Positions 1 through 62,747 of a stretch of 62,747 nt of DNA are shown one piece after another. The notes under the pieces are model-generated. The model made no database searches. It was not told the origin of the DNA and was given only the letters and a program-made list of their open reading frames with translations. Numbering within the stretch: position 1 is the stretch's first letter; the number at the start of each line of letters is the position of its first letter. The DNA comes from Lyngbya sp. HA4199-MV5 (GTDB taxonomy: Bacteria > Cyanobacteriota > Cyanobacteriia > Leptolyngbyales > Leptolyngbyaceae), in assembly GCA_019359375.1 (NCBI GenBank), contig JAHHHL010000039.1, positions 1 to 62,747 on the forward strand. The letters are read 5' to 3'. Both the position numbers and the translations under genes were made by a program.

Positions 1-166
1 GGGCTGCCAGATTTTTTGAATGGTCGGTTGAAACCCCTACAGCTCAAAAAATTCCTTCAGAATTGCTAGACCTTTGGTCTGACCTACTCTGCTATGCTGC
101 GTGATTGGCTAAAGTCGAGCTAAGGATGGAGCATTAAATCACTTCAACAACCTCAGCCGTTTACTT

Positions 167-236
167 GTAGGGCGTGACATGGGGCAGAGGTCTTTGGACG
201 AAGGCAAGGACTGTTTACCGCATACCACGCCCCTAC
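167..236. repeat. Imperfect palindromic intergenic repeat
   Basis: The arm GTAGGGCGTG pairs with CACGCCCCTAC about 50 bases further on. It lies just downstream of the minus-strand synthase gene, so it may act as a 3' end hairpin. There is no clear U-tract, and no second copy was noticed in this window. Confidence 0.45.
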
Positions 237-244
237 GCAAAGCA

Positions 245-1066
245 TTACTTACTGCTACTCGTCAACTGCTCTACCAGTGCCAGCACCTTGGTGCGACTTA
301 ACTTGGCTTCCCCTTGCGCCAGCGCATCCAATGTGGCATGAGCAAAGCCTAGAGGGAGACGGCAGAAATCCAGCGCTGGACCAGAGGGTAGGGCATTGGT
401 ATACGCATCTGCCAGTGCTAAGTTGCGTCGTGCATAGGCATACATCTCGTCTTGATTCCAACCTTCGGGAAAGAAGCCCACCCCACGCACCAGATCATCG
501 GATTGGTTGCGTAAGATATTGACTGCTTGCAAGCCACGCCCAAACCCGACCGCGTGAGCACGATTGGTTTGCGTGCCGTCATACCATCCCCACAGGTCAG
601 ACAGCAAAAGCCCAACCGCACCCGCTGCACAGAACGTATAGCGATCGAGATCTGCCTCTGTTTTAATCGTCCAATTCTGTGCTGCCCAATACGCCATGCG
701 GTCTGCCATTGCAGCGGTGGCATCCCACACGCGTGGGGCGATCGCGATCGGGGCAAACGTCGCCCATTCGCCAATGCGTGTCGTCACCTCTGGCAGCAGG
801 GTTGTGTGACTCAGCAGCAGTGCCTCTAAGCTACTCTCGTCGATCGCACCATCTGCCGCCTGAAGAGACAGACTGATCATCTGTAGCAGCTTGGCTTTCA
901 GCGCATTATCCAGATCAGGGTGGTCTTCAATCTCATCGATCGCACGCATACAAAGGTACGCCGATGCAACAGCCTCTTGTAAACCCGAAGGCAGCCGACT
1001 AATCGGGATATAAAACGTACGGCTTGTTTCTGCCAAAACTTCTAGAGCAGTCTTACGTAATTCCAT
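245..1066 (-). CDS. Squalene/phytoene synthase family protein
   Basis: Head-to-head prenyl transferase of the trans-isoprenyl diphosphate synthase fold, condensing two prenyl diphosphates at the start of carotenoid or squalene/hopanoid synthesis. The first Asp-rich motif is visible as DEIED near residue 43. The second is altered: NILRNQSDDLVRG near residue 185, where the family has D..ED. The start used here is the internal ATG at 1066, preceded by AGGAG at a 7-base spacing; an upstream ATG at 1090 would add eight residues and has no such site. At about 273 residues it is on the short side of the family. It stands alone and I cannot say whether it is a phytoene or squalene synthase; the divergent second motif makes the substrate uncertain. 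Confidence 0.8.
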   Translation of the reverse strand: MELRKTALEVLAETSRTFYIPISRLPSGLQEAVASAYLCMRAIDEIEDHPDLDNALKAKLLQMISLSLQAADGAIDESSLEALLLSHTTLLPEVTTRIGEWATFAPIAIAPRVWDATAAMADRMAYWAAQNWTIKTEADLDRYTFCAAGAVGLLLSDLWGWYDGTQTNRAHAVGFGRGLQAVNILRNQSDDLVRGVGFFPEGWNQDEMYAYARRNLALADAYTNALPSGPALDFCRLPLGFAHATLDALAQGEAKLSRTKVLALVEQLTSSSK

Positions 1067-1661
1067 TCCTTCGCTCCTCTTAACCACCACACCGAGTTCG
1101 CTCTAAATATATAGCAAAAAACTTAATTTTTACTAAGAAGGAGTCTGCACCCTGCTTAAGGCTTCTCACTCCTTATACTACAGAACCTTAAAATTGCCTT
1201 CACCCTGCAAGACGTAGGTGAAGTAAGTTTTGCAGCTGTGACAAACTAGCTTGCCTATTTGAATGTCAATAGACCAATGACAAAACGACCACACGCTTAG
1301 CTCAAGTCTGCCTTCAAACGATGTGGAGTCCTTCAGAAGAAGCATGATAGCAACCACGTTTGACCAACATTAGAAACGAGATGCTGTTTGCAAATGCGGC
1401 ACGATTTTGATGGCTACGGTTGACAAAAAGTGGAACTAACATGTCAGATGAATGACAAAAGGCAGACTCAAATCACGCATCAACTTATAGAGAGAGTGAA
1501 GGTGTGTGGAGAGAGCAGCCAAAACATTGTGAAACGTTCCCGGAAACGGACGACTCACTAATAGCTTGAATTCTTATCTCATCTTGACAAAACAGAAATT
1601 TTTACGTTCAGAGTATTTTAAGAAATGTTAACTTGACGAATACAATGTGAGCAAACCTGCT
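1067..1661. other. Intergenic region, no gene seen
   Basis: This 595-base gap lies between the start of the minus-strand synthase gene and the end of the minus-strand permease gene. Only very short open frames without convincing ribosome sites occur. It should hold the promoter of the synthase gene near 1070-1150, but I see no clear -35/-10 pair. Confidence 0.5.
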
Positions 1662-2600
1662 TTATTCGACCGTACCTTCTGGGCTGTAAGGATTGCCCAG
1701 CGCAGCGGGTGGCGTTGCTTTACCCGCCAAGCCGATCATCGCCAGTAGCGCTATCGCATAGGGCAACATCACCAAAAACTGATAGGGAATGTTGAGATTA
1801 AATGCCTGAATGCGTAGCTGCAATGCCTCAGTTGCACCAAACAGAAGGCAAGCAAGCACCGTGCTCACCGGATGCCATCGCCCAAAAATTAACGCTGCCA
1901 GCGCAATAAAACCTTTTCCCGCGCTGATATCCTCTGTAAAGAACTTCACATGTACCAGCACTAAATAGGCTCCTCCCAATCCGGCTAAACCGCCACTTAA
2001 GATGACGCTGATGTAACGCACCAGTGCTACCCGAATGCCTGCTGTATCGGCTGCACGAGGGTATTCACCAACGGCTCGTAAGGTCAACCCCAAACTGGTA
2101 TGAAAGAGTATGTAGGTACTCAGCGGCAGCAAGAGGAGCAAAAAATAAACGAGTGGGTCTTGATTGAAGAGAAGTGAACCCAGAATTGGGATTTGACTGA
2201 GACCGGGAATGGCGATCGCCGGAAGCCCCGGCAGTTTTTGCGTCGTATTACCATTAAAGACAAGTCGCGACATAAACGCCGTTAGCCCTGCTGCCGAGAG
2301 ATTGATCGCTAACCCTGACACCAATTGATTGACCTGCAAGGTAACAGACAGGTACGCATGCAGTAGCCCCACCAGCCCACCGCTTACCACCGCTGCTACA
2401 ATCCCAACCCACACATTCTGATTGCTGTAAAACGTCGCCGCTGCCCCCACAAAGGCTCCCGTGAGCAACATGCCTTCTAGCCCAATGTTCAAAACGCCCG
2501 ATCGCTCAGACCACAGCCCTCCCAACGCCGCAAACGCTAACGGCATCGACAGGCGTAAACTGGCAGAGAGGTAGTCGGAGAGAAAGGCGAGATCGTTCAT
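1662..2600 (-). CDS. ABC transporter permease, nucleoside/simple-sugar type (NupQ-like)
   Basis: Inner-membrane permease subunit of the branched-chain-permease fold used by BmpA/Nup-type nucleoside importers. The 312-residue protein is almost entirely hydrophobic with about eight to ten membrane segments. It has the family-typical stretch SERSGVLNIGLEGMLLTGAF near residues 31-50. Its partner is the permease at 3146-4222 on the same strand; the pair is split by a plus-strand DUF2721 gene. No ATPase or binding protein gene is in the window, so the rest of the transporter must be elsewhere. The substrate (nucleoside, purine or sugar) cannot be told from the permease alone. Confidence 0.85.
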   Translation of the reverse strand: MNDLAFLSDYLSASLRLSMPLAFAALGGLWSERSGVLNIGLEGMLLTGAFVGAAATFYSNQNVWVGIVAAVVSGGLVGLLHAYLSVTLQVNQLVSGLAINLSAAGLTAFMSRLVFNGNTTQKLPGLPAIAIPGLSQIPILGSLLFNQDPLVYFLLLLLPLSTYILFHTSLGLTLRAVGEYPRAADTAGIRVALVRYISVILSGGLAGLGGAYLVLVHVKFFTEDISAGKGFIALAALIFGRWHPVSTVLACLLFGATEALQLRIQAFNLNIPYQFLVMLPYAIALLAMIGLAGKATPPAALGNPYSPEGTVE

Positions 2601-2605
2601 AGAAG

Positions 2606-2746
2606 GGAAAGGATAAGGGATGAAGGATAAAGGATGAAAAGTTTTGAGTTTTGAGTTTGAAGAGCAGTCAGCAGTCAGCGGTTGGTTTTCTTAGCCTTTA
2701 GCCTTTCCTTCTGCCCTCTGCCCTCTGCCTTCTGCCCTCTATTTTT
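2606..2746. repeat. Heptanucleotide repeat block
   Basis: Low-complexity sequence built of 7-base units such as GGATGAA, TTTGAGT, TTTAGCC and CTGCCCT, with purine-rich units on the left and pyrimidine-rich units on the right. It fills the gap upstream of the DUF2721 gene, and the open frame upstream of 2754 is translated repeat, not gene. Confidence 0.8.
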
Positions 2747-2753
2747 ATTTGTT

Positions 2754-3149
2754 ATGGAACTGACACTCACCACGCCTGCTTTGCTGTTTCCTGCTATTTC
2801 ATTGGTGCTTTTGGCGTATACCAATCGCTTTCTGACATTATCGGCGCTGGTGCGGAGTTTGCACTCTGACTACAAAAAGGAGCCTGATCCTTTTATGCTG
2901 GTGGAAATTCGCAGTCTGCGCCATCGGGTACAACTGCTGCGCGATATGCAGTTTTTGGGCGTGAGCAGTTTTTTGCTGTGTACAATCTGCATGTTTGTTC
3001 TCTTTGCGGGTCAGGTTTGGGTTGGCGGTCTACTTTTTGGCTTGAGTTTGCTGCTGCTGATTTGCTCTCTTGCCATTTCAGTCCGTGAGATTCAAATTTC
3101 GACCCATGCGCTCGATTTGCACCTGCGTGACCTTGAAAACCAGCGTTAG
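2754..3149 (+). CDS. DUF2721 family membrane protein
   Basis: A 131-residue protein with an N-terminal membrane segment, a charged central stretch (around SDYKKEPDPF and RSLRHRVQLLRD) and two adjacent membrane segments at about residues 65-105. This matches the DUF2721 pattern of small membrane proteins of unknown function. I chose the ATG at 2754 because the upstream open frame consists of heptanucleotide repeat. Its stop overlaps the stop of the convergent permease gene by four bases. It sits between two permease genes on the other strand, so it is probably not part of that transporter. Confidence 0.75.
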   Translation: MELTLTTPALLFPAISLVLLAYTNRFLTLSALVRSLHSDYKKEPDPFMLVEIRSLRHRVQLLRDMQFLGVSSFLLCTICMFVLFAGQVWVGGLLFGLSLLLLICSLAISVREIQISTHALDLHLRDLENQR

Positions 3150-4222
3150 GGTTTTGCAGCGGCGGCAAGCGAACCGATCGGCTGTGGACGAGCCGCCACT
3201 TTGCGTTCTAAAACGAGACCAATGGCAATAAAGAGAACAGTTAACCCTTGAATGGCGTAAACAACGGTGACGGGAACTCCAGCACTGCGCTGCATGACAT
3301 TGGCTCCCCCCCGCAAGGCACCAAAAAAGAGCGAGGTGAGCAGCACGCCCGCTAAATTGCCCCGGCTGAGAAAGGCGATCGCGATCGCATCAAAGCCATA
3401 ACCGGGCGAAAAGTTCTCAAACAGACGGTATTTTAGCCCCATCACTTCACCAGAGCCTGCCAGTCCCGCCAAGCCGCCGGATAGTGCCATCACCAGCATG
3501 ATCGTGCGCTCCACCGAGATCCCCGCATACCGAGCCGCGATCGGGTTTTGCCCAACGGTTTCAATCTGGTAGCCAAGAGGCGATCGGGCAAAGACAACCC
3601 ACAGCACGATCGTTGCCAGCACTCCCAGCAAAATGCCCGCGTGAGTCTGCGTTTGCGGCAGCACGATCGGCAACTGGGCAGCGGGATCAATCATGGCACT
3701 GTAAGGAGTTGGCGCTTCGGGGTCTTTCATGGGGCTGCTGACCAGATAGCTCACCAGATTTTGAGCGATATAGTTCAGCAGCAAGGTCGTAATGACTTCG
3801 TTTACGCCCCGGATGGCTTTCAGGTAGCCAGGAATGAAGCCCCACAGTCCTCCCAGCAGAAAGCCGCCCAGCAGTGCCAGCGGGACGTGAATCACCAGGG
3901 GCAACCCATGCAGATACAGCCCGACGATCGTGCTGCCCAAGCCACCCATATAAATCTGTCCTTCGCCACCAATGTTGAACTGCCCCGCTTTGAGGGCAAC
4001 CAGAATGCCCAGACTTGCCAGCAACAGGGGAGCGGTTTTAGTCAACGTATTGCTAAAGCCGTAGTAGTTGGCGAGAGATTCTGTAAAGAGGACTGAGTAA
4101 GCTTTGAGGGGACTGACCCCCGCGATCGCAATCAGCCCTGCACCCACCAGTAAGGCAGCCGTGATCGCCAAAAAGGGAGACAAAACAGGCAACAGCCAAC
4201 GCGCACGATCGTTCACAAGCAA
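3146..4222 (-). CDS. ABC transporter permease, nucleoside/simple-sugar type (NupP-like)
   Basis: Second permease subunit of a BmpA/Nup-type importer, 358 residues with about ten membrane segments. The characteristic GQFNIGGEGQIYMGGLG stretch is seen at about residues 80-96. The N-terminus carries one hydrophobic segment before the core, as in NupP-type proteins, which are longer than the NupQ type. It is transcribed toward the second permease gene (1662-2600), about 545 bases away beyond the DUF2721 gene. The two would normally be adjacent; the gap has been filled by the DUF2721 gene and repeat DNA. Substrate not determinable here. Confidence 0.85.
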   Translation of the reverse strand: MLVNDRARWLLPVLSPFLAITAALLVGAGLIAIAGVSPLKAYSVLFTESLANYYGFSNTLTKTAPLLLASLGILVALKAGQFNIGGEGQIYMGGLGSTIVGLYLHGLPLVIHVPLALLGGFLLGGLWGFIPGYLKAIRGVNEVITTLLLNYIAQNLVSYLVSSPMKDPEAPTPYSAMIDPAAQLPIVLPQTQTHAGILLGVLATIVLWVVFARSPLGYQIETVGQNPIAARYAGISVERTIMLVMALSGGLAGLAGSGEVMGLKYRLFENFSPGYGFDAIAIAFLSRGNLAGVLLTSLFFGALRGGANVMQRSAGVPVTVVYAIQGLTVLFIAIGLVLERKVAARPQPIGSLAAAAKP

Positions 4223-4426
4223 TTAAAGGCGGTAGGAAACAATGACACGGATCCTACCCTAAGTTGCCTGGTTCGCACTGTGTCAGGCGATCGCAAATGG
4301 TCGATCCACACAATGGGGTGAACCAACCGTTCAAACCTCTAGTCTACTCATTCGGAGTAACAGGTTTCCACTGATTGCTGATTCAAAAACCGCGATGTCG
4401 TTTGATCTAGCCCAGACTACACATTC

Positions 4427-4456
4427 TAAAAACTAACAACTAAAAACTAACAACTA
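4427..4456. repeat. Short heptanucleotide repeat (AACTAAA/AACAACT type)
   Basis: About four 7-base units of the AAAACTAACAACT class directly downstream of the thioredoxin gene. Longer blocks of the same unit class occur near 40070-40145, 45433 and 56280-56400. Confidence 0.6.
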
Positions 4457-4457
4457 C

Positions 4458-5279
4458 TCAATACAGCGCCATCACCAACCGTTTGCGGTAGTCTTTGGTT
4501 AACGCGTGGTTGTCGCCAAGCAGGTCAAACACTGCCACCATCGCTTTGCGGGCACCATCGTCTCGAAACCGTCGATCGTGGGTGAGAATCGTCAGAAATT
4601 GCTCTAAGGCAGCGGCATAGTTTTCGTCTAGCACCAGGTTTGCGGCGTGCTGAAAGGCGCGATCGAGGTCGCTGTCATCTCCTGGCTGAGTCGCCAGTTG
4701 TTTGAACTGCACTAGCGCTTTCAACGTTTTGGCATGGGGCGCGTACTCTTTGTCGTAGTCTTGAATTTTTGCCAGCAAGGTTTCTGCCACATCCAGGCGA
4801 TCGGCTTCAATGTAAAAGTTAGCGGCTTCTAGAGTCAACCCCCGATTGTCCGGGTGCTGCTCCAGCAATGACCTGAGCCGTGTTTCAGCCTGAGCGACAT
4901 TGCCGATCGCCGCATCCGCATAGATGGCTTCCAGAGCCTCATCTAACACCGATGTGATTTGGAGTTGCGCCAAAAACTCACGCAGCTTTGGTTCCGGCAA
5001 CATCCCCACAAAGCCATCTGTCACCGTGCCATTGACCGCGACCTTGACATCGGGAACGCCCTCAACGCCGTAAGTATGGGCAAGTTCAGGATTCTGATCG
5101 ATATCAACTTTTGCCAGCACAAAGTCATACTCCTGCGCCAGCTTTTCCAGCACAGGTTTCAACATCTGGCAGGGACCGCACCACTGGGCAAAGAAGTCTA
5201 CGAGTACAGGCTTTTCGTGTGACTTTTCAATGACCTCAGTGGTGAAGGTTGCCTGGTTAACCGAAAGCGACGCACCCAT
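4458..5279 (-). CDS. Thioredoxin-TPR protein, CnoX/YbbN-like
   Basis: 273 residues. Residues 1-108 are a thioredoxin fold with an intact redox site WCGPC (residues 33-37) and the cis-Pro region GVPDVK. The rest is helical with TPR-like repeats (for example LRSLLEQHPDNRGL and the block ending AALEQFLTIL). This layout matches the CnoX/YbbN chaperedoxin family, which protects clients from oxidative damage; the intact CxxC suggests reductase activity as well. The gene follows dps with a TAATG stop-start overlap at 5279, so the two are translationally coupled. An oxidative-stress operon is a reasonable inference. Confidence 0.85.
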   Translation of the reverse strand: MGASLSVNQATFTTEVIEKSHEKPVLVDFFAQWCGPCQMLKPVLEKLAQEYDFVLAKVDIDQNPELAHTYGVEGVPDVKVAVNGTVTDGFVGMLPEPKLREFLAQLQITSVLDEALEAIYADAAIGNVAQAETRLRSLLEQHPDNRGLTLEAANFYIEADRLDVAETLLAKIQDYDKEYAPHAKTLKALVQFKQLATQPGDDSDLDRAFQHAANLVLDENYAAALEQFLTILTHDRRFRDDGARKAMVAVFDLLGDNHALTKDYRKRLVMALY

Positions 5280-5860
5280 TATTTTGCTTTTGCGCTAGTT
5301 TTTTCAGCCGTTGCCTTTTCTGTTGTCCCAGCGGCACCGTTGCTGCTGGCAACCACGCTTGCTTGCAAATGCGCCTCCAGGAACCACAGCCGTTTGTCGA
5401 TCGCCCGCGACACCTCTGTGTAGAGATCCGCCGTGTCTGCATCCCCCAGATCATCGGTTTTGGCGATACCCTGACGCACCAACTTGGCGTAAATGGCATA
5501 GCGATCGGCAAGCGCGACGACATGATCTTTGCCGTCCAGAATGTCAAAGGGATACTCCGGCAGTTCTGAAACCTGTGCCGCAACCCGCGCCGTTCCCAAC
5601 GCCAGACCACCCAGCGCCGTCACCCGCTCAGCGACTAAATCCACAAATTCTTCCAGTTCGCTTGCCAGTTCATCAAACAGTTCATGCAACTGGTAAAAGT
5701 CCAGACCCTTCACATTCCAGTGCGCCTGCTTCACCTGCGTTTTGAGATCGAGCGTAAAAGCTAAGGTCTGGTTGAGCAGTCCAATAATCTGAGCGCGCGT
5801 TTCGGCGGGCAGATCAATGCGCGTTGCGTACAGCGGTTGCTTGTAATCCGTACTACCCAT
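5279..5860 (-). CDS. dps: Dps family DNA-protection/ferritin-like protein
   Basis: 193 residues. Expected ferroxidase ligands can be seen: His in AHWNVKG, His and Asp in LHELFDEL, and Asp and Glu in EFVDLVAERV. Dps proteins form 12-subunit shells, oxidise and store iron and protect DNA from peroxide. The C-terminal tail from about residue 170 is rich in Ala, Lys, Thr and Ser, like a flexible tail. The start ATG at 5860 gives a normal N-terminus. It is the first gene of a two-gene minus-strand operon with the thioredoxin-TPR gene, overlapping it by one base. Regulation is not evident from the sequence. Confidence 0.9.
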   Translation of the reverse strand: MGSTDYKQPLYATRIDLPAETRAQIIGLLNQTLAFTLDLKTQVKQAHWNVKGLDFYQLHELFDELASELEEFVDLVAERVTALGGLALGTARVAAQVSELPEYPFDILDGKDHVVALADRYAIYAKLVRQGIAKTDDLGDADTADLYTEVSRAIDKRLWFLEAHLQASVVASSNGAAGTTEKATAEKTSAKAK

Positions 5861-6236
5861 GTGCTTGAGCCTCTTGCAGAATCTTGATCCATATCTAGTT
5901 TAGAGAGAAAAGCCCCAAAACGTGTAGAAGGTTTTGAAAGGATGTCTGAAAAGTACGATCAGCAGCGGATGAGAAGCGGATGAAACGGATGGCTCACGGC
6001 TTGAAGCCAAGATCTACCTTCTGCGACCGCTTTTAGCTGTTGTCAACTGGTTTGATGCTTTTCAAACACCCTCTTAAACGTCTTCGTTGAGTGAGCTTTT
6101 CATTCTCTGCGAAGTGAACCATTTACGACCTCACAACAGTCTTAGAGAAAGAGAGCAGTCTTCAAGGAAAAGAAGGGGAATCCCCGGATCACTTGAAGGT
6201 TGGATGAAGAACGAAGAGTCATTATCTGCATTTGCT

Positions 6237-6437
6237 ATGAACACACCACTTTTCGATCGCGCAATGGTAGTCAAGCTGTTTGCTGTTTTTACGCTGATAG
6301 GAACAGTCGCCGCCGTCTTGCCGATTCCCCGTTTTGGGACAGATATTAAAGGCGTTGGGTTGGAGTCGCCGCTCCACAAAGAAATTGGCGTGAAGTTGTC
6401 AGCGATGGAGCAGCATTGGCAGGGCGTAGAGCAATGA
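6237..6437 (+). CDS. Small hypothetical membrane protein
   Basis: A 66-residue open frame starting MNTPLFDRAMV with one hydrophobic segment (VKLFAVFTLIGTVAAVL) followed by a short polar tail. An in-frame ATG at 6204 would add 11 residues; neither start has a strong ribosome site. I do not recognise a family. The membrane segment and codon pattern make it plausible, but it could be non-coding. Confidence 0.4.
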   Translation: MNTPLFDRAMVVKLFAVFTLIGTVAAVLPIPRFGTDIKGVGLESPLHKEIGVKLSAMEQHWQGVEQ

Positions 6438-6487
6438 TGAGTCGTTGAGCGATCAGCCGTCAGCTTTGCTTTCATGCTGATGCTTCT

Positions 6488-6904
6488 TTACTCAGCCGCT
6501 TTTTCTTCAGGCTTGCGGGTTTTGGCTTCGATATCCTCTAGCGTTTGCAGCACCAGGCGTTTTGCTTGCAGGTTCCAGCCCCACTTTTGCACGTTGAAGG
6601 CGATCGCCGCTCCCACAAACGTGGCAATGAAGTCTAACGGCTGCATGAACGAAATGCCCAGCAGCAGCCCCAACCCCGCAATGCCCCAGAAGGGTAGCGC
6701 CACTGCCTGACGCTGATTTTCGACAATCTGGCTGATGGGATCGGTTGGCAGTTCTGCTAGAAGCGTCTCTTTGACCTGGCGCTGTTCACCGGGAGGTACG
6801 GACAAACCAATTTTTTGCCGCAGCTTTTCGATTTTGCGGGCATCGGTGCTGTATTGCGTTAACTCGTCCTCTGCCATGAGGATTAAGCGCTCGTATTGTC
6901 CCAT
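6488..6904 (-). CDS. Conserved cyanobacterial membrane protein, unknown function
   Basis: 138 residues. The N-terminal ~70 residues are charged and helical (AEDELTQYSTDARKIEKLRQ). A hydrophobic hairpin follows at about residues 70-105 (FWGIAGLGLLLGISF and the block ending FVGAAIAF), then a charged C-terminal helix ending EEKAAE. The look is of a cytoplasmic coiled region anchored by two membrane helices. No catalytic motif is visible. It lies 30 bases downstream of the TPR gene on the same strand and may be co-transcribed with it. Confidence 0.65.
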   Translation of the reverse strand: MGQYERLILMAEDELTQYSTDARKIEKLRQKIGLSVPPGEQRQVKETLLAELPTDPISQIVENQRQAVALPFWGIAGLGLLLGISFMQPLDFIATFVGAAIAFNVQKWGWNLQAKRLVLQTLEDIEAKTRKPEEKAAE

Positions 6905-6934
6905 TGACTTTCCTCAGCGTTGTCTGGGCTTCTA

Positions 6935-8059
6935 TTATCCCTTACTGGGCTGCGATCGCCGCAAGGCAACAGTACGATTCTTCTGAGCCAGTGCATCATT
7001 AGGATTAAGCGCTAACACCTTGTCGTAGCAGGCGATCGCGTCTTCCATCCGTCCCAGGCTCAGCAAAACACTGCCCAGATTATTCTGCGCTTTCGGATCG
7101 TTGGGTCGTAGTGCGATCGCGTGATCGTAGCTGTCAGCCGCTTCGGCAAAGCGTTCCAGGTGTTTGAGTGCCACTCCTCGGTTAAACCAGCTTTCGTAAT
7201 GATTGGGTTGATCGGTCAGGGCGCGATCGTAGCTAGCGATCGCGCGTTCATAACCGCCTAGTTTCAACAAACAGCAGCCTCGTCCGTATGCTGCTGCATG
7301 GGTGGGCTGGAGTGCCAACGCTTTGTCGTAACCCAACAGCGCATCGTTGTAGCGACCAGCGTGCTTCAAGCACATCGCCCACTGATACCAGGATTCGGCA
7401 TCTTCGGGATTTAACCCCAGGGCTTTGTCGTAGCTGACGATCGCGGCTTCGTAGTCACCCAAGACCATGAGCGCGGCTCCACGATTGCTAAAGGCTGCCT
7501 GATAGTCGGGCTGTAGCTCTAGCGCCTGATTGAAATGCTTGATGGCGCTTTCGTATCGACCTGTGGCATAAAGCGCCAAGCCTTGACTGTACCAGGCATC
7601 GGCAAAGGCGGGCTGTTGCTCCAGGGCAGTGTGCAGATGGGCGATCGCGGTTTTGTACTGCCCTGTCATATACAAAGCAAGCCCCAGGCTATAGTGCGCG
7701 TTGGGATAGTCTGCCTGAAGAGCTAGCACTTGCTCGAAGCTGGCGATCGCCCGTTCATGTTGACCCAAGACAAACGCTGCCCAACCCAGACTGTAGTACG
7801 TTAACGCCTGTGCCGCATGGAAGCGAATCGCCTGTTCAAAGCTCGTCAAAGCCTCTGCATGGCGGTTGAGCGTGAGCAGCGCATTGCCTTTTTCGTTCCA
7901 GGCGTTGCCATGCTCCGGCTGAAATTGCAGGATGTGATCAAAATGCGCGATCGCTGCCTCGTATTCTCCCTGTTCGCTCAACGCCAAGCCGCGCTGAAAG
8001 ATGGCTTCAGCTTCAAGGGCTTCAGCTTCAAGTGTTTCCGTGTCGATGGTCTGACTCAT
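6935..8059 (-). CDS. Tetratricopeptide repeat protein
   Basis: 374 residues made almost wholly of about ten 34-residue TPR units with the usual W/L/G/Y/A/F/A/P spacing, for example YYSLGWAAFVLGQHERAIAS and QNNLGSVLLSLGRMEDAIAC. There is no signal peptide or extra domain. TPR arrays are protein-binding scaffolds; the partner is unknown. The gene is followed by the 138-residue membrane protein 30 bases downstream on the same strand. Upstream lies the restriction-modification insert. Confidence 0.85.
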   Translation of the reverse strand: MSQTIDTETLEAEALEAEAIFQRGLALSEQGEYEAAIAHFDHILQFQPEHGNAWNEKGNALLTLNRHAEALTSFEQAIRFHAAQALTYYSLGWAAFVLGQHERAIASFEQVLALQADYPNAHYSLGLALYMTGQYKTAIAHLHTALEQQPAFADAWYSQGLALYATGRYESAIKHFNQALELQPDYQAAFSNRGAALMVLGDYEAAIVSYDKALGLNPEDAESWYQWAMCLKHAGRYNDALLGYDKALALQPTHAAAYGRGCCLLKLGGYERAIASYDRALTDQPNHYESWFNRGVALKHLERFAEAADSYDHAIALRPNDPKAQNNLGSVLLSLGRMEDAIACYDKVLALNPNDALAQKNRTVALRRSQPSKG

Positions 8060-8245
8060 GGATGTTCGTGCGCCCTTCTAGCCAGCAAAAGCGTCTCTGG
8101 TGCTTTTACCTAACATGCCCAAAGATGTACGGATCACAGACATCAAATGCAGTGATTCCCAAAAGTAGAAGAACTGAGGAGGATAGAATGCCTAAAAATG
8201 TACGACGCTTACCCTCGCACAACCTCCACAAAAGGTAGCCACAGC

Positions 8246-9304
8246 TCACACACCAGCGGCACTGAGGAGCGTTAGCTGAGTGGGTACTTGTGCTTGACGC
8301 AAGCGACTACAGTAGCCAGTATCTTGATATTCTTGAACGTCAATTAAAATCTTACTTGCTAAAGCCTTACTAAGATTTACAGGAACAGCATTCCCAACCA
8401 TCTTGTATCCAGTAGAAATATTATCATATTTAAATATAAAATCATCTGGAAAAGTCTGTATCCTTGCACATTCCCTTACCGAAAGCCTACGGTAAGGTTT
8501 AGGAGAGTGTGGATCAAAAATTCGCTTGTCTTTTTCAACAAAAATCATTTTACTAGCCTGAGGATGAATCGGGGCGTGTCTGCCTCCAGCCTGAATAGTA
8601 AAAGATGGTTCATCCCAACCTCTAACCCGATTTCTAGACATGTAAATACTAGAAAAGCTCATGTCTAAATACTCATGATTGGGTATCAAAGTAAAATCGT
8701 TCCTTGCTTGATAAGTGGCGGAAGGCTCGGCAAGGCTTAAGTCGTAAATGGTATCTCTGAGCGTAGAAATTTTTTGTTTTTTGTTTGGGAATTCAAAGAT
8801 ACCTCCCATATCCTCTCTATAACCAACAATAATAACTCTTTGTCTATCTTGCGGTACATCGAAGTACTTGGCATTCAGTAGTTTATAAGCTATTTTATAA
8901 CCTGCGTCTTTAAACATATACAGAATATTAGTAAAGGCATGACTGTGCCTTTCTGCCAGTATCCCACTAACGTTTTCAGCTACAAAAAAAAGAGGACTTT
9001 TATCTTTCACAATCCGAATGTACTCATGAAAAAGCTGCCCTCTAAAATCATCGATTCCTCTTCCAGCTCCAGCTTCGCTCCAGCTTTGACAAGGTGGTCC
9101 TCCAATAATACCCACACAATTAGGGATTTCCGATGATTTGACGTCTCTTATATCTCTTTTGTCTAGTATTGTTCCAGCATGATTAAACTCGTAGGTTGCC
9201 CAAATAGATTTATCATTTTCATTTGCCCAATCCACCTGAAAACCTGCTAAAGAGAAGCCTAGATCTAAACCACCACAACCAGAAAATAGAGATACAATGC
9301 TCAT
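8246..9304 (-). CDS. DNA (cytosine-5)-methyltransferase, HaeIII-like, predicted GGCC
   Basis: 352 residues with C5-methyltransferase motifs in order: SLFSGCGGLDLGF (motif I, residues 4-16), GGPPCQSWSEAG with the catalytic Cys (motif IV, near 70), FFVAENVSG (motif VI), DVPQDRQRVIIVGYR (motif VIII), and a C-terminal RRLSVRECARIQTFP (motif IX) with GNAVPV (motif X). It is the modification half of a type II system; the NgoPII-like endonuclease lies just upstream, which predicts GGCC. Base composition is clearly AT-richer than the surroundings and HIP1 sites are scarce, suggesting horizontal transfer. The last ~20 residues (from about CSRLRQAQV) are encoded by DNA of host-like composition, as if the frame runs over the insertion junction. 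Confidence 0.92.
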   Translation of the reverse strand: MSIVSLFSGCGGLDLGFSLAGFQVDWANENDKSIWATYEFNHAGTILDKRDIRDVKSSEIPNCVGIIGGPPCQSWSEAGAGRGIDDFRGQLFHEYIRIVKDKSPLFFVAENVSGILAERHSHAFTNILYMFKDAGYKIAYKLLNAKYFDVPQDRQRVIIVGYREDMGGIFEFPNKKQKISTLRDTIYDLSLAEPSATYQARNDFTLIPNHEYLDMSFSSIYMSRNRVRGWDEPSFTIQAGGRHAPIHPQASKMIFVEKDKRIFDPHSPKPYRRLSVRECARIQTFPDDFIFKYDNISTGYKMVGNAVPVNLSKALASKILIDVQEYQDTGYCSRLRQAQVPTQLTLLSAAGV

Positions 9305-9320
9305 AACTTCAGAAATCGAC

Positions 9321-10169
9321 CTATCTTGTGTAATTAATAACTTTTGCAGGAAGAACCTCGACCGGATTACTGGGAGCTTTAATCACAACATCTCTCATGC
9401 TGAAGCCCGGTAAAACTATCTTCTCAATATTTTCTCTACTCTCTTTTGAAAAGGAAGCGTATTTACTCTCTTTCATCAGAGCGATCATCTGAAAATTCGC
9501 GCTAGGAGCATAGCCAGTATCTACGTAACTAAAAGCTTTAGCAGGATTTTCAATGCCCCACATTCCTCGAATCCTTAAATAAGTTATTCCTAGAGGATCT
9601 ACTTTATTTACTCTGCCTAGCTCTTTTGTTACTGTGAAATCAACCCCTTGGGTATCAGCAATTCCGTTGATTAATCTATTTCTAGTTTTCTCGTAAATTT
9701 CTTTTTCTGCTGCATAACAGTCGCCATAGACTAACCATAGGAGGTTTAATCTTTGGTTGCTTGCGATGCCGATCGCGTAAATAATATCTTTTTCTGTCCA
9801 GGTTTCACAATTTCGGCAAGTGCTCGTGATCATAGGGTCATCAGCAAACAATTTTGCCTTGGGGTAAGAGCTATTAAGCGCAATTTGAGAGCCATATGAT
9901 TCAATCTTTTTGACTTCTACTGCATCGCCGCCTCTGATCATTAAATCGGGTGGATTATTTTGATTGCCAGCATACGAAAAGACTTCGGAATACTTTACAA
10001 GTCTTTCGCTTTCACCACCTGCATTAATGGTGCCTGCAAAGGCATCTTTGACAAAAAATTCAAGGGCATCACCCACACCATTAATTCTATTTTTTCCCTT
10101 ATAGTGGCTCACTAAATCTGAGATTGGACTATGAACAATATTTTGTATCGCTTCTAAGAGATTGGTCAT
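9321..10169 (-). CDS. Type II restriction endonuclease, NgoPII-like, predicted GGCC
   Basis: 282 residues resembling NgoPII, a Neisseria enzyme that cuts GGCC. Shared blocks I recognise are GDALEFFVKDAF, VFSYAGNQNNPPDLMIRGGDAVEVKKIES (given only in part here as NPPDLMI and DAVEVKKIES) and SSYPKAKL. The PPD...EVKK pattern near residues 73-89 is a PD-(D/E)xK nuclease core. The gene is transcribed before the methyltransferase, with a 16-base gap. It is AT-rich like its partner, and the plus-strand leuS gene starts 64 bases from its start, so the insert sits between the TPR gene and leuS. Confidence 0.85.
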   Translation of the reverse strand: MTNLLEAIQNIVHSPISDLVSHYKGKNRINGVGDALEFFVKDAFAGTINAGGESERLVKYSEVFSYAGNQNNPPDLMIRGGDAVEVKKIESYGSQIALNSSYPKAKLFADDPMITSTCRNCETWTEKDIIYAIGIASNQRLNLLWLVYGDCYAAEKEIYEKTRNRLINGIADTQGVDFTVTKELGRVNKVDPLGITYLRIRGMWGIENPAKAFSYVDTGYAPSANFQMIALMKESKYASFSKESRENIEKIVLPGFSMRDVVIKAPSNPVEVLPAKVINYTR

Positions 10170-10233
10170 GGCAGACGTTGCCGTTTCTTTGTAGGGTAGA
10201 GTATAGCAAAAGGACTGAGTAGGAGTCGTTTTC

Positions 10234-12918
10234 GTGGAGCCTCGTTACAACCCCGCATCAATTGAAACGCGCTGGCAGCAAACGTGGGCAGAGCAGGGGT
10301 TAGACCTCACACCCGACGATCGCAGCAAGCCGAAGTATTACGCACTGTCCATGTTTCCCTATCCATCAGGGAGCTTGCATATGGGGCACGTCCGCAATTA
10401 CACGATTACGGATGTGCTGGCGCGGGTGCGGCGGATGCAGGGCTATCGAGTGCTCCACCCAATGGGCTGGGATGCCTTTGGGCTACCGGCGGAAAATGCA
10501 GCGATCGATCGCGGTGTGCATCCCGCCAAGTGGACATACCAGAACATCGACCAGATGCGAGCCGAACTGAAGCGACTGGGCTTGTCCTACGACTGGAGCC
10601 GTGAGGTGGCGACCTGTTCGCCCGACTATTACAAATGGACGCAGTGGATTTTTCTGCAATTCTTCCACGCTGGCTTGGCGTACCAGAAAGAATCAGCGGT
10701 GAACTGGGACCCGATCGACCAAACGGTGCTGGCAAACGAGCAGGTAGATAGTGAAGGTAAATCGTGGCGATCAGGTGCAAAGGTTGAACGCAAGCTGCTG
10801 CGCCAGTGGTTCTTCAAAATTACCGACTACGCCGAGCAGTTGTTGCACGATTTAGAAACGCTGACGGGCTGGCCCGAACGCGTCAAACTGATGCAGGCAA
10901 ACTGGATTGGCAAATCTACCGGGGCATACCTGGAGTTTTCAATCGTCGGTTCCGATGAGAAAATCGGAGTCTTCACCACCCGTCCCGATACGGTGTGTGG
11001 CGTAACCTACGTGGTGCTGGCTCCAGAGCATCCCTTGACGCAAAAAGTGACGACGAGCGATCGCCAAGCTGCTGTAGACGCTTTTGTACAAGAAATCGCC
11101 GATCAGAGTGAGCTAGAGCGTACCGCCGAAGACAAACCCAAGCGCGGCATTCCCACAGGCGGAAAAGCCATCAATCCCTTCACAGGCGAAGAGATTCCCC
11201 TCTGGATTGCGGACTATGTGCTGTATGAATACGGTACAGGCGCAGTGATGGGAGTGCCTGCCCATGACGTGCGCGACTTTAAGTTTGCGAAAGAGCAGGG
11301 GTTGGCGATTCGGCAGGTGGTAGCAGGGGGAGAGGCAGAGGGCAGAGGGCAGAGGGCAGAAGGGGCATCGGGAGTCGGGAGTCGGGAGTCGGGAGTGGAA
11401 TCTTCCCCTACACCCTACACCCCACACCCCACACCCTTAACCCAGGCTTACACCGAACCGGGAGTCTTGATCAATTCGGGCGAATTTAACGGGTTGCCGT
11501 CGATCGAGGCAAAAATGGCGATCGTCCAGTACGCCGAACAAAAAGGCTTTGGCAAGGCGCGGATTCAGTATCGTCTGCGCGATTGGTTGATTTCGCGGCA
11601 ACGCTATTGGGGCGCACCGATTCCGATTATTCACTGTCCCAAGTGTGGAGCGGTTCCGGTGCCGGATGCAGATTTGCCCGTGCAGTTGCCGGAGAATGTG
11701 GAACTTTCTGGTCGGGGCGGCTCACCGCTGGCAACGCTAGAGTCGTGGGTGAATGTGGCATGTCCTACTTGTGGCGAACCTGCCAGACGCGAAACCGACA
11801 CGATGGATACGTTCATTGATTCGTCGTGGTATTTCTTGCGCTACCCCGACGCGACAGATGCCCAGAAGGTGTTTGACCCTGCAAAAACGAATGATTGGAT
11901 GCCCGTCGATCAGTATGTGGGTGGCATTGAACACGCGATCTTGCACTTGCTGTATTCGCGCTTTTTTACCAAGGTGCTGCGCGATCGGGGCTTGCTCAAC
12001 TTCGGCGAACCCTTCCAGCGCTTGCTGACCCAGGGCATGGTGCAGGGCAAGACGTATAAAAATCCCCGGACAGGCAAGTACGTGATCTCAACGCAGATTG
12101 CGGATTTGTCCAATCCGATCGATCCTGAAACGGGTGATGCGCTGGAGTTGGTCTACGAAAAGATGTCCAAATCCAAGTACAACGGTGTCGCGCCCGGTGA
12201 CGTGATTGAAAAATACGGTGCCGATACGGCGCGCATGTTTATCCTGTTCAAAGCGCCGCCAGAGAAAGATCTGGAATGGGATGAAGCGGATGTCGAAGGG
12301 CAGTCGCGCTTTTTGAATCGGGTGTGGCGGTTGGTGATGGAGGAGAGGGGAGAGGGGAGAGGAGAGAGGAGTCAGAAGAATGCTTCTTTACCCCTCACTC
12401 CTTACTCCTCACCCCTCACTAAGCTTGAGAAGGATCTGCGCCGATCGATCCACACGGCGATCGCAGCCATTACAGATGACCTGGAAGGGGAGTATCAGTT
12501 CAATACCGCTGTTTCGGAGTTGATGAAGCTGAGCAATGCGCTGACGGATGCAGCCTGTAAGGATTCGCCTGTGTATGCGGAAGGGATTCACGCCTTGCTG
12601 CTATTGCTGTCTCCCTTTGCGCCGCATATTGCAGAGGAACTGTGGCATAACCTGGGGCACACAGATTCGGTTCATATGCAGCCCTGGTTGACGGCTGATC
12701 CTGCCGCACTGGTGGAGGATGAGAAAACCGTTGTGATTCAGATCAACGGCAAAACCAGGGGCACCATGCAGGTGGAAGCGGCGATCGCCGATGATAAGCC
12801 AGCGCTGGAGGAATATGCCCGTGCATCCGCGATCGCCAAAAAACATACCGATGGCAAAGACATCAAAAAGGTGATCGTCGTGCCAGGAAAGCTGGTGAAT
12901 TTTGTGGTGGCAGGTTAA
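10234..12918 (+). CDS. leuS: Leucyl-tRNA synthetase with two repeat-derived insertions
   Basis: Class I aminoacyl-tRNA synthetase charging tRNA-Leu. The HIGH motif is HMGH (residues 49-52) and the KMSKS loop is near residues 643-647; the editing domain lies between them ([10 protein letters not shown], near 250). The start is GTG at 10234 with AGGAG eight bases upstream. Two in-frame segments are foreign in character. Residues ~364-404 are heptanucleotide repeat translated as [10 protein letters not shown]...[10 protein letters not shown]. Residues ~703-729 read as [10 protein letters not shown]...[10 protein letters not shown]. Both have the purine-then-pyrimidine layout of the intergenic repeats. 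The rest is intact at 894 residues, so the enzyme is presumably functional with two surface loops. Confidence 0.97.
11325..11445 (+). repeat. Heptanucleotide repeat block inside leuS (first)
   Basis: Tandem 7-mers GCAGAGG, then GGAGTCG, then pyrimidine-rich CCCTACA/CCCCACA, in the same order as in intergenic blocks. It keeps the reading frame and lies in the editing-domain region of LeuS. Confidence 0.85.
12340..12422 (+). repeat. Heptanucleotide repeat block inside leuS (second)
   Basis: Units of the GAGGGGA/GAGAGGA class followed by CCCTCAC/TCCTCAC units. In frame, between the catalytic core and the anticodon-binding helical domain. Confidence 0.85.
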
Positions 12919-13186
12919 GGGCTGAGAGGTCAATGCCTGCAAAGACGCGTTACCTTCCTAGCGCATCTTTGTACCTTCCAAAGATAGGCAACCCGTTGCA
13001 CCCTTTGTGAACCAAGGAGATTCTTTAATCTACAAGGCGAGCTTTGAGCCTGGGGTGTCCAGAGTCACTCCTACCACCTCCAACATGCAAGGGGGTGGAA
13101 ATGGTCGTTCTTAAGACTACAAAGATGCATCCTATTCTGGGCTATATTGAGCCTCAATCGTTAGCTTCGTTTCAGGTGTCGATCGT

Positions 13187-14344
13187 ATGCGAAAAAGTCG
13201 CGCTGCTCTTGCCCTTTTGTTTGCGCTGACCATTGCGATGGTCATGATTCTGCCTGCGATCGCGCAATTGGCTCCAAGCAAGCGATCGGCAGCGGCTGTC
13301 GTGCAAAGACAACCATCTGAGACGATCGCACAAGCATCTGCACCAACGGCTAAATTACCCAGCGTCGTCATTTTGGCAACGGGGGGCACGATCGCAGGCA
13401 CAGGGGCAACATCAACCACCACCGTTGGCTATCAAGCGGCTAAGCTACCCGTGACAGCACTCATCACGGCGGTACCGGAGCTAAAGAAAATTGCCAATGT
13501 GACAGGTGAGCAGGTGCTGCAAATTGCCAGCGAAAACATGACCAATGAGGGGCTGTTGACGCTTGCCGATCGGGTGAATGTCGTCTTAGCCAAGCCCGAT
13601 GTGGATGGCGTGGTGATCACGCATGGCACCGACACGATCGAAGAAACCGCTTACTTTCTCAATCTCGTCACCAAAAGCCAAAAACCCGTGGTGATTGTTG
13701 GCTCTATGCGTCCGGCGACGGCTCTTAGTGCCGATGGACCTCTTAACCTTTACAACGCCGTGGCGATCGCGGGTAGTCCTGCTGCTGTGGGCAAAGGCGT
13801 GTTGGTGAGCCTCAACGACCAGATTTCGGCAGCGCGTGAAGTCGCCAAAGCCAATACCACCAGCCTTAACACCTTTCAAACTCCCGATCTGGGCTATCTG
13901 GGCTATGTCGAATTAGGCAAACCCTACTTTTACCGCACCTCAACGCGCAAACACACCACAGCGACTCCGTTTACCGTCACACCCTCCACAAAACTGCCCC
14001 AGGTTGACATCATTTATGGCTACGGCAACAACAGTCCTGTACTATTGAACGCGGCAGTTGCCGATGGTGCCAAAGGCATTGTGTATGCCGGGGTTGGCAA
14101 TGGCAGCATCTCGGTGCAGTTAGAATCAGCGGCGATCGCGGCTCGTAAAAAAGGAGTGATCATCGCCCGAAGTGCGCGTGCAGGTTCGGGACGGGTCGTC
14201 CGCAACGGCGAAGAAAAAGACGATGAAAACGACTTCATCGTAGCGGATAATCTGAACCCTCAGAAAGCCCGCCTTTTGCTGATGCTGGGTCTCACCATCA
14301 CAAGCGATACCAAAGCACTCCAAGAAATGTTTTACACATACTAG
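13187..14344 (+). CDS. ansB: Type II L-asparaginase, exported
   Basis: 385 residues hydrolysing asparagine to aspartate and ammonia. A signal peptide is visible (MRKSRAALALLFALTIAMVM...), so it is likely periplasmic. The first catalytic Thr is in ILATGGTIAGTG (about residues 63-74), and the second motif is VITHGTDTIEETAYFL with the THGTD signature near residue 145. Length fits the secreted type II group. The stop TAG at 14342-14344 belongs to the CTAG end of MITE copy A. Confidence 0.92.
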   Translation: MRKSRAALALLFALTIAMVMILPAIAQLAPSKRSAAAVVQRQPSETIAQASAPTAKLPSVVILATGGTIAGTGATSTTTVGYQAAKLPVTALITAVPELKKIANVTGEQVLQIASENMTNEGLLTLADRVNVVLAKPDVDGVVITHGTDTIEETAYFLNLVTKSQKPVVIVGSMRPATALSADGPLNLYNAVAIAGSPAAVGKGVLVSLNDQISAAREVAKANTTSLNTFQTPDLGYLGYVELGKPYFYRTSTRKHTTATPFTVTPSTKLPQVDIIYGYGNNSPVLLNAAVADGAKGIVYAGVGNGSISVQLESAAIAARKKGVIIARSARAGSGRVVRNGEEKDDENDFIVADNLNPQKARLLLMLGLTITSDTKALQEMFYTY

Positions 14345-14469
14345 AGCGTGTCATCCATTCAGCTCGAAACCTTTGATGTCAGATTGTCGCGCCCGCCCCA
14401 ATACGTGAAGCCAGGAGTTGGAACTCTTGCTGTAAGCGATGTGTCGTCGTCATTGATGACAGCCCCTAA
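14341..14469 (+). mobile_element. MITE family 1, copy A
   Basis: One of nine ~130-bp copies. Left end CTAGAGCGTGTCATC, right end GATGACAGCCCCTAA. The left CTAG contains the asparaginase stop codon. This copy is rather divergent, so probably old. Confidence 0.9.
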
Positions 14470-14572
14470 GGGCTAATCCAACCCCTCACCCTTTCTCCTC
14501 ACGTCCTCTCCCTCTGTCCATCTTTTGTATAAGCGTAGTATTTTGGAATAATAAGTTTTTTAGAACAGTCTT

Positions 14573-15301
14573 ATGCAACGCCTCCTCAACTCCCTCTGCC
14601 ATTGGAAGCACCTTAGTCAACGTTTGCTGGGTTCTCTTGCGGTTTTCGTTTTGGCAGCGCAGCTTTTTGCCTTGCCTGCTGGGGCCACAGGTGTGGGCGA
14701 AGTACCGAAGCCAAAGGCAGGTACCTGGATTGTGGATCAGGCTGAAATTTTGAGCCGCTCCAATGAAGGCAAGATTGCGACGACGCTCGCGGATCTGGCA
14801 AAGGAGACGGGTAAAGAGGTGCATTTTGTGACCATTCACCGTTTAGATTATGGCGAGACGATCGAAACCTTTACCGACAAACTCTTCGATCGCTGGTTTC
14901 CAACTCCAGAGGCAAGCGCAAACCAAGCGCTACTGGTGCTAGATAATCTCACCAATAATGTGGCGTTGAGTGCGGGTGAAGGGGTAAAAGCAAGGCTGTC
15001 AGATGACATTGCCGAAAGCGTGACCCAAGAAACCGTGCTGATTCCGCTGAAAGAAGGAAATCAATACAATCGAGCGTTACTGGGTGCGGGCGATCGTCTC
15101 GCCGCCGTCCTCTCTGGTCGCCCCGATCCAGGTCCACCCACACTGACCGATAATGTGCAGGTAGAAGGCACCTTCGCCACACCAGAACAAACCAAAGAAA
15201 GTAACGCCACCGTCTGGGTGATTGGCTTCCTGGTCGTAGCAACCGTTGTCCCAATGGCAACGTACTACTTCTATCTGTATCTCCAAGCGCGCGAAGGCTA
15301 G
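14573..15301 (+). CDS. psb32: Photosystem II repair protein Psb32-like, TPM domain
   Basis: 242 residues: signal peptide with a likely cleavage after about residue 38 (LPAGA), a TPM domain (residues ~45-190; WIVDQAEILSRSNEG and ALLVLDNLTNNVALSAGEG), and a C-terminal membrane helix (about 213-235) followed by a short charged end. This is the layout of Psb32, a thylakoid protein shown in Synechocystis to protect photosystem II and speed its repair. The TPM domain would face the lumen. The gene stands alone; the preceding gap carries MITE copy A. Confidence 0.85.
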   Translation: MQRLLNSLCHWKHLSQRLLGSLAVFVLAAQLFALPAGATGVGEVPKPKAGTWIVDQAEILSRSNEGKIATTLADLAKETGKEVHFVTIHRLDYGETIETFTDKLFDRWFPTPEASANQALLVLDNLTNNVALSAGEGVKARLSDDIAESVTQETVLIPLKEGNQYNRALLGAGDRLAAVLSGRPDPGPPTLTDNVQVEGTFATPEQTKESNATVWVIGFLVVATVVPMATYYFYLYLQAREG

Positions 15302-15308
15302 GTAGTTG

Positions 15309-15695
15309 TTAGTCCTGCACGTACTCTTGCCCACTCAGCAGTGCCGCTTCTGCTCGTTGACATTCGCGTCCGAGATAAGAGGCGTGGTCAAGCATGGTGA
15401 TGGGACACGGCTTTGTTTGTTCAAAAAGCTGGACGCAAAGTTCTTTAGCGGTTCTGCCCGTGTAGGTGTGGGTGGGTAGCCGTTCGATTTTGCCGCGTGT
15501 GGGAATGGGTTTGCCTGTTGCGGGATCGCAGGCGAGACCCCGATCGTCAATGACGTTGGTGAAATGCTTGGCGCAAATCAGCCCTTGCTCCCGATCGAGG
15601 TAAATGATGACGTATCCACCCGGATCGAGGTCAATAGGGCGCTTGGATAGCTTTTGGTCGATTGCAGTGACATCTGCAATGGTTTGATTCATCAT
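15309..15695 (-). CDS. Conserved cyanobacterial protein, DUF4346-like
   Basis: 128 residues, soluble. The central run LDPGGYVIIYLDREQGLICA followed by DPATGKPIP and HTYTGRTAKELC is highly patterned and is what I recall of the DUF4346 family, found alone or fused to pterin-binding domains. No catalytic motif is evident. It is convergent with psb32, with an 8-base gap between the stops. The family call rests on memory of the motif, so it is moderate. Confidence 0.65.
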   Translation of the reverse strand: MMNQTIADVTAIDQKLSKRPIDLDPGGYVIIYLDREQGLICAKHFTNVIDDRGLACDPATGKPIPTRGKIERLPTHTYTGRTAKELCVQLFEQTKPCPITMLDHASYLGRECQRAEAALLSGQEYVQD

Positions 15696-16327
15696 GCGTT
15701 GCGGCTAGAAAGCAAGTTGAAGGGAGATCAGGTCTTATGCCAAACGGTTAACGTCTCTAGCCTTAAATAACCCTCTCACAAGCATTAGAAAGGAGATAGA
15801 GACAAGTACACGCGTTTGATGTGGAATCCAGTGTCATCTGGATGACTCTTCTACCATCTTAAAGGGTCTTGTGGCGCTGACCAATCTCATGCCTCAGGGA
15901 GCAGTGAAGGTAGCAAGAAGGGGCGATCGTCGCTAGATTTCATCCTGGCTTCACCCTCTTTTTATCGTTCCAGTACAAAAGTCTCTCCAGCAAGAGCCAT
16001 CTTAGGAAGGGCAGTGGTGGTGGCTCGCCAGTGGTAGCAAACGTGAGCAGTTCGAGAGAGCCGTTCCAAAAGCCTAGGGCGTGTCATCAATTAGCTCCGA
16101 AACCTTGCAATATCAGCAGTGTCACGCCCGTCCCAACACACCAGGCTAGGGGCTAGAACCCTTGCTGCAAGCAATGTGTAGTATTAATTGATGACAGCCC
16201 CTAGTCCAAAAGCCGCCACTCAATCTACCGGGTAAGGGGCTAAAGCCACTTGCAAACCGCCTGCAACCTATGTCAATTTGCTGTAGTCTGACTAACCCAT
16301 TCGAGTTACTGAAGGAACTGTACGCTC
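15696..16327. other. Intergenic region holding MITE copy B
   Basis: No gene is seen. The gap holds MITE family 1 copy B (16074-16204) and a possible small hairpin around 15820-15840. An AAAGGAG near 15790 is not followed by a usable frame. Confidence 0.5.
16074..16204 (+). mobile_element. MITE family 1, copy B, with flanking 9-bp direct repeats
   Basis: CTAGGGCGTGTCATCAATTA at the left end and TTAATTGATGACAGCCCC then TAG at the right. The 9-mer TCCAAAAGC lies directly before (16065-16073) and directly after (16205-16213) the CTAG-bounded element. This is the only copy where a longer flanking duplication is visible. Confidence 0.92.
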
Positions 16328-16894
16328 ATGCCTGACTCCTTCATTCCCGTCGCCCTTGCGGTTGCTCCAAATCCTTTAGGGTTACCGTCTCATCTCAAGC
16401 TAACAACTGTCCCGATCGATGCTCACACCTGCTTTGAACTCTGGGTGCCTGAAACACAGGGCACACTCTTGCCAGAGGAAGCGATGCTGCTAAGGGGCGA
16501 TTGCGCTCGCCTTGAAGAAATCTGCGCGAAATTGACAAGTTTATTGGGCGTTACACTCATCGGTGAAGATGCACAGCGGCTTCAGCCAACCACCGATCGC
16601 TGGCAAGAGCTTCGACGAGCACTGTACAAGACTGGAGCCGACTTTGACGCGATCGGCGTTACCTATCTACCTCAAGTTATTTACCCCACAGCAACAAGAG
16701 AGGGTGGCTTATCGACCTGGACACTACAACAGGCAGGATGGAGCATTTCGTTTCTGACGCTGCAACCAACCAAAGCTGGTTTTCGCTCAACGACATTGCC
16801 AATCAAAGCCATTATTACGTCCGGGCAATCCATCACCACAAGCGCTCAGCCAGTCCCTATGGTTCCTGCGTATGCTCAAGGCGTAAGAAAATAA
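16328..16894 (+). CDS. Hypothetical protein
   Basis: 188 residues, soluble, no signal peptide or membrane segment. The middle has a helical stretch (LRGDCARLEEICAKLTSLLG) and the C-terminal ~30 residues are Thr/Ser/Pro-rich. I do not recognise a family and see no catalytic motif. Codon usage with GCGATCGC-type words is like the neighbours, which supports a real native gene. It stands between two MITE copies, B upstream and C downstream, so it has no operon context. Confidence 0.6.
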   Translation: MPDSFIPVALAVAPNPLGLPSHLKLTTVPIDAHTCFELWVPETQGTLLPEEAMLLRGDCARLEEICAKLTSLLGVTLIGEDAQRLQPTTDRWQELRRALYKTGADFDAIGVTYLPQVIYPTATREGGLSTWTLQQAGWSISFLTLQPTKAGFRSTTLPIKAIITSGQSITTSAQPVPMVPAYAQGVRK

Positions 16895-16967
16895 AACCGT
16901 CCTATCAAAAACTCGATCGTGACACAGAATAGTGGCAACCCGAACCCTTTAAGAGACTCGGCATGAT

Positions 16968-17097
16968 TTAAGGGTGCGTCATCAATTCAGCTCCAAAACC
17001 TTGGCTCAGCATCGCCGCGTCCGTCTCAACATCCAAAGCTAGGGGTTGGAACCCTTGCTGCAAGTAATGTGTAGTCGTCATTGATAATAGCCCCTAG
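16968..17097 (+). mobile_element. MITE family 1, copy C (degenerate left end)
   Basis: The left end reads TTAAGGGTGCGTCATCAATT, with changes and one extra base relative to the family; the right end is intact (ATAGCCCCTAG). Confidence 0.85.
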
Positions 17098-17101
17098 ACA
17101 C

Positions 17102-17236
17102 GATTACCACATTGACGCTTTAATTGAAGCCTTGCAGAAGGTCTATCCTCAGATCATGACGAAAATCAGGTTTGAACGCTCCACTAAACCCTCGAAACAG
17201 GAGAAGGCGGCACAAGGTAAAGTGGAATGGCACTGA
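17102..17236 (+). pseudogene. Possible C-terminal gene remnant
   Basis: A 44-codon open frame directly after MITE copy C reads DYHIDALIEALQKVYPQ... and ends at a TGA that falls in the inverted repeat of the next element. Its composition is protein-like (helical, charged), but there is no start. It may be the tail of a gene interrupted by the MITE. The family is not recognised. Confidence 0.3.
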
Positions 17237-17368
17237 CATAAGAAAATTCGCCCCCTTTTCTCGTATGCCCAAAGGGTTTTAAGCCCCTAAATCTGAGGGA
17301 CTTTGAATGCTAGCTCCTCTAGATTTGGGAGTTGGGGGGCAGCTCAGCGCGTTACGTTAGTGCCATTC
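17225..17368. mobile_element. Inverted-repeat element, probable degenerate MITE
   Basis: Ends GAATGGCACTGACATAAG and GTTACGTTAGTGCCATTC are inverted repeats, about 15 of 18 matching. Inside is a second palindromic pair (CCCCTAAATCTGAGGG against AGATTTGGGAGTTGGGG). It is a single copy here with no obvious target duplication. Confidence 0.5.
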
Positions 17369-17522
17369 GGACATAGAGCAAACTTCCCAGTTGAAACCAT
17401 GCTTGAGCTGATAGAGGATGTCATGGAAGCGTTCTCATTTTGCTCAATTGCAAGGTCGTGTCCGCTTCTTCTGCGGTAATATCTGAGGCGACAGCGGTTC
17501 AAGAAGGTTCCATTTTGCATCA

Positions 17523-18512
17523 ATGAGACTTGCAATGAAAACGAAAGCAAAGGATAAAAGCCCTGCTATCCCTCAGAGCGAAGGAAACGACCTCTTAGAA
17601 AAGCCACTTAAAACGAAAGACAAGAAAAAGCTGAAGAAACAAGAGCAAGCACAACCGAAAGCCCAAAAACAAGCCAAACTTCAAGCCAAAGAGCGACGCA
17701 TATTCCACCATATTTCTGAAGCAGAGGGCAGCTCTAAGCTATCCGATAAAGCGTATGAAAAAGAGTTGGCGACTCTCCAGGTAGAACTGGTGAAAATGCA
17801 GTATTGGGTCAAGCACACGGGTACGCGCATTGTCATTTTGTTTGAAGGGCGGGATGCAGCCGGTAAGGGGGGTACCATTAAGCGCATTACGGAACCTCTC
17901 AACCCTCGTGGTTGCCGTGTCGTGGCACTGGGTACACCGAGCGATCGCGAAAAAACAGAATGGTATTTTCAGCGGTACATTGCCCATTTACCCGCAGCGG
18001 GTGAAATTGTGTGTTTCGATCGCAGTTGGTATAACCGTGCCGGAGTTGAGCATGTGATGGGCTTTTGCACGGATGAGCAATATCAGGAATTTATGCAAAC
18101 CTGCCCAGAATTTGAGCGCATGTTGGTGCGATCGGGCATCATTTTGCTAAAATATTGGTTTTCCGTCAGTGATGATGAGCAAGAGCGACGGTTTCAATCA
18201 CGTTTAACAGATCCAGCGCGTCGCTGGAAACTCAGCCCCATGGATCTTGAATCGCGCGATCGCTGGGTGGAATATTCCCAGGCAAAAGATGCCATGTTTT
18301 CCCACACCAATATTCCTGAAGCACCCTGGTTTACGGTAGAAGCCGACGACAAAAAGCGCGCTCGCCTCAATTGCATCAGCCATTTTTTAAGCAAGATTCC
18401 CTATATTGATATGACCCCGGAACCGTTAGAGCTACCCAAACGCAGGAGCGCCCCCCACGACTACGTGCGCCCACCCCGCAATGAGCAATTTTTTGTGCCC
18501 CAGGTATATTAA
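17523..18512 (+). CDS. ppk2: Polyphosphate kinase 2 family protein
   Basis: 329 residues transferring phosphate between polyphosphate and nucleotides. Walker A is seen in FEGRDAAGKGGTIKRI (about residues 105-120); the Walker B/lid region includes VCFDRSWYNRAGVEHVMGF (near 162-180). The C-terminus DYVRPPRNEQFFVPQVY has the single-domain PPK2 look. The first ~60 residues are a Lys/Gln/Ala-rich extension with KKLKKQEQAQPKAQKQ. An alternative start at the ATG four codons on (17535) is equally possible, as neither has a well-spaced ribosome site. The PPK2 class (ADP- or GDP-directed) is not resolved. Confidence 0.9.
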   Translation: MRLAMKTKAKDKSPAIPQSEGNDLLEKPLKTKDKKKLKKQEQAQPKAQKQAKLQAKERRIFHHISEAEGSSKLSDKAYEKELATLQVELVKMQYWVKHTGTRIVILFEGRDAAGKGGTIKRITEPLNPRGCRVVALGTPSDREKTEWYFQRYIAHLPAAGEIVCFDRSWYNRAGVEHVMGFCTDEQYQEFMQTCPEFERMLVRSGIILLKYWFSVSDDEQERRFQSRLTDPARRWKLSPMDLESRDRWVEYSQAKDAMFSHTNIPEAPWFTVEADDKKRARLNCISHFLSKIPYIDMTPEPLELPKRRSAPHDYVRPPRNEQFFVPQVY

Positions 18513-18639
18513 TGCACGGCAGCCCACACCTATCTTTATCGGACTTTTTCTTGTACGGATGAATGGCCGTTCGCCCCTTTAGAAGACCAAATTTTCGATC
18601 TTATTCAATCTGCCATCCTCAGCAATCACTGCTGCAAGG

Positions 18640-19830
18640 TTAGATCCAGGGTTCGTCGTCATCAGGGTCAGGCACCTCTGCACTGGGCTTTTGTGGCTGA
18701 CCTGGGTTACGGTTTTGAGGAGGAGACGCGATCGCAGGCGAAGCAGCCACAGCGGTATCATCGATCCAGGGTTCATCATCAATCCAGGGTGCGTCATCGT
18801 CCTCCAAATTAGTCGGATCGGATGCATTCGTGAGATCTGAGTGCGTGGTTGCAGAAGCGGTAGACTCACTCACGGAGTCCGAAGGAGCGGTCGGTTGCAG
18901 CGGTGAAGTCGCTGACGCATCTGCCGTCACAGGCTCAAGGATTTCTTTTGCTTGCACGGTCAACGTTTGAATGCCGTCTTCAACCTGTTCACTCAGGCTA
19001 TAAAAGCCATCTTCAAATTGTTCGCCAAAGGTTTGAGTGCGTTCTTTCATGCGATCGGTCAGGTTCTGGCTGTTTTCGCGTGCCTGTTCCACGATCGTTT
19101 GGGCTTCTTCTTGCAGTTGCTCATTGATGCTGTGGATAGTTTCCTGAGCTTGCTGGGAAAGCGATCGTGCCCGCTCTTTCAACTGTTCCGTAAGAGATTG
19201 AAAGCGACCTTTTGCTTGTTCCGTAGCAGCTTGTGCTTGTTTGGAGAGCGATCGCAATTCTTCCGTCGCGTGGCTATAATCTTCCTTCAACACCGATGTA
19301 GCTTTCGTCAACACCTGCTTGATGCCACTGTGGTACACCCCAAGGGCTTGACCCGCCGCTTCCGTCACCAGCACTCGCCTGCGTCCTATGCTAAGTATTT
19401 TGGGCGGGGGCAGCTGGTACAGATCGCCTGCAATGCCCGCCCAACCGCTAGAGGCGAGTAGGTAGTGGCTGATGACACCTGTTTTGAAGTTGAACACGTA
19501 ATCGGTGATTTTGCCAATTTTATTGCCCGTATCGCTCCACACTTCGCACTGGAGCAATGTTTCAAGCTGGCGCACTTTAGTTGCGTCCGTCTCTTCGGGC
19601 TGGTTTTGAGTCAAAACACCGTTAGACCCCAGTGTGCTGATTTGAGCAAGCTTGAAGGCAGTTTTCTTCGCGCCAAAGGCACCCCCTTTGCAGACAAACC
19701 CCAACACCCGATGAGCAGAAGGATACATCCACATCACCTCGACGCGCCCTAGCTCTTCCATCGTGGTGCGATCGAGCACTAACTGGTTGAGTAAATCGCT
19801 TTGCCGGATTACGTCTGGTACGGTTGTCAT
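18640..19830 (-). CDS. PRC-barrel protein with long coiled-coil and acidic tail
   Basis: About 396 residues starting MTTVPDVIRQS; I prefer this ATG (19830) to one 17 codons upstream. Two PRC-barrel-like units occupy residues ~1-170 (VLDRTTMEELGRVEVMW and LLQCEVWSDTGNKIGKITDY). Then comes a ~150-residue amphipathic coiled coil with 11- to 15-residue periodicity (SLTEQLKERARSLSQQAQE). The C-terminus is disordered with three acidic modules ending in PWI: DDDAPWI, DDEPWI and a final DDDEPWI at the very end. PRC barrels often bind partners at membranes or RNA. The repeated DD-PWI peptides look like a docking signal; this is inference. Confidence 0.8.
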   Translation of the reverse strand: MTTVPDVIRQSDLLNQLVLDRTTMEELGRVEVMWMYPSAHRVLGFVCKGGAFGAKKTAFKLAQISTLGSNGVLTQNQPEETDATKVRQLETLLQCEVWSDTGNKIGKITDYVFNFKTGVISHYLLASSGWAGIAGDLYQLPPPKILSIGRRRVLVTEAAGQALGVYHSGIKQVLTKATSVLKEDYSHATEELRSLSKQAQAATEQAKGRFQSLTEQLKERARSLSQQAQETIHSINEQLQEEAQTIVEQARENSQNLTDRMKERTQTFGEQFEDGFYSLSEQVEDGIQTLTVQAKEILEPVTADASATSPLQPTAPSDSVSESTASATTHSDLTNASDPTNLEDDDAPWIDDEPWIDDTAVAASPAIASPPQNRNPGQPQKPSAEVPDPDDDEPWI

Positions 19831-20364
19831 CTTGCCTCTCGCACTCCTGGTTGCAAACGGTGTACATCCAGATGGGGTCAAACGTTAGTCTATCTCCCTT
19901 AATTTTATGCCGCCTGAAGCGGAGTTGCTGACAGAAGCGCTTCGATCGCCACGATCAAACCCATCAGGTGCCTGGTTTATGCACGGGGACAATACGCCAC
20001 ATCTAGAACAACCAGAGGCAATGGCTGAAGCTCTTCTTGTAAATAGATGTAACAAAAACATCTAATCTACACTTAATACATCGGAAAATGCATGTATGCA
20101 CAACACGCTGAGACGACCTTCGAGGCGATCTTGATTCCTTAACACGCACGCACATGAGTCTGAGGGTGAAAGGGCTACGTGCTGTACGCTACACGCAAAT
20201 TTGGGTCAGAGGTGTTAACAAGAGATGAACTTGGGGTTAGCACTCTGATCCTGGTTCGATTTAAAGATCCGTTGGGCTGGAAAAGATGGCTTTTCGAGCC
20301 AGCCGCGGATGGGACATCGTTCCAACTTTGATGACGCTACTGTATATCGGTGTGAGGAGTTTTC
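19831..20364. other. Intergenic region, divergent promoters expected
   Basis: 534 bases between two divergent genes. No RNA gene, repeat block or MITE was recognised; several HIP1-like words are present near 19920-19960. Confidence 0.5.
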
Positions 20365-20889
20365 ATGCTTGAGGCGATCGCACGTACATTTTTTAGCCCA
20401 CTGCTCGTTGCCTGGTTACTGCTGGTGCTGGGCGATTGTTTGTCTACCTTTTGCTATCACGTTCCCGAACATGTGTTTGGCAGCCTTCATCTCAAAACAC
20501 ACCATTCTGCCAAGAAGACGTTTCGGCACTACGCCATCTTGACGTTCAATCTCCAGGTTTTGCTCGACGGGCTGCTTGGAGCGTTGCCGTATCTCTTGAT
20601 GGCTGCTGCGCTGTGGCCGTTCTCGCCGATCGGCGTAGTCGGTGGACTCCTGTTTGGTCAGGTTCATGTTTGGTGGCGACACGTCACCGCAATCGGTTGG
20701 CAAACCCCAAAGCCGATCGCGCTGCTGTGCCAGGTGCTCTTCATCACCACACCAGAACAGCACTGGTTGCACCATCAAAAAACCAACATGGGCTTTGGCG
20801 ACATTTTCACCTTTTTTGATCAACCTGCCAGAGCGTGGATGCGCTTCCTACGCTGGATTCGACTTTATCGCCGCTATTTGCCTGTGTAA
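20365..20889 (+). CDS. Fatty acid hydroxylase/sterol desaturase-like membrane protein
   Basis: 174 residues with membrane segments at ~10-30 and ~65-100 and histidine clusters typical of di-iron membrane hydroxylases: HLKTHHSAKKTFRHY (about 42-56), QVHVWWRH (near 115) and HWLHHQKTNMGFGDIF (near 142). These fit the HxxHH boxes of the superfamily, which hydroxylate or desaturate lipids using O2. The order of His boxes is compatible with a short member. The substrate is unknown. The small phosphatase-like gene follows 75 bases downstream on the same strand. Confidence 0.75.
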   Translation: MLEAIARTFFSPLLVAWLLLVLGDCLSTFCYHVPEHVFGSLHLKTHHSAKKTFRHYAILTFNLQVLLDGLLGALPYLLMAAALWPFSPIGVVGGLLFGQVHVWWRHVTAIGWQTPKPIALLCQVLFITTPEQHWLHHQKTNMGFGDIFTFFDQPARAWMRFLRWIRLYRRYLPV

Positions 20890-20964
20890 CGATCTGGCAC
20901 GTCAGGCTGGCATGTCAGGAACGATCGCGCCCTGCACCCTTCTTTTACCGTTTGGAAAACCAAC

Positions 20965-21411
20965 ATGACTGACATCAAAAAACTCAACGATGACTTTAGC
21001 GTCGCAGGGCAAGTGACTCCAGATGATCTGAAACAAGCTGCTACGGAAGGCTTTAAGTCGGTGCTCAATCTACGATCGCCAGCAGAAACAGGCGTACTCT
21101 CTGATGAGCAGCAGCAGGCAGAAGCCCTGGGCTTGGACTACACCAATGCGCCTATTGCACCCACAAATGATCATGATGACGCTATCGATCAGGTGCTTTG
21201 GGAACTGGACAACTTGCCAAAGCCAGTGCTGGTGCATTGTGGGCTAGGTGCTCGCGCAGGCGCGATCGCGCTGATTTCAACGGCTGTCAGCAATGGCTGG
21301 ACGCTGGAGGAACTAACGGCAAAAGCCAATGAATTGGGCGTACCGTTAGAGCAAGCCTTCCTCAAGCAGTTTATTCAGAAGACCTTTGGCGATCAGTCGC
21401 GATCGACATGA
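20965..21411 (+). CDS. Dual-specificity phosphatase-like protein (DUF442/beta-lactamase-hydrolase type)
   Basis: 148 residues. The N-terminus ITDDFSVAGQ-like stretch (KKLNDDFSVAGQVTPDD), NLRSPAE and the P-loop VLVHCGLGARAGAIAL (Cys near residue 92) match the phosphatase-like domain of the DUF442 family, which uses C-x4-R rather than C-x5-R. These proteins are linked to sulfide or thiol metabolism in some bacteria; no rhodanese or metallo-beta-lactamase partner is fused here. MITE copy D follows 88 bases after the stop. Confidence 0.8.
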   Translation: MTDIKKLNDDFSVAGQVTPDDLKQAATEGFKSVLNLRSPAETGVLSDEQQQAEALGLDYTNAPIAPTNDHDDAIDQVLWELDNLPKPVLVHCGLGARAGAIALISTAVSNGWTLEELTAKANELGVPLEQAFLKQFIQKTFGDQSRST

Positions 21412-21498
21412 GTGCATGAGTCAACTACTGGGCGAGAGCGATCGGCAGTGGGCTAACAACTCGTGGTGAGCAGTTTCATCAAAGCGAAGGGTTTCTTA

Positions 21499-21629
21499 CT
21501 AGGGCGTGTTATCAATTAGCTCCGAAACCTTGCAATATCAGCAGTGCCACGCCCGTCCCGACACACCAGGCTAGGGGCTGAAAACCTTTCTGCAAGCAAT
21601 GTGTAGTAGTAATTGATGACAGCCCCTAG
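21499..21629 (+). mobile_element. MITE family 1, copy D
   Basis: CTAGGGCGTGTTATCAATTA at the left end and TAATTGATGACAGCCCCTAG at the right. The right CTAG, read on the minus strand, is the TAG stop of the redoxin gene. Confidence 0.93.
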
Positions 21630-22168
21630 ATGCGATCGACCGCCTTCAGCAGCGTCTCAACACTGGCATTGTGGTCTAAAAACGAGAAGAGATGCTTGTA
21701 GCGCAGTTGCCCGACTTTGTTTAGCACAAATTGGGCTGGCAGCGGTGCGCCAAGCGCTTGTCCAGTCTGATATGCCCGAAAGGTCTTGCCACCTGGATCG
21801 CTGAGCAAGGGCATTTTTAAGCCGAGATCCTGGATGACTGTTTTGCTCTGCCGTGGGTCAGTGCTGGTAATCATCAACAGTTCTACGTCACGATCGAGAA
21901 ATTCTTCATACGCCTCGTTCAGCGCCTTGATGTGTGGAAAGCAAAAGGGGCAATACTGCTTTTCGGTAAAGATGCGCGTAAAAGCGAGCACCACAGGTCT
22001 GCGTCGGCGAAAATCGGTCAGGTTTACCGATCGCCCGTTTGTCACATCTGGCAACTCAAAGTTAGGCGTAATCATGCCCTTTGCCAGCGCGTTCGTTGCG
22101 GGGATGGGCAAGAAATGATTGAAAAACCGTTGATTAAAGAGTCCGCTAAAATCCGTAGACGTGAGCAT
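21626..22168 (-). CDS. Redoxin (AhpC/TSA) family protein
   Basis: 180 residues with a peroxiredoxin-like thioredoxin fold: PNFELPDVTNGRSVNL (about 35-50), the active-site region FTEKQYCPFCFPHIKAL with two Cys in CPFC (near 68-80), and a cis-Pro region LGAPLPAQFVL. It resembles peroxiredoxin-like proteins common in cyanobacteria that act with thioredoxin. Its stop codon TAG lies in the end of MITE copy D, so the native C-terminus may have been VDRI or may have been shortened by the insertion. Confidence 0.8.
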   Translation of the reverse strand: MLTSTDFSGLFNQRFFNHFLPIPATNALAKGMITPNFELPDVTNGRSVNLTDFRRRRPVVLAFTRIFTEKQYCPFCFPHIKALNEAYEEFLDRDVELLMITSTDPRQSKTVIQDLGLKMPLLSDPGGKTFRAYQTGQALGAPLPAQFVLNKVGQLRYKHLFSFLDHNASVETLLKAVDRI

Positions 22169-22315
22169 GGGCGAGGAATCTAAGATAGTACTGCGTTTAG
22201 CTTGATTTTAGATGAAACGAGTGTTGCGGTGTGTCCACGGTGCAACAAGTTACTTAAAGGCTAAAGGCTAAAGACTGCTCAAACCAACGTCATCGATCGC
22301 AGGCGAGGGCGATCA

Positions 22316-23584
22316 ATGCGCTTCTCACAAGGATCATTCACAATGTTTGCCAGGTTACGACGACTGATCGATCGCTTTTTTAATAGAGCAAGAACGATTA
22401 ATAACGAGCCGCTGAATAAGGTCAGCCTGATCGTTATTATTTTGATTGATATTTTCATCTTAGTGAATGTTTTCACAGGACTGGGTGATATCAGCCGCTG
22501 GCATTTGAGTCCATCTGAATCATACCCGTGCTATGCAGAGTGGCAAGCCTACCGGACTCAGCCTAAAAACGATAAAGAGTACGAAATGCTGCGGCGATCG
22601 TTGCCCGATGAGTTTGGCGCTGAATTGCCTTTTCAACAAACCTACGCGCAAGCTGGGCAAGGGCATCTCGGCAAGGTTTCTGAGGTGTGTTTAAGCTATG
22701 CAGTTGCTAAAGACAAGCTAAACACACCTGCAAATCAACAGCTACTCAAAACGGTTAATCAGAAGCAATCTAGCATTGCAAAACTTGAGCAAAGTAATCA
22801 AACCATTCGTTCCGAGTACGACTCAACGCTGCTAGAAAAAATTGCGAATCAGCCGCGAGAACAGTCCATCAATTCAGTAGGTGCAGAAAAGGCAAAGCAA
22901 ACTCTGGAGCAAAATCAGCGTCAGATCGGCACATTGAAGAACGAGGTTGGGGCGCTTAAAAAGGAGCTGCTGGAAAAGCCAGAAAGCGCTGCTTTTATCG
23001 CAGTTCTCAACGAGAATGAACGATTCAACACGGTTGAAAAAGGCTATCAACACGCATCGTTCTGGTATCCCAGTATTCAATTTGCGTTTCAGGCATTCTT
23101 TCTTCTACCGCTGATTGTTGCCGCCTTAGCCGTTCATGCCTTTGCTCTGCGTCGAGGCTATGGTTTAGTGGCGCTAATTAGCTGGCATTTGCTGGTCATC
23201 TTTTTTATTCCCCTCATTTTTAAGCTGTTTGAGTTTCTACAAGTAGGGGTGATCTTTCAATTTCTAGTTAATGTTCTTACGGCTCTGTTTAGCGGGTTGC
23301 TGTTTCTCGTTAGCTACCTTTATATTCTGCTCATTCCCCTGATTGGCTTTGCGCTGATTAAGTTTTTTCAACGCATTGTGTTTAATGCCAAACGGCAGGC
23401 GGCTGGTAGAGTACAGCGATCGCGCTGTCTGCGCTGTGCAAAAACAATTCGCCATCACGATAGCTACTGCCCGCACTGTGGCTACGATCAGTACATGGAA
23501 TGTCAAAACTGCCATGCACCGACTTACAAGCATTTGCCCCACTGCCGAGAGTGCGGACAGCCGCAAGATCTCGGTCAATTTTAG
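22316..23584 (+). CDS. Membrane protein with C-terminal double zinc ribbon
   Basis: 422 residues. One membrane helix near residues 38-58 (VSLIVIILIDIFILVNVF), then an extracytoplasmic-type region with a coiled coil (residues ~140-225, KLEQSNQTIRSEYDS...), then four or so membrane helices (about 245-345). A C-terminal zinc ribbon pair follows with CLRCAKTIRHHDSYCPHCG and CQNCHAPTYKHLPHCRECG. The start at 22316 has GAGGG at a suitable distance; an ATG at 22343 is the alternative. I do not recognise a named family. The zinc ribbons would be cytoplasmic. Confidence 0.7.
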   Translation: MRFSQGSFTMFARLRRLIDRFFNRARTINNEPLNKVSLIVIILIDIFILVNVFTGLGDISRWHLSPSESYPCYAEWQAYRTQPKNDKEYEMLRRSLPDEFGAELPFQQTYAQAGQGHLGKVSEVCLSYAVAKDKLNTPANQQLLKTVNQKQSSIAKLEQSNQTIRSEYDSTLLEKIANQPREQSINSVGAEKAKQTLEQNQRQIGTLKNEVGALKKELLEKPESAAFIAVLNENERFNTVEKGYQHASFWYPSIQFAFQAFFLLPLIVAALAVHAFALRRGYGLVALISWHLLVIFFIPLIFKLFEFLQVGVIFQFLVNVLTALFSGLLFLVSYLYILLIPLIGFALIKFFQRIVFNAKRQAAGRVQRSRCLRCAKTIRHHDSYCPHCGYDQYMECQNCHAPTYKHLPHCRECGQPQDLGQF

Positions 23585-23667
23585 ATCTGTGTCAGTTTAG
23601 GAGGGACGACGATCGCCGCCGCATATTTGTTACGCTTTTGTAACAAGTCTGTTTCGCAGGTTACGCA

Positions 23668-24612
23668 ATGGCTTTGCTGGATGTTCGGCAGTTGCACAAG
23701 TCCTACCGCGCTCAGGGCAACCGCATTCATGCCGTGCAGGATGTGTCGCTTCAGATTGGTGCCAATCAAGTGTTGGCTTTTCTGGGTCCGAATGGTGCGG
23801 GCAAAACGACGACGATTAAGATGATTGCGGGCTTGGTGTTGCCCGATCGCGGCACGGTGAGCATTGCAGGGCGTGATCCACACCGGGATGCCCAAGCGCT
23901 GCGATCGGTGGGAGCCGTTCTAGAGGGGAGCCGAAACCTTTACTGGCGGCTCACCCCAGCCGAAAATTTGGAGTATTTTGCGGTGCTGCGGGGACTGTCT
24001 CGACGGGTAGCACGGCAGCGATCGCGGGCATTGCTCGATCGCTTTGAGCTGAGCCACAAGAGTAGAACGAATGTGCAAAAGCTGTCGCGGGGGATGCAGC
24101 AAAAGGTAGCGATCGCCGTAGCGCTGATTCACGAACCGCCGCTGCTGTTACTGGATGAGCCAACGCTGGGATTGGATGTAGAAGCGACTCAAACCGTTAA
24201 ACGTCTGGTGCGTGAAATTGCCAGCGAAGGGCGCGCCATTCTCTTAACAACGCATCAGCTTGATATTGCGGAGGAATTGTCCGATCGAGTTGCCATTATC
24301 AACCAGGGCAGCATTGTAACGGAACAGGCGACCGAGGCATTGATTCAACAGTTTTCGAGAGCGGTGTATCGGGTGGAGCTGTCAGAGTTGCCGGACGATC
24401 GCCTCACCAAGCTTGTCAACCTGGGAGCACTGGTTGAAGGCACCACCGTTCACATTCCCGACCCAGCCTTACTCTATCCAGTGCTGGACATTCTGAACCC
24501 GATGCCGATCGCTCGACTGGAAACAGAACGGGCAACGCTGACGGACATCTTTTTGAAGCTAACGCAGACGACTCCTGCCAAAGAAACCACGATCGGAGAC
24601 AGCCATGCTTGA
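23668..24612 (+). CDS. ABC transporter ATP-binding protein (ABC-2 type)
   Basis: 314 residues: Walker A FLGPNGAGKTTTIKMI (about 37-52), signature KLSRGMQQKVAIAVALI (near 138), Walker B PLLLLDEPTLGLDVEA (near 158) and switch His in LLTTHQLDIAEELSDR. The C-terminal ~90 residues are the variable domain of multidrug/antibiotic-type exporters. The last eight bases overlap the permease gene (ATGCTTGA), showing coupled translation. The substrate is not evident. Confidence 0.9.
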   Translation: MALLDVRQLHKSYRAQGNRIHAVQDVSLQIGANQVLAFLGPNGAGKTTTIKMIAGLVLPDRGTVSIAGRDPHRDAQALRSVGAVLEGSRNLYWRLTPAENLEYFAVLRGLSRRVARQRSRALLDRFELSHKSRTNVQKLSRGMQQKVAIAVALIHEPPLLLLDEPTLGLDVEATQTVKRLVREIASEGRAILLTTHQLDIAEELSDRVAIINQGSIVTEQATEALIQQFSRAVYRVELSELPDDRLTKLVNLGALVEGTTVHIPDPALLYPVLDILNPMPIARLETERATLTDIFLKLTQTTPAKETTIGDSHA

Positions 24613-25378
24613 ACTGTTTTTTGCAGAACTCACGCGAGCGGGGATTCAGTTTCGGCGGTATCTGTTTGAGTCGATCGGCGGCATTGTTATTTCGACCTCA
24701 GTATTCTACGGTCTGTTCTTGAGTGCCAGCTATATTGCAGGACCAGGGCTACAGTTTGGCAATCGGCTGGATGCCATCATTGTGGGCTATGTGCTGTGGA
24801 CGCTGGTGCTGTTTATCATGGCAAATATTTCGGGTACGCTCCAGCGCGAAGCACAGACAGGTACGCTAGAACAACTTTTCATTTCGCCCTTCAGTGCGTC
24901 GCAGGTCTTTCTCACGCGAGCGGTGGCGGATCTGCTGCTGCAATCAGGGTTGATCGCGGCAATTCTGGTCATTATTATGACGCTCACAGGTCGATGGCTT
25001 GCCTTTCCGCTGAGCCTCTGGCTACCGCTGCTGACCGTGCTACTGGGTGCTTATGGTCTCTCGTTTGCGATCGGTTCTCTGGCGCTCATCGTCAAGCGTA
25101 TTCAGCAGGTGTTGGGCATTTTTCAGTTTGCGCTGCTGTTTTTGATGAGTGTTCCCACAGAAGAATGGACGGGCGGGATGCGTGTCATCGGCAACCTTCT
25201 ACCGATGAGTCCCGGTGCAGGGCTATTGCGTGACGTAATGGCGCGACAACAATCCCTGAATCTCTCGCAGCTTGGCATTGCACTGGTGAATGGTGGGGTA
25301 TATTTTGCGATCGGTCTGTTGCTCTTTCGCTGGGCAGAACGCCAAACCAAACGCCGCGGCAACCTCAGCGATTACTAG
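24605..25378 (+). CDS. ABC-2 type transporter permease
   Basis: 257 residues with six membrane helices and the ABC-2 permease look (QREAQTGTLEQLFISPF in the coupling region near residues 79-95). It forms an exporter with the preceding ATPase, overlapping it by eight bases. The gene ends GAT TAC TAG, where the TAG belongs to the left CTAG of MITE copy E. Confidence 0.88.
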   Translation: MLELFFAELTRAGIQFRRYLFESIGGIVISTSVFYGLFLSASYIAGPGLQFGNRLDAIIVGYVLWTLVLFIMANISGTLQREAQTGTLEQLFISPFSASQVFLTRAVADLLLQSGLIAAILVIIMTLTGRWLAFPLSLWLPLLTVLLGAYGLSFAIGSLALIVKRIQQVLGIFQFALLFLMSVPTEEWTGGMRVIGNLLPMSPGAGLLRDVMARQQSLNLSQLGIALVNGGVYFAIGLLLFRWAERQTKRRGNLSDY

Positions 25379-25505
25379 GGCGCGCCATCAATTAGCTCCA
25401 AAACCTTGCGGTATCAGCATGGTCGCGCCCGTCCAAACACACCAGGCTAGGGGCGGGAACCCCTGCTGTTAGTGATGTGTAGTCGTAATTGATGACAGCC
25501 CCTAG
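25375..25505 (+). mobile_element. MITE family 1, copy E
   Basis: CTAGGGCGCGCCATCAATTA at the left end, AATTGATGACAGCCCCTAG at the right. The left CTAG contains the permease stop codon. Confidence 0.93.
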
Positions 25506-25612
25506 TTGGGACGTTTTTTCAAGCGTTCGATCGGGTAAAGCTTGTTTGCCTACAAGTTAGATAGTGGCAGGTCACGCTATGCTAAAGCCAGATTAGATGG
25601 GGTGAAATGTGA

Positions 25613-26404
25613 ATGGCTGAAACCCTGACTCAGACGACAGCGGCTCCCAATGATCTGCCGCCACAGTTTCCCGACCATACCCAACTGCCAGAGTCGGATG
25701 GTTTGTTTGTGAAAAACTTTCAGGAGCATCCCCAAGCTTTAATTTTGACGGACTCGATCGCAACGACTCTGGAGCGAATTCATCCAGACGGGCAATATGC
25801 GATCGGGCAAGACTGCGGTATCTACTGGCGCGAAACGGAACCACCTGAAAAAGGAGCGGAAGCACCAGACTGGTTTTATGTGCCCAACGTGCCACCCAGA
25901 CTACAAGGGGAAATTCGGCGATCGTATGTGTTGTGGCGAGAGTTTATTGCTCCGACGATCGCCCTGGAGTTTGCCTCTGGCGACGGCAGCGAAGAACATG
26001 ATCTCACCCCGCTTTCTTATGCTGATGACAGTGGAATCATCAGACCTGGCAAATTTTGGGTCTATGAACGCATTGTGCGGATTCCGTTCTATGGCATCTT
26101 CTTGATCAACAGCGGTGAGTTGGAGCTGTATGAACTGGTGGGTGGGCAGTATCAACGAATGACTGCAAACAATCGTGGACATTACCCGATCGCGCCAATG
26201 GATGTGGAGATTGGAGTCTGGGAAGGCGCTTATCAGAATCAAGATCAACACTGGTTGCGCTGGTGGAACTTGCAGGGCGATTTACTCCTGACAGGCAGCG
26301 AACGGGCGATCGTGGCAGAGCGTCGAGCCGAATCTGCTGAGGAGAAAGCGGCTAGACTTGCTGAACGATTAAGAGAACTGGGAGTCAATCCAGATTTGGT
26401 TTAG
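25613..26404 (+). CDS. Uma2 family protein (PD-(D/E)xK-like fold)
   Basis: 263 residues resembling the Uma2 family, which is greatly expanded in cyanobacteria and predicted to be a restriction-endonuclease-like fold. Recognised stretches are EAPDWFYVPNVP (the catalytic-Asp region, about 82-93), PTIALEFASGDGSEE (near 117-131) and FWVYERIVRIPFYGIF. The C-terminus is a short charged coil (RRAESAEEKAARLAERLRE), often seen in this family. No biochemical role is established for such stand-alone copies. A truncated relative follows 62 bases downstream. Confidence 0.85.
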   Translation: MAETLTQTTAAPNDLPPQFPDHTQLPESDGLFVKNFQEHPQALILTDSIATTLERIHPDGQYAIGQDCGIYWRETEPPEKGAEAPDWFYVPNVPPRLQGEIRRSYVLWREFIAPTIALEFASGDGSEEHDLTPLSYADDSGIIRPGKFWVYERIVRIPFYGIFLINSGELELYELVGGQYQRMTANNRGHYPIAPMDVEIGVWEGAYQNQDQHWLRWWNLQGDLLLTGSERAIVAERRAESAEEKAARLAERLRELGVNPDLV

Positions 26405-26466
26405 TCATTTGTGGGGATTGCGGTTAGCCTGAGCACGCGATCGCTTGTACATCATCAGGAAACGCC

Positions 26467-26685
26467 ATGACAACCACCACGCGCCGCATGACTCTGGAGG
26501 AATATCTAGACTATGACGATGGGACAGATACTCGCTATGAGTTAGTGAACGGGGAGTTAGCTGAAGTGCCTTCTGAGAGCGATTTGAACAATGAGATTCC
26601 GATGATCCTACTCGTTGCGATCGGTCAATTTGTCAATCCCAGACTTCTGCGACGTGGCACTGAAATTTTGGTCAAGCGCAAGTGA
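26467..26685 (+). pseudogene. Truncated Uma2 family gene
   Basis: 72 residues starting [18 protein letters not shown] and continuing [17 protein letters not shown], the usual N-terminus of Uma2 proteins (typically about 190 residues). It stops at a TGA after LVKRK, before the predicted catalytic part. I see no continuation in the other frames over the next 290 bases, so this is a 3'-deleted remnant rather than a simple frameshift. Unlikely to be functional. Confidence 0.7.
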
Positions 26686-26978
26686 GTAACCGATGACGAT
26701 CGTGGTTCGACGGGTTAATCTGCATTGTTAGAACTGCGATTGCCCTTTCAAGAGAGATAGGAATAGCGATCGCTGCTGTGAATGATAGTGATGGAGATGC
26801 GATCCCCCAAACCAACGATAAACCGCGATCGCGTCTTGGTGTTTCAACAGGGATGGAGCGGTAGCCATACTAAGTTGATGGAGAACTGCATCGCTTAAAC
26901 ACAGAAATTGCGTTGGCATCATCTCCATTACCAACAATAACGGCTAATCTGGTGTCATGTCGTTGCTATTAGCTGCTT

Positions 26979-29078
26979 ATGACTGGGTTTGAGCCGCTCC
27001 TTTTGGAAGCCGCCAAAAGTTTGGCAGGACTGGTGCTGAAAACAGCCTGGGAGATGGGCAATAAACCTATTGATGAGCCAATCAGACAGCTTATTTTCAA
27101 AGCATCGCATCAATACATTGAGAACTATGAGAAACGACACGGCAATCTGAAGATTGTCTGCGTGCGGATGGATGCTCCGGTCAGGTTGGATGAGGTGTAT
27201 ACCGCCGTTCAGCTTCTGGAGCGTGGCGATGTTCGCTATTTTGAGTCGGCTGAAACGCTGCAAGACCTGTTTCGCCAGAGTGGACGCGGGTTTGAGTTTA
27301 AGGGCGCAACTCGTCAGGATGGCATTGCCGTTGCCAATCAGCATCAATACCTCATGGTGTTGGGCGGTCCCGGTGTGGGAAAGTCAACGTTCCTCCGCAA
27401 AGTGGGACTGGAGGCGTTGAAACGGAAGCATGGTGCGGTTCAGCATGAGTGTGTGCCTGTCTTTTTGAAATTGCAGGACTTTAACTCAAACGAGATTGCG
27501 ATCGTCGATCTCATCGTCAAAGAATTTGCGACCTGTGGCTTTCCAGAACCCAGGAAATTTACCGACGCGGCATTGGAAAAAGGCAATCTCCTGATCCTGC
27601 TGGATGGATTAGATGAAGTACCGACTGAGCATGTGGATCATGCCATTGCTGAGATTAGTAATCTGGTCGATCGCCACAGCAAAAACCGCTTCATCGCCTC
27701 CTGCCGCATCGCTGCCTACAAAGGTGGCTTCCAGCGCTTCAAAGATGTGGCAATGGCAGCCTTCGATGACGCTCAAATTGAGGAATTCATCCGCCACTGG
27801 TTTCGCGCTGAACCAGAAATTGCTACCCAATGCTGGGAGTTGATCAAACAATCTGAGTATGCAGCCACGAAAGAATTAGCGCAAACACCGCTACTGCTCA
27901 CCTTGCTGTGTGTGGTCTACGACGAATCGCAAGACTTCCCCAAAAATCGAGCTGCACTTTATGGTGAAGCACTGGATGTGCTGCTGAAAAAGTGGGCAGC
28001 CGAAAAACGTTTGAAACGCGACCCCATCTACCGCGAACTCAGCCCAGAATTAGAACAAATTCTGCTGTCTGAAATTGCGTACACCAGTTTTGCTGCCGAT
28101 CAACTGTTTTTCTCAAAGCGAGATGTCACGAATCAGATCAAAGCTTTTCTGGTTGATAACCTGAATGCTCCCAAGCATCTGGATGGTGAAGCGGTGTTGG
28201 AGGCGATCGAAGTACAACAGGGAATTTTTGTTGAGCGTGCTAGAGATGTTTACTCCTTCTCGCATCTGACTCTGCAAGAGTATTTAGTCGCAAAACACAT
28301 CAGTGAAGACTACCGTAGAGTCGAAAAATTAGTGGCAGACCATCTCACTGAAAAACGTTGGCGAGAAGTGTTTTTGCTTGTTGCGGGTTTGGTAGGTTGT
28401 GCGGATGATCTCCTGGAACAGATGGAATCTCAAGCAAATACTTTTATCAAAATCGGTAAGCTTAATGCGTTGCTCAAATGGGTAGACCAAGCAACTGCTA
28501 TATCAGAAGGAAACTTCAATCCTGCGGCTAAACGAGTACTGGCTATCTTTCTACTTCAAAACTACGATTGCCGCCACTTATATGTTACCAGTGGTCGTAC
28601 AAGTCTCGTCCGAGCACTTGACTCTACCCTCGGCACAGCTATCAATTCTGCTGTTTACCGTGCCGCTGGGTATGCCAGGGATACATCAAGGTCGGCATCC
28701 TTTAGAGTTATATTGAATAGTGAATTTGCTTCCGAGCTTAAAGAAATGCAAATCATCAAATTTTTAGATTTTAATCTATTCATTAATAGATTGAATGCAT
28801 TAGAAACTTATGCTGAATCTATAGAAGAATTAGAAGCGCATCAAAATCTTACTGAATATCTTTATCAAGCCTGGTCTGATGCTCTTGGTATTCAGCGAGA
28901 ATTGGTTGATTTATCCAAGAAAGAATCACAGCCACTAGCAGAGTACCTGTACGCCAACGAACTCATGGTGCGGTGCAAGGAAGCAGCGGTGAGGGTGTCG
29001 CGGGAGACGTGGGAGGCGATCGAAGCCAGAATGTTAACGGTTCAGACCTCCGAGGTCTTGGAGACCTCGGAGGTCTAG
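26979..29078 (+). CDS. NACHT-domain STAND NTPase
   Basis: 699 residues. N-terminal helical domain (1-~105), then a NACHT NTPase: Walker A GGPGVGKSTFLR (129-140), Walker B LLILLDGLDEVP (204-215), sensor region SRFIASCR-like RFIASCRIAAY, and the winged-helix part (KELAQTPLLLTLLC, YSFSHLTLQEYLVAKHI). The C-terminal ~250 residues are helical and end with LGIQRELVDLSK...YANELMVRCKEAAVRVS, a block I associate with cyanobacterial NACHT proteins. Some bacterial NACHT proteins are antiphage sensors, so defence is a plausible role. From about 28700 the base composition turns AT-rich. The last 12 codons (VQTSEVLETSEV) come from a palindromic repeat. Confidence 0.88.
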   Translation: MTGFEPLLLEAAKSLAGLVLKTAWEMGNKPIDEPIRQLIFKASHQYIENYEKRHGNLKIVCVRMDAPVRLDEVYTAVQLLERGDVRYFESAETLQDLFRQSGRGFEFKGATRQDGIAVANQHQYLMVLGGPGVGKSTFLRKVGLEALKRKHGAVQHECVPVFLKLQDFNSNEIAIVDLIVKEFATCGFPEPRKFTDAALEKGNLLILLDGLDEVPTEHVDHAIAEISNLVDRHSKNRFIASCRIAAYKGGFQRFKDVAMAAFDDAQIEEFIRHWFRAEPEIATQCWELIKQSEYAATKELAQTPLLLTLLCVVYDESQDFPKNRAALYGEALDVLLKKWAAEKRLKRDPIYRELSPELEQILLSEIAYTSFAADQLFFSKRDVTNQIKAFLVDNLNAPKHLDGEAVLEAIEVQQGIFVERARDVYSFSHLTLQEYLVAKHISEDYRRVEKLVADHLTEKRWREVFLLVAGLVGCADDLLEQMESQANTFIKIGKLNALLKWVDQATAISEGNFNPAAKRVLAIFLLQNYDCRHLYVTSGRTSLVRALDSTLGTAINSAVYRAAGYARDTSRSASFRVILNSEFASELKEMQIIKFLDFNLFINRLNALETYAESIEELEAHQNLTEYLYQAWSDALGIQRELVDLSKKESQPLAEYLYANELMVRCKEAAVRVSRETWEAIEARMLTVQTSEVLETSEV
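29044..29078. repeat. Double palindrome at the 3' end of the NACHT gene
   Basis: AGACCTCCGAGGTCT, a three-base spacer, then AGACCTCGGAGGTCT. The arms are exact inverted repeats of each other and each is nearly self-palindromic. The stop TAG overlaps the end. It may also act as a terminator for the convergent gene pair. The same ACCTCCGAGGT core occurs near 60091. Confidence 0.9.
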
Positions 29079-29087
29079 TGCTGGTTG

Positions 29088-29543
29088 CTACTCGATCGGA
29101 AACACATCCTTGAACAACCGTCGAATGGTTTCTCTAGCCGCACTGAAGCCACCATCAAAGTAGATCGCGCCGATGACCGCTTCCAGGCTTTCCGCCAGCA
29201 CGTAGGGTTGTTCATACGCCCGTTGCTGCTTTTCGCCCACACCCAGCTTGAGCACATAACCAATCCCTAGCTGCTCACTGAGCTTCGCCAAGTTTTCTTC
29301 GCGCTCCAGCTCAATTTTTTTCACCGTAATGTCTTGCCTCGTCGCGGAACCTGCCCGAATCAGCAATTCTGTCAGCACCGTTTTAAGGACAGCATCACCT
29401 AAGGTGCGGTAAATTTCCTGGTCTTCGCACGCCTGATTTTTTTGACGTTGCTCTAACGCATACGCTTTGCGGGTCAGCGCTCGTGTCAGAATGCGTTTAT
29501 CGAAAAAGAAGTAGCCGAGTTGTTCTTCGAGGGCGGTGGACAT
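29088..29543 (-). CDS. RNase III catalytic-domain protein without dsRNA-binding domain
   Basis: 151 residues covering only the nuclease domain. The signature helix reads YRTLGDAVLKTVLTELLI (residues ~44-61), with the D of GDAV conserved, and a second metal-site Glu is in ESLEAVIGAIYFDGG. Canonical RNase III has ~230 residues including a dsRBD, which is absent here. The family includes mini-III type enzymes for rRNA maturation, but this differs from them in the signature. The role is unknown. Confidence 0.8.
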   Translation of the reverse strand: MSTALEEQLGYFFFDKRILTRALTRKAYALEQRQKNQACEDQEIYRTLGDAVLKTVLTELLIRAGSATRQDITVKKIELEREENLAKLSEQLGIGYVLKLGVGEKQQRAYEQPYVLAESLEAVIGAIYFDGGFSAARETIRRLFKDVFPIE

Positions 29544-29735
29544 TTGGGGGTGAGGGGTGGAGTGAGGGGTGGAAGGCAGGAGGCAGAGGGATGAGGGATG
29601 AAGGATGAATTTGAAGGCTAAAGGATGAAGGATAAATAATGTAGCTAGGGGTCAGAAGGCACTCGAAGTTCAAACCGCTTCTCTCGACAGCTTTATCTTT
29701 ATCCTTGATAATTTATCCTTTATCCTTTTTTCGCC
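29544..29735. repeat. Heptanucleotide repeat block
   Basis: Units GTGAGGG, GGCAGGA, GGATGAG/GGATGAA, then pyrimidine-rich TTTATCC units. It lies between two divergently transcribed genes, so it occupies their promoter region. Confidence 0.8.
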
Positions 29736-30548
29736 ATGCTTCACGGCTTTATTCCACCCGATCGCTTCTTTGCGTACCTGACCTGGACAGAAATTGAGGC
29801 AATGCTGGATAAGGAGAATGTGGTGATTCTCCAGCCAGTGGGGGCGATCGAGCAGCATGGCCCTCATTTACCGCTGGCAGTGGATGCGGCGATCGGGCAG
29901 GCGGTCATTGGCAAAGCGTTGCAGCAACTCCCTGCTAGTGTTCCCGCTTATGCGTTGCCATCACTGTACTACGGTAAATCGAATGAACACTGGCATTTTC
30001 CAGGGACGATGACGTTAAGCGTGCAAACGCTCATTGCAACCTTGATGGAGGTTGGCGACAGCATTTATCGGGCAGGCTTTCGCAAGCTGGCGTTTGTGAA
30101 TTCTCATGGTGGACAGCCGCAGGTGATTGAGATAGTGGCAAGGGATCTGCGCCAGCGCTATGAGGACTTTGTGGTTTTGCCGCTGTTTACGTGGCGGGTG
30201 CCAAACATTGCCGATGAGTTGCTCACGGCGAAAGAGCAGGCGTTGGGAATTCACGGGGGCGATGCAGAGACGAGTCTGCTGCTGTCGATTTTGCCAGAGC
30301 AGGTGAAAATGGAGCGGGCGATCGCTGAATATCCCCAGGAGTTACCAGACGCTAGCCTGTTGAGTATGGAAGGGAAGCTGCCGTTCGCTTGGATGACGCG
30401 GGATCTCAGCAAGAGTGGCGTTTTGGGCGATCCGACGACTGCGACGAAAGAGAAGGGCGATCGTATCCTGGCATCTCTTGCCGATGGCTGGGTACAGACG
30501 ATTCAAGACATCTACAAATTTCAGCAACCGCAGGCATGGAAGCCATAA
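29736..30548 (+). CDS. Creatininase family amidohydrolase
   Basis: 270 residues of the creatininase/MftE-type metal-dependent amidohydrolase fold. Metal ligands are recognisable in GAIEQHGPHLPLAVDA (Glu, His and Asp, about residues 37-52), VNSHGGQPQ (near 120-128) and GIHGGDAETS (near 170). The family hydrolyses cyclic amides or processes peptides; cyanobacterial members have no assigned substrate. It is convergent with the next gene, with a perfect palindrome between. Confidence 0.85.
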   Translation: MLHGFIPPDRFFAYLTWTEIEAMLDKENVVILQPVGAIEQHGPHLPLAVDAAIGQAVIGKALQQLPASVPAYALPSLYYGKSNEHWHFPGTMTLSVQTLIATLMEVGDSIYRAGFRKLAFVNSHGGQPQVIEIVARDLRQRYEDFVVLPLFTWRVPNIADELLTAKEQALGIHGGDAETSLLLSILPEQVKMERAIAEYPQELPDASLLSMEGKLPFAWMTRDLSKSGVLGDPTTATKEKGDRILASLADGWVQTIQDIYKFQQPQAWKP

Positions 30549-30552
30549 TTCT

Positions 30553-30580
30553 GTAGGGACGTTACATGTAACGTCCCTAC
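30553..30580. terminator. Perfect 28-bp palindrome between convergent genes
   Basis: GTAGGGACGTTACA and its exact complement form a 28-base uninterrupted palindrome between two stop codons. There is no long T-run, so it may be an intergenic repeat that serves as a bidirectional 3' end. Confidence 0.6.
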
Positions 30581-30583
30581 CCT

Positions 30584-31093
30584 TCATTCAAAGAGGCGAA
30601 AGTAGGGGTATTGGACGGGTGCGCCCGGTTCCTTATCCAAATCAAAATTGATGACATCCCAGCAGGGATCGTCTTTCGGATCGGGGCTAAACTCGACGGG
30701 CAAGCCATACAGGCGGGGACGTTGAGTGTCAGACTGTCCACGCCAGGGGGTGCTGCGTTCCAGGTAGGTGCTGACGAGATCTTTGTAGCGTTGGGCGATG
30801 ATGACCCGCGTTGCGCGGTAGCCTTGCGTATAGAGACGATCGAGGGCTTCGTGAATTTCAAACCGAATGCCATCTGGGTGGGTATGTTGCCGATACCATT
30901 CGTTTTCCCATCGCCGCCAGTGCCGTCCCGACTGAAGATGTACCAATTCGCCTGTTTTAGGGTCTGATTCAAAGGCACCGTGTCGCTGGCACAGGTAAGT
31001 ATCTGTGAGCGTCAATGCCGGGATTGTTTGACGGCAGTGGGGGCACTGAATCTCCGGACCAAAGATGGGATACTGCAAGCCAAGGTTAGTCAT
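30584..31093 (-). CDS. Conserved cyanobacterial protein, TIGR02652-like
   Basis: 169 residues starting MTNLGLQYPIFGPEI (ATG at 31093; a TTG one codon earlier is less likely). A zinc-knuckle-like CPHC is at about residues 17-20 and a lone Cys follows at YLCQRHG. The rest is aromatic and charged (HWRRWENEWYRQHTHPDGIR, FEIHEALDRLYTQGYRAT). This pattern is what I recall of TIGR02652, a family seen only in cyanobacteria with no known function. It is divergent from the carbonic-anhydrase-like gene. Confidence 0.65.
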   Translation of the reverse strand: MTNLGLQYPIFGPEIQCPHCRQTIPALTLTDTYLCQRHGAFESDPKTGELVHLQSGRHWRRWENEWYRQHTHPDGIRFEIHEALDRLYTQGYRATRVIIAQRYKDLVSTYLERSTPWRGQSDTQRPRLYGLPVEFSPDPKDDPCWDVINFDLDKEPGAPVQYPYFRLFE

Positions 31094-31202
31094 CAAGAGC
31101 GGGGTTGCCTGTTCATGTGCGTCACTGCCAGTGGCTTTATTATACTCGTTAGGTCTTGCCCTCCCCTATAGGCAATGCCACGTTATTTATTTGTGACACA
31201 CC

Positions 31203-31748
31203 GTGACGCATGAACTTCAATCTCATCTCTCGTTTTGGGCAGAACCCGATCGCACTCAAGCCGCCTTTATAGCTGCAAACGCGACGGTGATTGGGCAGGT
31301 GACGATCGCCGCTGGAGCGAGTATCTGGTATGGAGCCGTCATCCGAGGCGATGTGGAGCAAATCATCATTGGCGAGAAAACGAACGTTCAGGATGGCGCG
31401 ATTCTGCATGGCGATCCGGGTAAGCCAACGGTGCTGGAAGATTACGTCACGATCGGGCACCGCGCTGTTGTCCACAGTGCCCACATTGAGCGAGGCTGCT
31501 TGATTGGCATTGGTGCGATCGTGCTGGATGGTGTGCGGGTCGGTGCAGGCAGCATTGTAGGCGCAGGAGCCGTTGTCACCAAAGATGTTCCGGCACGATC
31601 GCTCGTTGTTGGCATCCCTGGCAAAGTTTTGCGGCAGTTATCGGAAACAGAGGCAGAAGAGCTCATTGACCATGCCAAGCGGTATGAGCAGCTAGCGCTG
31701 GTTCATGCAGGCAAAGGGACAGATCTAGGATTTACGTCTGAGGGCTAG
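31203..31748 (+). CDS. Gamma-class carbonic anhydrase family protein
   Basis: 181 residues forming a left-handed beta helix of hexapeptide repeats (ATVIGQVTIAAGASIWYGAV, VGAGSIVGAGAVVTKDV) and a C-terminal helix. The three His expected to bind zinc can be seen in AILHGDPG and IGHRAVVHSAHI. The start is GTG at 31203. Members include true carbonic anhydrases and inactive relatives such as CcmM domains and PaaY, so activity is not assured. The stop TAG is in the CTAG that starts MITE family 2. Confidence 0.85.
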   Translation: MTHELQSHLSFWAEPDRTQAAFIAANATVIGQVTIAAGASIWYGAVIRGDVEQIIIGEKTNVQDGAILHGDPGKPTVLEDYVTIGHRAVVHSAHIERGCLIGIGAIVLDGVRVGAGSIVGAGAVVTKDVPARSLVVGIPGKVLRQLSETEAEELIDHAKRYEQLALVHAGKGTDLGFTSEG

Positions 31749-31848
31749 TGCTGTGTCACAGTTAAACAGTAGTGCGAGCATCTTGCTCGCGTCGTGAGCG
31801 AGACGCTCACGCTGACAATCCTAAAAATAAGGTGTGACATTGCACTAG
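31745..31848. mobile_element. MITE family 2 (CTAG-bounded, ~100 bp)
   Basis: Ends CTAGTGCTGTGTCACA and TGTGACATTGCACTAG are inverted repeats. Inside are two hairpins (GCGAGCATCTTGCTCGC and GTGAGCGAGACGCTCAC). The left CTAG carries the stop codon of the carbonic-anhydrase-like gene; the right CTAG is shared with MITE family 1 copy F. Confidence 0.8.
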
Positions 31849-31973
31849 GGGCTTTCATCAATTACTACTACACATCAATTGCAGCAAGGGTTCCAGCCCC
31901 TAGCTGTGTGTTGGAGCGGGCGCGATTGTGCTGATACCGCAAGGTTTTGGAACTAATTGATAACGCGCCCTAT
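31845..31973 (-). mobile_element. MITE family 1, copy F (reverse orientation)
   Basis: Begins CTAGGGGCTTTCATCAATTA and ends TAATTGATAACGCGCCCTAT on the plus strand. It is the only reversed copy of the nine and abuts MITE family 2. Its end is eight bases before the psbY promoter-like sequence. Confidence 0.93.
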
Positions 31974-31979
31974 GAAAAC

Positions 31980-32008
31980 TTGACCGTTTGGGTTAAAAAT
32001 AAGAATAT
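31980..32008 (+). promoter_or_regulatory. Possible psbY promoter
   Basis: TTGACC, 17 bases, then GAATAT, about 40 bases upstream of the psbY start. The -10 match is weak. Confidence 0.3.
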
Positions 32009-32048
32009 GAGAATCATTCAAAAATCTTTAAATTGAGAGGCTCTGGAC

Positions 32049-32168
32049 ATGGACTTTGATCTACGCATTCTTATCGTTCTACTTCCTTTAGCGGCTGCTG
32101 GCGGTTGGGCTGTGTTCAACATCGGGCAGGCTGCTCTTAAGCAGTTCCAGACGTTCAATTCCAAGTAG
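32049..32168 (+). CDS. psbY: Photosystem II protein PsbY
   Basis: A 39-residue single-membrane-span protein, MDFDLRILIVLLPLAAAGG..., with the PsbY-typical GWAVFNIGQAALKQ after the hydrophobic run. PsbY is a peripheral small subunit of photosystem II near cytochrome b559. GAGAGG lies eight bases before the ATG. A strong terminator follows. It is preceded by two MITEs, so its promoter must lie in the ~75 bases after 31973. Confidence 0.9.
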   Translation: MDFDLRILIVLLPLAAAGGWAVFNIGQAALKQFQTFNSK

Positions 32169-32193
32169 CTTTACCCTCGTTTAGAGGTTAGTC

Positions 32194-32232
32194 AACGCGA
32201 TCGTCCTCTAGTGGGGCGATCGCGTTTGTTTT
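32194..32232 (+). terminator. Intrinsic terminator after psbY
   Basis: AACGCGATCG pairs exactly with CGATCGCGTT (32194-32203 with 32217-32226), followed by TGTTTT. The stem is built from HIP1-like sequence. Confidence 0.8.
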
Positions 32233-32235
32233 GAA

Positions 32236-32395
32236 GAGTAAGGCAGGAGGCAGAGGGCAGGGAGTAGGGAGTAGGGAGTAGGGAGTAGGGAGTGGGTAAA
32301 GGCAGAAGAAGGCAAAGGGCAGGAGGCAGAAGGCAGAAGATCAAACCTTTTAGCCTTTATCCTTTAGCCTTCATCCCTCATCCCTCCCCATCACG
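32236..32395. repeat. Heptanucleotide repeat block
   Basis: Units AGGCAGG, AGGGAGT (five in a row near 32262-32292), GGCAGAA, then TTTAGCC and TCATCCC. It runs into the 3' end of the minus-strand HCF173-like gene, where the unit GGGATGA supplies the codons GGA TGA and hence the stop. Confidence 0.85.
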
Positions 32396-33892
32396 CTTCA
32401 GGTTGTCGAATACAGTTGTCCAATGAGTAGAGCCATCGGTGTCTTCGGCTTTCACTTCAAAGGTGACGTTGTAGGCGGACGGTTGTTCGATCGCGTGGAT
32501 GCAAAGCGCGGCTACATCGTCACGGCTAATGGCACCACGCAGGTTGTCGCCCTGATCAAGGGTCAGTTTCTTGCCTCCGGGCGTTTCAGTCAGGGCACAG
32601 GGACGAACGATCGTGTAAGGAATGCTGCTGTCACAAACGGCTTCTTCACCACGTCGTTTCCAGGTGAGAATACCGCCGAGTTGATCGTTCATGCGGACGG
32701 CGGGCGGTTCTTCGTCGAGGTTGATGCCGGGGCGATCGTATCGGGTTACACCAGCGGAACTCACCAGCACAAACTGCGGTAGAGTCTGTCTCCCATAAGC
32801 ACTGATGGATTGAAGCTCCAGGGCAAAGGCTCCGGGCGTAAAATGCGGATTCAAGTTGCCATCATATTCAAACTTACTGAGCATCAGTTGCAGTGAGCAG
32901 ATATGACTGACATTGAGCGGTGCCGCATCCGTGAGCGTCTTGGCACGGAATGCAGGGATCAAGGTTTTGAAGGGAATTTGTACATCTAGCCATTCGCCTG
33001 CGATCGTGTCGAAGGAATGGGAGTAGGCGATGCTGTCCCACTTGTCGTCACTCCGCATGAGAAACTTGTAGCGCTGACCATCCCCTTTGACCCGCAGTTT
33101 GATGCCTTCATAGCCTGATAAATCCAGGGTGGGTTCCAGGTTCCGGGTACGAACTGAGGCAAAGCCACCGGAGTTGGACGTGGAGACATTGCCTGTAAAG
33201 AGTGCGGCATGGTCTGCCTGCTGGATTGTGCTGGCACTGACTCCGCCCATGACGACATCATCCAGTGCGCCCCAGAAGTTAGACAGGGAGTGGGGAGTGG
33301 GGAGTGGGGAGTGGGATGGGTTGTTGGTGAAGTCGAAGAGGAGCTTTTCGGTTGGTTGGGCGGCTTTGAGTGGGTCGGCGATCGCATGGAGCAGGTTCTT
33401 GATGCCCTGGTAATCAATGCTTTCGGGAGTATCACCCACCACTTCGGGCAGATAGAATTTGATGCCCTGGTAGTATTTTGAGCGATCGGGCGTATCCCCT
33501 TCCTTTGGCTGCACACGCGGTCCGACACAGCAAATCACTGCGCGAACATCTTGTACGACCGCAGGCGTGAGAGTTTCGGGAAGGGTGATGTCGGCATCAA
33601 TGATGTCTATGTCTTCCCCCAACATGGTTTTGCCAAGCTCTAAATCTCGGACTAAGGCACGGACGGGATAGCCCCGATCGCGCAATTGCTGCACCACGCG
33701 CTTACCTACACCGCCCGTTGCACCCACAACGAGAACAGTATTTGCAATCGAAGGATTGGTCGTCGTCATCGGTTGTGTCACTGGAGAACCCTGAAATAGT
33801 CGTTGCAGCCAGTTCAAGACTGAAATGACCTCAAAGTATGTGAGGGTCTGCAAAAATCTGCCCACGTCCCAGGAGGATTTTGTTGCGTTCAT
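32378..33892 (-). CDS. NmrA/SDR protein with embedded CIA30 domain, HCF173-like
   Basis: 504 residues. The NAD(P)-binding start is VLVVGATGGVGKRVVQQL (about residues 52-69). The SDR region is interrupted by a CIA30 domain (~205-365: FWGALDDVVMGGVSAST, WLDVQIPFKTLIPAFR) and then resumes (FVLVSSAGVTRYDRPG, PYTIVRPCALTETPGG). This NmrA-CIA30-NmrA layout, and QGIKFYLPEVVGDTPE, match chloroplast HCF173, needed for psbA translation in plants; a role in photosystem II assembly is an inference. A repeat-derived segment (NPSHSPLPTPHSL, ~residues 191-203) marks the junction into CIA30. The C-terminal GEG and the stop come from another repeat block. Confidence 0.85.
   Translation of the reverse strand: MNATKSSWDVGRFLQTLTYFEVISVLNWLQRLFQGSPVTQPMTTTNPSIANTVLVVGATGGVGKRVVQQLRDRGYPVRALVRDLELGKTMLGEDIDIIDADITLPETLTPAVVQDVRAVICCVGPRVQPKEGDTPDRSKYYQGIKFYLPEVVGDTPESIDYQGIKNLLHAIADPLKAAQPTEKLLFDFTNNPSHSPLPTPHSLSNFWGALDDVVMGGVSASTIQQADHAALFTGNVSTSNSGGFASVRTRNLEPTLDLSGYEGIKLRVKGDGQRYKFLMRSDDKWDSIAYSHSFDTIAGEWLDVQIPFKTLIPAFRAKTLTDAAPLNVSHICSLQLMLSKFEYDGNLNPHFTPGAFALELQSISAYGRQTLPQFVLVSSAGVTRYDRPGINLDEEPPAVRMNDQLGGILTWKRRGEEAVCDSSIPYTIVRPCALTETPGGKKLTLDQGDNLRGAISRDDVAALCIHAIEQPSAYNVTFEVKAEDTDGSTHWTTVFDNLKRDGEG
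33285..33322. repeat. Heptanucleotide repeat inside the HCF173-like gene
   Basis: Four to five units GGGAGTG in tandem, read on the minus strand as PSHSPLPTPHS. In frame at the NmrA/CIA30 domain boundary. Confidence 0.85.
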
Positions 33893-33963
33893 CGGATTCC
33901 GTGAGAGTATGCCTTGGTAAAACGCCTTTGATCACGCCTTCTTTACATCCTAACGAGTTTGCC

Positions 33964-34869
33964 ATGCTGCAATTTCATCCTCCTGGTATAGGTCAGCAGG
34001 TTGTGGAAACCTCATTGGGCACAATGGTCTATTACACGCCTGTAGGGCAACCGTGGACGATCGCCGCACCCGATGCGCCAGCCCTCTTGTTTCTGCACAG
34101 CTTTGGGGGTGGGGCTTCGGGCTACGAATGGTCAAAGGTCTATCCAGCGTTTCTAGACTCGCATCGAGTGCTGGTACCGGATTTAATCGGTTGGGGACAG
34201 TCAGATCATCCAGTACGGGATTATCAAGTAACAGACTTTTTGACCACATTGACCGAGTTCATCCAAGAAACCTGTCCCCATCCGGTGACGATCGTCGCGT
34301 CGTCGTTGACTGGGGCGATCGCCCTTCGTCTTGCCATTCAGCAGCCTGCTTTGGTGAGAGCGCTGATTCTCATCTCTCCTTCTGGCTTTACCGATTTTGG
34401 GCAAGATGCGGGACGACGGCTACCGCTCCAGGTCATCAACACACCTCTGCTTGACCAATTGATCTATACCTTAGGCGCGACCACTGACGTTTCTGTTCGC
34501 AATTTTTTAGAGCGGTTTCTGTTTGCTCAGCCCGATCGCGTCTCGCCAGAAATGGTTGAAGCGTACCTGGAATCGGCTCAACAGCCCAACGCTCAGTATG
34601 CAGCCCTGGCGTTTCTGCGGGGCGACCTCTACTTTGATCTGGCTCGCTATCTACCCCAACTCCAGGTGCCAACAGTTATGCTTTGGGGCGACCAGGCACA
34701 GTTTGTCAATGCCGATGTGGGTCAACGGCTGGCAAGCTTAAATCCTGCTGCTGTGAAAGCCTTTATAGACATCCCAGATGCAGGCGTTTTGGCTCACCTG
34801 GAGCAACCCGCGATCGTCATTGGGCTACTGCGAAGGTTTTTGCTGGAGGTGGAAGGAAAAGAGTTTTGA
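33964..34869 (+). CDS. Alpha/beta hydrolase
   Basis: 301 residues from MLQFHPPG; this ATG (33964) is chosen because longer starts would overlap the divergent HCF173-like gene. The oxyanion region is LFLHSFGGGASGYEW, the nucleophile elbow is TIVASSLTGAIAL (Ser in ASSLTG, a variant of GxSxG), the acid is in PTVMLWGDQAQFV and the catalytic His is in AGVLAHLEQP near the C-terminus. The substrate is unknown; similar cyanobacterial hydrolases are annotated only generally. MITE copy G begins 74 bases after the stop. Confidence 0.85.
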   Translation: MLQFHPPGIGQQVVETSLGTMVYYTPVGQPWTIAAPDAPALLFLHSFGGGASGYEWSKVYPAFLDSHRVLVPDLIGWGQSDHPVRDYQVTDFLTTLTEFIQETCPHPVTIVASSLTGAIALRLAIQQPALVRALILISPSGFTDFGQDAGRRLPLQVINTPLLDQLIYTLGATTDVSVRNFLERFLFAQPDRVSPEMVEAYLESAQQPNAQYAALAFLRGDLYFDLARYLPQLQVPTVMLWGDQAQFVNADVGQRLASLNPAAVKAFIDIPDAGVLAHLEQPAIVIGLLRRFLLEVEGKEF

Positions 34870-34942
34870 GTTGCTTGAGCCAACCCTGCGGGAAGCGAGC
34901 TACAGCGGTCAGCTACCAGCTTTTAGCCTTTATCCCTCATTC

Positions 34943-35071
34943 CTAGGGCGCGTCATCAATTAGCTCCAAAACCTTGCGGTATCAGCACAATCGCGCCCGC
35001 TCCAACACACAGCTAGGGGCTGGAACCCTTGCTGCAATTGATGTGTAGTAGTAATTGATGAAAGCCCCTAG
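34943..35071 (+). mobile_element. MITE family 1, copy G
   Basis: CTAGGGCGCGTCATCAATTA at the left end and TAATTGATGAAAGCCCCTAG at the right. Read on the minus strand, the right CTAG gives the stop of the miaE-like gene. Very similar to copy F, in opposite orientation. Confidence 0.93.
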
Positions 35072-35670
35072 CTATGCATCCTGGGTTCGGGATGAAGGGT
35101 TTTTAACAATTGGCTTTCGACGGTGGCTAAGGCTTCCAGGCGACGATCGACCACCGATCGCTCAAATTCAGCGGTTGCCAGCAGCCAGTAAACTCCGTAG
35201 TGCCGTGCTTCTGATGCCATTAACCCACGATAGAACTTTGCCAGAACGGGATCTGGACAGTGAGCGCCGAGTAAACCAAGCCGTTCGTGACTACGTGCTT
35301 CGATCAGGCTACAAACGAGGAGTGAATCGAGCAGGCGATCGGGTTCTTGAGAGCGGATGTGTTGATTCAACCCAGCTCCGTAGGGAGGCGCGGCAAGCGC
35401 GCGTAAAGGAATCCCACGATTCTCTAAAATTTGGTTAACCTGTTCAAAGTGCTCTAGCTCTTCTTGGGCAATGGCGGTCAGCGATCGCACAAGCTTGACA
35501 TTTGATGGATAGCGAAACATCAAATTGAGTGCAACACCGGCGGCTTTGCGTTCACAATGAGAATGATCCAGCAACACAAGATCGAGATGGGTGAGTGCCT
35601 GCTCAAGCCATGCTTGAGACGTTGGCTGTTGTAAAAACTTGATTGTGGGCAAGTTCGTTGAGAGCACCAT
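35068..35670 (-). CDS. miaE: tRNA-(ms2io6A37) hydroxylase MiaE-like
   Basis: 200 residues of the ferritin-like di-iron fold. Ligand motifs visible are DHSHCERKAAG (near 34-44), AQEELEHFEQV with ExxH (near 68-78), IEARSHERLGLL (near 120-131) and SEARHYGVYW (near 153-162). The enzyme hydroxylates the isopentenyl group on adenosine 37 of tRNAs. The gene ends ATG CAT AGC TAG, the TAG falling in the end of MITE copy G. Confidence 0.88.
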   Translation of the reverse strand: MVLSTNLPTIKFLQQPTSQAWLEQALTHLDLVLLDHSHCERKAAGVALNLMFRYPSNVKLVRSLTAIAQEELEHFEQVNQILENRGIPLRALAAPPYGAGLNQHIRSQEPDRLLDSLLVCSLIEARSHERLGLLGAHCPDPVLAKFYRGLMASEARHYGVYWLLATAEFERSVVDRRLEALATVESQLLKTLHPEPRMHS

Positions 35671-35788
35671 CTGCTGAAAGCACCATCTAAAGTTGAGTTA
35701 TGGGTCTACACACAGTCTACCAAGGCAAGTGAGTCAGGGTCGGCGAGTCGCGCAGATAAATCGCAGTTAACCATCAACGGATAAGCGT

Positions 35789-36109
35789 ATGTTAGAGGCG
35801 CTCTTTATCATTGCGATCGGGCTGATTCCAGCCATCCTCTCGTGGTTATTGATGCGTAAAGCAGAAGCACACCTGAGAACCCGCTTACGTGCTGCCATGA
35901 ACGCGTCTGCATCACATCGGCTAACCCGGTTTTATGGGTCTTCCTTGTCTGCCGATCATCACTATGTGGAAGGGGTGGGGTATTTGATTGGCGATTTGAC
36001 CTGTCGGTTTAACGCGCGCTCTGCCCATCTTCGCTGTGCCACCAACCCTTCTGGACCGTGCCAGCAATGTCCGCACTATGAGTCGATCGATTTTGATAAA
36101 GCTGGCTGA
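35789..36109 (+). CDS. Small membrane protein, DUF6464-like
   Basis: 106 residues: one N-terminal membrane helix (about 4-22), a basic linker, then a conserved-looking soluble end with YVEGVGYLIGDLTCRFNARS and CATNPSGPCQQCPHYE. Four Cys in the C-terminal half could bind metal. The block is what I recall of the cyanobacterial DUF6464 family; no function is known. It lies ~100 bases before trpE on the same strand. Confidence 0.6.
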   Translation: MLEALFIIAIGLIPAILSWLLMRKAEAHLRTRLRAAMNASASHRLTRFYGSSLSADHHYVEGVGYLIGDLTCRFNARSAHLRCATNPSGPCQQCPHYESIDFDKAG

Positions 36110-36206
36110 TGACACTGGCTCATTAAACCAGATCATTAAACTGGCAGTGGCAAGGCACGGAAGGCTACATTGAACTCAACTTCGTTCTCAACGTCCTTCT
36201 TTGCCC

Positions 36207-37814
36207 ATGATTTTTCCAACCTTCGCTGAATTTTCTCGCCTCACCAGTCAGGGTAACTTCATTCCCGTCTATCAAGAATGGGTTGCCGATCTCGATACCC
36301 CAGTGTCTGCCTGGTATCGCGTTTGTGCAGGGCAACCCTATAGCTTTTTGCTGGAGTCGATCGAAGGCGGCGAACAACTGGGTCGCTACAGCCTTCTGGG
36401 TTGCGATCCGCTCTGGACGTTAGAAGCAAGAGGAAACAAAACAAGCCAAACGCAGCGGGATGGGTCAGTGCAGGTTTTCGAGGGCGATCCATTCACAGCA
36501 CTTGCTGACTGTTTACGCCCCTATCACCCGGTTAAATTGCCAGAACTGCCACCGGGCATTGGAGGACTGTTTGGCTTTTGGGGCTATGAGTTAATTCAAT
36601 GGATTGAGCCGCGTGTACCCGTGTATCCAGCAACCGATGGCGATTTGCCCGACGGTTTGTGGATGCAGGTGGATCATTTGCTGATTTTTGATCAGGTTAA
36701 GCGCAAGGTGTGGGCGATCGCCTATGCCGATCTCCGTGATCCCACTACCGATCATGCAGTCGCCTATCAGCAAGCCTGCGATCGCGTCACCCAACTGGTC
36801 AACAAACTCCAGTCGCCGCTGTCAGAACAAGCCGTACTGCTGGAATGGACACCGCCAGGAACCAGAAATCAGAAGTCAGAAGCCAGAAGCCAGCAACTTG
36901 TACAACGTCCTGACTCAATACCCGACTCCCGACTCCCGACTCCCGACTCCCCAACCTTCTACACCAGCAACACCACGAAAGAACAATTCTGTGCCAATGT
37001 CGAGAAGGCAAAAGCGCACATTCAAGCAGGCGATATTTTTCAAGTTGTCGTCTCGCAACGGCTTTCGGCTGAGTACACGGGCGATCCGTTTGCGTTGTAT
37101 CGATCGCTGCGGTTAATCAACCCCTCACCCTACATGTCGTACTTCCACTTTGGAGACTGGCAAATTATTGGTTCCAGCCCTGAAGTGATGGTGAAAGCAG
37201 AGCTAGCGCCTAACCCGACTGATCCCTTAGTGGCAACAGTGAGACCGATCGCGGGTACCCGCAAGCGAGGCAAAACTGCTCAAGAAGATGCAGCCCTAGC
37301 TGCCGATTTACTCCAAGATCCCAAAGAGGTCGCTGAACACGTCATGCTAGTAGACTTGGGACGCAATGACCTCGGACGAGTTTGCCTCAATGGCACTGTC
37401 AGCGTTGGTGAACTGATGGTCATCGAGCGCTACTCCCATGTCATGCACATCGTAAGCAACGTTGTTGGTAAACTTTCGCCCAGCAAAACCGCCTGGGATC
37501 TGCTGAAAGCCTGTTTTCCGGCTGGGACGGTGAGCGGCGCACCCAAAATTCGGGCGATGGAAATCATTCACGCTCTCGAACCCTGTCGTCGCGGTCCCTA
37601 CTCCGGCGCTTACGGCTACTACGACTTTGAAGGGCAGTTGAATACCGCGATCGCCATCCGTACAATGGTTGTTCGCTCTCAGGGAGGAGGACAGCATACG
37701 GTCAGCGTCCAGGCAGGCGCAGGACTCGTGGCAGACTCTCAGCCTGAAGCTGAATATGAAGAGACTCTCAACAAAGCAAAGGGGATGCTGGAAGCAATTC
37801 GATGCCTGAGCTAA
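36207..37814 (+). CDS. trpE: Anthranilate synthase component I with a repeat-derived linker
   Basis: 535 residues converting chorismate to anthranilate with a glutaminase partner, the first step of tryptophan synthesis. The ATG at 36207 is used; a TTG two codons earlier is unlikely. The N-terminal domain carries the tryptophan feedback site (LLESIEGGEQLGRYSLLG near 47-64). The catalytic domain has IFQVVVSQRLS, VRPIAGTRKRG, LVDLGRNDLGRV and PAGTVSGAPKIRAMEII. Between the domains (residues ~219-249) lies a foreign stretch, NQKSEARSQQ...[10 protein letters not shown], translated from heptanucleotide repeat. No trpG or other trp gene is adjacent. Confidence 0.95.
   Translation: MIFPTFAEFSRLTSQGNFIPVYQEWVADLDTPVSAWYRVCAGQPYSFLLESIEGGEQLGRYSLLGCDPLWTLEARGNKTSQTQRDGSVQVFEGDPFTALADCLRPYHPVKLPELPPGIGGLFGFWGYELIQWIEPRVPVYPATDGDLPDGLWMQVDHLLIFDQVKRKVWAIAYADLRDPTTDHAVAYQQACDRVTQLVNKLQSPLSEQAVLLEWTPPGTRNQKSEARSQQLVQRPDSIPDSRLPTPDSPTFYTSNTTKEQFCANVEKAKAHIQAGDIFQVVVSQRLSAEYTGDPFALYRSLRLINPSPYMSYFHFGDWQIIGSSPEVMVKAELAPNPTDPLVATVRPIAGTRKRGKTAQEDAALAADLLQDPKEVAEHVMLVDLGRNDLGRVCLNGTVSVGELMVIERYSHVMHIVSNVVGKLSPSKTAWDLLKACFPAGTVSGAPKIRAMEIIHALEPCRRGPYSGAYGYYDFEGQLNTAIAIRTMVVRSQGGGQHTVSVQAGAGLVADSQPEAEYEETLNKAKGMLEAIRCLS
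36861..36953 (+). repeat. Heptanucleotide repeat block inside trpE
   Basis: Units CAGAAGT/CAGAAGC followed by CGACTCC in tandem, in frame, in the inter-domain linker of TrpE. Confidence 0.85.
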
Positions 37815-38435
37815 CGCGTTCGATCGCTAAGCTAGCGCTATCTTTGGATGCTTGCCGTTCTTGAAGCTTGCATCGTCTCATCGTAAATGTTACATTTCTT
37901 TACGTAATGACGTTTGGGGTACTATCCACTCTCTGTTTGGTGTGAATTTTGCTTTGGATACCAATTTTGCTTTGCAAGCTTATGCCGTCATTCATCGTGA
38001 TCAGGGGCTGCTAGCTTCAATCGATCGCTCGTTCACGCCGTAGAAATGTAAAGTTCAGTGCCCTCAAAAGTACCGCTGAGGTCAGAAATCTTCTCTATCT
38101 ATACCTGCGTCTTTCTCACCGTGATACCTTAGTGGATGGCATCAGTGTTCTCGCGTATTGACATCGAAACAGATTGCTCATCTTGACCCTCTGGTGATGA
38201 CCAAGAATTTGTCTAATCATCATTTCAATCCAGGCTCCTCGCCGTCCGGTGTAAGCGCCATCAGACGTGGGACGGTGAATGGAGGTGATTCAAACGGTAT
38301 GCCGTATCGTCAAGTATGTTTTCTCAAAAGGGTCGGCTGTTTCCAAGTCGAGCATGACAGCTCTGCTTAAAGGCAGCGTTTAGTTGGTGCGCTCAAGCAT
38401 GTCTATCTGAATCACAGTTTAGAGGTATCGTTCCC
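37815..38435. other. Long intergenic region before the RRM gene
   Basis: 621 bases with no convincing gene, repeat block or MITE. It probably contains the promoter and a long leader of the RNA-binding protein gene, as is common for cold-inducible rbp genes; I see no clear core promoter. Confidence 0.45.
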
Positions 38436-38909
38436 ATGTCTATTCGTCTCTATGTTGGTAATTTACCCGAAGATTTGAGTCGTCAAGAACTAGAGGCGGT
38501 TTTCGCTGAAGCAGGCGATTCGATCTCAATCAAAATCATCACCGATCGCAAAACAAATAAATGTCGCGGGTTTGGCTTCGTCACCGTCAAAAGCGAAGAG
38601 CAAGCGGATGAAATCATTGAAAAGTTCAATGGCTTTCCGCTGAAAGACAATGCCCTAAAAGTTGAACGGGCACAGCCAAGAGCGAAGGACAAAGCAGACG
38701 AAGATTCACCTACTACCGCTGCACCTGTTCCGGCTGGAAGTGCTGGTGGTGGCGCACGCCGTAAGGGCAACAGCAACAGCGGCAACAACAAGTCGCGTCG
38801 CGCGGGCGGCACTCAAACAGAGTCTGATAGTGTGCAGCCCGATCCACGTTGGGCACAAGAGCTAGAAAAGTTGAAGCAATTGCTTGCCGCCCAAACAACA
38901 AACTCGTAA
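38436..38909 (+). CDS. RRM RNA-binding protein (cyanobacterial Rbp type)
   Basis: 157 residues. The RRM at 1-80 has RNP2 as LYVGNL (residues 5-10) and RNP1 as CRGFGFVTV (about 44-52). The C-terminal part is Gly/Ser/Asn/Arg-rich (AGGGARRKGNSNSGNNKSRR) and ends in a predicted helix (RWAQELEKLKQLLAAQ). Rbp proteins are cold-inducible in several cyanobacteria, and some direct photosystem mRNAs to thylakoids. AGAGG lies about ten bases before the ATG. A GAGCTTTT/AAAAGCTC hairpin follows the stop. Confidence 0.9.
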   Translation: MSIRLYVGNLPEDLSRQELEAVFAEAGDSISIKIITDRKTNKCRGFGFVTVKSEEQADEIIEKFNGFPLKDNALKVERAQPRAKDKADEDSPTTAAPVPAGSAGGGARRKGNSNSGNNKSRRAGGTQTESDSVQPDPRWAQELEKLKQLLAAQTTNS

Positions 38910-39073
38910 AGCGTTAGAGCTTTTTCCGTCAAAAGCTCAAGGCTTAGAGGTGAGGTTTTTAAGTGTAGGGGTTGCCGCTGATAACGCATCTCGTCACTTA
39001 AAGACCTTGCCTCTTTTGTTGCTCAACCTTCGAGGGTAAAAGGCTGAAATAGTACAGTGCTGTGTGCTGAGAG

Positions 39074-39466
39074 TTAATCAGCGAAGGAAAGCTGAAGCCA
39101 GTCTTGTAAGTATGAATGCACCTGCTGAGAGAACGCTGCTCGCTGCCCAAACTTCTCTGTCCGAATGGGTTTGCGCTCAGCATCCAGCGTCCATCCATAG
39201 TCGCTGCTGAGGCGCAAGTTCCCTTGCCAGTCGGCGATCGACAAAATCAACTGGTCAGCGGGGCTGTTATCAACATCGCGTACTCGAAACACATAGTTAT
39301 AGGTATTTTGACTTGCCGCTGCGACGGTAGACGGCTGACCAAATTCTTGCTTCAGTCGTTTTTCTACCTGCTCTGCCAATCCGTCTGTAGTCAAGTCATC
39401 TAGAGTCCTTACTGCCAGCGTCAGGGCAAAGTAAAACTCTTCCACAGGAACAAATTCAAGCTGCAT
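39074..39466 (-). CDS. Conserved hypothetical protein
   Basis: 130 residues, soluble, starting MQLEFVPVEEFYFALTLAVR. It contains an alternating strand-rich region (NYVFRVRDVDNSPADQLILSIADW...) and a C-terminal helix with aromatic residues. I do not recognise the family. Its ATG has no strong ribosome site, but the protein has a folded-domain composition and native codon usage. It stands alone. Confidence 0.6.
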   Translation of the reverse strand: MQLEFVPVEEFYFALTLAVRTLDDLTTDGLAEQVEKRLKQEFGQPSTVAAASQNTYNYVFRVRDVDNSPADQLILSIADWQGNLRLSSDYGWTLDAERKPIRTEKFGQRAAFSQQVHSYLQDWLQLSFAD

Positions 39467-39603
39467 GGCTATGTTGGCTATTCGCGCTGAAAATCGTGTT
39501 TGATGCTGATGGCAGTACCATAAGCCCTAACACAGATTAGCAGGGTCTCGTCACCAGCATCAGGGGAAGTTGCTTCCAGGTCGATCGCTCAATCGAAAAT
39601 CAG

Positions 39604-39639
39604 AAAAAAGGATGCACAAACCGCTATGTTCATGCATCC
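39604..39639 (-). terminator. Intrinsic terminator of the small membrane protein gene
   Basis: Read on the minus strand: GGATGCA, a 16-base loop, TGCATCC, then six T. It is well placed ~50 bases after the stop of the gene at 39687-39827. Confidence 0.85.
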
Positions 39640-39686
39640 AGTCTTCTTTTGATTCCTCGATCCTGGCAATGACTTGGCTTTAAGAG

Positions 39687-39827
39687 CTAACCCAGTGCGT
39701 AAGCCGATTGCAACGCCCAAAACACCAGAGCAGCAATGCTTCCCAAAACGACGATCGCCGAAATCGCGATCGACTTTGGCTTGTCTGCACCGTCAAACTT
39801 CATAATGCCGCGATTCAGATCTGACAT
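39687..39827 (-). CDS. Small single-span membrane protein
   Basis: 46 residues: MSDLNRGIMKFDGADKPK followed by one membrane helix (ISAIVVLGSIAALVFWAL) and a short end. The ATG at 39827 has AAGGAG six bases upstream, and a clean terminator follows, so this is a well-supported monocistronic small gene. It resembles small thylakoid subunits in size and layout, but I cannot assign it to a named one; a photosynthetic role would be a guess. Confidence 0.75.
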   Translation of the reverse strand: MSDLNRGIMKFDGADKPKSIAISAIVVLGSIAALVFWALQSAYALG

Positions 39828-39990
39828 AAGGCACTCCTTCCGTAATCTCAGTACTAAAGCAGAAGCAAAACAGAATGCGGGCAATTGCGTCAGGCTGCAT
39901 TTTAGACAGCAGCCCCAGCACTCTCAAATTCTAGCCACAATCCCACAAGGACAACGGTTTCTTAAGGGTTTGATTAGATCTTTCTATGAG

Positions 39991-40230
39991 TAGGGGGAAG
40001 AAGGGGTCGGAGAGAGGAGAGAGGAGTAAGGAGTGAGGGGTAAAAATTTTGAGTTGAACCAGTTGTTAGTTGTTAGTTGTTGGTTGTTAGTTCATGAGCA
40101 TCTCCTGGCTCCTTCTAAAAACTAAAAACTAAAAACCAACAACTCTCTTGTCTTCTGCCCTCTGCCTCCTGCCTTCTGCCTTTTTAGCTTTTAGCCTTCA
40201 TCCCTCATCCTTCATCCCTTATCCTTCTGC
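39991..40230. repeat. Heptanucleotide repeat block upstream of gvpA
   Basis: Order of unit classes: GGAGAGA/GGAGTGA, GTTGTTA, then AAAACTA, CTGCCTC, TTTAGCC and CATCCCT. The GTTAGTTGTTA and AACTAAAAAC arms are complementary, so the block can fold as a large imperfect hairpin. It separates the gas vesicle promoter region from the upstream gene. Confidence 0.85.
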
Positions 40231-40316
40231 CAAAACGCATTTTGTCGCATGGCATTGCTTTACTTAATTGTTCGTAATATTCGTTAATGCTTCATCTATT
40301 CCCATAAAGCAGCGGT

Positions 40317-40331
40317 AATTACTCAGTAATT
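40317..40331. promoter_or_regulatory. Inverted repeat upstream of gvpA, possible operator
   Basis: AATTAC, three bases, GTAATT, about 170 bases before the gvpA start, in the AT-rich non-repeat part of the upstream region. A regulator site is possible, but none is known to match. Confidence 0.3.
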
Positions 40332-40497
40332 TTGCGCGTAAGGCAAAAGATTTCAAGCCCAAGATTCCGTGATCGCGACAGTTGTTTCTACTGATTCACT
40401 GCTTATTGTGAGATCGGAAGCCAAAACCCATGTCAAACCCTCTACGGGGAGAGGTGAGGCGTACCAAGTTCCATCTATCCGTTAAAGGTAAAAAACA

Positions 40498-40716
40498 ATG
40501 GCTGTTGAAAAAGTAAACTCCTCCTCTAGCTTGGCTGAAGTGGTCGATCGCATTTTGGACAAAGGTATCGTGATTGATGCTTGGGTTCGTGTGTCGTTGG
40601 TTGGTATTGAGCTGCTGTCGATCGAAGCACGTGTGGTGATTGCATCGGTTGAAACCTACTTGAAGTATGCCGAAGCCGTTGGTTTGACCGCTCAAGCGGC
40701 TGTTCCCGCTTCTTAG
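40498..40716 (+). CDS. gvpA: Gas vesicle major structural protein GvpA
   Basis: 72 residues with the invariant core [21 protein letters not shown] and [23 protein letters not shown]. GvpA polymerises into the ribs of the gas vesicle wall. AAAGG lies upstream of the ATG. Only one gvpA copy is present, whereas several cyanobacteria have two or more. Two hairpins follow the stop, which fits with gvpA being expressed mostly as a short transcript in excess over the rest of the cluster. Confidence 0.98.
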
Positions 40717-40732
40717 TCAACGCGCCCTTTTG

Positions 40733-40770
40733 TGAACGTCGGTTGGTTGTCATACAGTGATCGACGTTCA
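40733..40770 (+). promoter_or_regulatory. Hairpin in the gvpA 3' region
   Basis: TGAACGTCG pairs exactly with CGACGTTCA nine-for-nine with a 20-base loop, 16 bases after the gvpA stop. It could stabilise the gvpA mRNA 3' end or attenuate readthrough. Confidence 0.6.
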
Positions 40771-40806
40771 AGCTTGATCCTGGCAGATTGCAAAAGGTTG
40801 GTGGAT

Positions 40807-40831
40807 GCTGGGAGACCTCTGGTTTCCCAGC
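40807..40831 (+). promoter_or_regulatory. Second hairpin before gvpC
   Basis: GCTGGGA pairs with TCCCAGC, loop of 11 bases, followed by TTAATGG. It lies about 50 bases before the gvpC start and may work with the hairpin at 40733-40770 to reduce transcription into gvpC. Confidence 0.5.
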
Positions 40832-40880
40832 TTAATGGTTGGTCGATCATTCCCTGGCACGATGGGAAGGAGTTTTAAGA

Positions 40881-41873
40881 ATGTCTTTAAAGGATTCCTG
40901 GCAGCAGCAGAGACAGCAACGCCAGCAAGAAGTGACCCAGCGGCAGCAAACGGTTGCCGACACACTAACTGCAACTCGACAAGAACGGCAGCTCAAAGCA
41001 GCTCAACTGCGTGATGAACTCAGTCTTTTTCGCGCAACATTGGCAAACGAAAGTACTGCTTACCGCACCGAACTACAGCAGTTTTGTCAACGGCTACATT
41101 TAGAAACTCAGGCATTTCTGACAGCGGCAAGCGATCGTCGCCACAAGGAAGCCACGCAACTTAATCAGACGCTTGATGCCTTTGTACAAAAGCTGCGGCA
41201 GCAAACCGTCACCTTTTTGGCGACAACGCAGGTAGAACGCACCGAAGCCGCCTATCGCGTGGAGCAAGAACTGGTGGCGTTTGTGGATGCCTTGCGTTCT
41301 GACGTGCAAAGCTACCTGATCGAACTCGAAGCCGTGCGCTATCAGCGTGCTGTGCAACTCAATCAGACACTTTTGGACAATCGCGCTAAGCGAGAAGCAG
41401 AAACCCAGGCACTTTTTCAGCGCCTTGCCGTTTTTCGATCAGAGCTACAGCGGTTTTCTCAAGATCTTCACCAAACGGTCTGGGGGGGTGATTGTGCGGT
41501 TAGAGCGGAAGCACCCATCGCTAAGCCACAGCCTGTTAAACCGAGCACCAAACCCATTGGTCGTGTTTCGGTGCAGCCAAATGGCACGGTTGCGGTTACA
41601 AGCACTGTTGGCGCGTTTCAGAACGGTCATTCGGTCGCGGTCGTGCCGCCTGCAAAAGCCGCTAAGGCAGCACCATCAGACGTAATCGCTCATGAGAAAG
41701 AGGTTTACGCCCACATTCACACCGTCCAGGGCGCACGCTTAACCGAGATCGAAGCCGCTTTAGGGATCAACCGTTTCCAGACAGTCGATGCCCTGCGATC
41801 GCTGATCAAAAAAGGCTTAATCACCCAGCGCGATCGCATTTATCTTGCTCAAGAACATCTTGCCCATACGTGA
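40881..41873 (+). CDS. gvpC: Gas vesicle outer protein GvpC with extra C-terminal winged-helix-like domain
   Basis: 330 residues from the ATG at 40881 (AAGGAG upstream). Residues 44-175 are four 33-residue repeats of the GvpC type, for example starting QAFLTAASDRRHKEATQLNQ and VTFLATTQVERTEAAYRVEQ, with a partial fifth to ~203. GvpC binds the outside of the rib wall and strengthens it. A Pro/Val/Lys-rich linker (~204-271) leads to a 59-residue C-terminal domain (EKEVYAHIHTVQGARLTEIE...GLITQRDRIYLA) that is not part of the repeat module. This domain is related to the C-terminus of GvpN encoded next door. Length is well above typical GvpC (~190 residues in Anabaena). Confidence 0.92.
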   Translation: MSLKDSWQQQRQQRQQEVTQRQQTVADTLTATRQERQLKAAQLRDELSLFRATLANESTAYRTELQQFCQRLHLETQAFLTAASDRRHKEATQLNQTLDAFVQKLRQQTVTFLATTQVERTEAAYRVEQELVAFVDALRSDVQSYLIELEAVRYQRAVQLNQTLLDNRAKREAETQALFQRLAVFRSELQRFSQDLHQTVWGGDCAVRAEAPIAKPQPVKPSTKPIGRVSVQPNGTVAVTSTVGAFQNGHSVAVVPPAKAAKAAPSDVIAHEKEVYAHIHTVQGARLTEIEAALGINRFQTVDALRSLIKKGLITQRDRIYLAQEHLAHT

Positions 41874-41875
41874 AG

Positions 41876-42033
41876 ACTAGGGAGTAGGCAGAGGGCAGAG
41901 GGCAGAGGGCAGAGGGCAGGGGGCAGAAGGCTAAGTTTTTATACTTCATCCTTCATCCTTTCCTCCTCACTCTTGACTCAAAACTCAAAACCTTTACCCC
42001 TCACTTCTCACTCCTCACCCCCTACCCCCCACA
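41876..42033. repeat. Heptanucleotide repeat block between gvpC and gvpN
   Basis: Purine half AGAGGGC (x5) and GGCAGAA, then pyrimidine half TTCATCC, CTCAAAA and CCTCACT/CCCTACC. The halves are partly complementary. Confidence 0.85.
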
Positions 42034-42044
42034 GAGGTTAACCC

Positions 42045-43460
42045 GTGACGACCATCCTTCGTGCCAGCCCCCGCCGCTTCGTCAGCACCCCCGCTGTTGA
42101 GCGAGTGGCAAATCGTGCCCTCCGCTACTTGCAATCTGGTTATTCTGTCCATCTGCGTGGTCCGGCTGGAACGGGCAAAACGACGCTGGCTCTTCATTTA
42201 GCGGACCTGCTTGCCCGTCCTTTGATGCTGATTTTCGGCGACGATGAGTTCAAAACCTCAGACCTGATTGGCAACCAGTCGGGCTACACGCGCAAAAAGG
42301 TGGTGGATAACTACATCCATAGCGTGGTTAAGGTAGAAGACGAACTACGGCAGAACTGGGTCGATTCACGCCTGACACTTGCCTGTCGGGAAGGGTTTAC
42401 GCTGGTGTACGACGAGTTCAACCGATCGCGCCCAGAGGTCAATAACGTCCTGCTGTCGGCGCTCGAAGAAAAGCTGCTCGTGCTGCCACCCAGCAACAAC
42501 CGCAGCGAGTACATTCGCGTGAGTCCTCATTTCCGCGCGATTTTTACCTCAAACCCCGAAGAATATTGCGGCGTTCATGCGACCCAGGATGCACTGATGG
42601 ATCGTCTGGTGACGATTAACATGCCTGAACCGGATGAATTGACCCAGCAAGAAATTTTGGTGCAAAAAACGGAGGTCGATCGCGCCAGTGCCCTACTCAT
42701 CGTGCGGCTCGTCAAAGAGTTCCGCATTCGCACCAACAATGAGAAATCGTCCGGTTTGCGTTCTTGCTTGATGTTAGGCAAGGTCTGCCACGACCATGAG
42801 ATTGTGGCATCCCCTGGAAACGCTGACTTCCGAGACATCTGCTTTGATGTGCTGCTGTCACGCTCCAATTTACCGCTGGCAAAAACAACCAAAATTCTGT
42901 GGGACTTGCTCAACGATGCGATCGGCATTGGCTTAGTCGAAGCTGAACCGAATGAGCCAGAACTGAATCATTCGCTCTATGATGCGGCGATCGCGCAAAC
43001 TGAGGTCGCAGACGCGCAAACAGAAGCGATCAGCGAAGCCCTGGCAGCACTGGCTTTAGAAGCGGTCATGACGGAACCTGATACTGATCCGATCGACGAT
43101 GAAGCAAGCACTTTAGAACCTGCACCGTCCGCAGCTATGGAGATGCCTGAAGCTGTAGCAACGCCTGAAGCTGTAGAGTGTGATGAATCGTCAAAAACGC
43201 CTGCATTGGTAGACAACACAGAGCCAGAGATTCCCGCCGAGCCAGAAATGCCCTCTGCTTCAAAAGTTCCCTCTGAGCCAGAAATTCCTTACGAGCAAGA
43301 GATCATTGCTTACCTCAAGCGCATGAATGGGGCGCGGCTCTCCCAGATTGAACACGCGCTGGAACTCGATCGCTTCCGTACAGTCGATGTCCTGCGCTTG
43401 CTGGCAGAAAAAGGTAGCGTCATGCTGCGCGATCGGCTCTATCTCTCCACAGAAGGTTAA
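42045..43460 (+). CDS. gvpN: Gas vesicle assembly ATPase GvpN with C-terminal winged-helix-like domain
   Basis: 471 residues, GTG start at 42045 with AGAGG upstream. The AAA+ module (MoxR/CbbQ group) has Walker A GPAGTGKT (39-46), Walker [13 protein letters not shown] (near 117-128) and a sensor region [12 protein letters not shown]. GvpN is needed for full-size vesicle assembly. After the AAA+ part (~to 310) comes an acidic Pro/Glu/Ala linker (repeated EPEIP-type words), then residues 417-471, [20 protein letters not shown]...[10 protein letters not shown], homologous to the C-terminus of GvpC. Typical GvpN is near 300-350 residues, so the tail is an addition. gvpJ starts four bases after the stop. 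Confidence 0.95.
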
Positions 43461-43463
43461 CCC

Positions 43464-43829
43464 ATGACTGCCGCCATTCCCACCAAAGCCTACCCCTCGG
43501 CTCCCCTCTCGACCAAAGACTCTGCGCGATCGATTTCCACCTCTACAGCAGGCTCTACGCTGGCAGATGTGCTTGAACGCGTCCTCGACAAAGGCATCGT
43601 CATTGCAGGCGATATTTCCGTCTCGGTTGCCACTACGGAACTGCTCAACATCCGCATCCGCCTGCTCATCGCCTCTGTGGATAAAGCCAAAGAAATGGGC
43701 ATCAACTGGTGGGAGAATAATCCCCACTTCAGCGCCCAATCTCAAAGCCTGATCGAAGCAAACCAGCAGTTGATGCAACGGGTGGAAAGTCTGGAGTCAG
43801 AATTGCGATCGCTGCGATCGGCGGGTTAG
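43464..43829 (+). CDS. gvpJ: Gas vesicle protein GvpJ
   Basis: 121 residues. The core TLADVLERVLDKGIVIAGDI and ISVATTELLNIRIRLLIASV-like stretch is a GvpA-family fold, preceded by a ~28-residue Ser/Pro/Thr-rich lead and followed by a coiled-coil tail (NQQLMQRVESLESELRSLRS). GvpJ is a minor GvpA-related protein thought to act in nucleation or tip assembly. It is tightly linked to gvpN. A repeat block follows. Confidence 0.95.
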   Translation: MTAAIPTKAYPSAPLSTKDSARSISTSTAGSTLADVLERVLDKGIVIAGDISVSVATTELLNIRIRLLIASVDKAKEMGINWWENNPHFSAQSQSLIEANQQLMQRVESLESELRSLRSAG

Positions 43830-44030
43830 GGAGTGGGGAGTCAAAAGGCTAAAAGATAAAGGATGAAGGCTAAAAAAAGCAGAAAGCATGAGATAGAAGG
43901 GCTGAGGGCAGAAGGCTAAATTTTTATACTTTATACTTCATCCTTTAGCCTTTCCTCCTCACTCTTGACTCAAAACTCTTTCTTTCACTCCTCACTCCTC
44001 ACCCCTCACTCCTCTCTCACATTCAAACCT
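43830..44030. repeat. Heptanucleotide repeat block between gvpJ and gvpK
   Basis: Purine units GGGAGTG, AAGGCTA, GGATGAA and GGGCAGA, then pyrimidine units TTCATCC, TTTAGCC, CTCAAAA and CTCACTC. GGCTAAAAGATAAAGGATGA on the left is largely complementary to TCATCCTTTAGCC on the right. Confidence 0.85.
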
Positions 44031-44097
44031 CTTTCCAAGCACCGTTGAGCAAAAAATCGACGAAGATAGAGGCAGATAACTATAGCTGGCAAACCGA

Positions 44098-44559
44098 GTG
44101 ACCGCTTCTGATTTCCCGCTTCAAGCCCTTTCTACCACGCCCAAAGCCAGTAAGGATGCTGGATTGGCTCCCCTTTTGCTGACGGTGGTAGAACTGGTGC
44201 GTCAACTCATGGAGGCACAGGTCATTCGGCGGATGGAAACAGGCGAACTGAGTGATGAAGACCTCGATCGCGCAGCCGAAAGCCTCCGCAAGCTAGAAGA
44301 ACAAGTCGTTGAAATCTGCGGCATCTTTGAAATTGACCCAGCAGACTTAAATATCGACCTTGGCGAAATTGGCACCCTATTACCCAAAACGGGCGGCTAC
44401 TATCCTGGCGAAAACACGGCGAATCCGACCATTCTCGAACTGCTCGATCGCCTGCTCAATACAGGAGTTGTCCTGCAAGGCAATGTTGATTTAGGTCTAG
44501 CAAACATCGACCTGATTCACGCCAAACTGCAATTAGTCCTCACCGCAAAACCGATTTAA
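44098..44559 (+). CDS. gvpK: Gas vesicle protein GvpK
   Basis: 153 residues, GTG start at 44098. Typical GvpK blocks are visible: LTVVELVRQLMEAQVIRRME, LSDEDLDRAAESLRKLEEQV and ILELLDRLLNTGVVLQGNVD. GvpK is an essential minor assembly protein. The gene is separated from gvpJ by the repeat block and lies 131 bases before gvpF. Confidence 0.96.
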   Translation: MTASDFPLQALSTTPKASKDAGLAPLLLTVVELVRQLMEAQVIRRMETGELSDEDLDRAAESLRKLEEQVVEICGIFEIDPADLNIDLGEIGTLLPKTGGYYPGENTANPTILELLDRLLNTGVVLQGNVDLGLANIDLIHAKLQLVLTAKPI

Positions 44560-44690
44560 GGCATGAGGTAATTAAGGGTATCCGCGTTAGAGAGCATAGC
44601 GGCTCAGGGAACTATAGGATTGAACGCCAATCCATCGCACCACGATCGTGCTATCTGGATGTTTCTTAGCCCCTTACCCCGCCCCTACCG

Positions 44691-45434
44691 ATGTCTAGCA
44701 GACTATATCTTTACGGCATTTTCCCCGCTCCCGGACCGCAGGATCTCCATCTCGAAGGCTTAGACAAGCAGCCTGTACACACCGAAATCGTTGATAACTT
44801 CACCTTTTTGTACTCAGAAGCGCAGCAAGAACGCTACCTGGCAAGTCGGCGTAACTTGTTAGGACACGAAAAAGTGCTGGAGCAGGCAATGGAAGTGGGC
44901 TATCGCACGCTATTACCGCTTCAATTTGGTCTGGTCATTGACGATTGGGCAACTGTAACCAAGCAATTAACTGCACCCTACGGTCAAGGCTTGGAGAAGC
45001 TGTTCACCAAATTGGACGGGCAGCGCGAAGTTGGCGTAAAGGTATTTTGGGAAGCCGATCGCGAACTGCAACTGCTCCTGAACGAAAACCAGAGCCTTAG
45101 AGAAAAGCGAGACAGTTTGGAAGGGCGAACGCTGGGCATGGATGAAGTGGTGTCGATCGGGCAGGCGATCGAACGCGCAATGGAAGCTCGTAAGCAAGCC
45201 ATCATCCAAACGTTTCGTGAGGCACTAAATCCGCTGGCGATCGATCGGGTTGAGAACGATACCCTCACCGAGTCAATGATTTATAACGCCGCGTATCTCA
45301 TCCCCTGGGAAACCGAGCCCGACTTTAGCCGTCACGTCGAAACCCTCGACCATCAATTCGATAGCCGCTTGAAGATTCGCTACAACAACTTCACCGCACC
45401 GTTTAACTTTGCCCAACTCGATCGACTGGAGTAG
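44691..45434 (+). CDS. gvpF: Gas vesicle protein GvpF/GvpL family
   Basis: 247 residues starting MSSRLYLYGIFPAPGPQD, with VLEQAMEVGYRTLLPLQFGLV near 66-86, GVKVFWEADRELQLLLNENQ near 118-137 and the C-terminal FSRHVETLDHQFDSRLKIRYNN region of the GvpF/L family. These proteins bind GvpA monomers and help nucleate vesicles. Only one F/L-type gene is present in the cluster. Confidence 0.95.
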   Translation: MSSRLYLYGIFPAPGPQDLHLEGLDKQPVHTEIVDNFTFLYSEAQQERYLASRRNLLGHEKVLEQAMEVGYRTLLPLQFGLVIDDWATVTKQLTAPYGQGLEKLFTKLDGQREVGVKVFWEADRELQLLLNENQSLREKRDSLEGRTLGMDEVVSIGQAIERAMEARKQAIIQTFREALNPLAIDRVENDTLTESMIYNAAYLIPWETEPDFSRHVETLDHQFDSRLKIRYNNFTAPFNFAQLDRLE

Positions 45435-45600
45435 TTGTTGGTTGCTGGTTGTTAGTTGTTGGTTGTTAGTTGTTGGTTGTTAGAAAAAGGCAGAAGGCAG
45501 AGGGATGAAAGCTAAAGGCTAAGTTTTTATACTTTATACTTCATCCTTTATCCTTTCCTCCTCACTCTTAACTCAAAACTCCTCACTCCTCACCCCTCAC
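45435..45600. repeat. Heptanucleotide repeat block between gvpF and gvpG
   Basis: GTTGTTA/GTTGTTG units in tandem, then GGCAGAA and AAGGCTA, then TTCATCC, CTCAAAA-type and CCTCACC units up to the gvpG start. Confidence 0.85.
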
Positions 45601-45605
45601 CCCCT

Positions 45606-45887
45606 ATGCTCTTCAAGCTCCTCTTTGCCCCTGTAACAGGTATTGGTTGGATTGCTGAACAAATCCAACAGCGTGCTGATGCCGAACTGGACGATACCGA
45701 AAATCTCAGCAAGCGACTGTTGGCACTGCAACTTGCCTTCGATATGGGCGACATCCCCGAAGACGAATTTGAAGTACAAGAGGAAGAATTACTGTTAGCG
45801 ATTCAAGCGCTTGAAAATAGCCAGCTTGCCGAGGCTGAAATGGAAGCGGCAGAAACAATAGAAGCGGCAGCACACCAAGTTGAGTGA
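45606..45887 (+). CDS. gvpG: Gas vesicle protein GvpG
   Basis: 93 residues with the GvpG core MLFKLLFAPVTGIGWIAEQI and a coiled-coil region with MGDIPEDEFEVQEEELLLAI. The C-terminal ~20 residues are Glu/Ala-rich. GvpG is an accessory assembly protein. It is the last plus-strand gvp gene; a 201-bp mobile element follows 43 bases after the stop. Confidence 0.92.
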   Translation: MLFKLLFAPVTGIGWIAEQIQQRADAELDDTENLSKRLLALQLAFDMGDIPEDEFEVQEEELLLAIQALENSQLAEAEMEAAETIEAAAHQVE

Positions 45888-45921
45888 CTGAAGCTGTTCA
45901 GATGAAAGCCTTAAATGATAT

Positions 45922-46140
45922 GTGAGCAAGCTGATTGACTGACAAAAGTCTTGAAAGGCTGGTCGCTTCGTTGCTCACCCGCCCGTGATTCAAATCCGGG
46001 CTCATGGTGCGAAACCCGTTCAAACGGGTTGTCAGGCGCTCCTAGTCCTCTTGAGAGGACTTCCTGCCATCAGCCCGCACTTGAGTGCAGGGCGGTTCAA
46101 GTACTCGCTCAAAGATTTGTCAGTCAACCAGGTGAGCAAG
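45922..46140. mobile_element. 201-bp non-autonomous element with 9-bp target duplication and four hairpins
   Basis: GTGAGCAAG occurs at 45922-45930 and exactly again at 46132-46140. Between them, ends CTGATTGACTGACAAA and TTTGTCAGTCAACCAG are inverted repeats with one mismatch in 16. Inside are four hairpins: 45981-46001, 46013-46030, 46044-46061 and 46073-46093. It encodes no protein. The 9-bp duplication suggests a DDE transposase such as an IS4-like enzyme supplied in trans. The dense hairpins also fit a structured RNA. Confidence 0.85.
45981..46093 (+). ncRNA. Possible structured RNA inside the 201-bp element
   Basis: Stems: GCCCGTGATT with AATCCGGGC (one bulge), AACCCGTT with AACGGGTT, AGTCCTCT with AGAGGACT, and GCCCGCACT with AGTGCAGGGC (one bulge). 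The tight loops read TCAA, TCAA, TTGA, TTGA, so loops 1-2 are complementary to loops 3-4 and could kiss. The strand is uncertain because the stems work on both. It might relate to HEARO/omega-RNA-like elements, but I cannot verify that here. Confidence 0.4.
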
Positions 46141-46291
46141 ACTCTATCAGTTAGCTAACAGTGGTCAGCCCTTCGGCACTATAAAATTTTTGAGTAAAGA
46201 AGGAGCAAGCGATCGTGCATCTGCCTATACTTGACCTAAAAGTAGCATCGGTTTAGACCGCCGCTTTGACTCCAACTCAAGCATTAGAGCA

Positions 46292-46669
46292 ATGGGAAAA
46301 GTTACGCTAGCCCTGATGTTTCTTACTCTGTCTACGGGAATATTCCTTCTGTACTCCGCAGAGAGCGTGTTCGTTCTCAATCCATTGATTGACACCCGCT
46401 TGCCACAAGGCTTTACACAATCCGGGTTCGATTGCATTCAGCCTGGAATGACTCAAGCAGAGGTTTTGAGGTTAATCCCGCCCCCCGATGGGTCTAGCCC
46501 GAACTTTTGTGGGAGTAATGCAGCGCTGTGTTCGGCAGAGGGAGCTACATGGAGCTATGGAAGTGATGGAGCTTGCGTTTTTTGGGATTTTGCCTGGTTT
46601 CAGTTGACAGTCCAATTTGATAGAAATGACAGAGTGATCACAAAAACTCAAATGGCCTTTTACGATTAG
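46292..46669 (+). CDS. Hypothetical membrane-anchored protein with BamE-like motif
   Basis: 125 residues with an N-terminal hydrophobic segment (LALMFLTLSTGIFLLYS) and then a soluble domain. CIQPGMTQAEVLRLIPPPDG resembles the start of the BamE/SmpA-like fold (I..GMT..EV...G.P). The end has WDFAWFQLTVQFDRNDRVITK, also fitting that strand-rich fold. Four Cys follow the anchor. No link to gas vesicles is evident. Confidence 0.55.
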   Translation: MGKVTLALMFLTLSTGIFLLYSAESVFVLNPLIDTRLPQGFTQSGFDCIQPGMTQAEVLRLIPPPDGSSPNFCGSNAALCSAEGATWSYGSDGACVFWDFAWFQLTVQFDRNDRVITKTQMAFYD

Positions 46670-46724
46670 GCTGTACGATGCAGCGTTTAACGGCTCAGTT
46701 GTTATTTTGCTGATTGCTCCTAGA

Positions 46725-46991
46725 TCAGTACTCAAGCACCAGCGTGTTTGCATCATCGGCTGCGGGTACCTTTGGACGAACGATCGCCCCCGGTTCTACA
46801 GGAGTTGCATCACGTAGTTGGTGAGCGCTTTGTTCTAGAGCCGTAATTTCAACATCCAGCACTTCTAGACGGGACTGGATGCGATCGCGCCGTTCTTCTA
46901 GAGAGACTAATTCCTTTTGGAGTCGCGTCTTCTCATTCACCAGTTTGTAAATATCGAGATACGCGGCAGCCTCTGTCTTTTGACGAGGCAT
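46725..46991 (-). CDS. gvpV: GvpV-like gas vesicle accessory protein
   Basis: 88 residues from MPRQKTEAAAYLDIYKLVNE (ATG at 46991; an ATG 18 codons upstream gives a less typical N-terminus). A long coiled coil follows (RLQKELVSLEERRDRIQSRL). The AAYLDIYKL.....RL..EL..LE.RR.RI..RL pattern matches what I recall of cyanobacterial GvpV. The gene lies on the opposite strand to the gvp cluster, about 0.8 kb beyond gvpG, so it is transcribed separately. Role unknown; similar genes sit at the ends of gvp clusters in Anabaena and Microcystis. Confidence 0.7.
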   Translation of the reverse strand: MPRQKTEAAAYLDIYKLVNEKTRLQKELVSLEERRDRIQSRLEVLDVEITALEQSAHQLRDATPVEPGAIVRPKVPAADDANTLVLEY

Positions 46992-47128
46992 GGTGCTAAT
47001 TTTGGGGCGGATGTGTGATTGGGATGGATGGGGGCGCATAAACAATCCTGATAGTGTAGGTTTAGAGTGCCCAGTTCTGTAGCCAGATTGCTATCGCCTT
47101 ACTATATTTGACGCTTGTTAAGAATGGT

Positions 47129-48082
47129 ATGGAGCAACCCTCAAATCTTTTACTAAGGCTGAGCCAGAAGCTCTTTGATGATGCGGACGATCGCGCACAA
47201 TTTATCGACGCGTTACTCCATCCCAAAGCGTTCCATCCCTGTATTCTTTGGTGCCAGGAGAAACCGGGTAGCGTACCGTTTGACGTTGAATCAGCTTTAG
47301 AATGGCAACCTACTTTTGTTGATCGTTTGGCGATCGGGCAAACGCCAGGTAAACATCCGCTGCATGAACAGGGAGCCTTTTACTGTCTTGATTTCTCCTC
47401 TGTTTTTGCTATCTCAACTTTACTAACGCTGACTCAACCTGTAGATCTCGTCATTGATGTTTGCGCTTCGCCAGGGGGGAAAAGTATTTTTGCCTGGACT
47501 GCCCTACAACCAAAGCAATTGCTGAGTAATGAAGTGATTGGTAAGCGGACAGGTGCATTAATTTCTAATCTGGAACGGTGCAAGATTCACCCAGCGATCG
47601 TGCTGCGTCTAGACTCAGGAATTTTAGCTAAAGAGATCCCTCAAACAGCACAAGTTGTGATCGTGGATGTACCCTGCACCGGGCAGTCATTACTAGCTAA
47701 AGGTGGAAAAGCGCTCGGATGTTTTCATCCCGTTACCATTAACTCAAACGCCAAACGACAGAAACGTATCTTAGCGAACTCAGCCCAACTTGTTGCAGCG
47801 AATGGCTACTTAGCTTACATGACCTGTGCCTATTCTCTCGAGGAAAATGAACAGGTGGCGGCATGGTTTTTAAATCGTTTTCCACACTTTAAAGCAGTAA
47901 CGGTACCTCATCTCAGTTTCTATCGATCGCGCTTGACTGATTTGCCTTGCTACCGCATGTTTCCCCAGCATCAGTTAGGCGCGGGCGCATTTACAGTCCT
48001 CTTTCAAAACACTCAATCTAATCTTTATCAAGAACTTCCTTCAACCTTTTTTACACGCCCTGGTTTAACCGTTTTACCTTAA
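47129..48082 (+). CDS. RsmB/NOP family RNA cytosine-5 methyltransferase
   Basis: 317 residues from the ATG at 47129 (an in-frame TTG lies seven codons upstream). SAM-binding motif VIDVCASPGGKSIFAW (about 109-124). Both catalytic Cys are visible: motif IV VDVPCTGQS and motif VI YMTCAYSLEENEQ. It lacks the NusB-like N-terminal domain of full RsmB, being ~100 residues shorter. Target RNA (16S C967, another rRNA or tRNA) is not determined. Confidence 0.88.
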   Translation: MEQPSNLLLRLSQKLFDDADDRAQFIDALLHPKAFHPCILWCQEKPGSVPFDVESALEWQPTFVDRLAIGQTPGKHPLHEQGAFYCLDFSSVFAISTLLTLTQPVDLVIDVCASPGGKSIFAWTALQPKQLLSNEVIGKRTGALISNLERCKIHPAIVLRLDSGILAKEIPQTAQVVIVDVPCTGQSLLAKGGKALGCFHPVTINSNAKRQKRILANSAQLVAANGYLAYMTCAYSLEENEQVAAWFLNRFPHFKAVTVPHLSFYRSRLTDLPCYRMFPQHQLGAGAFTVLFQNTQSNLYQELPSTFFTRPGLTVLP

Positions 48083-48218
48083 CAAATATTAGTTGTCAGC
48101 CGAGAGGATTAGTCTAAGGCTTCGTACCAATTCTTGACCTACCTTACTCACAGGGTAGACAAGGACAATGATTACTTAAAGGCAAAAGTCTTGATGGGTT
48201 GATGATGTGAACGTTTCG

Positions 48219-50111
48219 CTAGCGCCAGCGTTCACGTTGCTTTGGTTGAGCATCCTGCAACGCGTTGCCGATGCCTTTGACAATGCCGCGACCAATTAAG
48301 CCAATACCGCGACCAACGACTTCTGTGAGCACATAAACCACACCACGACCCAAAAATGAGATCGCTGTCCGCAAACGAGGGGCGATCGCATCGCGTGTTT
48401 CGAGGACTAACGTGACAAGAAAGGGAAGTCTAGAAAGTTTCGCTAATTCATCATTACGGGGAGCGTAAATGCTGGTTTTGCTGATACTATTTCCTGTGAA
48501 GGTGAATAACCGATACTGACTTTCAAAAATGGCGGTTGGTTCTGTAAAGAGGCGATCGGTGCGATATTTCCAGGACAAATCGTTGCGAAAGCGCTCAATG
48601 TCTCGACTGGACAGTAACCGCTGATCGTAAAACGTTTGCTTGATGGCAGCAACATCCCCAAAGCGATTGATTAAGGGCTGCATGACTGCGTTAGCAACCT
48701 GAATCGTGACATGTTGCAGGAGCAATTCCATGCGTGACGTTGCTTCTACGGTGCCAGTTGCATAATCTGTACCGTCGATCGTCAACGGAGTTTGAAACAG
48801 AAAATGCGATAAAAATTCGGAAAACAAGGGAATGCGATCGAGCATTTCTGTCTGCACAATAGTGTGATCTTGCAGTAAAACAGTGACGACTTCGATCGAC
48901 TGCCCATCGATCGACACCGTGTAATATTTACCAAAAAAATCCGTTACGGTTGCTTGCCACAAATCTTGTAAAACCACCGATCGCTTCAGTGCAAGCTGCT
49001 GAAAAGACAATTGCGATAGGCGTAACTCATCCAAAATAGCTTGTAATTTTTGCAGCACGGTATGCAGCAATTCCCGCTTTTTAGCGTCCTTTAAGATGTC
49101 GATTTCCAATGCCGTTTCGGTATGATTGACCAAACTCCCATGCAGCTTGGCAAACGTGGCATCAAAAAGTGCCGTTTGTGGCAATTGGATGCGGCTAGTG
49201 CTTGCTGATGCTAAAGCGGTTGGCAGCTCATTAACGGGCTGTTCTGCAATCGATGTAGGGGGTGTGCGGACTCCTAACGCGCGTCTCACATTAGGCAATG
49301 CCTCTGGAAACGCTGATACTGGGTCACCTGCGGTTGCAAGGAGTTGGTTGACCAGCCAGCGAGCCATACGAAGTTCGCGGCGTTGCCCAGTTAAAACCAA
49401 TCGATCGATGAGGGATGGGTTGGTTTCCAGTTGAGCCTCTAGTGCAGCGATCGCCTGCTCAATTTGGCGCACACCCGATCGGCGTAGATTTTGCCGTCGC
49501 TGAGCCAACCAGGAACGAGTCGCTGGTCTGCGGGAAAGGAACGGATCAATCGTCGATCGTCGTGCCAGTTGAGCCTGATCGCCAGGTTGAACTTCAGCGT
49601 TATGCGTCGCGATCGCCTGAATGCCTTCCGTCCAATAGGGCTGACCCGCTGCAACCTGACGAATCGCGGTCACCAACTCCGTGATGCCTGTCCCTTTTAA
49701 GCAGTAGCCACCCGCGCCAGACTGAAAGGCAGTCGCTAGATGGGTTGGATCTAGTGTGGAACCCAGTAGCAGTAAGGGAATATGGGGATAGCGCGTTCTA
49801 AGCTGTTGACAAAGCCTTAACCCTGACCCATGACTGGTAATGGTCTGACCCAAATCCAGGTTGAGTATGATTAATGCCAGCGATCGTTCACTCGCCTGTT
49901 GTTCTGCGATTTCTGGAGTATTTGTGGTGGTAGGAGCAGACCACTCTCGCAACCGCCGTAGCGCTTTCGGTGTAGAATCTGCTTCCAAAACGACCTGCAA
50001 ATCGGCGAATGGCTCCAGACACGCAAGCAGACCCCGCCGAAACACTGAATCATCCTCAATCAGCATGAGGTTGAGAATTTGCTGCTGGCGTGCGTCAGAT
50101 GAATAGCTCAT
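48219..50111 (-). CDS. Response regulator receiver fused to DUF3685 (Ycf55-like)
   Basis: 630 residues from MSYSSDARQQQ. Receiver domain at ~10-150: LMLIEDDSVFRRGLLACLEP for the acidic pocket, ILNLDLGQ with the likely phospho-Asp, and YCLKGTG with the conserved Lys. A linker with low-complexity segments follows. Residues ~335-610 match the cyanobacterial/plastid DUF3685-Ycf55 region (VVLQDLWQATVTDFFGKYY, FVTLVLE-type end). There is no DNA-binding domain, so the output is unknown. The C-terminal ~25 residues are Gly-rich and basic (VYVLTEVVGRGIGLIGRGIV). Confidence 0.82.
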   Translation of the reverse strand: MSYSSDARQQQILNLMLIEDDSVFRRGLLACLEPFADLQVVLEADSTPKALRRLREWSAPTTTNTPEIAEQQASERSLALIILNLDLGQTITSHGSGLRLCQQLRTRYPHIPLLLLGSTLDPTHLATAFQSGAGGYCLKGTGITELVTAIRQVAAGQPYWTEGIQAIATHNAEVQPGDQAQLARRSTIDPFLSRRPATRSWLAQRRQNLRRSGVRQIEQAIAALEAQLETNPSLIDRLVLTGQRRELRMARWLVNQLLATAGDPVSAFPEALPNVRRALGVRTPPTSIAEQPVNELPTALASASTSRIQLPQTALFDATFAKLHGSLVNHTETALEIDILKDAKKRELLHTVLQKLQAILDELRLSQLSFQQLALKRSVVLQDLWQATVTDFFGKYYTVSIDGQSIEVVTVLLQDHTIVQTEMLDRIPLFSEFLSHFLFQTPLTIDGTDYATGTVEATSRMELLLQHVTIQVANAVMQPLINRFGDVAAIKQTFYDQRLLSSRDIERFRNDLSWKYRTDRLFTEPTAIFESQYRLFTFTGNSISKTSIYAPRNDELAKLSRLPFLVTLVLETRDAIAPRLRTAISFLGRGVVYVLTEVVGRGIGLIGRGIVKGIGNALQDAQPKQRERWR

Positions 50112-50216
50112 GCAAGTCCCCGATCGACCCAATTGTCCAGAGTAAGCGAACAAACCAAGACGAAACCAGAGTAGTTGCTGAAAGACATTCGCTTATCTTA
50201 ACCAGATACAAGGGTA

Positions 50217-50375
50217 GACGGCAGAAAACAGAAGGATGAGGGATGAAGGCTAAAAAAGGCAGAGGGCAGGAGGCAGAAGGCAGGAGGCTAAAAAGTTGAC
50301 CGCTGAAAGCTGACCCGCTGACCGCTCAATCAACTCAAAACTCCTTACCCCTCACTCCTCACCCCTCACTCCTCC
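50217..50375. repeat. Heptanucleotide repeat block
   Basis: Units GGATGAG, AGAGGGC, GGCAGAA/GGCAGGA, then GCTGACC (a further class), CTCAAAA and CCTCACT/CCCCTCA. It ends at the stop of the next minus-strand gene. Confidence 0.85.
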
Positions 50376-52490
50376 CTACGGTGGCGGCAGTTCTGGAGGC
50401 GGGGCTGGTGCGCTTGCAGGTGGCTCGTAGGGCGCTTCGGGAGCAGGGCGGTAGGGTTCTGGTGTGGAGGGGGAGGTATAGCGACGGGACGGGCGACGGG
50501 TGCTCCGGATAGCGTCGCGTTGGGCTGACCAGCGGGCGATCGCAGCCTGAGCTTCTCCATGTAGAGCGCGTCCGTAGCCAATCTGGTCTGCAAGGCTGAT
50601 AGCATTAGTCAGGCGACCGCGATCGGCTAAGGCTCTAGCATCAGCCAGTATTGCTTGATCTTCGGCAGACTGAATTTCGGCTTGCCAGGTGCCGATCGCG
50701 GTCTGAGCCTCTTTGTAGAGCGCTCGATTAGCAGAAATTTTAGTCGCGATTTGAATGGCATCTTTAAGCTTTTTCTGTTTGGCAAGTGCCTTCGCCTGGT
50801 TCAACAGGGGCTGGTCTTCAATGGTTTGCATTTGGCGCGTCCATTTGGCGATCGCGCTTTGAGCTTCTAGCCGGAGTGCGCGTTTGGGTGCAATCTGTCG
50901 TGCCTGGGCGATTGCCGCTTTCAGCTTGGGAAGCGTTCCAGCCATAGCTAACTGCTGTGCTCGGATGAGATAGGGACGATCTTCAAGCTGCTGTATTTCC
51001 TTCCGCCATTGGGCAATCAAGGTTTGAGCATAGACCCGCTGTGGGCGATCGGGCGCAACGGTCTGCATCAGGGCGATCGCGGCTTGCAGCGTTAAAATCT
51101 GCTTCAGGTTAGCGACTGAATTTGCCATCTGAATTTGAAGGATATCCTCCGACTGCTGCTCTAAGCGAGGCAAGAGGCTTTTCGCCTGAGGATACAGAGG
51201 ACTGTCTGCCCGAATTTGCCGCACTTGTGCCAGCGCTACCCAGAGTTGCTGACTTTGTTCAAACGGCGATCGGGTGAAGAACTGCGCGGCGGCTAAGGGC
51301 TGGGCGCGACTCAGCCAGACTAAATCACGGGCAACAGGCGGCAATGGCAGGCTGAGCGGCAACCGTTGAGCTGTGGCGATCGCGCCCGCCAGATCGGACT
51401 GCCCCAATTGCTCGGTTAGTCGATTGAGCAGAAATTGTCCCCAGGTTTGGATGTCGCTTTGAGCCTGACTATGAGCATAACTGCTGGGATCGACCCGTTC
51501 CGCTTGAGCGATCGCCTGTCCAATAGCAGCTATATTCTCAGGGTTCTGTTCTGCCACCTGACGGGCTTGCTGCAACTGCTGAAAGGCGATCCGTTCAGTG
51601 GCTAACTGCTGCCGCCAGCGGGTAAGGTTTTGCTGCGCGTATTTATCATCTAGTTTTGCCAGTGCTTGCAGCTTCACCGTTGCCGTTTCCCAGTCTTGCT
51701 GTTTCAACGCCGTTTGCATGGCTGACTCAATCACCTGTCCCCGATTTTGCCCCTGCTGCCAGTCCAGCAGCGCGGTTTGCACGTCGGCATGAATGGGACT
51801 GTTGGCAGGAATCTTCTTTGCTAACACGATCGCGCCTGCCACATCGCCCTGATCTGCTTTCGTTTGTGCGATCGTCAGCAGCGTTTTCGACCACTCTTTG
51901 ACGGCGCGGGTGGCTCGAATATGAAGGGGATGGTCAGCCGACCAGGGTTTGACCAGTTTCAGCCCTGCTAACTGCGCTTCCACTTTACCCGATCGGGCGG
52001 CTTGCTCGGCACAGTAGATCTGATCGGTATCGGCAGCCGCGGGTGGTAGCTTTTGGCAATTGGCAACAGGCGGCAGCGTTGTGAGCCAGAGAAACGCGGC
52101 AACACCCGTCCCGCCACAAAAGGCTAAAAGACAGAACCAAACCAGTGGCGCTGCCAAAAACCTGAGTCCCTGCGTTACCTGTGTCGCTAAGTGGCTATGG
52201 TGCCGCGATCGCACTGCTTTGGCTTGCTTACCCTGGGCACGATCGCGTCCCTTTTTACTACTGGTAACTGTAGTCACTGGCTGAACAGCAATGGTTGGAG
52301 AGTGTCCATCGGCAACAGGACTCTCTGACAGATGCACCGCCTTATCCGGCTGCTGAAAGTGCCCCGCTTTATCTGTTCGCTGAAAGTGCCCTGCTTTATC
52401 TGTTCGCTGGAAGCGAAATGCTTTATCCGTTCGCTGAAAGCGAAACTTGAAGGCTTGCACCCGCGATCGATTGACTGATTTTCCTGCCAT
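50376..52490 (-). CDS. Repeat-rich single-span membrane protein
   Basis: 704 residues. Residues ~15-55 are 9-residue tandem repeats (FRFQRTDKA, FRFQRTDKA, GHFQRTDKA, GHFQQPDKA). One membrane helix lies at ~113-135 (PLVWFCLLAFCGGTGVAAFL). Residues ~145-650 are helical units of ~60-65 residues, each with a motif like A..A..I......Y..AQ..I..W, for example RALRLEAQSAIAKW and RALYKEAQTAIGTW. The tail is Pro-rich (PYRPAPEAPYEPPASAPAP). Similar proteins occur in cyanobacteria without a known function. The helical part would be periplasmic or lumenal if the N-terminus is cytoplasmic. Confidence 0.75.
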   Translation of the reverse strand: MAGKSVNRSRVQAFKFRFQRTDKAFRFQRTDKAGHFQRTDKAGHFQQPDKAVHLSESPVADGHSPTIAVQPVTTVTSSKKGRDRAQGKQAKAVRSRHHSHLATQVTQGLRFLAAPLVWFCLLAFCGGTGVAAFLWLTTLPPVANCQKLPPAAADTDQIYCAEQAARSGKVEAQLAGLKLVKPWSADHPLHIRATRAVKEWSKTLLTIAQTKADQGDVAGAIVLAKKIPANSPIHADVQTALLDWQQGQNRGQVIESAMQTALKQQDWETATVKLQALAKLDDKYAQQNLTRWRQQLATERIAFQQLQQARQVAEQNPENIAAIGQAIAQAERVDPSSYAHSQAQSDIQTWGQFLLNRLTEQLGQSDLAGAIATAQRLPLSLPLPPVARDLVWLSRAQPLAAAQFFTRSPFEQSQQLWVALAQVRQIRADSPLYPQAKSLLPRLEQQSEDILQIQMANSVANLKQILTLQAAIALMQTVAPDRPQRVYAQTLIAQWRKEIQQLEDRPYLIRAQQLAMAGTLPKLKAAIAQARQIAPKRALRLEAQSAIAKWTRQMQTIEDQPLLNQAKALAKQKKLKDAIQIATKISANRALYKEAQTAIGTWQAEIQSAEDQAILADARALADRGRLTNAISLADQIGYGRALHGEAQAAIARWSAQRDAIRSTRRPSRRYTSPSTPEPYRPAPEAPYEPPASAPAPPPELPPP
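52330..52450 (-). repeat. 27-bp coding tandem repeats
   Basis: Four to five 27-base units around the words TTTATC(T/C)GTTCGCTG(A/G)AA encode the 9-residue repeats near the N-terminus of the membrane protein. The copies are nearly identical, which suggests recent slippage or conversion. Confidence 0.8.
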
Positions 52491-53184
52491 AACACCCGCT
52501 TCCGCACTTTAAACCTCTAGCGGTTAGCTCAGCACCCCTGCTAGAACCAACGTCTTTCTACAGAGCCTATCCACACTAATACGCCTGTCTTCATTGTGGC
52601 TGCATCTGCATTGTGAACGCACCAAATGGTGAAGCCTTTACCAGTAGCGCCTTCACCATTTATCAACGTCAAAACAGCAGGACTGCAAGCCATTGCAGTT
52701 CGATCGCACTGTGCCGATATTGTATTAGCTACGACCTGTTTTGCGGCGATCAGGCAAAAATCTAGTGCTAATTTGTCACAAGTGAAGCAAATTGATCGCG
52801 GCTATGGGAGGTGGACGGAGGATGAGTGAAGCGGAAGTGGGTTCAACCGTCGTTAGGGCGTGTCATCAATTAGTCCCGAAACTTTGCAATATCAGCAGTG
52901 TCACGCCCGTCCAACCACACCAGGCTAGGGGCTGAAACCCTTGCTGCAAGCAATGTGTAGTATTAATTGATGACAGCCCCTAGTAATCCGTGAAGTAGTG
53001 ATCGGTGCAGGGAAATGGCTTAACTGAACGCTGAAGCTTGATGGTGATCCCCTCAACCCCACAATTCGCACTGCTAGCGCTAGAGAAAGGGAGCGTTAAA
53101 CGGTGATGGGCTTTGCACACGCTACGCGAATAGTTCCCTTGCTTTAAAGGAGATTGAGGAGGATCGAGGGGCTCAAAGCACTGC
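52491..53184. other. Intergenic region holding MITE copy H
   Basis: No supported gene. A 67-codon frame near 52626 lacks a ribosome site and a protein-like pattern. MITE family 1 copy H is at 52853-52983. The segment after it reads as ordinary spacer. Confidence 0.5.
52853..52983 (+). mobile_element. MITE family 1, copy H
   Basis: Left end TTAGGGCGTGTCATCAATTA, right end TTAATTGATGACAGCCCC then TAG. Close in sequence to copies B, D and I. Confidence 0.93.
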
Positions 53185-53550
53185 TTAGCCTACGTTGACT
53201 TCAGCAGTCGTGACATCAGCAGCACCATTCACCGTCCTAGCGATTTCGATCGCCTTGTTAAGCAGATCCTGGCTGGGGACTTTTCCCTTTAGCACAACGG
53301 TCGTGCCAAGCTGAGCCACCCACAGCGTTTCGATGTCATCCAGGCTGGGATCTTCATCAAAGGCAAGGGCGACCCGCTTTGCCAAGCCACTCTGGTCGTA
53401 TTCGCCGTTTAACCCAACGCGCTCAGGCGCGATCGTGCCCGTTGACGTTTTTTCTGCCTCTGGCACTTCTGGCGTTGCAGGCGCAGGGGCAGGATTTACC
53501 TGAGCGCCCTCAGGCTTTTCTTTCCCAAAAATTCGTTGTAGCCAACCCAT
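53185..53550 (-). CDS. BON domain protein
   Basis: 121 residues from MGWLQRIFGKEKPEG (ATG at 53550, GGAG seven bases upstream). A Pro/Ala-rich linker (NPAPAPATPEVPEAEK) precedes a single BON domain (~55-121: LAKRVALAFDEDPSLDDIET, VVLKGKVPSQDLLNKAIEIA, GAADVTTAEVNV). BON domains bind membranes or ligands and are often found on stress proteins. The N-terminal LQRIFGKEK resembles a short amphipathic anchor. The gene is alone, with MITE copies on both sides (H and I). Confidence 0.8.
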   Translation of the reverse strand: MGWLQRIFGKEKPEGAQVNPAPAPATPEVPEAEKTSTGTIAPERVGLNGEYDQSGLAKRVALAFDEDPSLDDIETLWVAQLGTTVVLKGKVPSQDLLNKAIEIARTVNGAADVTTAEVNVG

Positions 53551-53853
53551 GATTTTTCTCCAAAAAACAGTTTCTTCTTGACCGTCAGGCGACAACTAAG
53601 CCTGTACTCAGTCAAGATTTTCTCTCAATGAACCGAGTCCTCTGTCACCCTACAGGGAGAAGAGTGGGATTTCAAGAAAGAAAGCATTAAGGTAGCGATT
53701 CAAAAACGTTAGGACTGATACAGACGCGGCGCATTGGAAGATTGGAGGAGTGGGTTTAGATGACGCGGAGAGGGTAAGAAGTGAAACAGTCAAAATTCTC
53801 CGCCTCTCCATATCCCCGTGTCTCCTCCTCCAACTATCTGATGCGCTCGATCG

Positions 53854-53983
53854 CTAGGGCGTGTCATCAATTAGCTCCGAAACCTTGCAATATCAGCAGT
53901 GTCACGCCCGTCCCAACACACCAGGCTAGGGGCTGGAACCCTTACTGCAAGCAATGTGTAGAGTAATTGATGACAGCCCCTAG
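53854..53983 (+). mobile_element. MITE family 1, copy I
   Basis: Left end CTAGGGCGTGTCATCAATTA, right end GTAATTGATGACAGCCCC then TAG. The right CTAG, read on the minus strand, is the stop of glyS. Confidence 0.93.
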
Positions 53984-56136
53984 CTTTTGACGATCGCGCT
54001 GAAGTCTGCCAACACTCGCGCCTGGTTTCGCAACACGCCAAGCAGGTTGAGCCGATTTTGCTTGATAGCTGCGTCAGGATCCATCACCAGCACGCTCTCG
54101 GCACCGTCAAAGAAGCGGCTGAGGGTTGGGGTCATCTGGCTGAGCGTTTCCACCAGCGTTTGATACTGAGATTCTCCCCGCACTGATTGCCCTTGCATCA
54201 AACGGTATAACTCGCTGAGGGCAGCGTAGAATGCCTGTTCGGAGTCTTTCTGAAACAGCTTGGGATCAACAACAGCAGTGGGATCAAGCCGATCGGTGGC
54301 TAAAGTTCCCTGGGCAGCAAGACGTGAAGCGCGATTCACCACTTCGTAAATGGTTGCCAGGGTGCCATCGTAACGGCGGGCTTGTAAAAAGAGGGCACGA
54401 TCGCGCACATCCAGTAAATTTCTTAGCGCACGTTCGGTATACTCCGGGTCATTCTCGCCTAAAACCGCATGGACGAGATCGTAGTCAACCTGCTGATCGT
54501 CCTGAAGCAAGGTGCGAAGACGCTGAAGCAGAAAGTCTTGCAACTGCTGCTGCAACGTTTCTCGGCTCAGCTTGGCAACGGTGGCAAAGGAGTCGATGAA
54601 GCGGTCAGTCGTTTGTTGCAGCAGCGCGTAGACATCCAACGGCAGGTTTGCCGCCCAAATAATGTGGACGATCGCGGTCGCCGCACGACGGAGAGCGAAG
54701 GGATCTGATGATCCCGTGGGCAGCAACCCCAGCCCAAAAATGCTGACGAGCGTATCGAAGCGATCGGCTAGCCCCACCACTTGCCCTGCCAACGATTGCG
54801 GTAGGGTATCTCCCGCACCTTTAGGCAAATAATGCTCAAAAATGGCAGTCGCAACCGCGTCTGATTCACCACTGGTGATCGCGTATTTCTGACCCATCAC
54901 CCCTTGCAGTTCGGGAAATTCGCCCACCATTTGAGTGACCAGATCGGCTTTACACAGCAGTGCCGCACGTTGAATGTCCTCACCCGGCACCTGAAGCTGT
55001 TCCGCAATGAGAGCCGCATTGGTGCAAATGCGATCGACCTTGGCACGCACCGATCCCAAACTTTCCTGGAAGGTGACGGTATCGAGCTTGGGCAGGTAGC
55101 GATCGAGAGGCACAGCGCGATCGGCATCAAAAAAGAATTTGCCATCCGAGAGGCGGGCGCGAATCACCCGCTCATTTCCTGCCGCAATGATGGCTGACTT
55201 GGCGGGATCGCCGTTAGAAATCGTGATGAAGTAGGGCAATAGTTCATTTGCGGTGCCTTGCTTGAGCACGGGGAAGTAGCGCTGGTGGCTTTCCATCTCC
55301 GTTGTGATGACTTCAGCAGGCAATTCCAGGAAGGCTGGCTCAAATTTACCAACCACAGCGGTAGACCACTCCACCAGGTTGGTGACTTCGCGCAACAGGC
55401 TTTCTGACACTACCGCCGTACCGTTCACCTGGGTTGCCGCTGCCTGAACCTGGGCTGCGATTTTTTCCTGGCGCGGCTCTGGATCAACCATCACAAACGC
55501 CGCTTCCAGGGCGCTGGCGTAGGCTTCGGCATGGGACAGGGTAATCGGCTCTGGATGGAGAACACGATGGCCCCAGGAGTGGCGATCGCTGGTGCAGGTT
55601 TCCGACCCACTGACGAGGGTAATGGGCAACACAGCAGCATCCAGCAAGGCGACCAACCAACGAATCGGGCGCGAAAACCGCAAATCGCCATCGCCCCAGG
55701 TCATAAACCGTTTGCCCTGAAGTCCAGTAATCCACTCAGGCACAAGCTGTTGCAGCAGGTTGGCGGTTGGTTGCCCCACGATCGTTTTGCGAACAAACAC
55801 AAACTCACCTTTGTCCGTCGGGCGAAGCTCCAGATCCGCGATCGCCACGCCTTGCTTTTGAGCAAACCCTTCCGCTGCCTTCGTGGGCTGACCGTCTTTG
55901 AATGCTGCCTGCGCTGGAGGACCTTTCACCTCTTCTTGCTGGTCGGGTTGCTGCAACGGTAAGCCTTTTAGCAGCACCGCTAAGCGTCGTGGAGTGCCGT
56001 AAACCTCGATCGCCGTTGGGTCTAAGTAGCGCTCCTTCAAGGTTTGCGGAATGCGCGATCGCCACTGTTCCAGCGCTTCATCTACAAAGCTTGCAGGCAA
56101 TTCCTCCGTCCCAACTTCGAGCAAAAACGTTGCCAT
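53980..56136 (-). CDS. glyS: Glycyl-tRNA synthetase beta subunit
   Basis: 718 residues from [17 protein letters not shown] (ATG at 56136; one in-frame ATG three codons upstream). Recognised blocks are [14 protein letters not shown] (about 48-61), [57 protein letters not shown] and [16 protein letters not shown]. It works with the alpha subunit GlyQ in a tetramer; glyQ is not in the window, normal for cyanobacteria. Its stop TAG lies in the end of MITE copy I, so the last residues (AIVKS) may have been set by the insertion. Confidence 0.95.
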
Positions 56137-56202
56137 AACTCCCAAACCTAATGCCAGAAAGCTTTTAATTTCACCAGTCTACCGTGCTGAGAGGCGGTTC
56201 GG

Positions 56203-56401
56203 GAGTGGGATGAGGGATGAAAAAGGCAGAGGGCAGAGGGCAGGAGGCAGAAGGGGGATGAGGGATGAGGGATGAAGAAGTTGTTAGTTGTTAGTTGTTG
56301 GTTTTTAGAAGAAAGCTGATGATCGATCGCTGATTTTAGCTTTTAGGAGGAGCCAGAAAAGGCTCATGCACTAACAACTAACAACCAACAACTAACAACA
56401 T
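56203..56401. repeat. Heptanucleotide repeat block
   Basis: GGATGAG/GGATGAA and AGAGGGC units, then GTTGTTA units, and on the right ACTAACA/ACAACTA/CCAACAA units. The GTTAGTTGTTAG and CTAACAACTAAC arms are complementary. Confidence 0.85.
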
Positions 56402-58807
56402 CTACCCAACTGGTTTTGTCTTAGGAGTTGGTGAGGGGCTGGCTGACGGGGATGGCGTGATGGGCAGCGATGGAGCACAGGCTCCTAACTGAGAGGCTTT
56501 TAAACCCAGGTTTTGGGTGACGAATGGGGCGATCGCGTCTTGCTCAATCCAACCACTTTCACCGGACTGTAGCGTTGGCTTTGGTGGAGAGGCGGGTGGG
56601 GCATTTGGCGTTGGTGGCACTGTTGCAGGAACCAAGCAGACTTTGAGCTTGAGCCAGTAGCCGCGATCGGGAATGGACTGTCGGCTTGAAAGCTGTAACA
56701 CGCTGCCAGCGGGAAGGGTTCCTAAGCGGACACGACCTTTTGCAGTGCCGATCGTCTGTTCGGGCTGGCTCCATAGTTCCAATGAAGGCAGGGGGGTAGG
56801 GGATGACTCGATCGCGCTCCGCTCAATCAGCAGCAGTGAACCGACCGATAGGGCTTCGATCTGGGGTGGAGGGCTTTCGGGGACAGGGGACAGGGGGACT
56901 TCCACGCTAGTCTCAGGCTGTGGAGACGATTGCACTCCAAAGGGTGGGAAGCCAGTGAGTGACGCAAGCCCGATGCGTAAACCAGGAAAGAGGGCATAGG
57001 CAAAGACACCACCCAACCCTAGTAAAACCAGTAACGCCAGGAGCGTCACCAATGGATGCGTTGATGGTTTCTGGGTGGGTACAATTTGCGTCTTTTGGGT
57101 TGTTCTGGTGGTCGAGCTGCCATCAGGTTGGGGAATGGGCACGGTAGGGTGACTACCGACAGTGGGTGCATCCACCATCACAGGAAGAGGGATCGCGTTG
57201 GTGGGGGATGACGGTGGGGCGACCTGACAGTGCAGCAGCCCGATCGTCACGTTGTCGTGTCCATTTTTGGTGTTGGCGATGGTCAGCAGTCGTTGGGTTG
57301 CGGTTGCAACGTCGATCGTGCCGTCCAGCAGCGGTAAAAGCTCGCTCTGCCAGAATTCATCCACGCGATCGTGGTCGCTTAGCCCATCCGAGCACAGCAA
57401 AAACACACAGTCTTCATCCAGCACAAAGCGCTGCACGGTGGGATGGAGCATCGTCGAGGCACCCATGCCCAACGCCTGCACCAATGAGCCAGATCCCGGT
57501 TGCTGAAGCGCCTCGCGGTACAACGCGTAGCCCAGCCGCACTTCCCGTGATGCCAGGTCATCATCTAGCGTCACCTGATGGCAGCCCAGACGCGACACGC
57601 GATAAATGCGGCTATCCCCCACATGGGCAAGATACACCTCATGGGCATATGCCAGCGCCATCACTAGGGTGGTTCCCATTCGCTGTCGTTCTTGCCGCTG
57701 CTCATCATCGTTGCGCTGGCTGATGAGGTCGTTCGCCGTTAAGGTTGCCTGCTCCAGGTGCAGCATCAACACTGTTGGCTCGATGAGTCCATTTTGGAAG
57801 GGGAGCGACTGCAACTGCTGCTGCATGGTGTCGATCGCCAGGTTAGATGCTACATTCCCCCCTTCGTGTCCTCCAATGCCATCACACACAACGACCAATG
57901 GCTGCGTTTGCCCCGGCTCAATCCCTGTCCAGACCGTGCCGCTTGGCGGATAACAGGCATCCTCATTACGTTGGCGGCTGGGACCTTGATCCGTCAAGGT
58001 GGCAATGTGCAAGTGGCGCGCTTGTGTCTTACCGCAGGCTGCCAATCCCTGATCCAACAGCATGATCAGTTGCTCGGCATTTCTGACCTGACCTGATTGC
58101 ATCCATTGACAAAGCTCACCCAAAAAGGCAGCGATTTCTGCCTGAGCAGCGGGTTGCCATTGTTGCCAAAGCTTTCCTAAGTCTGTCAGTCTGGCAGGTG
58201 TTCTACCATCCGTTTGCAGTGACCGTAACCGTACTAACGCGCCTTCGACTCGCAGCAATTCAGGATTCAGCAGAGTCGTCGCCACGCCTTCGCTTGCCAG
58301 CGGTTCCCACAGGTGCGCCAGTTGCCAGAGCCAGTTCAGTTGCCGTAGAGCGTTGCTTTGTGCCCAAACTGCCGTTAACTCTGGCATTAACTGCCCGTCG
58401 ATCGGCGTGGCAGCATCATTCACCACACCATCGGCATAGAGCGGCGCTTGCTCCAGCAGCAAGACCTCTCCGCCACGTTTGGGCGAGGCTTCCACCACTC
58501 CATACACTTGCGGTACGTGCAGTTGATAAGCCGCCAACCGGAGATATGGTTCGATATCAGAGGAGATTTCCGCAGGCGCATGGGGCAGTCGTCCCGGCAT
58601 CGTATCCAGCACAATGTTGCTTTGCTTGACGGAGTAGCGCCCACCCAACAGTTCGCCCGATCGACGCGATTCAATGCCCTTACCCACCACCCATAAATAC
58701 CGCTTTGGCAGCAGCGTGCGGCATTGCTGGCAAAACCGATGGCTCTCCGGGTTTGGAGCCTGACAAAGATGATTAGAGCAGTAGATCGTTACCGTATCGC
58801 TGTGCAT
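56402..58807 (-). CDS. PP2C-type protein phosphatase with N-terminal zinc ribbon and membrane anchor
   Basis: 801 residues. N-terminal zinc ribbon with CSNHLCQAPNPESHRFCQQC. Then a ~220-residue region with a degenerate protein-kinase-like feel. Then a PP2C domain at ~265-535: DQGPSRQRNEDACY, VVCDGIGGHEGGN with the metal Asp, MGTTLVMALAYAHEVYLAHVGDSRIYR, FLLCSDGLSDHDR and NGHDNVTIGLL. A membrane helix follows (~610-632), then a Pro/Ser-rich part and an SH3-like end. It dephosphorylates Ser/Thr; the target is unknown. It resembles cyanobacterial PrpC-like phosphatases. Confidence 0.85.
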   Translation of the reverse strand: MHSDTVTIYCSNHLCQAPNPESHRFCQQCRTLLPKRYLWVVGKGIESRRSGELLGGRYSVKQSNIVLDTMPGRLPHAPAEISSDIEPYLRLAAYQLHVPQVYGVVEASPKRGGEVLLLEQAPLYADGVVNDAATPIDGQLMPELTAVWAQSNALRQLNWLWQLAHLWEPLASEGVATTLLNPELLRVEGALVRLRSLQTDGRTPARLTDLGKLWQQWQPAAQAEIAAFLGELCQWMQSGQVRNAEQLIMLLDQGLAACGKTQARHLHIATLTDQGPSRQRNEDACYPPSGTVWTGIEPGQTQPLVVVCDGIGGHEGGNVASNLAIDTMQQQLQSLPFQNGLIEPTVLMLHLEQATLTANDLISQRNDDEQRQERQRMGTTLVMALAYAHEVYLAHVGDSRIYRVSRLGCHQVTLDDDLASREVRLGYALYREALQQPGSGSLVQALGMGASTMLHPTVQRFVLDEDCVFLLCSDGLSDHDRVDEFWQSELLPLLDGTIDVATATQRLLTIANTKNGHDNVTIGLLHCQVAPPSSPTNAIPLPVMVDAPTVGSHPTVPIPQPDGSSTTRTTQKTQIVPTQKPSTHPLVTLLALLVLLGLGGVFAYALFPGLRIGLASLTGFPPFGVQSSPQPETSVEVPLSPVPESPPPQIEALSVGSLLLIERSAIESSPTPLPSLELWSQPEQTIGTAKGRVRLGTLPAGSVLQLSSRQSIPDRGYWLKLKVCLVPATVPPTPNAPPASPPKPTLQSGESGWIEQDAIAPFVTQNLGLKASQLGACAPSLPITPSPSASPSPTPKTKPVG

Positions 58808-59417
58808 GAAACATCCTTGCCAGGTCTACCTCCACTCATTAAGCCACACCTTCAAATGACCGAGCACAGATCTACAGGCATCACTTGAGTGACACACGTA
58901 CTTCTTGGTCACGCTAACTCCCTGGTCACGCTAACTTGGTCACGCTAACTCATTACGCCGAAGAAGTTTGATGTCAGGCTTTCCCTACCGTTATGGCAAA
59001 ACCATCGTTGTGATCCTGCGATCGCGATGATAGAACCTTGAATCAAGCTGCATGACTCAAACGCGATTCAAAAGCGGCTTCGTTTGGGAAGGATGTCTTT
59101 AATGTTAAACGCAGCCAGCAGATGTGGCGAACGTCCTATCTAACGGTCAGGAGTCGGAGGTCAGGAGTCAAGGGAGTTGTTGGGTTTTGGTTTTTAGTTT
59201 TTAGAAGGAGTTAGAAATCAGGAGTCAGGGGGCAACAGGTCAGAAGAGCCAGTCATCAGTCTCCAGTCATGCTACGTCATCATCCACTGTTCACTGACAA
59301 CGGTTGAAACCTTTTAGCCTTTAGCTTTAAGCCTTTAGCCCTCATCCCTCATCCCTCATCCCCCCTTCTGCCTTCTGCCTCCTGCCCTCTGCCTTTCTTA
59401 GCCTTTAGCCCTACTCC
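58808..59417. other. Intergenic region with tandem and heptanucleotide repeats
   Basis: Contains the 3-unit tandem repeat at 58899-58950 and, from ~59145, a long heptanucleotide repeat block. No gene is seen. Confidence 0.55.
58899..58950. repeat. Short tandem repeat, unit TTGGTCACGCTAACT
   Basis: Three copies of TGGTCACGCTAACT with unit spacing of 15 to 17 bases, upstream of the minus-strand phosphatase gene. Confidence 0.85.
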
Positions 59418-59450
59418 CTACTCCCCACGCCCTACTCCCCCACCCTCCCC
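59145..59450. repeat. Heptanucleotide repeat block
   Basis: GGTCAGG/AGGAGTC, TTTTTAG, then TTTAGCC/TTTAGCT, CATCCCT (x4), CTGCCTC/CTGCCCT and CCCTACT. It runs into the 3' end of the DUF6737 gene and encodes its last residues. Confidence 0.85.
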
Positions 59451-59660
59451 ACCCTCCATCAACCGGGGATAGATCACTAGAAAAAAGACCATCCACGTTA
59501 CAACTGGAACTGCCACAAGCACGGTTAGCCATACCATTCGCATCAAGCCCCAACTGCCACCAATTAGCACGCCTCCCGTGAGTAAGATTGACCAGGGTTG
59601 GCACCACCACGGTTTATGCGCCCAGACACTATCGCGTTCATGCATGGCAGGTTTATTCAT
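59418..59660 (-). CDS. DUF6737-like small membrane protein
   Basis: 80 residues with KPWWCQPWSILLTGG (about 16-30) and two membrane segments (LLTGGVLIGGSWGL and the block WLTVLVAVPVVTWMVFFLVI), matching a short cyanobacterial family I recall as DUF6737. The C-terminal EGGEGGGVGRGE is translated repeat sequence, so the native protein probably ended near PRLM. It is divergent from the PedR-like gene. Confidence 0.65.
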   Translation of the reverse strand: MNKPAMHERDSVWAHKPWWCQPWSILLTGGVLIGGSWGLMRMVWLTVLVAVPVVTWMVFFLVIYPRLMEGGEGGGVGRGE

Positions 59661-59725
59661 GAGTATTTTTGCTAACTTACCCTAGAATGAGGTTTGATGA
59701 GTAGATATACACAGACGGGGAAACT

Positions 59726-60016
59726 ATGGCTGCTAGTGAATCTCAAGTGCAGGGTCCTCTCTCAGACCGAGAACTTCAGGTGATCGAACTGGTAGCTGCT
59801 GGCTTGACTAATCAAGAAATTGCCGAAAAGCTGGAGATTAGTAAGCGCACCGTGGATAACCACGTTAGCAATATTTTGACGAAAACCGAAACAGACAATC
59901 GGGTGGCGCTAGTACGGTGGGCGTTGCAGTGGGGTAAGGTGTGTCTGGATGATGTGAACTGCTGCGCGCTGCCAAATGCAAGCCTGCCGACGCTGGAGAA
60001 TGAAGCCATTTCCTGA
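59726..60016 (+). CDS. LuxR-type HTH regulator, PedR-like
   Basis: 96 residues that are little more than a LuxR/GerE DNA-binding domain: LSDRELQVIELVAAGLTNQE, IAEKLEISKRTVDNHVSNIL and TETDNRVALVRWALQWG. The short tail has Cys in KVCLDDVNCCALPN. In Synechocystis PedR, a regulator of the same size, a tail Cys is redox-linked through thioredoxin and controls photosynthesis genes under light shift; that role is inferred here. Two AAAACCTC palindromes follow the stop. Confidence 0.8.
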   Translation: MAASESQVQGPLSDRELQVIELVAAGLTNQEIAEKLEISKRTVDNHVSNILTKTETDNRVALVRWALQWGKVCLDDVNCCALPNASLPTLENEAIS

Positions 60017-60037
60017 GCGGGTAGATGCTTTTTGACC

Positions 60038-60106
60038 AAAACCTCGGGGGTTTAGGCGGCTACATCGGTTACGGTGCTTGATGCTTGGTCAAAACCTCCG
60101 AGGTTT
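60038..60106. repeat. Pair of AAAACCTCSSRGGTTT palindromes
   Basis: AAAACCTCGGGGGTTT at 60038-60053 and AAAACCTCCGAGGTTT at 60091-60106, each preceded by a GACC or GGTC word. The ACCTCCGAGGT core also forms the end of the NACHT gene. Confidence 0.75.
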
Positions 60107-60275
60107 GCGTAAGTTCTAAGAGGCTCGTCGTTACCACAGGGGTGAACCTAATTGTTGATGGAGCGATCGCCCTTCAACAGACGAGAGCAGCGCGATCCCA
60201 AACAGTCTTTCTCGCTGGATCAGGATTATGTTCAATGAGAGAATGCAACGTCGATGAGAGATGGGAGAAAAGAAC

Positions 60276-60530
60276 GTGGACGATCGCATTCGTTATCCAG
60301 GGTTGCCGTTAGCCGTTTACCGTGAAGTGGCTGCCCATCTAGAGCAGGTTGATGGTGTGAGGGTAGAGCTACTGCCGCAACAAGCTCAGCAATTTGACTA
60401 TCGCCTCAGCCAGATTGATAGCCTCCGCATCACAGGTTTAGATCATTCAGACTCCGCCCGTTACCAGCAAGTGCAGCAAATTTTGGCGTACTATAGCGAT
60501 CGCTATGGTGCCTGGGAAGCCGTTCAGTAA
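60276..60530 (+). CDS. Conserved hypothetical protein upstream of hisS
   Basis: 84 residues from the GTG at 60276, chosen because GGGAG precedes it by eight bases; an ATG at 60261 would add five residues. The sequence is soluble and regular (YPGLPLAVYREVAAHLEQ, SDSARYQQVQQILAYYSDRY). I do not know its function. It ends eight bases before hisS on the same strand, so the two are very likely co-transcribed. Confidence 0.75.
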   Translation: MDDRIRYPGLPLAVYREVAAHLEQVDGVRVELLPQQAQQFDYRLSQIDSLRITGLDHSDSARYQQVQQILAYYSDRYGAWEAVQ

Positions 60531-60537
60531 ACAACAC

Positions 60538-61827
60538 ATGGGATTCATTCAAGCGCAACGAGGCACGCGAGACATTCTGCCGGATGAAATTGCGTACTGG
60601 CAGCAGGTGGAAGCAACGGCTCGATCGATCCTGTCGAGAGCCGCCTTTGCCGAAATTCGCACGCCCATTTTTGAGCAAACCGATCTGTTTGAACGGGGCA
60701 TTGGCGAAGCGACGGATGTGGTCGGCAAAGAGATGTATACCTTTCTGGACAAAGGAGAGCGATCGCTCACATTGCGTCCTGAAGGTACGGCTGGTGTAGT
60801 GCGATCGTTCATTGAACATGGACTGCACGCACAGGGAGGAGTACAACGGCTCTGGTACATGGGACCGATGTTTCGCTATGAACGACCAGGAACCGGACGG
60901 CAGCGACAGTTTCACCAGTTGGGCTTGGAGTTGCTGGGTAGTGGAGACGTTCGCGCTGATGCCGAAGTGATTGCGATCGCGGTTGATTTTCTACAGACGG
61001 TAGGGCTGACGGATTTACAGCTAGAGCTAAACTCGCTCGGCACACGGGGCGATCGCGCCCAATACCGTAGCCTGCTGGTCGATTACCTCACCCCTTACAA
61101 AGCCGACCTCGATCCCGATTCGCAAGATCGCCTGACGCGCAACCCCTTGCGGATTCTCGACAGCAAAGATGCTAAGACCCAAGCCATTCTGCAAGCAGCC
61201 CCCTTGTTAGGTCAAAGTCTCAGCGCTGCCTCTCAGGAGCGGTTTGCCAAAGTCCAGCAGTTGCTCACCGACTTGGGGATCGTCTATACCATCAATCCTA
61301 AATTGGTGCGCGGTCTGGATTACTACAGCCACACTGCCTTTGAGTTTCAATCTGTCCAGTTTGGCACCGTTGGAGGCGGGGGACGGTATGACGGCTTGGT
61401 GACCGAATTGGGTGGACCCGAAACGCTGGCGATCGGCTGGGCGATCGGGCTAGAACGGCTGATTGGTCTGCTACAGCAGCTCAACCCTGCTCAACCCGGT
61501 ACGGCGGACTTTTATGTGGTGTCGAGAGGCGAGGCGGCTGAAGCTCAAGCACTCAAGCTGGTGCAAACTCTTCGAGGAGCAGGTTTCAAAGCAGAATTAG
61601 ATTTGAGCGGGAGTGCCTTTGGTAAGCAGTTTAAGCGTGCCGATCGCAGTGGTGCCGCTGCCTGCTTCATTTTAGGGGATGCGGAAGCCGCCAACAAAAC
61701 CGTTCAGCTTAAGTGGTTGGCAACCGGAGAACAGCAGGCGATCGCGCAAGCTGACCTACCTGCGTTAACGGACACCTTCCGTCAGCAAATTGCCCAAAGC
61801 CGGGAACAGTCCAGTGCTGATGTCTAG
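60538..61827 (+). CDS. hisS: Histidyl-tRNA synthetase
   Basis: 429 residues from MGFIQAQRGTRDILPDE (ATG at 60538). Class II motifs: TDVVGKEMYTFLDKGERSLT, LRPEGTAGVVRSFIEHGL, WYMGPMFRYERPGTGRQRQF (motif 2) and the His-specific LVRGLDYYSHTAFEF; AIGWAIGLERLIGLL is motif 3. The C-terminal anticodon-binding domain is seen (FYVVSRGEAAEAQALKLV). Standard length. It follows the 84-residue hypothetical gene closely. Confidence 0.96.
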   Translation: MGFIQAQRGTRDILPDEIAYWQQVEATARSILSRAAFAEIRTPIFEQTDLFERGIGEATDVVGKEMYTFLDKGERSLTLRPEGTAGVVRSFIEHGLHAQGGVQRLWYMGPMFRYERPGTGRQRQFHQLGLELLGSGDVRADAEVIAIAVDFLQTVGLTDLQLELNSLGTRGDRAQYRSLLVDYLTPYKADLDPDSQDRLTRNPLRILDSKDAKTQAILQAAPLLGQSLSAASQERFAKVQQLLTDLGIVYTINPKLVRGLDYYSHTAFEFQSVQFGTVGGGGRYDGLVTELGGPETLAIGWAIGLERLIGLLQQLNPAQPGTADFYVVSRGEAAEAQALKLVQTLRGAGFKAELDLSGSAFGKQFKRADRSGAAACFILGDAEAANKTVQLKWLATGEQQAIAQADLPALTDTFRQQIAQSREQSSADV

Positions 61828-61962
61828 CAAGGGCGATCAGATCGCAAGGTTCCTATTAACTTTTCTAACGGTTCTCCCTGCTTCCCTAACGAAGCATCCC
61901 AACCTGGGCGTAGAATTATCCTAATTCTTAGAAACCCTTAGATAAGTTAGGACACGATTAGT

Positions 61963-62448
61963 ATGTCTGACCCAAGAAATGCAGAGCTTATTCAACCCTG
62001 GAAAGGCGACCCGTTTACCGGGCATCTCTCTACACCCATTAGCGATTCTGGTTTTACCAAAGCGTTTATCGGCAATCTGCCTGCTTACCGCAAAGGGCTG
62101 GCTCCGATCGTCCGTGGTCTTGAAATCGGTCTCGCTCACGGCTATTTCTTGATTGGTCCCTGGGTCAAGCTGGGTCCCCTGCGTGATTCGGATGCCGCAG
62201 CTTTGGGCGGTTTAATTTCTGGCATGGCGTTGATCTTGATTGCAACCGCTTGCCTTTCAGTCTATGGTCTTGTGACCTTTAACGATGATCACAGCGGTTC
62301 TAAAGATTCCTTACAGACCGCCGATGGTTGGAGCCAACTGACTGGGGGCTTCTTTGTCGGTGCGACGGGAGGCGCGTTTGTTGCCTTCTTCCTGCTAAAT
62401 GAGTTTTCTACAGTCGATTCAATTTTCCGTGGTCTAGTAAACAACTAA
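61963..62448 (+). CDS. psaL: Photosystem I subunit XI PsaL
   Basis: 161 residues with the PsaL pattern: FIGNLPAYRKGLAPIVRGLE (about 36-55), HGYFLIGPWVKLGPLRDS (59-76) and two further membrane helices (GLISGMALILIATACLSVYG, GGFFVGATGGAFVAFFLL). PsaL is needed for photosystem I trimers or tetramers. No psaI gene follows in the window, though psaL is often paired with it. A strong terminator ends the transcript. Confidence 0.97.
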   Translation: MSDPRNAELIQPWKGDPFTGHLSTPISDSGFTKAFIGNLPAYRKGLAPIVRGLEIGLAHGYFLIGPWVKLGPLRDSDAAALGGLISGMALILIATACLSVYGLVTFNDDHSGSKDSLQTADGWSQLTGGFFVGATGGAFVAFFLLNEFSTVDSIFRGLVNN

Positions 62449-62476
62449 TTGGTTTTCGCCACTTTTCGTCACTCAG

Positions 62477-62512
62477 AAAGCCTGGATCACTCTGATCCAG
62501 GCTTTTGCTTTT
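62477..62512 (+). terminator. Intrinsic terminator after psaL
   Basis: AAAGCCTGGATCA, loop CTC, TGATCCAGGCTTTT then GCTTTTT. A 13-bp stem with a T-run, 29 bases after the stop. Confidence 0.93.
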
Positions 62513-62694
62513 TGGGTTGAGGTAACACGGTTGAAAGCGCGATCGACAAAAGGCGATGACAACGGGCGATCGACTCCTGGCAACAGTTGGCTACTACTAC
62601 CTCACCAGAGCAGTTTCGTTCTAGTAGTCTACCAAGCGAACTATGCCTAGTGAGGACATGTCTGGTAAGCTGACTCAAACTCAGGGAGATTATC

Positions 62695-62747
62695 ATGAGT
62701 CAGAAGCGCTATGTTGTCGATTTGACAGAGGCTGAAGTTCAAGCACT
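62695..62747 (+). CDS. Transposase, IS630-like, 5' end only
   Basis: The window ends 17 codons into a frame starting MSQKRYVVDLTEAEVQA. This matches the usual N-terminus of IS630-family transposases (xxRYxVxLTxEE). AGGGAG lies eight bases before the ATG. A possible element end is near 62650 (TAGTGAGGACATGTC). Completeness cannot be judged. Confidence 0.6.
   Translation, partial: MSQKRYVVDLTEAEVQA

Follow-up and report, generated by a model that had tools for sequence, protein, structure and literature searches.

In Planktothrix, the GvpC variant GvpC40 has a C-terminal part matching 60 residues of a Geitlerinema GvpC; 28 residues of this part are 64% identical to Planktothrix GvpN (PMC5259702, 2017). 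Within the accessible text of that paper this match occupies one sentence and a figure line, with a legend that labels the region N-terminal, and unlike in the present analysis it comes without a domain, fold, distribution or function. A planktic GvpC28 strain and a benthic GvpC40 strain are described there as not differing in aerotope abundance and size; the tail is therefore dispensable for bulk vesicle formation in Planktothrix. In Halobacterium, according to the accessible portions of PMC9372576, split-GFP assays show a globular C-terminal fragment of GvpC (aa 329-382) binding to itself and to GvpN, GvpO and GvpF/H/I/L, and the authors suggested that dimerization of GvpC is hindered by GvpN and GvpO.

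Here we analyzed a 62,747-nucleotide stretch of DNA from Lyngbya sp. HA4199-MV5 (assembly GCA_019359375.1, contig JAHHHL010000039.1, positions 1 to 62,747; hereafter the window), in which the same two proteins carry the same kind of tail as Planktothrix GvpC40 and GvpN. Halobacterium GvpC resembles the window's GvpC in having a small globular domain of DNA-binding type at its end, after the repeats, which self-associates and binds GvpN as far as the accessible account goes. The two domains are nevertheless unrelated, that of Halobacterium being a ROS_MUCR-type zinc finger (28.3 bits) and that of the window a predicted winged helix. The window's GvpC gave no ROS_MUCR match up to E 1, and a tail profile found no match in the Halobacterium cluster, GvpN included.

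The gvp cluster of Lyngbya sp. HA4199-MV5

The features of the cluster are listed in Table 1. We identify the 330-aa protein as GvpC by its cluster position and relatives, despite a score of 17.0 bits against the TIGR02641 repeat model, slightly under the cut-off of 18.8. The strongest period in its body is 33 residues (autocorrelation 0.234), with 51 nearly equal (0.228); the period-33 value compares with a mean of -0.47, sd 0.15 and maximum of -0.02 in 500 shuffles. GvpN exceeds the cut-off of the TIGR02640 equivalog (396.8 bits, 4e-119, cut-off 266.8), and its AAA+ region, which contains the Walker A motif GPAGTGKT, matches AAA_5 at 2.4e-18.

Table 1. Features of the gvp cluster, in window positions
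Feature	Position	Strand	Basis
gvpA, shell protein, first gene of the cluster	40498..40716	+	ORF; taken to be gvpA from its GvpA sequence
gvpC, 330 aa, between gvpA and gvpN	40881..41873	+	ORF; period 33; TIGR02641 below cut-off
GvpC four 33-residue segments, residues 40-171	40998..41393	+	Autocorrelation; phase chosen by us
GvpC linker, about residues 205-268, Pro/Ala/Lys-rich	41493..41684	+	Sequence
GvpC predicted winged-helix tail, residues 272-330	41694..41870	+	GvpN-tail alignment; AlphaFold mean pLDDT 90.6
gvpN, 471 aa, GTG start	42045..43460	+	ORF
GvpN AAA+ core with Walker A, residues 12-273	42078..42863	+	TIGR02640, AAA_5
GvpN acidic Pro/Glu-rich disordered linker, residues 346-409	43080..43271	+	pLDDT < 50
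GvpN predicted winged-helix tail, residues 417-471	43293..43457	+	GvpC-tail alignment; block-mean pLDDT 91-97
gvpJ, next after gvpN	43464..43829	+	ORF; J-K-F-G order also in close relative L032
gvpK	44098..44559	+	ORF; J-K-F-G order as in L032
gvpF/L	44691..45434	+	ORF; J-K-F-G order as in L032; GvpF in 69/69 genomes searched
gvpG	45606..45887	+	ORF; J-K-F-G order as in L032

Homology of the two tails

A first-pass annotation of this DNA had noticed that the C-terminal 59 residues of GvpC match the C-terminal 55 of GvpN without gaps, each stretch following a low-complexity linker and a known module. All of this was borne out: the ungapped tails are identical at 26/52 and 27/55 positions, the linker precedes both tails (pLDDT under 50 in GvpN, read at P0003 473-536), and the modules ahead of them are the period-33 body of GvpC and the TIGR02640 AAA+ core of GvpN. 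The tails have a Smith-Waterman score of 139, compared with 22.9 on average (sd 4.6) and 50 at most in 5000 shuffles, and whole GvpC matches whole GvpN at 6e-16 by BLASTP. When the GvpC tail was searched against all six frames of the whole genome, two places came up at E <= 10, the tail itself (6e-34) and the GvpN tail (6.5e-12, 49%), with no third copy at that threshold. Judged from these comparisons, the two tails are homologous.

The data fit one ancient copying between neighboring genes, followed by repeated separate losses. A quick tail tree taken alone contains 7 switches between GvpC and GvpN tails. Repeated gene conversion between the tails is an unneeded assumption, since a tree uniting the GvpC tails into one group is not rejected and beats the free tree (p-AU 0.78).

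Predicted fold and conserved face

The first-pass suggestion of a winged-helix-like domain agrees with AlphaFold models, which give both tails the same topology of a winged helix-turn-helix, three helices followed by a two-stranded wing. In GvpC, helices are predicted at 5-15, 20-27 and 31-43 and strands at 47-50 and 53-56 in tail numbering (residues 272-282, 287-294, 298-310, 314-317 and 320-323). In GvpN the predicted helices span residues 417-427, 432-439 and 443-456 and the strands 459-462 and 465-468.

DALI-like fold matches have Z scores of 9.2-11.5 among the 50 matches listed. These include the C-terminal winged helix of RPA32, RPA32C (4ou0, Z 10.1, 58 residues, rmsd 1.5), and a complex of RPA32C with a partner (4mqv, Z 9.6); transcription factors and Z-DNA binders in the same list reach similar Z scores. 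RPA32C sits on a flexible linker and recruits proteins. Its likeness to the tail model comes without significant sequence kinship: PF08784 is absent from the window's matches up to E 1, and the relative L177 reaches only E 0.023 (15.9 bits, under the cut-off of 22.6). TrmB/MarR-like winged helices resemble the tails in fold and weakly by profile, TrmB (PF01978) being the commonest weak Pfam match (31/43 tails at E <= 0.01, best 2.2e-9). They differ in that the window's tails are attached to gas-vesicle proteins and score below the TrmB cut-off of 25.6 (GvpC tail 23.6 bits, GvpN tail 14.9); no other family listed for them reaches its curated cut-off either.

GvpC tails have a nearly invariant face formed by the third helix and wing, whereas this face is looser among the GvpN tails. 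Gln300 is found in 97% of GvpC tails vs 56% of GvpN tails, Asp303 in 92% vs 39%, Arg306 in 94% vs 62% and Arg319 in 95% vs 66%; Arg298 hardly varies in either (100% and 94%). Mean net charge is about zero (68 GvpC tails, 74 GvpN tails). Near-neutral charge and fold likeness are compatible with DNA binding too.

Distribution, loss and selection

In an even sample of cyanobacteria comprising 175 genomes with GvpN, the tail was present in 117 and absent at E <= 0.001 in 58, and sampled genomes lacking GvpN gave no strong tail match. The GvpN tail also falls outside the TIGR02640 model. By these sequence criteria GvpN does not have the tail as a standard component; the contrary option, raised in the first-pass annotation, does not apply. 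When one haloarchaeal gvp cluster and three proteobacterial ones were searched with a tail profile, no match was better than E 1.4. Strong matches that we inspected lie in GvpC and GvpN only; outside the gvp genes, weak matches alone were found in 11 re-examined genomes (E 2e-5 or worse) and in ten Planktothrix-like genomes (1e-4 or worse). A third strong match in genome G293, considered as another bearer of the domain, proved to be a displaced GvpC-like protein, with a GvpC match of only E 8e-4.

Both tails occur in 60/107 clusters and one tail only in 28/107, one of the latter (L075) being a frameshift. The raw association between GvpC and GvpN tails across the 107 clusters (60/12/16/19) is largely shared ancestry. 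The GvpC tail has disappeared from one large clade (Nostocales and others); GvpN tails are vanishing there too, often with relics left behind. The GvpN-tail loss rate is 3.16 where the GvpC tail is gone vs 0.53 elsewhere, about 6-fold (LR 11.3, p 8e-4; LR 12.7, p 4e-4 on the FastTree tree), a signal that comes from this one clade of 31 rows. Among four single rows elsewhere without a GvpC tail, three (L113, L114 and L140) retain the GvpN tail, and two Planktothrix-like genomes outside the loss-rate test have lost the GvpC tail while their GvpN tail is intact. GvpC masses in L177 and L178 are 39.52 and 28.57 kDa, fitting the 39.5 and 28.6 kDa Planktothrix variants. Some free-floating lineages seem able to dispense with the domain.

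GvpC tails have a dN/dS of about 0.09 and GvpN tails one of about 0.14, and each tail, when alone, is still under purifying selection; GvpN tails beside a tail-less GvpC have a dN/dS of 0.16 (median 0.20, 22 non-independent pairs). An independent-pairs test, with too few pairs for significance, saw no linked change of the two tails on the tree, and no co-evolution in excess showed up in the distance matrices (partial r 0.03, p 0.33).

Neighboring genes

Among loci with 5 kb downstream of gvpN, a GvpW-like gene was found in 26/26 clusters without the GvpC tail vs 0/28 with it, GvpF in 26/26 vs 10/28 and GvpG in 25/26 vs 9/28. We considered GvpW or GvpF as substitutes for the tail and rejected both: because GvpF is present in 69/69 and the GvpW-like gene in 67/69 genomes whatever the tail state, the pattern reflects cluster layout and not replacement. 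This genome-wide survey of GvpF and GvpW in 69 genomes revealed no partner gene that tracks the tails. Upstream of gvpA, an alignment of the window with four relatives shows conserved blocks, with no palindrome evident by eye.

Possible roles of the shared tail

The shared tail probably serves in recruiting partners during vesicle building. More specifically, we propose, with a rough probability of 0.42, a tethered module for protein recruitment or self-association that works mainly for GvpC, with GvpN sharing its sites facultatively. We infer that the domain would act as a protein-binding adaptor, like the C-terminal winged helix of RPA32, rather than as the business end of a transcription factor. 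The GvpC tail, its main user, may join GvpC rods together or hold assembly factors on the vesicle surface as the ribs are covered. The GvpN copy would be auxiliary, letting the ATPase occupy, or compete for, the same sites in elongation, with some use of its own, for instance in GvpN-GvpN or accessory-Gvp contacts. For the adaptor we counted the winged-helix models, the RPA32C fold match, near-zero charge, the conserved GvpC-tail face, the dN/dS values, the faster GvpN-tail loss and the Halobacterium precedent. Against it we counted the lack of excess co-evolution, the constraint on GvpN tails where GvpC has none, the origin of the loss-rate result in one clade, the GvpN tails kept in L113, L114, L140 and the two Planktothrix-like genomes, and the similar aerotopes reported in the accessible text on Planktothrix GvpC28 and GvpC40 strains.

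Two alternatives, both unlikely but worth weighing, share second place. One is that the tails are true winged helices for DNA (or RNA) binding, through which GvpC and GvpN, while unassembled, would attach to gvp DNA and report the state of assembly to transcription, or would tether vesicles to the nucleoid. Many fold neighbors among the matches listed are DNA-binding winged helices (7bzh at Z 11.5, MarR, Z-alpha), weak Pfam matches are most often to TrmB, and the Halobacterium GvpC C-terminal domain passes the ROS_MUCR cut-off (28.3 vs 25.4). The third helix and wing are the usual DNA-binding face of winged helices, and they are the conserved face of GvpC tails. This sits poorly with the near-zero mean charge, with Asp303 at a recognition-helix position in most GvpC tails, with the scores of the window's tails below all listed families' curated cut-offs and with the gvpA upstream blocks, in which no palindrome is evident by eye. 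Z-alpha, a Z-DNA binder, ranks high by fold; its key Asn and Tyr are presumably not at matching positions of the tails.

The other is a common partner, GvpA or an accessory Gvp, to which each tail would bind instead of to the other tail. Use of the domain by two proteins of one system fits such a partner, as does the persistence of either tail alone under constraint, and the highly conserved GvpC-tail face points to a ligand that is highly conserved too. GvpL contacts both GvpC and GvpN in Halobacterium, as given in the accessible part of PMC9372576. Against a common partner stand the unequal conservation of the two faces and the failure to find a gene that accompanies the tails, GvpF and the GvpW-like gene being present regardless of them.

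It is less probable still that the coat protein and its ATPase share the tail as a sensing module, the unassembled winged helices acting on nucleic acid or on each other until rib covering sequesters them, feeding back on gvp expression or GvpC polymerization, with archaeal GvpC arriving at the same arrangement convergently via its ROS/MucR-type zinc finger.

The first-pass annotation had viewed the matching tails as possible docking partners that tie the scaffold to the ATPase. What stands is that they are homologous, of predicted winged-helix fold and strongly matched in the gvp system only; mutual docking as put forward there is not supported. The presence of both tails in most clusters, the faster GvpN-tail loss in the clade without GvpC tails and the GvpC-GvpN binding published for Halobacterium (in the accessible text of PMC9372576) would fit obligate docking, in which the GvpC tail must sit on that of GvpN. 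The one-tailed clusters, the lack of linked tree changes (in few pairs) and of excess distance correlation, purifying selection on both lone tails and the natural GvpC-tail deletion beside an intact GvpN tail in Planktothrix-like genomes make it very improbable. A looser link between scaffold and ATPase survives in the 6-fold faster GvpN-tail loss of one clade, without obligate pairing. An old fusion kept by inertia, with little or no present function, would suit the repeated losses and the relics but is scarcely credible given purifying selection on both tails and the near-fixed GvpC-tail residues.

Significance for gas-vesicle biology

None of the Dolichospermum loci that we examined retains the tail intact, several keeping a GvpN relic, and the Halobacterium cluster has none either; kin of the classical models would therefore have left it unnoticed, a statement that covers these kin and not the laboratory strains of Anabaena flos-aquae, Serratia and Bacillus megaterium themselves. 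If the tail recruits partners, it would offer a handle for engineering vesicle surfaces in ultrasound imaging. The closely related Planktothrix-like sets with GvpC40 and GvpC28 amount to a natural tail-deletion experiment for a domain that may bear on GvpC loading and on the job of GvpN in gas-vesicle assembly.

Homology and predicted fold of the tails

Translation of the window bore out GvpC, the vesicle coat protein, and GvpN, the assembly ATPase, including the C-terminal tail of each. The first-pass annotation had claimed an ungapped match between the two tails at about 26 of 52 positions; the gap-free alignment gave identities of 26/52 and 27/55, and its score of 139 compares with 22.9 +/- 4.6 (maximum 50) in 5000 shuffles. 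When the window's whole genome (6.9 Mb, 95 contigs) was queried with the GvpC tail, only this tail itself and that of GvpN were matched, with no further copy at E <= 10. The alignment, the shuffle score and the genome-wide search therefore establish homology and exclude chance.

Both tails are predicted to share the topology H-H-H-E-E, in line with the winged-helix-like fold first proposed. AlphaFold modeled the GvpC tail at a mean pLDDT of 90.6 using an alignment of 43 tails, and identical elements were obtained for the GvpN tail (block-mean pLDDT 91-97) in a second job, in which GvpC tail and GvpN formed one chain with two in-frame intergenic stops read as glycine. This chain is artificial and its model carries no interface data, so it says nothing on binding; overall mean pLDDT is 71 and pTM 0.49, with pLDDT under 50 in the GvpN linker, the artificial joint and stretch 197-232 of the AAA+ core.

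Foldseek matched the tail to many winged helices (best TM-score pair 0.85/0.90), with no PDB match at E <= 0.001. Among the 50 matches listed by a second structural aligner, a Sulfolobus DNA-binding protein reached Z 11.5, and MarR-like regulators, Z-alpha domains, the protein-recruiting RPA32C and others Z 9.2-10.8. By sequence, the best PDB match had E 0.009, and the window's tails fell under the family cut-offs of Pfam and NCBIfam. Nucleic-acid binding by the tails is a live alternative, and many of these matches are DNA-binding winged helices; function cannot be read from a fold held in common.

Distribution among cyanobacteria

A search of 194 relatives with the GvpC tail of the window recovered the tail in 75 at E <= 0.01. 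An even draw of 388 genomes from the class contained GvpN (E <= 1e-50) in 175 and a match to the tail profile (E <= 0.001) in 123. The latter include 117 of the 175 GvpN genomes, counting G313, a broken relic whose match is interrupted by two in-frame stops. The six matching genomes without GvpN (G041, G056, G076, G278, G284, G338) gave weak matches of E 1.3e-4 to 6.5e-4, and re-inspection of eleven genomes, these six among them, revealed non-gvp matches no better than 2e-5. At least two matches were present in 91 of the 123 genomes and a single one in 26 GvpN genomes. In G293 the tail is borne by a displaced protein resembling GvpC (GvpC match E 8e-4), whose gene lies some 5 kb beyond gvpN on the downstream side; the tail thus goes with GvpC and not with position. 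No match better than E 1.4 was obtained in one Halobacterium and three proteobacterial plasmid gvp clusters. The domain common to these two gas-vesicle proteins is real and conserved.

Positions and loci of the features discussed
Feature	Locus	Coordinates	Remark
gvpC	window	40881-41873	tail, residues 272-330
gvpN	window	42045-43460	tail, residues 417-471
Region after gvpN	window	45888 onward	GvpW-like gene after gvpN in 0/28 GvpC-tail-bearing loci with 5 kb downstream
GvpW-like gene, window's genome	G000, contig C80	45361-46026	on a separate contig
Tail-bearing GvpC-like gene	L112 (G293, family f32)	5867-6592	
GvpN ORF	L069	8135-10420	762 codons; very long linker preceding tail
Haloarchaeal GvpC	L169 (Halobacterium pNRC100)	2167-3315	
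Relics past gvpN stop	L094, L109, L102-L107 (Nostocales)		often stop-bearing; GvpN of L094 and L109 terminates in stub DKEVYNH
Natural tail-deletion pair	L178, L179, L185 (G399, G631) vs L177		
gvpN present twice	L178, L185 (G631)		~6 kb apart, equal scores, short GvpC ahead of each
Two gvp clusters per genome	G406 (L149 + L150), G635 (L174/L183), G637 (L175/L184)		one both-tailed; other with short tail-less GvpC and divergent GvpN tail

Occurrence and constraint of the two tails

Of 151 GvpN rows, we retained 107 that differed from one another, had GvpN complete at its end and were accompanied by a recognized GvpC. The rest were truncated where the locus ended, offered no recognizable GvpC or core, or duplicated a core already included. 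Both tails occur in 60 clusters, the GvpC tail only in 12, the GvpN tail only in 16 and neither in 19, fractions which are not population estimates because most loci were found with the window's proteins as search seeds. Across 58 loci, distances of the two tails showed no remaining correlation once those of the GvpC body and the GvpN core had been accounted for (partial r 0.03, p 0.33). Simple docking of the GvpC tail to the GvpN tail, one of the roles originally suggested, is a poor fit to this value and to the 28/107 one-tailed clusters.

Among close, non-independent pairs, dN/dS of the GvpC tail was 0.088 with both tails present and 0.104 with GvpC only (4 pairs), that of the GvpN tail 0.136 and, with GvpN only, 0.159 (22 pairs; median 0.20), and that of the GvpN core 0.03-0.05. 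The low values of lone tails thus indicate that selection keeps each tail even without the other. The third helix and wing are almost invariant in GvpC tails and not in GvpN tails. A tree grouping all GvpC tails was not rejected (p-AU 0.78), which fits a single copying event. As to function, a partner common to both tails is a further live explanation.

Gains, losses and gene order

The GvpN-core tree comprised 106 rows with both traits and 7 without GvpC; one GvpC-only cluster with a frameshifted GvpN tail (L075) was excluded. On this tree, 4 changes fall on the GvpC tail and 14 on the GvpN tail, with no linked change in independent pairs, which are too few to reach significance. A 31-row clade (SH-aLRT 99) of Nostocales, some Oscillatoriales and the apparently Microcystis-like G265 is entirely without GvpC tail, and 18 of its rows also miss the GvpN tail. 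Counting losses only, the GvpC tail was lost 5 times, in this clade and four single rows, three of which (L113, L114 and L140, not L133) kept the GvpN tail. The GvpN tail was lost 15 times, 6 with the GvpC tail present and 9 without, at rates of 0.53 and 3.16, respectively (LR 11.3, p 8e-4; p 0.0012 when gains are allowed; p 4e-4 on a FastTree tree). Among clades of 15-55 tips, the likelihood ratio was highest for the 31-row clade or parts nested in it. The faster loss is largely one event, and since the signal is concentrated in this clade, another of its properties could be the cause.

Tail-like stretches were detected 3' of the GvpN stop in 11/19 neither-tail clusters at E < 0.05 (8/19 at E < 1e-5); in 7 of the 11, the aligned part is interrupted by a stop. 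None was detected in 11 GvpC-only clusters (L075 apart), in 35 stretches past tail-less GvpC or in the 66 stretches read backwards. These lineages therefore formerly had a GvpN tail.

GvpF, GvpG and a GvpW-like gene lie 3' of gvpN in nearly all clusters with tail-less GvpC; where GvpC has its tail, they are found there less frequently or not at all. For GvpF (69/69 genomes) and the GvpW-like gene (67/69), genome-wide presence shows the difference to be one of gene order, not of a missing partner.

Natural deletion and relation to earlier work

Ten genomes of the genus of G321, probably Planktothrix, were surveyed. G399 and G631 possess a tail-less GvpC of 240 residues adjoining a GvpN with intact tail; in an alignment with a relative, both edges of the short form are still present together with its repeat region, and what it lacks is the linker plus almost the entire tail. 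The masses of the short and long GvpC, 28.57 and 39.52 kDa, fit GvpC28 and GvpC40 as described for Planktothrix in PMC5259702. According to that paper, all non-planktic strains of the study have GvpC40, one GvpC28 and one GvpC40 strain showed no difference in aerotope abundance and size, and a 28-residue match (64%) links Planktothrix GvpN to the C-terminal part of GvpC40, which constitutes partial prior art.

We found no description of a winged-helix or helix-turn-helix domain in GvpC or GvpN in the open-access library searched, beyond which most subscription papers lie. The consulted passages of PMC11445434 (EMBO J 2024), where GvpN is required for elongation, PMC7204071 and PMC10185304 contained no discussion of the GvpN tail. 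Within reach of this search, the domain is hardly treated in print. The C-terminal domain of haloarchaeal GvpC matches ROS_MUCR, a transcription-regulator zinc finger (Halobacterium residues 317-371, above the Pfam cut-off). PMC9372576 describes fragment aa 329-382 as globular, with a zinc-finger motif and self-binding (rf 20.7), and GvpN and GvpO bound at rf 10-16.

The best fit overall, at a probability of roughly 0.4, is that the tail may serve as a tethered module for recruiting partners or for self-association, used mainly by GvpC and shared facultatively by GvpN.
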